A stretch of 35,620 nt of DNA from Desulfobacterales bacterium (GTDB lineage: Bacteria; Desulfobacterota; Desulfobacteria; Desulfobacterales; SpSt-501): assembly GCA_025454255.1 (NCBI GenBank), contig JALOOU010000024.1, forward strand, positions 1 through 35,620, read 5' to 3'. The position numbers were made by a program, and so were the translations under genes. Every line of letters starts with the position of its first letter. Within the stretch, counting starts at the first letter, position 1. Positions 1 through 35,620 of the stretch are shown here, piece after piece. The notes under the pieces are model-generated. The model was not told the DNA's origin. It saw only the letters and a list, made by a program, of their open reading frames with translations, and ran no database searches.

Positions 1-595
1 CGCTGGTGTGGAAGGCATCCTCCTTGCCCTCGACGGCCTCCCGCGGAACGATGGCCATGCCGGGCTCGCGCAGGCTGAAGCTGGGGTTGATGGGGTCGGC
101 CAGGGTGACCTGCAGCGTGAAGTCGTCGATCTTCTTCAGTCCGCTGATCGCCGGCGCCTTGCCGTCGATCACATCGCCGGCCCCCTGGATGATCCGCACG
201 AAGCGGACCGAAGGGCTCTTCAGTTTCGGGTCGGCGATGCGGTTGTAGGAGTAGATGATGTCGTCGGCGGTCATCCGCCGGCCGTTGTGGAACTTCACGT
301 TCTGGCGCAGGTGGTAAGTGTAGGTCAGCCCGTCCGCGGAGACCTCCGCTTTGGTGGCCAGGTCCAGGACCGGCATGCCCTTGTCCGGGTCCCAGCGGTA
401 GAGGGAGCGGTAGATGTTCATGAGGACCAGGAACTCCTGGATCCGGGTGCACTTGTGGGGGTCCAGGCCGTAGAGGTCCCCGTCGTAGGGCGCCACGAAG
501 TTGAGCGCCCCCCCCGGCCGCGGCGTCTGGCTCAAGCCGACGGCCGGGACCGCGAGCAGTGAGATCGCAACGATTGCCATGAGCAGCTTTTTCAT
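1..595 (-). CDS. Peptide/nickel-type ABC transporter substrate-binding protein (SBP family 5), C-terminus outside window
   Basis: The reading frame opens with ATG at 595 and stays open to the window edge, giving the first 198 residues. The N-terminus (MKKLLMAIVAISLLAVPAVG) is a signal peptide with no lipobox Cys, so a periplasmic protein is expected. The mature part has family-5 features: a GGALNFV-like start, the segment LTYTYHLRQNVKFHNGR near residues 96-112, then MTADDIIYSYNRI. This is the Opp/Dpp solute-binding fold that captures peptides or similar ligands. A GGAGAAGAGG-like ribosome site precedes the ATG. The gene is divergent from the deacylase and Opp/Dpp ATPases at 856-4363, which suggests one uptake system. 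The ligand cannot be read from this fragment. Confidence 0.9.
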   Translation of the reverse strand, partial: MKKLLMAIVAISLLAVPAVGLSQTPRPGGALNFVAPYDGDLYGLDPHKCTRIQEFLVLMNIYRSLYRWDPDKGMPVLDLATKAEVSADGLTYTYHLRQNVKFHNGRRMTADDIIYSYNRIADPKLKSPSVRFVRIIQGAGDVIDGKAPAISGLKKIDDFTLQVTLADPINPSFSLREPGMAIVPREAVEGKEDAFHTS

Positions 596-636
596 GATCC
601 TCTTCTCCCTTCTGGCGATGGTGGATTTAGGGCCAC

Positions 637-660
637 GTAAAACCGATCGACCCGGTTTAC
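637..660. promoter_or_regulatory. Imperfect inverted repeat in divergent intergenic region
   Basis: GTAAAACCG (637-645) faces CGGTTTAC (653-660), with one extra A in the left arm and a 7-base gap. It lies upstream of the binding-protein gene and could be an operator or a leader hairpin. Only the repeat is seen; its function is inferred. Confidence 0.3.
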
Positions 661-724
661 TTCACATCATCCCGGCCTTTAGTCAACACCCAATCCGGAA
701 TCGGCTGCGAACCAACCTAATCTG

Positions 725-754
725 TTGACAGCCCGACATGTTTATCGCTAATGA
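725..754 (+). promoter_or_regulatory. Putative sigma-70-type promoter for the deacylase operon
   Basis: A perfect TTGACA (725-730) is followed after 18 bases by TAATGA (749-754), about 100 bases upstream of the ATG at 856. The -10 match is moderate. The rest of the 596-855 gap shows no gene. Confidence 0.4.
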
Positions 755-855
755 AATAAGCTTGTCGCTCTCGCGCCCATCTGAGCCCTCGCGGGCGGCG
801 GAGCTGCCGCGCGGGCCTGAAGACCGCCTCCGACCGGACCTCCATAGGAGAAGAC

Positions 856-2376
856 ATGTACGATCTGCTCATTCGAGGCGCAACGATCGTCGACGGCACC
901 GGCGCCGCAGCGTACACGGCCGATGCAGCCGTGGCCGCGGGCCGGTTTGCGGCCGTGGGCCCCCGGCTGGCCGGCGAAGCCGCGCGGACCATCGACGCCG
1001 CGGGGGCGGTGCTGGCGCCGGGATTCATCGACATCCACTGCCACTCGGACCGCTACCACATCGAGCAGCCCGCCGGCGAGATCAAGGTGCGCCAGGGGGT
1101 GACCCTGGAGGTGGTGGGCAACTGCGGGGCCTCGCTCGCCCCCCTGGCGCCGGAGCGCGCCCGGGAGGCCGTCGACCATGCCGTGGGGGGGCCCGGGCGC
1201 TTCCGGGGCGCCGTCGACTGGCTGAGCTTCGGCCAGTACGCAGCCAAGGTCGCGGCCGGCCGGCCGGTCGTGAACGCCATGGGGCTGGTCGGCCACGGCA
1301 CGCTGCGGATCGCCGCGATGGGGTTCGCGGCAAGGCCGGCCACACCGGGCGAAGTGGCGCGCATGTCGGGGCTGCTGGAGGAGGCCATGGCCGAAGGCGC
1401 GGCCGGGCTCTCCAGCGGGCTGTACTACGCCCCCGGCCTTTTTGCCGACAGCGCCGAGGTGACGGCCCTGGCGCGGGTCGCGGCGCGCCGGGGGGGCTTC
1501 TATGCCACCCACCTGCGCAACGAGGCCGAAGGGCTGTTGGACTCGTTGGACGAGGCGATCGGCATCGGCCGCGCCGCCGGCGCTGCGGTGCACGTCTCGC
1601 ACCTCAAAGCCGCCGGCCGGCGCAACTGGGCGCTCGCCGACGCCGCCGTGGCCCGCATCGAAGCCGCCCGGGCCGAGGGCCTGGATGTCACCGCCGATGT
1701 CTACCCCTACCACTTCTCGAGCACATCGCTGCTGGCCGTGATCCCGCCCTGGGCGCAGGCGGGCGGGATCCCGGCCCTCCTGGCGCGCATCGCCGACCCC
1801 GACACGCGCGCGGCCATCATCGGCCAGATCAAAGACGGCCTGCCGGGCTGGGAGAACATCTTCCACAATGCCGGCTGGGAGCAGATCATCATCTCCGCCG
1901 TCGGCACCCCCGAGGGGCGCGCGTGGGAAGGCCGCTCGGTTGCCGACATCGCCCGTGCCGCCGGCAAAGACCCCTTCGACTGCGCGCTGGACATCATCGC
2001 CGCCGGAAACGGGGCGGTGAGCATCATCGCCGGCTCCATGAACGAGGAGATCGTCGCGCGCTTCATCCGTCTGCCCGCGCTCAGCCTGCCCGAGGCGATC
2101 CATAAAATGACCGGGCTGACCGCCGCCCGCCTGGGGTTGGGCGCCTTCGGCCGCATCGCGGCCGGCGCCCGGGCGGATGCGGTGCTCTTCGACCCGGCCC
2201 GCTTCGCCGACACGGCCACCTTCGAGGATCCGCGCCGCCACCCGACGGGGGTGAGGGCGGTGCTCGTCGCCGGGCGGCTGGTGCTCGACGGGGAGGCCGC
2301 CACCGGCGAGCGGCCCGGCAGCTTTGTTTCACGCGCGCGGCAGACGCATCCTCAACCCGCAGGGGGCCTTTCGTGA
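856..2376 (+). CDS. N-acyl-D-amino-acid deacylase homologue (amidohydrolase) lacking the catalytic-Asp block
   Basis: This is a 506-residue amidohydrolase of the D-aminoacylase family, whose members hydrolyse N-acyl-D-amino acids or D-peptide derivatives. Visible family motifs are [12 protein letters not shown] with metal His61 and His63, [13 protein letters not shown] with metal-bridging Cys90, [11 protein letters not shown] and HVSHLKAAG with later metal His residues, and a C-terminal [12 protein letters not shown] block. The family normally has, after the EEDVRxxLRHP-like helix, a V-GSDG segment carrying the catalytic Asp and an HPRxYGTFPRVLG segment. Here [13 protein letters not shown] runs directly into [14 protein letters not shown], so about 40 residues including that Asp are absent in frame. 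TAGGAG precedes the ATG. The stop overlaps the GTG of the next gene, so translational coupling is likely. Family assignment is strong; activity is doubtful. Confidence 0.88.
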
Positions 2377-3391
2377 CGCGGGCAGAAGAGGCGGGCGCAA
2401 GCTCTCACGGAGCCGGCGCGCTGCTGGAGGTGGACGACCTCAAGACCCATTTTCTCACCTTCGAGGGGGTCGCCCGGGCCGTGGACGGGGTGAGCTTTCA
2501 CCTGGCCGGGGGGGAGACGCTCGGCCTCGTCGGCGAGAGCGGCTGCGGCAAAAGCGTGACCGCCCTGACCGCCATGGGGCTGATCAAGACGCCGCCCGGC
2601 CGCATCGCCGGCGGCCGCATCCGCTTCAAAGGCCAGGACCTTCTCTGCCTGTCGCCGGCCGAGATGCGGCACATCCGCGGCAACCGCATCTCCATGATCT
2701 TCCAGGAGCCCATGACCTCCCTCAACCCGGTCTTCACCGTGGGAGATCAGATCGCCGAGATGTTCGTCTTCCATCGGCAGGCGGGAGCCCGGGAGAGCCG
2801 GGAACGGGCGGTCGAAATGCTCCGGAAGGTCCAGATCCCGAACCCCGAAAAACGCGCCGGCGAGTACCCCCACCAACTCTCGGGCGGCATGCGCCAGAGG
2901 GCCATGATCGCCATGGCGCTGGCCTGCGACCCCGAAATCCTCATCGCCGACGAGCCGACCACCGCCCTGGACGTGACCATCCAGGCGCAGATCCTGGAGC
3001 TCATGCTGCAGCTCAAACAGGATACCGCGGCGGCGATCATCATGATCACCCACGACCTGGGAATCATCGCCGAGACCGCCCAGCGCGTGGTGGTCATGTA
3101 CGCCGGCCGGGTGGTGGAGGAGGCCTCGACCGCGGCGCTCTTCGAGGAGCCCCTGCACCCCTACACGCAGGGCCTGCTGCGCTCCGTGCCCCGCATGGGG
3201 CACCGGGCCCGCTACGGGCGTCAGCGGCTGGCCGAAATCGAGGGGATGGTGCCGAGCCTCTATGAGCTGCCCGAGGGCTGCGCGTTTCATCCCCGCTGCC
3301 GCGAGGCCCGCGCCGTCTGCCGGCGCGAGGAGCCGCAGATCAGGCAGCTGGACGGCGGGCGGCGCATCCGCTGCTGGCAAAGGGGGGGCTG

Positions 3392-3392
<1 letters not shown>
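2373..3392 (+). CDS. Oligopeptide/dipeptide ABC transporter ATP-binding protein (OppD/DppD type)
   Basis: This 339-residue cytoplasmic ATPase would energise an Opp/Dpp-type importer. It shows Walker A GESGCGKS (residues 54-61), Q-loop [11 protein letters not shown], signature [15 protein letters not shown], Walker [13 protein letters not shown] and switch ITHDLG. The C-terminal oligopeptide extension is recognisable from [12 protein letters not shown] and GCAFHPRC, in which Cys residues occur as in members that can carry an Fe-S cluster. All ATPase residues are intact. The start is GTG at 2373, overlapping the deacylase stop by four bases. The last base of its stop is the first base of the next start. 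The partner permease genes are not in view. Confidence 0.94.
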
Positions 3393-4363
<971 letters not shown>

Positions 4364-4364
4364 C

Positions 4365-4378
4365 GCCCGCGGCCGGGC
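4365..4378. terminator. Short GC hairpin between convergent genes
   Basis: GCCCG (4365-4369) and CGGGC (4374-4378) form a perfect 5-bp stem with a 4-base loop in the 26-base gap between two convergent stops. There is no T-tract, so it is at best a weak bidirectional terminator. Confidence 0.25.
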
Positions 4379-4389
4379 GGACCGGCCGA

Positions 4390-5568
4390 TCAGCGCACCG
4401 CGGCCGACTTTTTGTAGAGCGGCGAGATCTCGCGTAGGGTGGTCACCACGGTCTTGAGCGCGTTGAGGAACCGCTCCACCTGCTCGGCGGTGTTGTCGAT
4501 GCCGAAGGCGATCACGAGCGTGCCCTGGGCATCCTCGTGGCTCAGCCCGATCGACAGCAGCACGTGGGAGGCCCTGAGGGAGCCGGTGGCGCAGGCCGAG
4601 CGCGTCGAGACGCCGAAGCCCTCGTCGTCCAGCATCAGCATGACGCTCTCGCCCTCGACGTATTTGACCGAGGCCGACACCAGGTGCGGCAGGCTGTGGA
4701 CGGGGTGGGTGTTGATGATGACCTCGTCGAGGACCTGCGGCAGCTCGCGCAGGAATTTGTCTTTGAGGCCCTTCAGGTAGGCGCCGCGCGGCACGATGTC
4801 GCGAGCGGCGATCTCGGCCGCCACCCCCATCCCGATGATGCCGACCAGGTTCTCGGTGCCGGCGCGCTTGTTGTGCTCCTGCACGCCCCCGTCCAGCAGG
4901 GGGAAGATCTTGACTCCGCGCCGGATGTAGAGCCCGCCGACGCCGGTCGGCCCGTAAAAGGTGTTGGCGGCGAAGCTGACCAGGTCGGCCCCGATGTTTT
5001 TGACGTCCAACGGCACGATGCCCACGGAGTCCACGGCATCGGTGTGGAACAGCACCTTTTTGTCGCGGGCGATCCGGGCGATCTCCTCGATGGGCTGGAT
5101 CGTGCCGGTTTCGTTGTTGCCGTGCATCACCGAGACCAGGATGGTCTCCGGGGTGATGGCAGCGGCCACCTCGCCGGGGTTCACCCGCCCGGTCTCGTCC
5201 ACGGAGAGGCTGGTGACGGTGAAGCCGTCGGACTTCAGGCGCCGCAGGCTCCGGATGACGGCGTTGTGCTCGATGTTCGTAGTGACGATGTGTTTGCCCT
5301 TGTCCGCGTTGGCCATGGCCACGCCCTTGATGGCGTGGTTGACGGACTCGGTGCCGCCCGAGGTGAAAACGATCTCCTTGGGGGTGTCGGCGTTGAGCAG
5401 GCCGGCGACCTGCGCGCGCGCCTGCTCCAGGGCCGCTGCCGCCTCCTCGCCGGCTTTGTGCTGGGAGGAGGGGTTGTGGTAGTCGTGGGTGATGGCTGCG
5501 ATCATCGCCTGCTTGACTTCCGGCAGGAGCGGGTTGGAGGAGATGTGATCCAGGTTGACGTAGGTCAT
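4390..5568 (-). CDS. IscS/NifS-like cysteine desulfurase homologue without the PLP lysine
   Basis: This 392-residue protein has the fold-type I aminotransferase layout of IscS/NifS. Retained features are TSGGTESVNHAIKG, His101 in IEHNAV, HTDAV with Asp177, GPTGVGGLYIRRG, the RAGTEN motif, and loop Cys326 in STRSACATG, which corresponds to the persulfide Cys. The cofactor site is not retained. The usual S-x-H-K segment before YGPKG reads AANTFYGPTG, so the Schiff-base Lys is Thr203, the adjacent His is Asn202, the phosphate-binding Ser is Ala200, and the PLP-contacting Gln is Asp180. I read these codons directly at 4951-4980. Known family precedent: Archaeoglobus fulgidus IscS lacks this Lys and is found without PLP, yet binds IscU and supplies a Cys to the nascent cluster. 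It lies 31 bases after the IscU-like gene, in one operon. I infer a structural or persulfide/sulfide-accepting partner of IscU, not a classical desulfurase. Confidence 0.9.
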   Translation of the reverse strand: MTYVNLDHISSNPLLPEVKQAMIAAITHDYHNPSSQHKAGEEAAAALEQARAQVAGLLNADTPKEIVFTSGGTESVNHAIKGVAMANADKGKHIVTTNIEHNAVIRSLRRLKSDGFTVTSLSVDETGRVNPGEVAAAITPETILVSVMHGNNETGTIQPIEEIARIARDKKVLFHTDAVDSVGIVPLDVKNIGADLVSFAANTFYGPTGVGGLYIRRGVKIFPLLDGGVQEHNKRAGTENLVGIIGMGVAAEIAARDIVPRGAYLKGLKDKFLRELPQVLDEVIINTHPVHSLPHLVSASVKYVEGESVMLMLDDEGFGVSTRSACATGSLRASHVLLSIGLSHEDAQGTLVIAFGIDNTAEQVERFLNALKTVVTTLREISPLYKKSAAVR

Positions 5569-5599
5569 GCGGTGGGCCCCCTTCCCCGGTGCTTGAGCA

Positions 5600-6115
5600 T
5601 CAGTGTTCTTCCTTGAGGTCGTGCTGGCAGGCCTCGCAAAATGTCACGCCGTCGTCGATTTCGACATCGCAGTAGGGGCAGTAGCACTTGTCGCCGTGGG
5701 AGTGCTCGTGCTCGTCCTTGCGCTTGGGCGCCGGGCGCGTGATGCCGGCCTTGCGGTCCTCGTAGTCCCGGATGGCCAGCTGCAGGGCGTCGGCCCCCAG
5801 ATTCGAGCAGTGCAGCTTGTTCTTCGGCAACCCCTCGAGCGCGGCCGCCACATCCTTGTTGGTGATTTTCTTGGCCTCGGCCAGGCGCTTGCCCTTGGCG
5901 ATCTCGGTCAGCATGCTGGAGACGGCGATGGCCGACCCGCAGCCGAAGGTCTGGAACTTGATGTCGTCGATGCGATCCTCCTTGATTTTGAGGTAGATCG
6001 TCATCATGTCCCCGCACAGCGGGTTGCCCACCTCACCCACCCCGTCGGCATCCTCGAGCGTGCCCACGTTGCGGGGGTTGCGGAAGTGATCCATCACCAC
6101 CTTGTTGTACATCAT
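5600..6115 (-). CDS. IscU/NifU-N Fe-S cluster scaffold with C-terminal zinc-ribbon-like extension
   Basis: This 171-residue protein is built from an IscU domain (about residues 1-125) that assembles Fe-S clusters, plus a tail. The three cluster ligands are Cys34 in GNPLCGD, Cys59 in FGCGSAIA and Cys103 in KLHCSNLGADAL. Asp36, which controls cluster release in IscU proteins, is present. The tail has a His-rich stretch (HEHSH, 136-140) and a CYCPYC...CEAC knuckle (Cys144, 146, 149, 160, 163), suggesting an added zinc or iron site. Ordinary IscU is about 125-130 residues. GGGAGG-like bases precede the first of two adjacent ATGs. It is the first gene of the operon with the degenerate IscS, so the two products probably act as a complex. 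Confidence 0.92.
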   Translation of the reverse strand: MMYNKVVMDHFRNPRNVGTLEDADGVGEVGNPLCGDMMTIYLKIKEDRIDDIKFQTFGCGSAIAVSSMLTEIAKGKRLAEAKKITNKDVAAALEGLPKNKLHCSNLGADALQLAIRDYEDRKAGITRPAPKRKDEHEHSHGDKCYCPYCDVEIDDGVTFCEACQHDLKEEH

Positions 6116-6164
6116 GACGGCTAATCCTCCCTGAGTTTATCGTCGCGTGGAAAGAATAACCACG

Positions 6165-6200
6165 GCACCGCCGGAGTAAAGGCTCCGGCCGGGGCGGTGC
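6165..6200. promoter_or_regulatory. Large stem-loop in the iscU-side upstream region
   Basis: GCACCGC (6165-6171) pairs with GCGGTGC (6194-6200) and CGGAG (6172-6176) pairs with CTCCG (6183-6187), leaving a 6-base loop and a 6-base bulge. It lies 50-85 bases before the IscU start. It could be a leader structure or a transcription barrier between divergent units; its role is unknown. Confidence 0.4.
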
Positions 6201-6284
6201 GCGCGCAGCTCGATTGAGCCACCTCATACTCCGATTGCCCGCCCGCTGCAACACTCGCGAGCCCTCCGGGCCCGCGCCCGGCGT

Positions 6285-6313
6285 TTGACATGGGGTCGGG
6301 GGGCCAATAGAAT
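6285..6313 (+). promoter_or_regulatory. Near-consensus promoter abutting the AsmA-like gene start
   Basis: TTGACA (6285-6290), a 17-base spacer and TAGAAT (6308-6313) form one of the best sigma-70 matches in the window. The ATG at 6322 is only 8 bases after the -10 box, so transcription should begin at or next to the start codon, predicting a leaderless or nearly leaderless mRNA. No Shine-Dalgarno sequence is seen. Confidence 0.55.
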
Positions 6314-6321
6314 GCCGCCCG

Positions 6322-9300
6322 ATGAGCCCACCCACTCCCAACCGCCGGACGGCGCGCACCGTTCTTGCCGGAACGCTCGCTCTGCTCGTGGCGCTTTTTG
6401 CGGCCTTGCTGCTCCTGACGCCCGTCGACCTTCGCTCCGCCGGGCTCAGGGCCTTCATCGAGTCCAGGGTCGGCGCAGCGGCCGGCGGGCGCTTCACCTA
6501 CGAGCAGCTGCAGCTGTCCATCTTCCCCCGCCCCGGGCTCACCCTCACCCGCCCCGCCCTCGAGCGGGCCGATCTGGCTGCCGCGGCCGAAGCGGCGACG
6601 GTCGTCCCGAAGCTCTGGCCTCTGGTGCGCGGCGAGTTCCAGCCGGCCAAGATCCGCCTGGACGCACCCGCGCTGCGCCTCAGCGGGGCCGTCTTCGACC
6701 GGCCGGCACCGGCCGCACCCGTCGATTTTTCCCGCTGGAGCTCCGCCGCGGCAGCCGTTGCGACAGAGCGGCTGCCGCAGGTCGACATCGACATCGTCGG
6801 CGGCCGGCTCCTTATCCCCGGTTCCGGCGAACTCACCCTCGACGTCACGGGCATCCGGGCCGGACTGAGACTCTCCGACGGACGCCTGTCGGCCGGGCTG
6901 CAGTGCGAGTCGAACCTCTGGAAAAAGCTCGAGCTGAGCGGTCTTTTGGCGATCGACTCGCTGAAAGGCGTCCTCGAGCTCACGCTTGCGGAGTTCCGGC
7001 CGGCGCCGCTTCTGGCCTGGGGCTTTCCGGAGAGCGCCTTCCAGCTGAGCGAGGGCCGCGTCAGCCTGAACCTGCAGGTGACGTCCGAAGGGCGCCACAG
7101 AGCGCAGGCCCGGCTGACCGGCGACGCCGCGCACCTGCGGGTGCGCCATGGGGGGGCCGAGGCCGAAATCGACATCGACGCCATCGCCGCCGAAATGGAT
7201 GCGGGCCCGGGGCGTTTGAGCGTGTCGATTCCGAAGCTGGTTGCCCGCAGGCCGATGGCCGAGGCCAGCGCGACGCTCGTCTACGACGAGGCGCTCGCCC
7301 CGCGCATCGCCGTGGGCATCGAAGGACAATCGGTCGATGTGGGCGAGGTGCGCCGGACGGCGCTCGCCCTGCTCTCGGGCTCCGCGGAGGCGCACGCCGT
7401 CTTCGACGTCCTGCGCGGCGGCTCCGTGCCGTGGATCGCCGTGAGCCTGCAGGCAGACCGCCTGGAGGAGCTGGGCCGTCTGCGCCACGTCGAGATCCGC
7501 GGCCGAATGGAGCAGGGGCGCCTGTTCATACCGGGCGTAACGCTGGACCTGGAGGGGGTGTCCGGAGACGCCGTCATCGCCGATGGGGTTCTCGAGGGCA
7601 GCCGCCTCAGCGCCCACACCCGCGGAACGAAAGCTCAAAACGGCTCCCTGCGGCTCGGCCTGTCGGGGGCCGACCCGCTCTTCGCCCTCGACATCACGAT
7701 GGAGGCCGACCTCCAACCGCTGCCGGAGATCCTGGAGAGGGTGGTCCGGAACAAAGCGTTTCTCCAGGAACTGCGGCGCGTCGGCCCGTTTCAGGGCAGG
7801 GCCCGCGGGCGGCTCGAACTCACCGGATCCCTTGGCGACATGCAGGTCAAAGTCGATGCCGCGGACCTCGACATCCGCGCGCGGCATGCGGCCATCCCGT
7901 TGCCCATCGCGTTCGAGGGGGGCCGCTTCCAATACGATGAGGCCTCCCTTGCGCTGGAGGGGGTCGACGTGCGGCTGGGCAGATCGAGGCTGCCTCAGAT
8001 GCGGGCGGTGTTGGAGTTGACCGGCTCGCAGCGCCTGCGCGCCTCGTCGCCCTCGGCCGAGCTCGATCTGGCCGAACTGTTCCCGCTGGCCGGCGGCCTC
8101 GGTTCCCCGGACCGGCTCCGATCCATCGAGGGCTCGGTCGCTTCGGGGCCGTGGGAATTTTCCGGAAATCCCGCCGCCCCGGAGAGTTGGGCCTTGGAGG
8201 GCGCCGGCCAGGTGCGCAACCTCACGCTGGCCTCCGGGCGTTTGCCGGAGGCCGTCCGCGTCGAGTCGGCGGCATGGAGCTGCCGCGGGAAACGCCTCCA
8301 GGCGGAAAGCCGCAGCATCGCCATGGGATCCACCCGGGTGCACGCCCTGGCGGGCGAGCTCGACTGGTCGGAAGAGCCCCGGCTGGAGCTTTCCCAAGGC
8401 GCCGTTTCCATAGCCGTCGAGCATCTGTATTGGTTGCTCGACCGGCAGATCGGCCTGCAGGACGCCATCGGGCCGCTGGCGCCGCTGGCGGGAGCGTTGA
8501 CCTTCAAGGAGCTGCACGGCGCGCTGAGCTTTCCGGCGGCGGGCGCGGTTCAAGCGCACCTCAGCGCAGCCCTCGGTGAAGGGGTCATCCGGTCCGAGCG
8601 CCTGCCGGCCCCTCTGGCGGTGGACTCCGGCACCATCCTCTGGAGCGGCAGTTTTCTCGATATCCGGCACCTCGATGCCCGTATCGAGGAATCCGCGGCG
8701 CAGGGGGTGTCGATCGGCATCGACTGGGGCCTGCGCGACTCGATCGCGATCCGGGTCGAATCCCTGCTGATCGAATGCGCAGAAACCTACCCTTGGCTCT
8801 CCCGGCTGCCGGCGGCCGCCTGGCTGCGGCGGGACATTACCGATGTTCAAGGCACCATCGCCCTCGCCGGGCTGCGGCTGAGCGGCAACATGCGCGACCC
8901 GCGCCGCTGGTCCTTTGGGGTGGAGGCGACCCTCAACCACCTGGATGTCGCCACGACGTTTTTGGAAAACCCGGTCCGGATCCGCGACGGCCGGGTCCTG
9001 CTTCAGGAACGCGCAACACCCGCAGGCGAAGCCACCGCCGTCCGCCTGGATGCCTTCCAGGTCGCCACAGGGCGCAACCGCGCGCTGGCCTCGGGAGAGA
9101 TCGTGTGGGACGCCGACAGCGTTTCCGTCGATCTTGCCCTGATCTGCGAATCCATCGTGTGGAGCGAACTGGAGTCTCTCTCCGACCGCTTCGCCCGGCG
9201 CGGCCCGCACGCCAAGCGCACCGTAACCGGCAGAATCGAGCTGCGCGCGGAGGAGGTCAGCCTGGGGCGCTACCATTTCCAGCCGGTCGAGGCCCACGTG

Positions 9301-10092
9301 ATCCTCCGCCCGCAAGCGACGAGGGTGGAAATCGAGCGGGCCGGATTGTGCGGCATCGTGACCATCGGGCAGCTCGAGTTCCCGGCCGGGCAGATCGAGG
9401 CCTTTCTCATCCCGATCGCCGACAACACTCTGCTCGACAACACCCTCACTTGCCTGAGCGGCCAAAAAACCATCGCCACCGGGCAGTTCAACATCGATGG
9501 CGCGCTGCAGGCCCGCTCCGCCCCAGCCGATTTTCTCAAGGCGTTGAGCGGAAAGATCGAATTCATCTCCGAAGAGGGCCGCATCCTGCGCTCCGCCCTG
9601 CTCGCCCGGGTCCTCTCCCTGATCAACATCACCGAGATCTACCGGGGCACGCTGCCCGACCTGACCGGCAAGGGGGTGGAGTACAAGCGCACCCAGATAT
9701 CGGCCGAGTTCGCCAACGGCGAGGTCCTCATCCACAGCTGGACCCTCGACGGCCCCAGCCTGTGGCTGGGCGCCCGCGGCAAGATCAACCTCCTCGAGGA
9801 CACCCTGCAGCTCTTCGTCGTGGTCTCGCCGTTCAAAACCTTCGACCGCATCATCCGCGCCATCCCCCTGATCGGATACCTCTTCGGCGGCCGGCTGGTG
9901 GCCGTCCCCGTCCAGGCGAGCGGCGCCCTCGAAGATCCGGAGGTGGTCCCGATGCACCCGGCCGCCCTGGGGGAGAGCATTCTGGACATGGTCGGCCGGG
10001 CGCTGCTCCTGCCCGTGCGCATCATCCAGCCGCTGATACCCGATATCGACGCCAGCGTCGATATCGGGGGATCCTTCATGATGCGCGAATGA
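6322..10092 (+). CDS. AsmA/YhdP-like (TamB-superfamily-type) inner-membrane-anchored envelope protein
   Basis: This is a 1256-residue protein with one N-terminal membrane anchor (about residues 12-33: VLAGTLALLVALFAALLLL), followed by a very long beta-rich periplasmic region with weakly repeated strand patterns. The AsmA-type N-terminus is seen in AFIESRVGAAAGGRFTYEQL. The C-terminal AsmA/DUF3971-like block is clear in the segments KINLLEDTLQLFVVVSPF and IPLIGYLFGGRLVAVPV. Known family members such as YhdP, AsmA and TamB form bridge-like groove proteins implicated in phospholipid transport to the outer membrane, so a Gram-negative envelope is implied. It is transcribed alone, divergent from iscU. 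Start evidence is the promoter rather than a ribosome site. Substrate and exact subfamily are inferred. Confidence 0.83.
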   Translation: MSPPTPNRRTARTVLAGTLALLVALFAALLLLTPVDLRSAGLRAFIESRVGAAAGGRFTYEQLQLSIFPRPGLTLTRPALERADLAAAAEAATVVPKLWPLVRGEFQPAKIRLDAPALRLSGAVFDRPAPAAPVDFSRWSSAAAAVATERLPQVDIDIVGGRLLIPGSGELTLDVTGIRAGLRLSDGRLSAGLQCESNLWKKLELSGLLAIDSLKGVLELTLAEFRPAPLLAWGFPESAFQLSEGRVSLNLQVTSEGRHRAQARLTGDAAHLRVRHGGAEAEIDIDAIAAEMDAGPGRLSVSIPKLVARRPMAEASATLVYDEALAPRIAVGIEGQSVDVGEVRRTALALLSGSAEAHAVFDVLRGGSVPWIAVSLQADRLEELGRLRHVEIRGRMEQGRLFIPGVTLDLEGVSGDAVIADGVLEGSRLSAHTRGTKAQNGSLRLGLSGADPLFALDITMEADLQPLPEILERVVRNKAFLQELRRVGPFQGRARGRLELTGSLGDMQVKVDAADLDIRARHAAIPLPIAFEGGRFQYDEASLALEGVDVRLGRSRLPQMRAVLELTGSQRLRASSPSAELDLAELFPLAGGLGSPDRLRSIEGSVASGPWEFSGNPAAPESWALEGAGQVRNLTLASGRLPEAVRVESAAWSCRGKRLQAESRSIAMGSTRVHALAGELDWSEEPRLELSQGAVSIAVEHLYWLLDRQIGLQDAIGPLAPLAGALTFKELHGALSFPAAGAVQAHLSAALGEGVIRSERLPAPLAVDSGTILWSGSFLDIRHLDARIEESAAQGVSIGIDWGLRDSIAIRVESLLIECAETYPWLSRLPAAAWLRRDITDVQGTIALAGLRLSGNMRDPRRWSFGVEATLNHLDVATTFLENPVRIRDGRVLLQERATPAGEATAVRLDAFQVATGRNRALASGEIVWDADSVSVDLALICESIVWSELESLSDRFARRGPHAKRTVTGRIELRAEEVSLGRYHFQPVEAHVILRPQATRVEIERAGLCGIVTIGQLEFPAGQIEAFLIPIADNTLLDNTLTCLSGQKTIATGQFNIDGALQARSAPADFLKALSGKIEFISEEGRILRSALLARVLSLINITEIYRGTLPDLTGKGVEYKRTQISAEFANGEVLIHSWTLDGPSLWLGARGKINLLEDTLQLFVVVSPFKTFDRIIRAIPLIGYLFGGRLVAVPVQASGALEDPEVVPMHPAALGESILDMVGRALLLPVRIIQPLIPDIDASVDIGGSFMMRE

Positions 10093-10211
10093 GGGGGGCG
10101 CGATGCGCCGCAGACCGCGCTTGACTTTTAGGAGGACGGCCTAACCATACGCTTGCGGAACGGATGCGTTTGACCCAACCCGTAAGTGACTCTCAGCTAG
10201 GAGGTTCTGAA

Positions 10212-10433
10212 ATGGCTTACACCTGCAAGACCTGTGGAGCGGTTGCCAAGGAGCCCGGGCATCTGTGCGATCCCTGCGGCGACAAAGCCAAGTGCAGCTT
10301 TTGCGGAGCGCCTTCGGCGGACGCCCGGCATGTGTGCAAGGACAAGTTGGCGGCCATGAAATTCACCTGCAGCGGCTGCGGCCGCGTGGCCATGGAGCAA
10401 GAGCACCTCTGCAAGCCGGTGCCGATCCCCTAG
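10212..10433 (+). CDS. Small Cys-rich double zinc-ribbon protein
   Basis: This 73-residue protein starts at the ATG that follows a strong AGGAGG ribosome site (CTAGGAGGTTCTGAA); a longer in-frame start at 10164 lacks one. It carries CxxC knuckles at TCKTC, LCDPC, KCSFC and TCSGC, with further single Cys at VCKDK and LCKPV, arranged as two similar halves. The TCxxCGxVAxExxHLC pattern occurs at both ends. Two metal sites, zinc or iron, are likely. No catalytic domain is present; I do not recognise a named family. A perfect 11-bp hairpin follows the stop. Possible roles are metal storage, redox or nucleic-acid binding, none of which is shown by the sequence. Confidence 0.85.
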   Translation: MAYTCKTCGAVAKEPGHLCDPCGDKAKCSFCGAPSADARHVCKDKLAAMKFTCSGCGRVAMEQEHLCKPVPIP

Positions 10434-10439
10434 CCCGCC

Positions 10440-10466
10440 CCGGCGGGCGGATCTTCCGCCCGCCGG
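10440..10466 (+). terminator. Perfect 11-bp stem-loop after the zinc-ribbon gene
   Basis: CCGGCGGGCGG (10440-10450) and CCGCCCGCCGG (10456-10466) enclose the loop ATCTT, seven bases after the stop codon. There is no clear T-tract, so this is a terminator-like or mRNA 3'-protecting hairpin. The next gene begins 55 bases further on. Confidence 0.55.
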
Positions 10467-10521
10467 AGGCCCCCCGGCCGATCAGCAACGAACCAGCGCG
10501 CGTTTGGCATCTCGAGCGGTC

Positions 10522-11682
10522 ATGGCACGACAGGCCCTCAGCTTCGAACAAGGCCCGATCCGCCCCCCCAACGAGGCCCAGAGCCTCCTGCTGCGCTTTA
10601 CCCGCAACTGCCCCTGGAACCGGTGCATGTTCTGCCCGGTCTACAAAGGCCGGCGGTTTGCGCTGCGGCCGGTGGAGGAGATCAAGGCCGACATCCGAAC
10701 AGCGCGCACCATTGCCGATGAGATCGGCGACCTCTCGGTGCGGCTCGGCTGCGGCGGTGCGGTGACCGACACGGTGGCCGGAGCGGTCATGGCCGCACCC
10801 GAGCTCTCGAGCAGCTACCGCAGCGTGGCGGTCTGGCTGTATTACCAAACCGGCGCCTGTTTTCTGCAGGATGCCGACAACCTCATCCTGCGCACCGATG
10901 AACTGGTGGAGGCGCTCGCCTTCCTGCGGCACACCTTTCCGGAGATCCGACGCGTGACCACTTACTCCCGCTCGCGCACCGCGGCCCGCAAGTCGCCCGA
11001 GGCGCTGCGCCGCATTCGCGCGGCCGGCCTGGACCGGGTGCACATCGGGCTCGAGTCCGGCAGCGACGCCGTCTTGCGCCTGATGAAAAAGGGGGTGACG
11101 GCGCAGCAGCAGGTGGATGCCGGCCGCCGGCTGGTGGCGGCAGGGCTTGAGCTCTCCGAATATGTGATGCCGGGGCTCGGCGGACAGGATCTGTGGCGCG
11201 AGCACGCCGTGGAGACGGCGCGGGTGTTGAACCGCATCAACCCCCACTTCATCCGGCTGCGCAGCCTGCGGGTGCCCTCCCGGGTGCCGCTGCACGCGCA
11301 TCTGGCCTCCGGCGCCTTCCGCATGCAGACCGACGACATGCTGGTCGCGGAGATCCGAGTCCTCATCGAGTCGCTCGAGGGCATCACCAGCACGGTTGCG
11401 AGCGATCACATCATGAACCTGCTCGAGGAGGTCGCCGGCAAGCTGCCGGAGGACAAGCCCCGGATGCTCGCGGCGGTAAAAGCCTACCAGGAGTTGAGCG
11501 ACAGCGATCGGATCATTTTCCGCGTCGGCCGCCGCGGCGGCGCCTTTCGGTCGGTCGGCGACCTGGAGCGGCAGCCGGAGACGGTAAAAAAAATCGAGGC
11601 CCTGATCGCCGAGCTGCGCACGCGCGAAGGCCCCCAGGGGGTCGAACGCATGATTTCCGACATGGTGGATCAGTACATCTGA
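10522..11682 (+). CDS. Radical SAM protein with CX4CX2C cluster motif
   Basis: This 386-residue protein starts at ATG 10522; an upstream TTG at 10504 is possible, and neither has a clear ribosome site. The cluster motif is CPWNRCMFC (Cys30, Cys35, Cys38), which has four rather than the canonical three residues between the first two Cys. This variant occurs in several uncharacterised radical SAM subfamilies. The SAM-binding core follows, with LGCGGAV in the glycine-rich position and the ITTYSRSR-like and GLDRVHIGLESGSD strands typical of Elp3/MiaB-type SPASM-less barrels. The C-terminus is helical, rich in Glu and Lys, with no extra Cys cluster. It follows the small zinc-ribbon gene in the same direction. 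The substrate cannot be assigned. Confidence 0.87.
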   Translation: MARQALSFEQGPIRPPNEAQSLLLRFTRNCPWNRCMFCPVYKGRRFALRPVEEIKADIRTARTIADEIGDLSVRLGCGGAVTDTVAGAVMAAPELSSSYRSVAVWLYYQTGACFLQDADNLILRTDELVEALAFLRHTFPEIRRVTTYSRSRTAARKSPEALRRIRAAGLDRVHIGLESGSDAVLRLMKKGVTAQQQVDAGRRLVAAGLELSEYVMPGLGGQDLWREHAVETARVLNRINPHFIRLRSLRVPSRVPLHAHLASGAFRMQTDDMLVAEIRVLIESLEGITSTVASDHIMNLLEEVAGKLPEDKPRMLAAVKAYQELSDSDRIIFRVGRRGGAFRSVGDLERQPETVKKIEALIAELRTREGPQGVERMISDMVDQYI

Positions 11683-11689
11683 GCGCGCA

Positions 11690-11709
11690 CGGCGGTCCGC
11701 AAACCGCCG
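11690..11709. terminator. Hairpin between convergent radical SAM and MurJ-like genes
   Basis: CGGCGGT (11690-11696) pairs with ACCGCCG (11703-11709) around a 6-base loop just after the radical SAM stop. A second GC stem (CGCCGC/GCGGCG) follows about 30 bases later. Neither has a strong T-run, so bidirectional termination is only plausible. Confidence 0.35.
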
Positions 11710-11777
11710 GCCCCTCCGTGAAGGCGCCGCCCTCTGCGGCGAACGAACCGGTCAGCGGCGGCCATGGGCGTAAACGG

Positions 11778-13379
11778 TCACAGGCGGGGACCGGAGCCGC
11801 CGGCCGGATGACGGCCCAGACCCAGAGCGCGCAGCGCCATCTGCGCAGCCGCCGTAATTTCAGCGACCTTCAGCATCCGGCCGGCCAGCAGCATCAACGC
11901 CAGGAACGCCGCGCCCACCAGCAGCGCCACTGCCAGGCTGCCGATTAGGCCGGAGGCGTCGATCAGCGCCAGCGCCAGGCCGCGGCAGCCGGCCAGGATG
12001 GGAACCAGCGCCAGCCCGAGGAGCGCCATCTTGAGATAGAAGCGCAAGACCTCGCCCTGCCCCTGGTTGCCGCTGCGCCGGTTCCAGATGACGTAGAGCA
12101 CGACCGCCTGCAGAACGCCCGTGACGGACACCGCCAGCGCGATCCCCGGCACGCCCATCAACGCAAGTCCGGCCAGGTAGAGCGGCAGGCCCGCCAGGAC
12201 GGCCAGGGTACCGAACACGGCGGGTGTGAGCGTGTTGCGGGTGGCGTAGAAGCCCCGCACGACGACCGTGTTGGCTGAAAAGGCCACCGCCCCCACCAGA
12301 AAACAGCTCAGCGCCTCGGCCGTCAGGCTCGTCGCGGCCGGCTCGAAGCGCCCGCGTTCGAACAGGATGCGCACCACCTCGGTGCTCAACACCATCAACA
12401 GGCCGGAGACCGGAATCACCAGGGCGAGGTAGCGCAGGGTGCGGTTCAAAAGCCGATTCAGCTCGGCGATGTCGCCCGCTTCGGCCAGTCTGGCCATGAA
12501 CGGGAAGGAGGCCGTCCCGACGGCCTGGCCGAACACCCCGACCAGAATGAGCATGACCCGCAGGCTGAAATTCAACACCGCAATGCCTCCGGCGGGCAGA
12601 TAGGAGCCGAAAAATCGGAACAAGAACTCGGTGGAAAAGGCCATGCTGAGCCCGACCACGAGAGGCAGGGTCAAGCGCAGGTATTCCTGCACCTCGGGGT
12701 GCCGCCAGCCCCAGGCGAGCCTCAGGCGCATTCCCACCCGGCGCGCCCCCCCGATCTGCAGCCCCAGATTGCCGACCAGCGCTCCGGCCAGGACCCCCCA
12801 GGCAAACCCCTCCATCCCCAGCCAGGGACCCAGCAGAAGGCCGCCGAGAATGATGCCCAGGTTGTAGATCAGGGGCGCCAGCGCCGGCAGAAGGAAGCGG
12901 CCGTGGGCGAACTGGACCGCCATGAGGAGCCCGCCCGCAAAAAAAGCCATCTGCGCCGGGAGGATGATGCGGGTCATCCGGGCCGCGGCCTCGAGCACGT
13001 CGGGCTCCCGGACGCCGGGGGCCGCCACCGCCACCAACTCGGGGGCGAACGCCATGGCCGCCCCCGTGGCGGCCGCGGCGATGGCGCCGAAGGTGCAAAA
13101 AATGACGGAGAAGACCCGCCACGCCTCCCTCTGGTCCTGCCGGAGCAGATATCGGGTAAAAATGGGAATGAAGGTGACGGAGAGAAACCCGCTGGCCAGC
13201 ACGTGGTTGAGGATTTCCGGAATGGCGAAGGCGATCTGGTAGGCGTCCACCTCCACCCCCGCCCCGCCGACAAAGGCCACGCTCATCTCGCGCAGCAGCC
13301 CGACGACGCGGCTCAAAAACACCGAGCCCATCATGATCAGCGAGGCGATCCCGATTTTTCGGTAGCTGGAGGCGGCCAT
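11778..13379 (-). CDS. murJ: MurJ/MviN-family lipid II flippase
   Basis: From ATG 13379 this is a 533-residue polytopic membrane protein, the usual size for MurJ (about 510-530), with about 14 hydrophobic segments. MurJ flips the peptidoglycan precursor lipid II across the inner membrane. The conserved N-terminal block is visible: SLIMMGSVFLSRVVGLLREM with the Arg pair, VDAYQIAFAIPEILNHVL, then SGFLSVTFIPIFTRYLL; VGTASFPFMARLAEAG is also present. The frame extends upstream to 13586, but those residues look unlike MurJ, so I use the ATG just before the first helix; it has only a weak ribosome site. A paralogue with another substrate is possible because the FAEGA motif is altered to LASGF. It is divergent from the phosphatidyltransferase gene. 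Confidence 0.85.
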   Translation of the reverse strand: MAASSYRKIGIASLIMMGSVFLSRVVGLLREMSVAFVGGAGVEVDAYQIAFAIPEILNHVLASGFLSVTFIPIFTRYLLRQDQREAWRVFSVIFCTFGAIAAAATGAAMAFAPELVAVAAPGVREPDVLEAAARMTRIILPAQMAFFAGGLLMAVQFAHGRFLLPALAPLIYNLGIILGGLLLGPWLGMEGFAWGVLAGALVGNLGLQIGGARRVGMRLRLAWGWRHPEVQEYLRLTLPLVVGLSMAFSTEFLFRFFGSYLPAGGIAVLNFSLRVMLILVGVFGQAVGTASFPFMARLAEAGDIAELNRLLNRTLRYLALVIPVSGLLMVLSTEVVRILFERGRFEPAATSLTAEALSCFLVGAVAFSANTVVVRGFYATRNTLTPAVFGTLAVLAGLPLYLAGLALMGVPGIALAVSVTGVLQAVVLYVIWNRRSGNQGQGEVLRFYLKMALLGLALVPILAGCRGLALALIDASGLIGSLAVALLVGAAFLALMLLAGRMLKVAEITAAAQMALRALGLGRHPAGGSGPRL

Positions 13380-13400
13380 GGGCGGTGACGGCGCAGGAGA

Positions 13401-13431
13401 ATCGGTTAAGGTGTGGTCCTCTTTAACCGAT
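13401..13431. promoter_or_regulatory. 9-bp perfect inverted repeat upstream of the MurJ-like gene
   Basis: ATCGGTTAA (13401-13409) and TTAACCGAT (13423-13431) are exact inverted copies 13 bases apart, 22 bases before the MurJ-like ATG. Beyond it on the minus strand is GGGGAGG, a strong ribosome-site look-alike (complement of 13434-13440) with no good start codon close by. An operator or a translation-controlling hairpin is inferred. Confidence 0.45.
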
Positions 13432-13481
13432 ATCCTCCCCAAGAAGCAACCTTCATCGGGGCGGCGGCGCCTGGACATTTC

Positions 13482-13510
13482 TTGACTTTGCAAGTCCGAT
13501 TCCCTATAGG
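13482..13510 (+). promoter_or_regulatory. Putative promoter of the phosphatidyltransferase gene
   Basis: TTGACT (13482-13487) and TATAGG (13505-13510) are separated by exactly 17 bases. A roughly 30-base leader with an AAGGAA ribosome site follows, before the ATG at 13549. Confidence 0.55.
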
Positions 13511-13548
13511 AACACGTAACCCTCCACGCACTGCAAGGAACGGATCGA

Positions 13549-15030
13549 ATGGCCGAGGACAAAACCGGCATCCCGCAAAAAATCACAGCCGTTCTGGTCT
13601 ACGGGCGCCTGCCGCTCGTGTTCGGGGGCATGCTCTGCGCCGTGGCGGTGATGTGGACCCGCAGCCCGACCCTCTACACGATCGGGGTCATCCTGCTCTT
13701 CATCTCCATGAGCTTCGACCTGGTCGACGGCTGGCTCGCCGCCCGATTCTACCCCCACCCGCAGATGGCGCAGCTGGCCGACCGCATCCTCGACAAGCTC
13801 GTCTACTCGATCATCTTTCCCCTGGTGTCGGTGGGCGCCATGTGGCGGCTGCTCTACGTCGCGCCGGACCCCAAGCAGACCGAGCTGCTGCATGCCGTGC
13901 TGGTGCTGTTTTTGACCGTCACCGTGCTGGTGCGGGACAACTTCGCCCACTTCATGCGCGGCGTCGCGCTGCGCTTCGACCAGGACATCGAATACCGCGA
14001 GTTCATCCGGCTGCGCACGGTGGTGGCCGCCCCGGTCGGGGCGCTGCTCTACGCCTTCGTCTTCTATGTCCCGGACGGCCCGCCCTCCCTCGTTTACGAC
14101 TGGATCTCCCGGATCGCCCAGCCCCCCTTGCGCACCCTGTTCTTCATCGAAATCATCTTTATCATCATCAACGCCGGCTCGATGGCGAGCCTCGTCCGCC
14201 GCTACGGCTCGCTGTGCCTGCAGGAGATGTGCCTCGGCAACGAATCCCTGCGGCGCCGGATCCTGACCTGGTTCCCGAACGCGCTGACGGTGATGAACGC
14301 GACCATGGGCCTGCTGGCCGTATTTTTCGCCGGCCAGGGCCGGCTGCGGGAAGCCTCGTTGTTTCTGCTCGGAGCCGCGCTGTTCGACAAACTGGACGGC
14401 GCGGTCGCCCGCCGCCTGGGCTTGACCGAACCGCTGCCCGGAGCCCAGCCCAAGGCCGTGAGCATGGGCGGCCTGCTCGACGACATCGCCGATGCCGTCA
14501 GCTTCTGCATCGCGCCGGCCTGGATTTTTTTCATCCTGATGGCCGACTACCCGGACGCGGCGATGCAGCGGCTGCCCTACGGCTGGGTGGCCGCGCTTTA
14601 CGCTCTGGCCGGCATCGGCCGGCTGATCTATTTCACCTTGGACAAGAGGCCCATCCCCGGGTTCTTCAAGGGCATGCCCACTCCGGCGGGGGCCATCCTG
14701 GTCATCGCCCCGATGGTCATCTTCAACTATGTTCCGGGGGAGACCCCGGTCATGGAGCGCTTCTGGGCCTTTTTCTCCTTCGGGCTGATGATCGCCACCG
14801 CCCTGGTCATGAACGCCTACCCGATCCGCTACCTTCACATCGGCCGCTTCATGAGCCGCCATCCCTGGGTGACCCGCTGCTGTCTGCTGGTGCTGCTCTG
14901 CTCGCTGCTGACGCCGTTCTACGGCCACGTGCTGCTGTGCCTGATGCTGCTCTACGGCTTCTCCCCGCTCGCCACCGGCAAAATTGACCCCCGAACGGCC
15001 GCGAGCGAAACCCGTCGAAAACCTGCGTGA
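13549..15030 (+). CDS. Tandem CDP-alcohol phosphatidyltransferase (PgsA-like plus PssA-like halves)
   Basis: This 493-residue membrane protein contains two CDP-alcohol phosphatidyltransferase units; single-domain members are about 180-250 residues. These enzymes transfer a phosphatidyl group from CDP-diacylglycerol to an alcohol. The second half (about 265-480) has the full signature, with Asp280, Asp283, Gly284, Ala287-Arg288, Gly307, Asp311 and Asp315, followed by ADAVSFCIAPAW as in phosphatidylserine synthase. However, 18 residues instead of 8 separate AR from Gly. The first half (about 10-190) keeps all four Asp (57, 60, 78, 82) at normal spacing, but the signature Arg is Ala65 and the Gly is Ala74. 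Many helices surround both. The product alcohol is not readable. Own promoter and AAGGAA ribosome site are present. Confidence 0.87.
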   Translation: MAEDKTGIPQKITAVLVYGRLPLVFGGMLCAVAVMWTRSPTLYTIGVILLFISMSFDLVDGWLAARFYPHPQMAQLADRILDKLVYSIIFPLVSVGAMWRLLYVAPDPKQTELLHAVLVLFLTVTVLVRDNFAHFMRGVALRFDQDIEYREFIRLRTVVAAPVGALLYAFVFYVPDGPPSLVYDWISRIAQPPLRTLFFIEIIFIIINAGSMASLVRRYGSLCLQEMCLGNESLRRRILTWFPNALTVMNATMGLLAVFFAGQGRLREASLFLLGAALFDKLDGAVARRLGLTEPLPGAQPKAVSMGGLLDDIADAVSFCIAPAWIFFILMADYPDAAMQRLPYGWVAALYALAGIGRLIYFTLDKRPIPGFFKGMPTPAGAILVIAPMVIFNYVPGETPVMERFWAFFSFGLMIATALVMNAYPIRYLHIGRFMSRHPWVTRCCLLVLLCSLLTPFYGHVLLCLMLLYGFSPLATGKIDPRTAASETRRKPA

Positions 15031-15071
15031 CCGGTCGCGCACCGGCAGCGCCGCGCTTGTGGTGCAGGAGC

Positions 15072-15100
15072 TTGCCAAGGCGGGTGATCTGCACTATTAG
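15072..15100 (+). promoter_or_regulatory. Putative promoter of the activase-type gene
   Basis: TTGCCA (15072-15077), a 17-base spacer and TATTAG (15095-15100) lie about 70 bases upstream of the ATG at 15172. The layout is the same as the fhs promoter candidate. Confidence 0.5.
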
Positions 15101-15171
15101 TTACTGCCACATAGATCTGCCGATCAAACCCCGCAAACTGCCGTAGCGCACTGCATACGCGTAGGCCTCGC

Positions 15172-18100
15172 ATGACCGAAACCTTGAAATCGTTGGGGAT
15201 TTGCTTGGGGGCGTCGACCATATCGCTCTGCTGGGTGGAGGTCGACCGAACGGGTCCGGCGCCCCGGCCGCGCATCATCGGCCACGCGCTCCACCCCCAC
15301 GAGGGCGACCCCAAGGCCACGCTGATCCGCGCTCTGCAATCGCTCGACATAGAATCGTTCGACCGCATGGCGGCCACCGGCCGCAAGTTCCGCAAATTCG
15401 TCAACCTCTCCTCGATCCCGGAACCCGAGGCCGTCGAGCACGCCTACCCCATCGTCGCGCCCGATGGGGTCGCGTGCCCGGCCGTGGTCTCAGCGGGCGG
15501 CGAAACCTTCATGGTCTATGCCCTGGACCGGGCCGGCCGCATCGCCAACGTGATCACGGGCAACAAGTGCGCCTCAGGCACCGGTGAGTTCTTCCTGCAG
15601 CAGCTGCGGCGCATGAACGTCAGCCTGGAGGAGGCCGCCCAGTTCGCAGCGGTGGCAGAGCCCCACCACGTCTCCGGGCGCTGTTCGGTCTTCTGCAAGT
15701 CCGACTGCACGCATGCCACCAACAAGGGCATCCCCAAGGCGCGCGTGACCGCCGGCCTCTGCAAGATGATGGCCAACAAGATCCTGGAGCTGCTGAAGCG
15801 CGTCGAGCGGCGCCGGATCATGATCGCCGGCGGCACCGCCCGCAACCGCATGATGATAGACTACCTGCGTGCGGAAATCCCCGAGCTGGTCGTCCCGGAG
15901 CAGGCCCCCTACCTGGAGGCGCTGGGGGCCGCCCTGTGGGCCCTCGCGCACGAAACCCGCGCTTTTCCCGGGTTCGATCGGCTCTTCGTCGCGGGCTCGA
16001 GCGCGTTTGCCCGTTTGGCCCCTCTGGGCGATTTCGAGGCCATGGTCGAGTTCAAATCCATCGCGCGCGGCGCGATCCGCCCCGGGGACAGCTGCATCGT
16101 CGGGCTGGATGTGGGGTCCACCACGACCAAGGCCGTTCTCCTGCGGCAGCCGGGCCACGCGCTGCTGGCCTCGGTCTACCTGCGCACCAGCGGGGACCCG
16201 GTCGGGGCCTCCCGCCAGTGCTATCGTTCGCTTCTCGAACAGGTGCGGCGCCAGGTCGAGCCCGCGGCCATCCGCATCGTCGGCCTGGGGGTGACCGGCT
16301 CGGGGCGGCAGATCGCCGGGCTGCACGCGCTCACCGACGGCGTCATCAACGAAATCATCGCCCACGCCACGGCCGCCGTCTATTTCGACCCGCAGGTGGA
16401 CACCATTTTCGAAATCGGCGGCCAGGATGCGAAATACACCTACATCACCAATTCCGTCCCGTCGGACTACGCGATGAACGAGGCGTGCTCGGCCGGCACC
16501 GGATCCTTTTTGGAGGAGTCGGCCCTGGAGACCCTCGGGGTGAGCATGGAGGAGATCGCGCCGATCGCCCTGCGCGGCAAGCAGCCCCCGAACTTCAACG
16601 ACCAGTGCGCGGCCTTCATCGCCTCGGACATCAAAAACGCCATCCACGAGAGCGTCGCGCACGAGGACATCGTCGCCGGCCTGGTCTATTCGATCTGCAT
16701 GAACTACTCCAACCGCGTCAAGGGCAACCGGCCGGTGGGGGAGAAGGTCTTCATGCAGGGCGGGGTCTGCTACAACCGCGCCGTGCCCCTGGCGATGGCG
16801 GCGCTGGTGGGCAAACCGATCGTGGTGCCGCCGGAGCCCGGCCTGATGGGCGCCTTCGGCGTGGCGCTCGAGGTCGGCCAGCGCATCGCGCGCGGGTTCC
16901 TGGCGGAGGCCCGCTTCGACCTCGCGACCCTGGCCGAACGGGAGGTCGGCTACGGACGGAGCTTCGTTTGCCGCGGCGGCAAGGAAAAATGCGATCGGCG
17001 CTGCCCGATCGCCGTCATCGAGGTGGAAGGCCGCAAGTACCCCTTCGGCGGGGCCTGCAACCGCTATTACAACCTGCGCCACAATGTCGCGGTGGCGGTC
17101 GAGACGCTCGACCTCGTGAGCCTGCGCCAGAAGCGGGTCTTCCAAACCTTCGGCCGGCCCCCGTCGGCCGGCCCGGCCCCGGGTGCCCGCGGCCGCGTGG
17201 GGCTGAACCGCAGCTTCCTGGTGAACACCTATTACCCGCTCTATTCCAATTTCTTCGGCCGGCTGGGGTTCGACATCGTGCTGCCCGACCGCCCCGCGCA
17301 GGCGGGCATCGACCAGCGCGGCGCCGCTTTCTGCTACCCCGTCGAGCTGGCCCACGGTTTTTTCCACTCGCTGCTCGCAAGCGCCGACCCGCCCGACTAC
17401 ATCTTCCTGCCGCATTTCAAAGCCGTGCCGAATCTGCAGGAGGAGAGCAGCCGCCAGTCCCAGGTCTGCCCGCTGGTCCAGGGGGAGACCTTTTACCTCC
17501 AGACCGCCTTTCGCGAGGCCCTGGAGCGCCTGGAGCGGCGCGGCACCCGCCTGCTGGCCCCCTTGATGGACCTCTCCGGAGGCATCCACACGGCGCGGGC
17601 GCCCCTCGTCGAGGCCGCGCGCGCGATGGGGATCGGCGAACGCGCAGCGCGGGAGGCCTTCGAATTCGCCGTGCAGCGGCAGCTCGAGTGCGCCGCGGCC
17701 ATGAAGGCCGAGGGCCGGCGAGTGCTCGCCGCACTCGAGGCGGACCCGGACAAAATGGGGGTCGTCATCCTCTCGCGGCCCTACAGCGGCTTTGCCGAAG
17801 AGGCCCACATGGGCATCCCCCACAAGTTCGCCTCCCGCGGCGTGCCGGTGATCCCGCTGGACTTCCTGGATCTCGACGCGCAGCGCTCGAAGCGGCACAT
17901 GTACTGGGGGATTGGGAAACTCATCGTCAAGGCCGCCCGCAAGGTGGCAGCGCACCCCCAGCTCTTTGCGACCTTCATCACCAACTTCTCCTGCGGCCCG
18001 GACTCCTTTTTGATCGGCTATGTGCGCGAGATCATGGGGCGCAAACCCTCCCTGACGCTCGAGCTCGACAGCCACACCGCCGACGCCGGCCTTGAAACCC

Positions 18101-19533
18101 GCGTGGAGGCGTTTCTGGACATCGTCCAGGCCTACCGCCGGCTGGCCGCCCGGCGGCTCATCCCGCCAGGCGCACAGCCGTTCACCCCGGCCGGCACCGT
18201 GATCGAGGCCGGCCGGGCGAAGGTGCAGACCTCCTCCGGCGAGCTGCTGCCGCTGACCGACCCGCGGGTCACGATCCTGATCCCCTCGATGGGCCGGCTG
18301 GGGACCGAGGCGTTCGCCGCCTTCATGCGGGGCTACGGCCTCAACGCCAAGGCCCACCGCGAAAACGACGATGCCATCCTGAAGATCGGCCGCGCCAACA
18401 CCTCCTGCAAGGAGTGCCTGCCGCTGATTTTGACCACCGGCACCCTGCTCAGCTATGTCCAGAACGGCCGCGGCCCCGAGGAAGTGGTCGTCTACTTCAT
18501 GCCGACCGGCTCCGGCCCGTGCCGCTTCGGCCAGTACTCGATCTTCATGGAGGACCTGGTCCGGCGGATGCGAATCCCGAACGTGGCCTTGCTGGCCTTG
18601 TCTTCGGACAACTCCTACGTCGGCATGGACAAAAATTTCGAGCGCCACGCCTGGTGGGCGGTCATCGTTTCCGACGTCATGGAGGACATCCGCTCCATGC
18701 TGCTGGCGGCCGCGGCGGACCCGGCCGGCGCCATGGCCGTTTTCGAGCAGCAGTGGCGGCAGCTCCTCGGCGCCATGGAGCAGGCGGACTTCAAGGTGCT
18801 GACGGCCCAGCTCTCCCGTTGCGCCGAGCGCCTGAAGGCGATCGCGCTGCGCCGGCCGCCCGAAACCGTCCCCACGGTCACCCTCTCCGGGGAGATTTTC
18901 GTCCGGCGCGACAATCTCTCGCGCCAGTATCTCACGGAGCGTCTGGCGCGGCGGGGGTTCGCAACGGTGTGCGCCCCCGTGGCCGAGTGGGTGCACTACT
19001 GCAACTTCATGGTGGCGAGCGGATTCAACCAGGACCCCCTCTCCGCCCTGCAGAAGTTCAAGCTCAAACTGCGCAACTTCTTCCAGGGGCGCTACGAGCG
19101 GACCATCAAGGAGATCCTGGCCGGTACCGGACTGGTCCAGGCCCACAGCCCGAATATAAAAACGCTGCTCGCCAGCGCCCAGCCCTATATCTCCGCCAAC
19201 CTGCCGGGGGAAGCCGTGCTGACGGTCGGCGGATCCTTGACCGACATCGTGCGCCACGCCTGCGGGGTGATCGCCATCGGACCTTTCGGCTGCATGCCCA
19301 ACCGGATCTCGGAGGCGATCCTGAGCGAGGCCATGACCGCCCGCGGCAAACTGGCCGCCGACCCGGGCGCCCCCCACCTGCGCTCGATCCTAACCGAGAT
19401 CGACCATCTGCCGTTTCTGGCGATCGAGAGCGACGGCTCGCCGTTTCCCCAGGTCATCACGGCCAAGCTGGAAGCCTTCCTGCTCAGGGCCGAACGCCTC
19501 CACCAGCGCATGCTGGCGACCGGGCAGCGCTGA
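15172..19533 (+). CDS. Giant 2-hydroxyacyl-CoA dehydratase activase-type protein (double BcrAD/BadFG + DUF2229)
   Basis: This is a 1453-residue cytoplasmic protein. Two ASKHA-type ATPase domains of the BcrAD/BadFG/HgdC family come first. Domain 1 (about 5-265) has GICLGASTIS, Cys133 in NKCASGTGEFF and Cys171. Domain 2 (about 305-570) has GLDVGSTTTKAV, EIGGQDAKYTYI, Cys439 in NEACSAGTGSFL and Cys479 in DQCAAFIASDI. The Cys spacings of 38 and 40 match the pair that holds the bridging [4Fe-4S] cluster in HgdC dimers, so the tandem may form an internal dimer. A DUF2229-type region follows from about 600 (KEKCDRRCPI, GGACNRYYNLR), then a long dehydratase-subunit-like C-terminal part to the end. 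Known activases inject an electron into 2-hydroxyacyl-CoA dehydratases or benzoyl-CoA reductases using ATP. No separate dehydratase is nearby. The physiological target is unknown. Confidence 0.88.
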   Translation: MTETLKSLGICLGASTISLCWVEVDRTGPAPRPRIIGHALHPHEGDPKATLIRALQSLDIESFDRMAATGRKFRKFVNLSSIPEPEAVEHAYPIVAPDGVACPAVVSAGGETFMVYALDRAGRIANVITGNKCASGTGEFFLQQLRRMNVSLEEAAQFAAVAEPHHVSGRCSVFCKSDCTHATNKGIPKARVTAGLCKMMANKILELLKRVERRRIMIAGGTARNRMMIDYLRAEIPELVVPEQAPYLEALGAALWALAHETRAFPGFDRLFVAGSSAFARLAPLGDFEAMVEFKSIARGAIRPGDSCIVGLDVGSTTTKAVLLRQPGHALLASVYLRTSGDPVGASRQCYRSLLEQVRRQVEPAAIRIVGLGVTGSGRQIAGLHALTDGVINEIIAHATAAVYFDPQVDTIFEIGGQDAKYTYITNSVPSDYAMNEACSAGTGSFLEESALETLGVSMEEIAPIALRGKQPPNFNDQCAAFIASDIKNAIHESVAHEDIVAGLVYSICMNYSNRVKGNRPVGEKVFMQGGVCYNRAVPLAMAALVGKPIVVPPEPGLMGAFGVALEVGQRIARGFLAEARFDLATLAEREVGYGRSFVCRGGKEKCDRRCPIAVIEVEGRKYPFGGACNRYYNLRHNVAVAVETLDLVSLRQKRVFQTFGRPPSAGPAPGARGRVGLNRSFLVNTYYPLYSNFFGRLGFDIVLPDRPAQAGIDQRGAAFCYPVELAHGFFHSLLASADPPDYIFLPHFKAVPNLQEESSRQSQVCPLVQGETFYLQTAFREALERLERRGTRLLAPLMDLSGGIHTARAPLVEAARAMGIGERAAREAFEFAVQRQLECAAAMKAEGRRVLAALEADPDKMGVVILSRPYSGFAEEAHMGIPHKFASRGVPVIPLDFLDLDAQRSKRHMYWGIGKLIVKAARKVAAHPQLFATFITNFSCGPDSFLIGYVREIMGRKPSLTLELDSHTADAGLETRVEAFLDIVQAYRRLAARRLIPPGAQPFTPAGTVIEAGRAKVQTSSGELLPLTDPRVTILIPSMGRLGTEAFAAFMRGYGLNAKAHRENDDAILKIGRANTSCKECLPLILTTGTLLSYVQNGRGPEEVVVYFMPTGSGPCRFGQYSIFMEDLVRRMRIPNVALLALSSDNSYVGMDKNFERHAWWAVIVSDVMEDIRSMLLAAAADPAGAMAVFEQQWRQLLGAMEQADFKVLTAQLSRCAERLKAIALRRPPETVPTVTLSGEIFVRRDNLSRQYLTERLARRGFATVCAPVAEWVHYCNFMVASGFNQDPLSALQKFKLKLRNFFQGRYERTIKEILAGTGLVQAHSPNIKTLLASAQPYISANLPGEAVLTVGGSLTDIVRHACGVIAIGPFGCMPNRISEAILSEAMTARGKLAADPGAPHLRSILTEIDHLPFLAIESDGSPFPQVITAKLEAFLLRAERLHQRMLATGQR

Positions 19534-19550
19534 CCCCCTTTGCCCGAAAG

Positions 19551-20162
19551 ATGCCCCCCATGACGATGCCGCAGGCGCTGAGACTGCCCCAACCCGACTT
19601 CGCCGGCACGGTCCCGGTCGAACAGGCGCTGTTGGCCCGGCGCTCGGAGCGGGCCTTTTCCCAGCGGGCGCTGGCGCTGGCCGATCTCTCCCAGCTGTTG
19701 TGGGCGGCCCAGGGGGTCACCCGCCCCCGCGGTTATCGCACCGCACCCTCGGCCGGCGCCAGCTACCCCCTTGAAATCCATGCGGCCGCCGGCCTGGTGG
19801 CCGAGCTCGCCGCCGGGATCTACCGCTACCGCAGCCCCGACCACAGCCTGATCCCCGCCGCGCCCGGGGATCGGCGGGAGGATTTGGCGCGGGCCGCCCT
19901 GAACCAGCGGTTTGTGGCCAGGGCCCCGGTCGTGCTGGTGATCGCCGTGGTCTATGCGCGGGTGTGCGCCACCTACGGCCGCCGCGGCGTGCGCTACGCC
20001 GACATGGAGGCCGGCCACGCCGCGCAGAACATCAGCCTGCAGGCTGCGGCGCTGGGGATCGGCGCGGTCATGGTCGGGGCCTTCGACGATGCCGAGGTGC
20101 GCCGGATCGCCGCGCTGCCGCCGGAGGAAGAGCCGCTCTATCTGATCCCGGTCGGAAGGTAG
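19551..20162 (+). CDS. SagB/ThcOx-type nitroreductase-family oxidoreductase
   Basis: About 203 residues from ATG 19551; in-frame ATGs at 19560 and 19566 are equally possible, and no strong ribosome site separates them. The protein has the FMN-dependent SagB-like nitroreductase pattern: LLARRSERAFSQRALALADL, LLWAAQGVTR, then YRTAPSAGASYPLEIHAA, and the later MEAGHAAQNISLQAAALG and AVMVGAFDDAEVRRI. FMN binding and NAD(P)H- or substrate-linked oxidation/reduction are family knowledge. SagB relatives oxidise azolines in peptide maturation, but no precursor peptide or cyclodehydratase is here, so a stand-alone role is likelier. It begins 17 bases after the activase-type gene and is probably co-transcribed. 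Confidence 0.87.
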   Translation: MPPMTMPQALRLPQPDFAGTVPVEQALLARRSERAFSQRALALADLSQLLWAAQGVTRPRGYRTAPSAGASYPLEIHAAAGLVAELAAGIYRYRSPDHSLIPAAPGDRREDLARAALNQRFVARAPVVLVIAVVYARVCATYGRRGVRYADMEAGHAAQNISLQAAALGIGAVMVGAFDDAEVRRIAALPPEEEPLYLIPVGR

Positions 20163-20290
20163 GAAACGACGCAGCGCAACGCGCCGTGTGCCATGGGCCG
20201 CCCGCCCGTTATTCTCGGCCCTGTGCCTGATGCGCTATGCCCTCAGCGGATTCGACCGGGTGCCGATAAACGCGGGCGGGAGATGGATGC

Positions 20291-21622
20291 GTGATGAACT
20301 CGGAAAGCAAGGCCGTCTGGGGCTGGGCGTTGTACGATTGGGCGAACTCCGCCTTCGCCACCACGGTCATCGCCGGGTTTTTCCCGGTCTTCTTCAAACA
20401 CTACTGGAGCCACGGCGCAGACCCCAATCTCAGCACCGCCCAGCTCGGTTTCGGCAACGCTTGTGCCGGTCTGGTGATGGCCCTTTTGGCGCCGCTGCTC
20501 GGCGCGGTGGCCGACCGGGCCTCCGCCCGCAAGCGGTTCCTGATCGTCTTCGCCTACCTCGGGGCTTTGAGCACCGCCGGTCTCTACCTGGTGGGACAGG
20601 GGAACTGGGCGCTGGCGATTTTCACTTTCGCCATGGGCAACATCGGCTTCTCCGGAGCCAACGTCTTCTATGACGCGCTGCTGACGCGCGTGGCCCGGCC
20701 CGAGCGCATCGACGCCGTCTCCAGTCTGGGCTATGCCCTGGGATATCTCGGCGGGGGGCTGCTGTTCGCCTTCAACGTGCTCACCACGCTGATGCCCCAG
20801 GCCTTCGGCCTGCCCGATGCCGCCGCGGCCGTGCGCCTCTCGTTCGTGTCGGTGGCCCTGTGGTGGGGCGGCTTCACCCTTTTCACGATCTTCTGGGTCC
20901 CGGAGCACCGTGGCTCGACAGCCTCGCCGGCCCCCCTGGCGGCCCTCGCCGAGGGGTTTGCCCGATTGCGGTCGACGCTGCAAAAGATCCGGCAGTTCAA
21001 GCCGGCGTTGATCTTCCTGCTGGCCTACTGGTTCTACATCGACGGGGTCGACACCATCATCCGCATGGCCGTGGACTACGGGCTGGCGCTCGGCTTCCCC
21101 TCCTCCGACCTCATCACGGCGCTCCTGATCGTCCAGTTCGTGGGGTTTCCGGCCGCGCTCGGCTTCGGGCGGCTGGGACAGCGCTGGGGCACGCGCCGGG
21201 TGATCTTTATGGCCATCGGCGTGTACATGGGGGTGACGGTCTGGGGCGCCCTGATGACCCACCGCATGGAGTTCTACGTCATGGCGGTGGCCATCGGACT
21301 GGTGCAGGGCGGCATCCAGGCGCTCAGCCGCTCCTATTACGCGCGGCTGATCCCCCCGGAGCAGGCGGCGGAGTTCTTCGGCTTCTACAACATGCTGGGC
21401 AAGTTCGCCTCGATCATCGGCCCCGCGCTGATGGGAGCCGTGGGGCTGCTGGTGCGCCGGGCGCTCATGCCCGCTGCCCCCAGCGCCGAGGAGCTGATCC
21501 GGGTCGGGCAGATGGCCTCGCGCTGGAGCATCGCCTCCCTCCTGGTCCTGTTTGCCATCGGCGCGCTCTTGCTCTATTTTGCGGATCCCAAGGCGGGCCG
21601 CACGCCCGACTCTCAGGGCTGA
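20291..21622 (+). CDS. UMF1-type major facilitator (Atg22-like) transporter
   Basis: 443 residues with about 12 transmembrane helices. The hallmark is near the N-terminus, WGWALYDWANSAFATTV, typical of the UMF1/Atg22 branch of the major facilitator superfamily. An MFS loop-2 motif follows as GAVADRASARKR. Later conserved segments include LGYALGYLGGGLLF and LIPPEQAAEFFGFYNMLGKF. Yeast Atg22 exports amino acids from the vacuole; bacterial substrates are mostly unknown. The start is GTG 20291 or the adjacent ATG 20294, both after a GGGAGA ribosome site. The gene end overlaps the end of the convergent phosphodiesterase gene by ten bases. Confidence 0.9.
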   Translation: MMNSESKAVWGWALYDWANSAFATTVIAGFFPVFFKHYWSHGADPNLSTAQLGFGNACAGLVMALLAPLLGAVADRASARKRFLIVFAYLGALSTAGLYLVGQGNWALAIFTFAMGNIGFSGANVFYDALLTRVARPERIDAVSSLGYALGYLGGGLLFAFNVLTTLMPQAFGLPDAAAAVRLSFVSVALWWGGFTLFTIFWVPEHRGSTASPAPLAALAEGFARLRSTLQKIRQFKPALIFLLAYWFYIDGVDTIIRMAVDYGLALGFPSSDLITALLIVQFVGFPAALGFGRLGQRWGTRRVIFMAIGVYMGVTVWGALMTHRMEFYVMAVAIGLVQGGIQALSRSYYARLIPPEQAAEFFGFYNMLGKFASIIGPALMGAVGLLVRRALMPAAPSAEELIRVGQMASRWSIASLLVLFAIGALLLYFADPKAGRTPDSQG

Positions 21623-22413
21623 ATCTGTTTGAGGATCGCCTGCAGGCGGGCAACGTGATTGGTGAAGATCCAGTCCACGCCGCGGCGGAGCTCCCGCAGC
21701 AGGACGCTGCGCGAACCGGCGTAGCCGGTGCCCACCTTCCGGCCGAGGGCGTGCTGCTGCCGGATGATGCCTCCGCCCACCAGCTGGTAGTGGCCGGCCA
21801 CACCGGCATACCCTGCCCGGGCGGCCAGGCGGCTCGCCCCTGCGGGATTCAGCCGCGCCACCGGCAGACAGGCATGCGGGGGCACGAAGGGCGCGCGCCG
21901 GAACAGCTCCGGGTCGAGCGCCAGCAGGTGGAAATCCTCACCGGGCGCGAGCCCGGATAGGAGCTCCCGCAGGATTTGCGCTTGGCGTCGGGGATCGGGA
22001 TAGGGCTCGGCTTTGATCTCCGCCATCAGGTGCAGCTTGCCGCCGTAGCGGTGGATGACATCGGCCAGCCTCGGCACCCGGGGGCAGACGGCGGCCAGCT
22101 CCTCCAGCCTACAGCGGGACACCGCGTGGGGCAGTCCGAAGACCCGCTGCAGGCCGGGGTCGTGGATCACGACCGGCACGAGGTCGCGGGTCCAGCGGAT
22201 GTCGAACTCGATCCCCCACACCCCCTGCGCCAACGCGGCATCGAAGGCGGGCAGGGTGTTTTCCAGGACGCCGCGGCGCTCGTGCGCGCCGCGGTGGGCG
22301 ACGATGCGGCAGTTTTTGAGCTGGACGGCACCCGGATTCGACTGGGGCACCCGGGCGTAGATCCGGTCGACGGCCGGCAGCAGCAGGTTTTCGAGTCGGT
22401 CGAAGAGGCTCAT
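21613..22413 (-). CDS. Glycerophosphodiester phosphodiesterase family protein
   Basis: 266 residues from the ATG at 22413; the frame extends to 22479 but that part looks non-coding. The GDPD catalytic pattern is complete: IVAHRGAHERRGVLENTL with the first catalytic His and Glu, GIEFDIRWTRDLVPVVIHD with the Glu-Asp pair and second His, and LMAEIKAEPYP for the barrel Lys/Glu strand. Such enzymes release glycerol 3-phosphate and an alcohol from glycerophosphodiesters in lipid turnover. No signal peptide is seen, so it is likely cytoplasmic. It is convergent with the UMF1 gene, overlapping by ten bases. Confidence 0.9.
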   Translation of the reverse strand: MSLFDRLENLLLPAVDRIYARVPQSNPGAVQLKNCRIVAHRGAHERRGVLENTLPAFDAALAQGVWGIEFDIRWTRDLVPVVIHDPGLQRVFGLPHAVSRCRLEELAAVCPRVPRLADVIHRYGGKLHLMAEIKAEPYPDPRRQAQILRELLSGLAPGEDFHLLALDPELFRRAPFVPPHACLPVARLNPAGASRLAARAGYAGVAGHYQLVGGGIIRQQHALGRKVGTGYAGSRSVLLRELRRGVDWIFTNHVARLQAILKQIQP

Positions 22414-22449
22414 GGGGTCTGCGTCTCGATTTCCACTGGAACGAGGCCT

Positions 22450-22479
22450 TGTATAGCGCAACTCGGATTCACGTGTCAC
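22450..22479 (-). promoter_or_regulatory. Putative promoter of the phosphodiesterase gene
   Basis: On the minus strand, GTGACA (22479-22474) and TATACA (22455-22450) are 18 bases apart, about 37 bases before the ATG at 22413. The remainder of the 22414-22664 gap shows nothing else I can name. Confidence 0.4.
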
Positions 22480-22664
22480 TCGCTAAAACTGGTTTCATGA
22501 CCCCGTCTGGCGGCCGGGGGGCCCGCCGCAGCGGGATGGCAGGCCTCTCGAACGTGCTCACGACCCGTTGAGACTGCTGCGCTTTCGAACCGGCCTGCCG
22601 CCTGGCCCGCAACCGTGATCCGAGCTTGCGAAACAAGTTCAACTTGGGGCTGAAGGAGATACGG

Positions 22665-23483
22665 ATGAATGATCTCAAACGCCGGGTCCAGGTGTGCGTC
22701 CCCTTCGCACGGCTGAGGGCGGAGCTGCTCGGGCATTTCACCGCCAACCGGCTCAACCCCGAGATCGGGATCGACGCGCCCGCCCTGGAGCGGTTTTCCT
22801 TTGAGGACTTCGCCGCCGTGGCCGACGTGTTGCACCGGCACGGCCTCACGGTCACCCTGCATGCGCCGTTTGTGGATCTCTCCGCCGGATCCACCGACCC
22901 TGCCATCCGCGCGGTGACCCGTCGGCGCTTCGCGGAGATCCTCCGGCTGGTCCCTCTCTTCACCCCCCGCACCGTGGTGGCGCATGCCGGCTACGATTGG
23001 CAGCGCCACGAATACTTCCGCAAGGCCTGGATGGACAACAGCGTCGATTTCTGGACGGAGGTGGCGCAGGGGCTGAACCGCAGCGGCTCCCGGCTCATGC
23101 TCGAAAATGTTTACGAGCACGGCCCCGGCGAGCTGCGCGAACTGTTCGAACGCCTGCAGCCCTGCCGGGTCGGCTTGTGCCTGGACTGCGGCCACCTGAC
23201 CGCCTTCGGCCGGGCCCCGTTCAGCGAGTGGCTCAACGTCCTGGGCCCCTTCATCGGCCAGGTGCACCTGCACGACAACCACGGGAAAAAAGACGACCAC
23301 CTGCCCCTGGGCCGCGGCATGATCGATTTTTCCGCGCTCTTTGACTATCTGAAGGCCGCCCGCAGCCGCCCGCCGGTCATGACGCTCGAAATCCACGGCA
23401 CCGACGACCTGGCGACGAGCCTGGCGTGCCTGGAGCGGCTCTGGCCGTGGACCGAACCGTTGGAGCGCGCAGAACCCGCATAG
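22665..23483 (+). CDS. Sugar-phosphate isomerase/epimerase-like TIM-barrel protein
   Basis: 272 residues, starting at the ATG that follows a clear AAGGAG ribosome site. It has the xylose isomerase-like TIM barrel (AP_endonuc_2 family) with metal-ligand strands visible: VTLHAPFVDLSAGS, TVVAHAGYDW, SRLMLENVYEH, VGLCLDCGHLTAFG, GQVHLHDNHGKKDDHLPLG and MTLEIHG. The GxG-x-IDF motif after the HLHDN strand is typical. Members act as endonuclease IV, sugar epimerases or isomerases, or cobalamin/myo-inositol enzymes. This one is close to the generic isomerase type and its substrate is not readable. It is convergent with the radical SAM gene 61 bases away. Confidence 0.85.
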   Translation: MNDLKRRVQVCVPFARLRAELLGHFTANRLNPEIGIDAPALERFSFEDFAAVADVLHRHGLTVTLHAPFVDLSAGSTDPAIRAVTRRRFAEILRLVPLFTPRTVVAHAGYDWQRHEYFRKAWMDNSVDFWTEVAQGLNRSGSRLMLENVYEHGPGELRELFERLQPCRVGLCLDCGHLTAFGRAPFSEWLNVLGPFIGQVHLHDNHGKKDDHLPLGRGMIDFSALFDYLKAARSRPPVMTLEIHGTDDLATSLACLERLWPWTEPLERAEPA

Positions 23484-23544
23484 GCGGCCGCCGGCAAATT
23501 TCAGCGCCGAGGCGCGGGACGCATTCGCTTGACCGCGCAAAAGC

Positions 23545-25224
23545 TCAGCGCAAGGCGCGGCGGCAGGCGGCGGCCAGCCGCTCGACCTGGGGCTCGCCGC
23601 GGCAGCGCTGCAGGAGCCGCAGCGCTTCCCGGAACCGGTTGAGGTTCATGAGGCTGACCGCCAGGCAGACCATCAGCTGTTCGTCTTGCGGGAAATGCGC
23701 CAGTCCCTGCGCCAGCGTCTGGGCGGACGGCTCGAAGCGGCCCGCTCGCTGCTCCAGCATCCCCAGCCCGAGGAAGGCGCGGGCGTGCGGGTGACAGGAG
23801 AGGGCTCGCCGGTAGAGCCCCTCCGCCAGCCGAGGCTTGCCGGGGATCAGGTCGACGCCCGCGTAGTCGCCCTGGTCGAAGGTCAGGGCCAGCCGCGAGA
23901 AAAAGTCCGCGTGCAGCGGCCGAAATTCGGGGTCCGCGACCGGGTCGAGGGCCTCCACGAACCCGGGCAGGCCCCGGTAGAAGCTCTCCCGCAGCATCCG
24001 GCCGAACTCCAGGACCCGCTCGGCCGGCAGGCTGGGGTCGGTTTCAAAGTAGGGGATGTCCTCGACCCGCCGGAGCCAGATATCGTCCGTCCATCCCAGC
24101 CGCCGCTTGACGGCCGCGTACAGCGCGGTCCCGGGAAAGAGGTCCAGGATGTAGAAGACGCAGGCGAGGGGCTTGATCGCCCGCATGAGGTCGATGCTCG
24201 CCTGGATCGTCTCGCGGGTCTCGCCCGGGCTGCCGTAGATGAAATAGGCCCGGGCCATGATCCCGTACCGCTGGGTCCACTCGAACGCCGTGCGGATTTC
24301 GGCGTCGCGCAGGCGCTTGTTCAGGCGCCGGCGGATCTGCGGCGAACCGCTCTCCACTCCGTAGCTGATCTGAATGCAGCCCGCCCGGCGCATCCAGCCG
24401 AGAACCTCTTCGTCCACGGCATCCACCCGGGAAATGGCCGCCCAGGACAGCTCCAGCCGGCGGGCCGCCAGCTCGCGGCAGACCTCGAGGACCCGGCGCC
24501 GGTTGAGCGTGAAGGTGTCGTCGCTGACGTAGACGAAGCGCCGCCCGCGGGCCCGCAGCCGGGCGAGCTGCTCCACGAAATAGGCCGCCGAGTGGGAGCG
24601 GACGCGCCGGCCCCACACGGCGGGCGAGCCGCAGAAGCGGCAGTTGGAGGCGCAGCCCCGGGTCAGGGCGACGTGGGACAGATCGAAATCCCGCGCCGCC
24701 ATGGGCAGGCGGTCCAGATCGCGGACGGGTTCGGCCGCGGCCGTTCGGACCGGGCGGCCGCGGCGGCGCAACGCCAGCCCGGGGATGGCGCCCGGGTCTT
24801 CACCGGCGTTGGGCCCAAGCGCCGCCAGCAAGCGCGGAAAGCTCTCCTCGCCCTCGCCGAGCACGATGTAGTCGATTTCCGGGAAGTGCCGCAGCAGATG
24901 CCGCCACAAGAACGTCGCCCCCACTCCGCCGAACACGACGGTGACGGCGGGGTCGATGCGCTTGGCCATCCGGGCGATCTCGATCCCGCCCCAGCGGTTG
25001 GCGTGCAGGATCGAACAACCCACCACCTGCGGCCGCTTCTCCCGCAGCTCCCGCTCAGCGGCCGCCTGCGCCCCGCCGCGGTCGTGCCAGTTCAGGACCT
25101 CCACCTCATGCCCGCGGGCCTTGAGGGCCGCGGCCACCTGGTAAAGGCCCATCGGCACGCAGCGGATGTCCTCGGCGTCGATGCGGGGGTCGATGAAATA
25201 GGGATAGATCAGAAGGGTTCGCAT
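23545..25224 (-). CDS. B12-binding-type radical SAM protein with C-terminal TPR-like repeats
   Basis: 559 residues from ATG 25224; an ATG at 25236 is also possible, and the open frame further upstream is non-coding by composition. Residues 1-140 form a B12-binding-like Rossmann domain (MGLYQVAAALKARGHEVEVL, VFGGVGATF, VLGEGEESF). The radical SAM core has the canonical motif CASNCRFC (Cys191, 195, 198), then VYVSDDTFTLNRRRVLEVC, IQISYGVESGSPQIRRRLNK and FIYGSPGETRETI. From about 470 the tail shows two or three TPR-like helical repeats (LAEGLYRRALSCHPHARAF, FEPSAQTLAQGLAHFPQDEQ). The DxHxxG His of true cobalamin binders is not evident, so corrinoid binding is uncertain. Relatives methylate or rearrange lipids and natural products. 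Substrate unknown. Confidence 0.88.
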   Translation of the reverse strand: MRTLLIYPYFIDPRIDAEDIRCVPMGLYQVAAALKARGHEVEVLNWHDRGGAQAAAERELREKRPQVVGCSILHANRWGGIEIARMAKRIDPAVTVVFGGVGATFLWRHLLRHFPEIDYIVLGEGEESFPRLLAALGPNAGEDPGAIPGLALRRRGRPVRTAAAEPVRDLDRLPMAARDFDLSHVALTRGCASNCRFCGSPAVWGRRVRSHSAAYFVEQLARLRARGRRFVYVSDDTFTLNRRRVLEVCRELAARRLELSWAAISRVDAVDEEVLGWMRRAGCIQISYGVESGSPQIRRRLNKRLRDAEIRTAFEWTQRYGIMARAYFIYGSPGETRETIQASIDLMRAIKPLACVFYILDLFPGTALYAAVKRRLGWTDDIWLRRVEDIPYFETDPSLPAERVLEFGRMLRESFYRGLPGFVEALDPVADPEFRPLHADFFSRLALTFDQGDYAGVDLIPGKPRLAEGLYRRALSCHPHARAFLGLGMLEQRAGRFEPSAQTLAQGLAHFPQDEQLMVCLAVSLMNLNRFREALRLLQRCRGEPQVERLAAACRRALR

Positions 25225-25305
25225 ACGCAGACGCATCCCATCGGGCTGCGGCAGCGCCCCGGGGGCTCTTCGGCGGGGCCCTGCCGGACCGCGGTGCCGG
25301 CGGCA

Positions 25306-25311
25306 TTGACA
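25306..25311 (+). promoter_or_regulatory. Consensus -35 element upstream of the HAD/AIR-synthase fusion
   Basis: TTGACA is perfect, but the sequence 17-18 bases downstream (GATGAC) is a poor -10 match. I record it only as a possible promoter for the GTG-initiated gene at 25381. Confidence 0.25.
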
Positions 25312-25380
25312 GCCGCAGTCGAATTTGCGATGACAACCCCGTAGCCGCCGGCGCATCCGCCCACACCGCAACGAGGCAGC

Positions 25381-27000
25381 GTGAAAGCCTTTCGCATCAC
25401 CGCCGTCATTCTCCACCTGGAGGCCGCACTGGTCGGCTCGCCGCTCGGCGCGCTGAAGGCCGCCGCAGGCTGCCCCGCGGCCAGCGAGCTCCCGGAATTC
25501 CTGAGAACCGTCAAAAACCCCGCCCGTCGCAGCCTGCTCGTTGCCCTCGAGCGAATCGAGCGCAACACGCCGGCCTCCGGCTGGAAGCCGAGAGCGGGGG
25601 CGCGCCGTTTGGTCGACTTCATCCGCCGGCACGGCCTGGGCCTCGGCATCATCAGCCATCATGGCCGCACGGCGGCCCGAACGCAGATCAAATCGATCTT
25701 GGGCCTGCGGCCGTCGGAGCTCGACCTCGTCGTCGCCCGCGAGGACCAGCTGGCGGCGGGGCCAGGGGCCGGCGGGTTCCGGGCCGCCTGCCGGCGCATG
25801 GGCCGCCGGGCCGCAGAGGTGGCGGTGGTGTCCGCCGACCCCGCCGTGATCGAGCGCGCCCGCGCCGCCGGCTGCCTCACGATCGGCTGTGCGCGCACCA
25901 CCGGCCGGGCCTCCGGCGCGCCGTCCGCGGATTTCTCCAGCGCCGATGCGCGCGGCATCGGGCGGATCCTGCGGCTCGGAATCCCTCTGTCCGGGGGCAA
26001 GCTCCCCAACGACCTGCTCGACGTGGTGCTCGGCGAGGTCGTCGCCAAGGACCCCAGCCTCATCATCACCCCCGCGGTCGGCGAGGACATCGCCGCCGTG
26101 GACGTGGGCGCGGAGGAGGTGCTCGTGTTGAAATCCGACCCGATCACCTTCGCCACGGACGCCATCGGGCGCTACGCGGTGCTGGTCAACGCCAACGACA
26201 TCGCCACGGCCGGTGCGACCCCGCGCTGGCTGCTGACCACCCTGCTCTTTCCGGTGGGCAGCACGGCCTCCGCCGTGGGCCGCCTGGTCGGCGAGCTGCA
26301 GCAGAGCTGCAGCGCCTGGGGCATCACGTTGTGCGGCGGCCACACCGAAATCACACCGGCCGTCTGCCGGCCGGTTGTCTGCGGCATGATGGCCGGCACC
26401 GTCCGCCGCCGCGACCTCGTCGACAAGCGTCGCATGCGCCCCGGCGACCCGGTGCTGCTGACCAAATCGGTGGCCGTGGAAGGAACCGCCATCATCGCAC
26501 GCGAATTCGGCCCGCGGCTCAAGGGCCTGGGCCTGACGGCGGGCGAAATCGAGGCCTGCCGCGAATTCCTGGATCACATCAGCATCATCCCGGAGGCCGG
26601 AATCGCCGCGCGCATCCGCGGAACCAGCGCCATGCACGATGTGACCGAAGGCGGCCTGGCCACTGCGCTGGTGGAGCTGAGCGCCGCCGGCGGGTTCGGC
26701 ATCCGGGTCCGCCTCGAAAAGATACCGATCTTCCCGCAAACCCGCAAGATCTGCCGCCTGCTCGGCGTCCACCCGCTGGGGCTGATCGGCTCGGGCAGCC
26801 TGCTCATCAGCTGCCGGCCGGGCAGCCAACGGCGGATCGAAAGCGCGTTGGGCCGCGCCGGCATCCGCGTCGCTTGCATCGGCGAGGTCGTCGCCAGCGG
26901 CCCTGGGGTCGCGGCGACCCGAAACGGCCGGGCGGCGCGTTGGCCCTCGTTCGAGGTGGATGAGATTGCCAGGCTGTTCGCGCGGGGGGCTGAGCGGTAG
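25381..27000 (+). CDS. Fusion of a catalytically degraded HAD-like domain with an AIR-synthase/HypE-like (PurM) domain
   Basis: 539 residues, GTG start with GAGG upstream. The N-terminal part (about 1-195) aligns by eye with HAD phosphatases, but motif I, normally VIFDxDGTL, reads VILHLEAAL (His12, Glu14, Ala15, Ala16). Motif II survives as GLGIISHHGR. The motif III Lys is missing (AAGP where PKP is usual) and motif IV is VVSADPAVIERARAAG. The C-terminal part (about 205-539) is a PurM/HypE-type ATP-binding fold: SGGKLPNDLL, ITPAVGEDIAAVD, LKSDPITFATDAIG, LVNANDIATAGATPRW, CGGHTEIT and MHDVTEGGLATAL. It lacks the C-terminal Cys of hydrogenase-maturation HypE, so a CN-ligand role is unlikely. 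The HAD part may regulate or scaffold. Reaction unknown. Confidence 0.85.
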   Translation: MKAFRITAVILHLEAALVGSPLGALKAAAGCPAASELPEFLRTVKNPARRSLLVALERIERNTPASGWKPRAGARRLVDFIRRHGLGLGIISHHGRTAARTQIKSILGLRPSELDLVVAREDQLAAGPGAGGFRAACRRMGRRAAEVAVVSADPAVIERARAAGCLTIGCARTTGRASGAPSADFSSADARGIGRILRLGIPLSGGKLPNDLLDVVLGEVVAKDPSLIITPAVGEDIAAVDVGAEEVLVLKSDPITFATDAIGRYAVLVNANDIATAGATPRWLLTTLLFPVGSTASAVGRLVGELQQSCSAWGITLCGGHTEITPAVCRPVVCGMMAGTVRRRDLVDKRRMRPGDPVLLTKSVAVEGTAIIAREFGPRLKGLGLTAGEIEACREFLDHISIIPEAGIAARIRGTSAMHDVTEGGLATALVELSAAGGFGIRVRLEKIPIFPQTRKICRLLGVHPLGLIGSGSLLISCRPGSQRRIESALGRAGIRVACIGEVVASGPGVAATRNGRAARWPSFEVDEIARLFARGAER

Positions 27001-27026
27001 CAGAGGTTGTATCGGCGTGGCCGACG

Positions 27027-27659
27027 TCAGCCGGCCTTGACCCCCTTGTAAAAAACGTCGAAGGCGACGGAGAGGGTCTCTTTCAGGAAGTCCTTGCTCT
27101 CATCGATCAGCCGCTTGCTGGTCAACCACAGAATGACGCCGGAGAAGACCGACCAGAACGTGTCGGCCAGCGCCACGGGGTGCCGGTCGATGAACACGCC
27201 CCGGGCCACGCCGTCTTTGAAAATCTGGGAGATGGCCCCCATGGATTTGCCGGAGAGGTCCTTAATTTCGGACAGCAGCTGCGGAGAGAGGTTTTTCAGG
27301 GTCTCGCTGGACTGCAGATGAAACATGTTGATGATGGTGAGCGGGTCGAACTCATAGACATCGTACATCGCCTCCATGAGCTGCTTGAGCTTCTCATCCG
27401 GCCCGGACCCCTTGACGGCATTGACATGCTCGATGCGCAGCAACAGATATTGCAAAATCCGCAGCGACAAGGAGGCGTAGAGCTCCTCCTTGTTCTTGAA
27501 ATAGAGATAAAGCGTGCCGGGGCTCAGTTCGGCCTCCTGGGCGATGTCCTCCATGGTCGCCTTGCTGAACCCTTTTTCCGAGAAGACCCTCTTGGCGGCG
27601 ACCATGATCTGCTGGCGCCGGCGTTCCTTTTCGCGCTCTTTGCGCTCTTGAATGCCCAT
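27027..27659 (-). CDS. TetR-family transcriptional regulator
   Basis: 210 residues. The N-terminal TetR DNA-binding domain is clear: RRQQIMVAAKRVFSEKGFSK, then ATMEDIAQEAELSPGTLYLY and FKNKEELYASL, with the helix-turn-helix at about residues 32-58. The C-terminal helical half (TIINMFHLQSSETLKNLS, TFWSVFSGVILWLTSKRLID) would bind an effector; it resembles the FadR/AcrR-like group seen near lipid or efflux genes, but no ligand can be read. It is divergent from the YbaK-like gene, and the intervening AT-rich spacer contains repeats likely to be its operator. It is convergent with the fusion gene 26 bases away. Confidence 0.92.
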   Translation of the reverse strand: MGIQERKEREKERRRQQIMVAAKRVFSEKGFSKATMEDIAQEAELSPGTLYLYFKNKEELYASLSLRILQYLLLRIEHVNAVKGSGPDEKLKQLMEAMYDVYEFDPLTIINMFHLQSSETLKNLSPQLLSEIKDLSGKSMGAISQIFKDGVARGVFIDRHPVALADTFWSVFSGVILWLTSKRLIDESKDFLKETLSVAFDVFYKGVKAG

Positions 27660-27678
27660 GGAAGACTCCTGAACGAGG

Positions 27679-27721
27679 TTTAGTTATAAATTGAACTTTT
27701 AGTAACTATCAAATGTTTAGT
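27679..27721. promoter_or_regulatory. Three TTTAGT repeats and nested half-site inverted repeat (candidate TetR operator)
   Basis: TTTAGT occurs at 27679-27684, 27698-27703 and 27716-27721, spaced 19 and 18 bases. TAGTTA (27681-27686) also faces TAACTA (27703-27708). On the minus strand the same AT-rich stretch holds TTGATA, an 18-base spacer and TATAAC, a plausible promoter for the regulator. Binding by the adjacent TetR protein is inferred. Confidence 0.5.
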
Positions 27722-27777
27722 CAAGTGCTTCCCATAGTCACCCCTTTAAACATTTTCCATCGGAACGGGAGAAACGA

Positions 27778-28293
27778 GTGGCTTTCACGGAACGACCCGA
27801 AATACCAACAGAAAAGATCTCGCCGCTGAGCCCCGCAGCGCAGCGAATCCAGGATGCCCTGAAGGGGTTGGGGAGCGACCGCACCGTTGTGGAAATGACG
27901 CAGACCACCCGCAGCGCCCAGGATGCCGCGCGCGCCGTCGGTTGCGCGGTGGGCCAGATCGCCAAATCGCTGGTGTTCGAGGGGGCCTGCTCCCGCAAGG
28001 CCCTGCTGGTCATCGCCAGCGGGGCCAACAGGGTCGACGAGGCCCTCCTCAGCGCTGCCGCGGCCGAGCCCGTGCTCAAGGCCGATGCCGACTTCGTGCG
28101 CCGTAAAACCGGGTTTGCCATCGGCGGGGTCCCGCCGGTGGGGCATGCGGAAAAGCTGACGATCTTCATCGACGAGGACCTCATGGCGCACACCGAAATC
28201 TGGGCCGCCGCCGGGACCCCGCAGGCCGTGTTCAAACTGACTCCGCAGGAGCTGCAAAAGCTCACCGGGGGCCGGGTGGTGAGGGTGAAGTGA
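27778..28293 (+). CDS. YbaK/EbsC-family aminoacyl-tRNA deacylase
   Basis: 171 residues with a GTG start after GGGAGA. The YbaK/ProX-type editing domain is recognised from VGQIAKSLVFEG, in which Lys63 is the conserved backbone-contacting Lys, KADADFVRRKTGFAIGG and the GGVPPVGH loop, followed by LTIFIDEDLM and WAAAGTPQAVFKLTP. Family members hydrolyse mischarged tRNAs such as Cys- or Ala-tRNA(Pro). This sequence is closest to the free-standing ProX/YbaK-like group rather than the ProRS-inserted domain. It is divergent from a TetR regulator, so its expression may be controlled by it, which would be uncommon for a housekeeping editing factor. Confidence 0.9.
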   Translation: MAFTERPEIPTEKISPLSPAAQRIQDALKGLGSDRTVVEMTQTTRSAQDAARAVGCAVGQIAKSLVFEGACSRKALLVIASGANRVDEALLSAAAAEPVLKADADFVRRKTGFAIGGVPPVGHAEKLTIFIDEDLMAHTEIWAAAGTPQAVFKLTPQELQKLTGGRVVRVK

Positions 28294-28296
28294 AGC

Positions 28297-28404
28297 GCGT
28301 TGCTCGCGTGCCGGCGCTGGAAGCGTTGCTTGTGTTGGCAGCGTTGCTGTGGTTCTGCGCCTGCTATCCGCTAAACCCCATGACACGAACAACGCGAGCA
28401 ACGC
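28297..28404. repeat. Inverted and direct GCGTTGCT repeats between convergent genes
   Basis: GCGTTGCTCGCGT (28297-28309) has an exact inverted copy, ACGCGAGCAACGC (28392-28404). GCGTTGCT recurs directly at 28323-28330 and 28341-28348. The element fills the 123-base gap between the convergent YbaK-like and RNase genes. It could be a bidirectional terminator or a REP-like intergenic repeat; other genome copies cannot be checked here. Confidence 0.5.
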
Positions 28405-28416
28405 TTGCAACGCGCC

Positions 28417-30405
28417 TCACCCGATCGTCAGCGCCACCAGGTCTTTGCGCGCATCGACCTTCTGGAGGGTGACCTGGACCAGGTCCTCCGGTTTGAGGTC
28501 GAGGAAGCCCGCGATCGGCAGATCGCACTCCAGCATGTAGTCGGTCAGCAGCAGCTGGTAGCTGTGGCGGCGCCGGACCAGAACGATCGCCTCCAGCTTC
28601 TGGCCGACCCGCTGTTCGAGGTGCTTGAGCAGCCAGTAGCGCTGACGGCTGTTCTGGAGCTTGAAGACGCGGCTCATGGGGAATTCGAGCATCTGGATGA
28701 TCTGGTCGACCTCCTCCGGAAGGTAGGGTTCTTCGAGCCCGAGGGCGGCCCGCACCTGGCGCTGGGTCACGAGGTCGAAGTATTTGCGGATCGGCGAGGT
28801 CGCGGTGACATAGGCATCGAGGCCCAAACCGGAGTGCTTCTCGGCCGAACGGCCCAGCACGAACCGGTTGATCAGCCGGCGCTGCATCCAGTGTTGAAAG
28901 AGGCTGCCCTGCTCCCCCCGGTAGAGGCGCTCGCGCGGGTCGGGCTGGGAGCGGAAGACGGCCGGCATCCCGTGCGTTGCCAGGAAGCGGGCCGTCAGCC
29001 AGTTGGCCATGATCATCAGTTCGGCCACCAACATCCGCCCGGGGCTCTCCCGATTGATGCGGCTGACGTGGACCTCCCCGTTTTCCCCCAGCCAGAGGTT
29101 GATCTCCGGGACGGAGATGTGCACCGCGCCGGCCGCCAGCCGCTGTTCACGAAATTTCTGGGCGATCCCCCGCAGGGTGATCACCTGCGGGTCCTGGTCC
29201 GCCGCCGAGTTGACATCGAAGTAGGTGAGCTGGCTGCGCACCCGGACGAAGCTCGGCAGGATGCAAACCCCCTGAAGGGCGAAGTCGGAGCCGATCTCCA
29301 CCATGGTGCTGATGGCCGGCCGGATCTCGCCCGCCCTCAGGCTGCACAGCCCCTCGGCCAGCGCGGCCGGGAGCATGGGTATCTTGCGGTCGGCCATGTA
29401 GATCGAGCTGCCCCGCTCGCGCGCCGCCACATCGATGGGGTCCCCTTTGCGGACGATGTGGGCCACATCGACGATGTGGACCCCGAGCCGGTAGCCGGTG
29501 GCCGTGGCCTCCAGGCTGAGGGCGTCGTCGAAATCCAGCGTCGATTGCCCGTCGATGGTGAAGAGATTCAAGCCGGTGAGATCCTGGCGGGGGCAGTCGG
29601 CCGCGGCGTTCGCCCCGGAGCGCACCAGTTCCGCGGCGTGCCGCTCGGCCGCCGGGGGGAACGCCACCGGCGTCTCCAACCGCAGCAGCTCCAGGTTTTC
29701 GTCCGCAGCGAAGACCCCGAGCCCGACCAGGATCGGGAATAGCGCATCGGGGTCGCTCAGCCCCGCCCGCTCCATCATGCCCCGGGCCAGCGCATGGTCC
29801 TGGGCTTCCTTGCCGAACAGATAGTAGGATCTCAACACGTCGACGAATTCGCGGGCGGGCGGCTCGATGGTTTCGGGGCCGCCCCGGCGCATCAGCTGCC
29901 GCAGCCAATCGCCGCCGCTGTCCAAGATGCGCTGGCGCCGGGCCTCCTCGTCGCGCTGCGCTGCGATGCGCTGGACCTGCTCTTCCGTGTTGGGGAAGAA
30001 CCGTTCCGGGTTGAACTTGAAATAGAGCCGGTCGTCGAAGAGCGCGCGGATGACGGCCGCCTGGTGGTCGCCGTTGGCGCTGTCGGGGAAGCAGAAGTCC
30101 GTCATGGTTTCGAGGTCGATCCACTCCTGTTCGGTGTTCAACACCTCCCAGAGGTCGCGGATCGCCACCTTGCCGATCAACGCCCTGCGTTTGTCGGCAA
30201 CCTCTTTGAGCGCATCCACCATCCGGGAGCGCCCCATGGAGAGATCCAGCCGGTTCTTGTCCCGGTGCAGCAGCCGGCTGGCGGAGAGGTTGACCTCCCG
30301 GTTGGTTTCGGTCAAAAGGCGCAAGCGTTGGTTTTTGACCTCCAGCACCACGGCGCACAGGATTTTCTGGCGATCGATATATTCAACAATATTCCCAAGT
30401 TCCAT
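28417..30405 (-). CDS. RNase II/RNase R-family 3'-5' exoribonuclease
   Basis: 662 residues. The RNB catalytic domain is intact: TIDGQSTLDFDDALS supplies the clustered catalytic Asp residues, followed by LGVHIVDVAHIVRKG, ADRKIPMLPAALAEGLCSL and the C-terminal TSPIRKYFDLVTQRQ. A short S1-like beta segment ends the protein (LVQVTLQKVDARKDLVALTI). The N-terminal 250 residues are a family-specific non-classical region (MELGNIVEYIDRQKILCAVV...) in place of the canonical tandem cold-shock domains. Such enzymes degrade mRNA processively to nucleoside monophosphates. No ribosome site precedes the ATG; a good promoter ends six bases before it, suggesting a leaderless transcript. Confidence 0.93.
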   Translation of the reverse strand: MELGNIVEYIDRQKILCAVVLEVKNQRLRLLTETNREVNLSASRLLHRDKNRLDLSMGRSRMVDALKEVADKRRALIGKVAIRDLWEVLNTEQEWIDLETMTDFCFPDSANGDHQAAVIRALFDDRLYFKFNPERFFPNTEEQVQRIAAQRDEEARRQRILDSGGDWLRQLMRRGGPETIEPPAREFVDVLRSYYLFGKEAQDHALARGMMERAGLSDPDALFPILVGLGVFAADENLELLRLETPVAFPPAAERHAAELVRSGANAAADCPRQDLTGLNLFTIDGQSTLDFDDALSLEATATGYRLGVHIVDVAHIVRKGDPIDVAARERGSSIYMADRKIPMLPAALAEGLCSLRAGEIRPAISTMVEIGSDFALQGVCILPSFVRVRSQLTYFDVNSAADQDPQVITLRGIAQKFREQRLAAGAVHISVPEINLWLGENGEVHVSRINRESPGRMLVAELMIMANWLTARFLATHGMPAVFRSQPDPRERLYRGEQGSLFQHWMQRRLINRFVLGRSAEKHSGLGLDAYVTATSPIRKYFDLVTQRQVRAALGLEEPYLPEEVDQIIQMLEFPMSRVFKLQNSRQRYWLLKHLEQRVGQKLEAIVLVRRRHSYQLLLTDYMLECDLPIAGFLDLKPEDLVQVTLQKVDARKDLVALTIG

Positions 30406-30411
30406 GGAGTT

Positions 30412-30440
30412 ACAATAACAACCCGGCCCCTCAAAGTCAA
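30412..30440 (-). promoter_or_regulatory. Promoter abutting the RNase gene start
   Basis: On the minus strand, TTGACT (30440-30435), a 17-base spacer and TATTGT (30417-30412) are followed by six bases and then the ATG (30405-30403). Transcription would start at or inside the start codon, so leaderless translation is predicted. Confidence 0.5.
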
Positions 30441-30442
30441 CG

Positions 30443-30465
30443 CGGCCCCATCGGCGTCGGGGCCG
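30443..30465. promoter_or_regulatory. GC-rich hairpin in divergent RNase/ABC spacer
   Basis: CGGCCCC (30443-30449) and GGGGCCG (30459-30465) form a 7-bp stem with a 9-base loop between the two divergent units. Its role is unknown. No clear promoter for the ABC genes was recognised in this spacer. Confidence 0.3.
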
Positions 30466-30551
30466 GCGATCCTCGTTGCCCCCCGGCCGGCCCTGTGGTA
30501 TCCACCGGGTGGGATCGCGATGCCGAGGACCTTATCCCCAAGCGGGCATGC

Positions 30552-32306
30552 ATGGACTCCCTTTCGATCATCACACCCTATTTTGCCGAAAATCGCCTCC
30601 GCATCCTGGCCGGCATGCTCAGCCTGATCCTGGTGGACGTCCTGCAGCTGATCGTCCCCCTGGTGATCAAGCGCGCCATCGACGATCTCACGCTTCTGCG
30701 GGCCGCACCGGGCGACCTGCTGGGGTATGCGCTGGCGATCGCAGCCATCGCCGTTCTCATCGGGCTCTTCCGCTACGTCTGGCGGCTCTGCCTGCTGGGC
30801 ACCTCGCGGCGGGTCGAGGAGGGTCTTCGCAACCGCCTGTTCGCACACCTGCAGACGCTCTCCGCCGCCTATTTCGACCGCACGCGCACGGGCGACCTCA
30901 TGGCGCACGCCACCAACGACATCCAGCAGATCCGCATGGCGGCCGGGATGGGCCTGGTGGCCCTGAACGACGCCGTCGTGTTGGGGACGGCGGCCGTCGG
31001 CTTCATGCTCGCCATCGACCCGGCCCTGACCGGCATCGTCCTCGTCCCCATGCCTCTGATCGCCGCCGGGACCCGCTACTTCAGCCGCCGGATGCACCGC
31101 CGCTACCAGTCGGTCCAGGCCGCCTTCTCCGACCTGACCGAAGCGGTGCGGGAGCGCATGGCCGGAATCCGCCTGATCAAGGCCCACAACCGCAAGGCCG
31201 CCGAGCTCGAGCAGGTGCGCGCCTCCTCGCAGGCCTACGTGGAGGAGAACCTCAGGCTCGTCGGCATCACGGGCGCCTTCTTCCCGATGATGACCCTTTT
31301 CACCAACATCAGCATGGCCCTGGTCCTGCTTTACGGCGGCCGACAGACCATTCTGCTCGCCATCACGCCGGGGGACTTCGTGGCCTTCACCAGCTACCTG
31401 GCCCTGCTGACCTGGCCGATGATGGCACTCGGCTGGGTGACCAACCTCATCCAGCGCGGCCGAGCCTCCCTGGAGCGGGTGCAGGCCATCCTGGCGGTCC
31501 GCCCGGAGATCCGCAGCCCCGCAACGCCCGCGCCGTCTGAGCCGGCGGATACCGCCATCGTTTTCGAGGGGGTCGGCTTCGCCTACGGCGGCTCGGACGC
31601 CGGCCGCGGCGCCGCCCTGACGGGCATCGATCTGCGGATCGAGCCCGGCGCCGTGATCGGCGTCGTCGGCCCGCCGGGCAGCGGCAAGAGCACGCTGGCC
31701 GCGCTTCTGCCGCGGCTGTATGACCCGACCTCGGGCCGCATCCTGATCGGCGGCCGGGACCTGCGCACCCTTCGCCTGGAGCAGCTGCGCCGCACCATCG
31801 CCGTCATGCCCCAGGAGCCGTTCCTGTTCGCGGGAACCATCCGCGACAACATCGCCTTCGGCGACCCGGACGTGGACGAGGAGCGGCTCGCCGCCGCTGC
31901 CCGCGAGGCCGCCCTGCTCGAGACGATCCGCCGCCTGCCCGACGGGTTCGACACGGTGGTGGGCGAACGCGGGATCATGCTCTCGGGGGGGCAAAAGCAG
32001 CGGGTGGGCCTCGCCCGCTGCCTGCTGGCCAACGCTGCCGTCCTGGTCCTGGACGACCCCATCAGCCAGGTGGACTTCGAGACCGGCGCCGCCATCGCTG
32101 TGGCTCTGCGCCGGCGGGCCGGGGCGCACACCCTCATCGTCGCCTCGCACCGACTCTCGGCCGTGCGCTTTGCCGACCGCATCATCGTTCTGGAAAACGG
32201 CCGTGCGACCCATGTCGGCAGCCACGCGGAGCTGCTCGCCGCCAGCCGCTACTACGCCGAGACCTGCCGCCTGCAGGAGATGGAGGAGGCCTACGGTGCC
32301 GACTGA
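30552..32306 (+). CDS. ABC exporter half-transporter, partner 1 (degenerate Walker B)
   Basis: 584 residues from ATG 30552; an upstream in-frame start at 30495 adds 19 residues that do not look membrane-adjacent. A six-helix exporter domain (about 15-300) is followed by an ATPase domain with Walker A GPPGSGKST (373-381), signature LSGGQ (477-481) and switch SHRLS. The Walker B reads LVLDDPISQVD: the catalytic Glu is Asp502. This is the hallmark of the degenerate half in heterodimeric exporters such as TM287/288 and BmrCD. The downstream gene overlaps by 11 bases and carries the matching degraded signature, so the two form one heterodimer. Substrates of this class are usually drugs or lipids; none can be read here. 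Confidence 0.92.
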   Translation: MDSLSIITPYFAENRLRILAGMLSLILVDVLQLIVPLVIKRAIDDLTLLRAAPGDLLGYALAIAAIAVLIGLFRYVWRLCLLGTSRRVEEGLRNRLFAHLQTLSAAYFDRTRTGDLMAHATNDIQQIRMAAGMGLVALNDAVVLGTAAVGFMLAIDPALTGIVLVPMPLIAAGTRYFSRRMHRRYQSVQAAFSDLTEAVRERMAGIRLIKAHNRKAAELEQVRASSQAYVEENLRLVGITGAFFPMMTLFTNISMALVLLYGGRQTILLAITPGDFVAFTSYLALLTWPMMALGWVTNLIQRGRASLERVQAILAVRPEIRSPATPAPSEPADTAIVFEGVGFAYGGSDAGRGAALTGIDLRIEPGAVIGVVGPPGSGKSTLAALLPRLYDPTSGRILIGGRDLRTLRLEQLRRTIAVMPQEPFLFAGTIRDNIAFGDPDVDEERLAAAAREAALLETIRRLPDGFDTVVGERGIMLSGGQKQRVGLARCLLANAAVLVLDDPISQVDFETGAAIAVALRRRAGAHTLIVASHRLSAVRFADRIIVLENGRATHVGSHAELLAASRYYAETCRLQEMEEAYGAD

Positions 32307-34281
32307 CTACGGCTACTTCGAGGAGGCGCGGCTGGGCAAGCCCTACGACCTCGCCCTGCTGCGCCGGATGGCCCCCCTGGCCCGGCCGCACCGGCGCCTG
32401 CTCGGCTGGTCGGTGGCGCTGGTCCTGCTGATCACGCTGCTCGACCTCGCCCTGCCGCTGTTGACCAAGATCGCCGTCGACCGGTTCATCGTCCCCGGCC
32501 GCCCGGAGGCCGCCGAACAGCGGCCGGCCGAAGCGGCGGCCGGCCGCCGGTTGGCCGTCGACCTCGCCGACCCGGAGGCGGCGGCGGCCGCCGGGCGCTA
32601 CCCGGACCTCCTGCGCACGGAGGGCGCGCAGGCGCACATCGATTTCGCGGAGCTGCCGAAGCTCGCTGCCGAAGACCTCAAGCGGCTGCGCCGCGGCGAC
32701 CTGGCCGGGCTGGCCTGGCTGACCCTGGCCTTCGTGCTCATGTCGGCCGCGGGATTCGCCCTGAACTTCGCGCAGGCGATGGTGATGGAGATCGCGGGCC
32801 AGCGGATCATGCACGACCTGCGCATGCGGCTTTTCGCCCACATCCAGAACCTGGCGCTGGAATTTTTCACCCGCAACCCCGTCGGCCGGCTGGTGACCCG
32901 GCTGACCAGCGACGTTCAGAACATGTACGAGCTGTTCACCTCCTTCGTCTCCTTTCTTTTCAAGGACCTCGTGCTGCTGATCGGGATCGCCGCCGTGCTG
33001 CTCGCGCTGAACTGGAAGCTGGCCCTGGTCAGTTTCGCGGTCATTCCGGCGGTGGCGGCCGCCTCGATCTTCTTTGCGCGGCGCGCCCGCGACATCTTCC
33101 GCATCCTGCGCGTGCAGGTGGCCGAAATCAACTCCCGCTTCGCCGAGACGATCGGCGGCATGCGCGTGATCCAGCTTTTCCGCCGGGAGGAGGCCAACTA
33201 CCGGCGCTTCGCAGCGCTCAACCACGAAAATTACCTAACCGGCATGCGCCAGATCCGGGTCCTGGCGGTTTTCATGCCCCTGGTCGAGGTCCTGGCCGTC
33301 GTGGCCGTGGCCCTCATCATCTGGCACGGCGGCGGGCGGGTCCTGGACCAAACCCTCAGCCTGGGCTCCCTGGTGGCGTTCATGGCCTACATCCGCATGT
33401 TCTTCCGCCCCCTGCGGGACCTGGCGGAGAAGTACAACATCCTGCAGAACGCCATGGCCTCCGCCGAGCGCATTTTTCTGGTGATGGACAACACGACCAT
33501 GCTGGCGCCGCCCCCGGCGCCGGAAGCCGGCGCGCCTGCGATCGAGGCGATCGAGTCGCTCAGCTTCGAGCAGGTCGATTTCGCCTATGTGCCCGGGGAG
33601 CGGGTGCTCAAATCGGTCTGCTTCGAGCTGCGCCGCGGGGAGACCCTGGCGGTGGTGGGTCCGACCGGCGCCGGCAAGAGCTCCCTCATCAACCTGATCC
33701 CGCGGCTCTACGACCCCACGGCCGGATCGATCCGGCTCAACGGCCGCGACCTGCGCTCGCTTCCGAGCGGCCTCTTCCGCGACAAGATGGCGCTGGTGAT
33801 GCAGGACCCGTTTCTCTTCTCCGGCAGCATCCGCCGCAACATCTTCGAAACCGACCCGCCCCCGGACCCTGGGCGGATCGAAGCGATCATCGCCGCCGCC
33901 AATCTGCCGGGGCTCGTGGCCCGCCTACCGCAAGGGCTGGACACGCCGCTGGGCGAAGGCGGCAGCCTGATCTCCAGCGGCGAACGGCAGCTGATCGCGA
34001 TCGCGCGCGCCTTTGCGCGCAACCCCCAGCTGATCCTCTTCGACGAGGCCACCTCCTACATCGACTCCCAGACGGAGCGGCTCGTCCAGCAGGCCCTGAC
34101 CCGCCTGATGCAGCAGCGCACGGCCCTGGTGGTCGCCCATCGGCTCTCCACGGTGCGCCACGCCGACCGCATCCTGGTCATGAACCGCGGGCGGATCGTC
34201 GAATCCGGATCGCACCCGGAGCTGCTGGCGCTCAAGGGGTTCTACTTCCGCCTGCATCAGCTCCACCCGCACGGCGCCTGA
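32296..34281 (+). CDS. ABC exporter half-transporter, partner 2 (extracellular insert, degenerate signature)
   Basis: 661 residues from GTG 32296, preceded by GGAGGAGG inside the end of the upstream gene; the frame is open further upstream but that part is a shadow of partner 1. The membrane domain carries an insert of about 70 residues between the first two helices (about 66-138), comparable to the extracellular domain of BmrD. The ATPase domain has Walker A GPTGAGKSS (455-463), an intact Walker B with Glu584 in LILFDEATSYID, and switch AHRLS. The ABC signature is altered from LSGGQ to ISSGE (559-563). Paired with partner 1, this places both defects in the same composite ATP site, leaving one consensus site. 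Confidence 0.93.
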   Translation: MPTDYGYFEEARLGKPYDLALLRRMAPLARPHRRLLGWSVALVLLITLLDLALPLLTKIAVDRFIVPGRPEAAEQRPAEAAAGRRLAVDLADPEAAAAAGRYPDLLRTEGAQAHIDFAELPKLAAEDLKRLRRGDLAGLAWLTLAFVLMSAAGFALNFAQAMVMEIAGQRIMHDLRMRLFAHIQNLALEFFTRNPVGRLVTRLTSDVQNMYELFTSFVSFLFKDLVLLIGIAAVLLALNWKLALVSFAVIPAVAAASIFFARRARDIFRILRVQVAEINSRFAETIGGMRVIQLFRREEANYRRFAALNHENYLTGMRQIRVLAVFMPLVEVLAVVAVALIIWHGGGRVLDQTLSLGSLVAFMAYIRMFFRPLRDLAEKYNILQNAMASAERIFLVMDNTTMLAPPPAPEAGAPAIEAIESLSFEQVDFAYVPGERVLKSVCFELRRGETLAVVGPTGAGKSSLINLIPRLYDPTAGSIRLNGRDLRSLPSGLFRDKMALVMQDPFLFSGSIRRNIFETDPPPDPGRIEAIIAAANLPGLVARLPQGLDTPLGEGGSLISSGERQLIAIARAFARNPQLILFDEATSYIDSQTERLVQQALTRLMQQRTALVVAHRLSTVRHADRILVMNRGRIVESGSHPELLALKGFYFRLHQLHPHGA

Positions 34282-34292
34282 CAACAAATCGC

Positions 34293-34321
34293 TTGCCAAA
34301 GCCCGGTCCGGATGGTATAGA
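34293..34321 (+). promoter_or_regulatory. Putative fhs promoter
   Basis: TTGCCA (34293-34298), a 17-base spacer and TATAGA (34316-34321) lie about 130 bases upstream of the fhs ATG, in the gap after the ABC operon. Confidence 0.55.
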
Positions 34322-34366
34322 ACAGCATTTATTTTTGTGTGTTAATTGAATTGGTTGTCGATTTGA

Positions 34367-34390
34367 GCCCGGCCGCGGCAGGCGCCGGGC
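34367..34390 (+). promoter_or_regulatory. Hairpin in long fhs 5' leader
   Basis: GCCCGGC (34367-34373) pairs with GCCGGGC (34384-34390) around a 10-base loop, in a predicted leader of about 125 bases. A small CCC/GGG stem followed by CCTTTT comes next. I do not recognise a known riboswitch; a regulatory leader is only a possibility. Confidence 0.35.
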
Positions 34391-34453
34391 GCGGTCACCC
34401 CGGTCGGGCCTTTTCCCAACACACCACCACAACTCAAAAGGAGGGATCCACTG

Positions 34454-35620
34454 ATGGCGTACGATGCGACCAAGATGGCGGACTGGCAGATTTCCGAAGC
34501 TGCCGAAAAAAAGATGCCCACCCCCGAGCAGTGGCGCGCCAAGCTGGGGCTCCAGCCGGACGAAATGCTCCCCATGGGCCGGCTGGCGAAGATCGATTTT
34601 CTGAAGATCATCAATCGGCTTAAAGACAAGCCGGACGGCAAGTACGTCGAAGTGACCGCCATCACTCCGACCCCGCTGGGGGAAGGCAAGAGCACCACCT
34701 CGGTCGGGCTCATGGAGGGCCTTGGCAAGCGCGGCAAGAACGTCGGCGGCGCCCTGCGCCAGCCCTCCGGCGGCCCCACGATGAACGTCAAGGGCACGGC
34801 CGCCGGCGGAGGCAACGCGCTCCTGATCCCGATGACCGAGTTCTCGTTGGGCCTGACCGGCGACATCAACGACATCATGAACGCCCACAACCTGGCGATG
34901 GTCGCCATGACCTCGCGCATGCAGCACGAGAGGAACTACAACGACGAGCAGCTCGCTCGCCTGACCGGTATGCGGCGGCTCGACATCGACCCCACCCGGG
35001 TTGAGATGGGCTGGATTATCGACTTCTGCGCCCAGTCGCTGCGCAACATCATCATCGGCATCGGCGGCCGTACCGACGGCTTCATGATGCAGTCGAAGTT
35101 CGGCATCGCCGTGGGCTCAGAGTGCATGGCGATCCTTTCGATCATCAAGGACCTCGCGGACCTCAAGAAGCGCCTGAACGAGATCACGGTCGCCTTCGAC
35201 AAGAACGGCAAGCCGGTCACCACCGGCGACCTCGAGGTCGGCAACGCGATGACGGCCTTCATGCGCAACACCATCAACCCGACCCTCATGAGCACGGCCG
35301 AATACCAGCCCTGCCTCGTGCACGCCGGCCCATTCGCCAACATCGCCGTCGGCCAGTCCTCGATCATCGCCGACCGCATCGGCCTGAAGATGTTCGACTA
35401 CCACGTGACCGAGTCCGGATTCGCGGCCGACATCGGCTTCGAGAAGTTCTGGAACGTGAAGTGCCGCTACTCGGGTCTGAAGCCCCACGTGTCGGTGCTC
35501 ACCGCGACCATCCGCGCGCTCAAAATGCACGGCGGCGGGCCCAAGGTGGTCGCCGGCAAGGCCCTGCCCGAGGAGTACACCAAGGAGAACATCGCCCTGG
35601 TGGAGAAGGGCTGCGCCAAC
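34454..35620 (+). CDS. fhs: Formate-tetrahydrofolate ligase, C-terminus outside window
   Basis: The first 389 residues are in view; the complete enzyme is usually about 555-600. It joins formate to tetrahydrofolate with ATP, giving 10-formyl-THF, in the methyl branch of the Wood-Ljungdahl pathway or for biosynthesis. Diagnostic segments are [20 protein letters not shown] with the nucleotide loop at residues 71-81, [37 protein letters not shown] and [20 protein letters not shown]. The ATG follows an AAAAGGAGG ribosome site eight bases upstream. It has its own promoter and a structured leader. In an anaerobe of this type it suggests a C1 pathway used for acetate oxidation or CO2 fixation, which is inference from the family. 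Confidence 0.96.

Follow-up and report, generated by a model that had tools for sequence, protein, structure and literature searches.

The window (the whole stretch of DNA that was analysed, 35,620 nucleotides from a Desulfobacterales bacterium) carries an IscS homologue that lacks the Schiff-base Lys of cysteine desulfurases and is encoded next to an IscU of its own. We hold with moderate confidence that this unit is a desulfurase-inactive IscU-IscS assembly complex, in which Cys326 of the Lys-less IscS helps to hold a nascent Fe-S cluster that is likely built from sulfide. Judged from its sequence, the protein has lost catalytic and substrate residues together and has kept the fold and the sulfur-handling Cys, and it is one branch of a large family rather than a stand-alone bacterial oddity. 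The Lys-less kind is already known from published work on archaea; the bacterial branch and its partners appear to be new. The assembly from which the window comes amounts to 4.11 Mb in 194 contigs and is 87.3% complete, and the nearest named relatives of the window are metagenome assemblies of Desulfobacterales and 'Deltaproteobacteria'.

Gene pair and neighbourhood

The Lys-less IscS homologue (392 aa, ATG start) is encoded on the minus strand at 4390..5568. The gene for its partner, an IscU/NifU-type scaffold of 171 aa (5600..6115, minus strand), is intact and lies upstream on the same strand across a gap of 31 bp, and the operonic arrangement with IscU that had been proposed in an earlier note on this DNA thus stands. 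A convergent peptide (ABC) transporter gene ending at 4363 flanks the IscS side, and an AsmA/YhdP-like gene that starts at 6322 runs in the direction opposite to IscU-IscS; with one neighbour convergent and the other divergent, IscU-IscS is a two-gene unit. Just downstream of the AsmA/YhdP-like gene, positions 10164-10430 encode a small protein of 89 aa in which Cys pairs recur and which has a weak double-zinc-ribbon match below the Pfam cut-off.

Active site and fold

As the earlier note had read them, the codons at 4951..4980 (minus strand) spell V197-S-F-A200-A-N202-T203-F-Y-G206, with Asn202-Thr203 at the desulfurase His-Lys site, and Thr203, Asn202, Asp180, His101, Asp177 and Cys326 had all been placed correctly. 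In an alignment of 95 rows (59 Lys-less and 36 Lys-containing), Lys203 is found in 36/36 Lys-containing rows and in 0/59 Lys-less rows, and the same split is seen for Gln180 (36/36 versus 0/59), which is replaced by Asp in the window protein (codon 180, 5029..5031, minus strand). His202, which is Asn in the window protein, is present in 35/36 Lys-containing rows. A conserved Arg that had been overlooked follows the same pattern in this alignment, being present at position 352 in 36/36 Lys-containing rows and in none of the 58 readable Lys-less rows, and it is Val352 in the window protein (codon 352, 4513..4515, minus strand). The equivalent of Arg352 binds the substrate carboxylate in NifS/IscS. 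Ala200, which had been put forward as a lost phosphate Ser, is the residue present but has no diagnostic value, since Ala is also found in 6/36 Lys-containing rows. Position 203 itself varies widely among Lys-less proteins (T, S, A, P, R, Q, I, V or D), which fits a site without catalytic duty.

The loop (persulfide) Cys326 (codon 326, 4591..4593, minus strand, within T322-R323-S-A-C326), the stacking His101, Asp177 and Glu153 are, for their part, kept in 59/59 Lys-less rows. Position 323, just before the SAC motif, is Arg in 20/21 rows of the window's own type (once Lys) and Gly in 35/36 Lys-containing rows. Unusual loops were encountered in a few Lys-less loci. At L145:1602-2717, which is outside the 59 Lys-less rows, the Cys loop of a Lys-less IscS beside IscU is also gone in an open frame, as seen in one assembly and maybe as an assembly error, and a Lys-less subgroup (L159, L164 and L165) has an odd loop (GASACMSITAKA), with no IscU found in the available stretch.

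The protein matches PF00266 at 239.8 bits, as expected of the IscS/NifS fold, and it exceeds no NCBIfam cut-off among the 25 listed of 37 matched families; its best match there, NifS TIGR03402, scores 429.8 bits against a cut-off of 530.75, and TIGR02006 scores 348.3 against 643.2. An AlphaFold2 model with a mean pLDDT of 92.4 superposes on 4hvk at an rmsd of 1.3 and on 4eb5 at 1.7, with a TM score of 0.97 versus 8tvt and 0.92 versus 4hvk (both by query length). The predicted fold thereby matches human NFS1, Escherichia coli IscS and Archaeoglobus fulgidus IscS, which would make docking on IscU plausible. In the PDB, the window protein finds its best sequence match in a Lys-containing desulfurase that has been solved, along with variants of it, as 9wep to 9wfy.

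From the residues lost, Lys-less IscS is predicted not to desulfurate cysteine. In the window type, the PLP pocket apart from the Lys, Gln and His is mostly retained (T73, H101 and D177 in 21/21 rows, T238 in 15/21), and PLP or PMP may for that reason still bind. Together with E153, likewise kept in 21/21 rows, and the fold kept in the predicted model, this would be compatible with a protein that is still a PLP enzyme with another catalytic base, or one that uses PMP, possibly on another substrate. We nevertheless regard such an enzyme as improbable, considering that the Lys-less rows of the alignment and the three lists of best 120 proteins described below have lost K203 as well as Q180 and R352, that position 203 is so variable, and that A. 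fulgidus IscS is described as inactive in PMC7585200.

Selection, distribution and ancestry

The missing catalytic residues could by themselves point to a pseudogene or a sequencing error, an explanation whose probability we consider negligible. Decay was rejected because the frame is full-length and pairwise omega is 0.05-0.23 in 13/14 pairs, the remaining one being saturated. Omega between the window and eight relatives is 0.09-0.23 in seven cases and not computable in one, with synonymous change being high, and in six close pairs (five of the window type and one of a sister type) it is 0.05-0.14. Sequencing error was rejected because the best 120 listed proteins are all without the Lys, as are 27/50 named-genome loci, the state thus being common to 120/120 of the nearest proteins listed. 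The alignment, the omega values and the loci together bear out the initial argument that the catalytic residues were lost together and under purifying selection, with the loop Cys and the IscU linkage kept.

Lys-less IscS is widespread. The 27 Lys-less loci among the 50 of the named-genome scan are mostly titled Desulfobacterales, Desulfobacteraceae, Desulfarculus or Deltaproteobacteria. The window type occurs in 15/58 close genomes (its own included), and two others (G011 and G049) carry a sister Lys-less type. Across 297 genomes of the phylum there are 42 matches of at least 583 bits; the 34 read residue by residue are all Lys-less (33 of the window type including the window, one of a sister type), the other eight being outside this reading. 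Forty loci, hand-picked down the score list rather than at random and with four of them within the 42, comprise 28 that are Lys-less and 12 with the Lys. With the window protein as query, the best 120 proteins are Lys-less in 120/120 cases (its own protein included). With A. fulgidus IscS the figure is 119/120, from named sources that include Archaeoglobus, Ferroglobus, Geoglobus, Hadesarchaea and Bathyarchaeota, and with a Thermosulfuriphilus-type query it is again 120/120, named sources being mostly Nitrospirota; in this last type the His is kept and the Lys is replaced by Gln (once Met, once Glu). The sole Lys in the three lists belongs to P0122, apparently an engineered A. fulgidus D199K chain. 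C326, H101, D177 and E153 are kept in 360/360 of these proteins, and Q180 and R352 are present in 0/360; being query-selected, the lists show the reach of each type, not how common it is. Several hundred relatives are thus without the catalytic residues yet have the sulfur-handling Cys, and the sister types occur in other Desulfobacterota, in Nitrospirota and in Archaea (the A. fulgidus kind).

The suggestion that a Lys-less clade might exist across Desulfobacterota is supported; the window-type clade has a support of 100 in both trees built without active-site and loop columns. An all-column tree, which included the active-site columns and left out the window itself, separates 90 Lys-less from 48 Lys-containing rows by one branch with a weak support of 39. 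The first column-removed tree, which combined the window and 12 archaeal proteins with 36 of the 48 Lys-containing rows and 46 of 89 Lys-less loci of the all-column tree, and the second, in which ten rows were swapped, both need two changes for the Lys-less label, and starred branches force both state changes in the second. A few Lys-containing proteins fall in the trees between the archaeal and bacterial Lys-less groups. A single origin of the Lys-less state, with archaeal and bacterial proteins in one clade, is not rejected by the AU test (p-AU of 0.353 for the first column-removed tree and 0.272 for the second), although the support of 39 is weak and two changes are needed in both column-removed trees. 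Both of these trees place the Lys-containing 9wep beside the Lys-less branch of the bacteria.

The IscU partner and its tail

The window IscU scores 190.7 bits with TIGR03419, over its cut-off of 187.9, and 172.8 bits with PF01592. It has the scaffold ligands, three Cys and an Asp (Cys34, Asp36, Cys59 and Cys103), with His102 beside the last, and these four ligands are kept wherever they are readable, likewise in IscU encoded beside Lys-containing IscS. In 85/91 loci, the Lys-less IscS has an IscU no more than 0.7 kb away, and none is found in the available stretch at the other 6/91; these counts, like those for the tail and for TusA below, leave out the window itself, five copies of its own region, nine repeat-genome loci and matches of fewer than 200 residues.

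At its C-terminus, the window IscU has a zinc-ribbon-like tail, C144-Y-C146-P-Y-C149 ... C160-x-x-C163 (5627..5686, minus strand), whose pattern is common to other loci. Window-type loci have their IscU upstream, with a CxCPYC...CxxC tail in 65/65. Two of these, L087 (cut by the contig end) and L145 (loop missing), were moved there from the group of other Lys-less loci on the basis of IscU position and tail, and in the case of L145 also of the tree, which brought the window type from 63 to 65 and the other group from 28 to 26. Where IscU is downstream of Lys-less IscS, the pattern finds a ribbon-like tail in 9/20, and L136, L137 and L138 have a near variant of it. None of the 15 IscUs beside Lys-containing IscS matches the tail pattern; nine of them are of the NifU type, longer and with a different C-terminus that also bears Cys. 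This tail may hold zinc or iron. Zinc as such was not retained as an assignment, Pfam Zn_Ribbon_1 scoring 20.8 bits on the tail, below its cut-off of 25, and the IscU model being weak there (block means of 48-73 from residue 131).

Other desulfurases and the SUF system

A second, Lys-containing desulfurase elsewhere in the genome had been asked for, and two such genes are present in the window genome (L001 and L002), namely a Lys-containing NifU-NifS pair on contig C194 and, on contig C62, one more gene for a desulfurase with the Lys. In 13 window-type relatives, 20/20 fetched paralogues have the Lys, Gln and Arg. Given these Lys-containing paralogues, most cells with the window type can, on sequence grounds, probably desulfurate cysteine elsewhere. 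One of the 20 (L172, on G002:C3) has one in-frame TGA, as does G056:C24, and desulfurase-like genes are found in frames of 700-750 aa at G003:C27 and G003:C29; such genes possibly encode selenocysteine-containing or fused proteins. In genome G055 (listed as 97% complete), where the window-type pair lies at a contig end (G055:C85, L087), there is no second desulfurase-like match, which, if the absence is true, would make it a cell without an ordinary IscS.

That Lys-containing paralogues coexist with Lys-less IscS in the window genome and in 13/14 other close window-type genomes would fit a regulatory decoy, which either titrates IscU or tunes the Lys-containing desulfurases by pairing with them. 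This seems quite improbable to us, in the light of G055 and of an adjacent IscU with a tail that is seen in 0/15 IscUs beside Lys-containing IscS, an own IscU with a distinct tail rather suggesting a separate complex.

A search of the window genome (87.3% complete) yielded no SufB/D homologue. Of the 58 close genomes, counting that of the window, SUFBD is present in 0/15 with the window type and in 24/43 without it. Across the phylum, SUF is present in 16/41 genomes with the window type versus 116/256 without, the 41 being the matches of at least 583 bits minus G083 (sister type), with 33 read, including the window, and eight not. The idea that the window type is a clean replacement for SUF thus held in close genomes and failed across the phylum.

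Sulfur supply and proposed mechanism

In sister operons, an additional partner comes into play. A TusA gene adjoins Lys-less IscS in 14/26 sister-type loci, whereas none adjoins the desulfurase gene in 50 Lys-containing loci within 1.5 kb, the search spanning 1.5 kb on each side (less at contig ends) and related loci not being independent. The 14 TusA proteins themselves went into the search profile and therefore match by construction; Pfam TusA was over its cut-off in both of the two sister-locus proteins scanned. Among the loci examined, TusA is found only beside Lys-less IscS. An Rrf2 regulator gene is present in nine sister loci, but also in 11/50 Lys-containing loci; Rrf2, TusA, Lys-less IscS and IscU occur together at L139:895-3208 (Thermosulfuriphilus), L131, L133, L134, L135, L141, L144, L084 and L085.

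In these operons, TusA speaks for persulfide and not for free sulfide. This is the basis of the main rival to our preferred reading, a persulfide relay in which Cys326 would be loaded by TusA, or in trans by a Lys-containing desulfurase such as the two encoded in the window genome, and would pass sulfane sulfur on to IscU. Such a relay would be in accord with the ability of E. coli IscS to bind both TusA and IscU, as stated in PMC2854127 and PMC11302665 and as seen in 3lvj. However, adjacent TusA was rejected as a feature of the window type, where it is found in 0/65 loci (0/63 by rule, plus L087 and L145), and the one TusA-domain match of the window genome lies in a frame of 339 aa on a different contig. 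For the unit at hand we consider the relay rather unlikely, though favoured in the TusA-bearing sister operons.

The desulfurase-inactive assembly complex is the reading that we prefer. By analogy with A. fulgidus, Lys-less IscS would most likely dock on IscU, Cys326 would be offered as a ligand to the growing IscU cluster, and the sulfur source would be free sulfide and not cysteine desulfuration. Locus L145, whose IscS is without the Cys loop and yet lies beside IscU, speaks against this explanation, as do the 6/91 Lys-less loci with no IscU in the available stretch, the retained PLP-pocket residues, the TusA genes of the sister operons and the presence of SUF alongside the window type elsewhere in the phylum.

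Relation to known systems

A. fulgidus IscS, cited in the earlier note as a Lys-less precedent, is a genuine one (PDB 4eb5 and 4hvk). In PMC7585200 it is reported to be desulfurase-inactive and to give the IscU cluster a Cys ligand, and Methanosarcina acetivorans IscS1 is said there to be without the Lys as well. The window pair resembles A. fulgidus IscS-2/IscU (4eb5, 4hvk and 4r5f) in the loss of Lys, Gln and Arg, the Asn at the His site, the loop Cys and the IscU partner, the archaeal IscS-IscU link being taken from the titles of the PDB complexes. The two IscS proteins are 41-43% identical and differ at the Lys site (Asp in A. fulgidus, Thr in the window protein) and just before SAC (Gly and Arg, respectively). 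With the IscS/NifS desulfurases the window protein shares the fold, the loop Cys, His101, Asp177 and the IscU linkage, but unlike them it is without the Schiff-base Lys, the Gln and the conserved Arg.

Two other minimal systems offer partial parallels. The MIS minimal iron-sulfur system (MisS-MisU), described in PMC12442378 and PMC12192291, is likewise just a pair of IscS-like and IscU-like proteins with no accessory genes beside it; it is described with a working cysteine desulfurase, whereas the residues of this site are lost in the window protein. For SMS (SmsCB), PMC12192291 describes sulfide-fed assembly on a desulfurase-free scaffold in an anaerobe with no identified desulfurase. Our proposed complex would resemble SMS in using sulfide as sulfur source, but the scaffolds are unrelated, and the window genome, as mentioned above, yielded no SufB/D homologue. 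In a literature that excludes most subscription journals, no paper on a bacterial Lys-less IscS could be recognised by its title or the start of its abstract, and the same goes for the coupled loss of the Arg, the IscU with a ribbon tail and the sister operons that include TusA.

Implications

On a wider scale, we tentatively suggest that anaerobic bacteria and archaea share a branch of ISC in which cysteine is not the sulfur source: IscS would serve purely to hold the cluster or to relay sulfur, often together with a ribbon-tailed IscU, and TusA would replace the desulfurase step in the sister operons. If the proposal is true, the old question of whether the sulfur comes from sulfide or from cysteine would become testable with bacterial proteins, with the IscU ribbon tail and TusA as two new handles, a family labelled 'cysteine desulfurase' in databases would be misnamed, and the ISC step of Fe-S assembly in many strict anaerobes would need no cysteine desulfuration.
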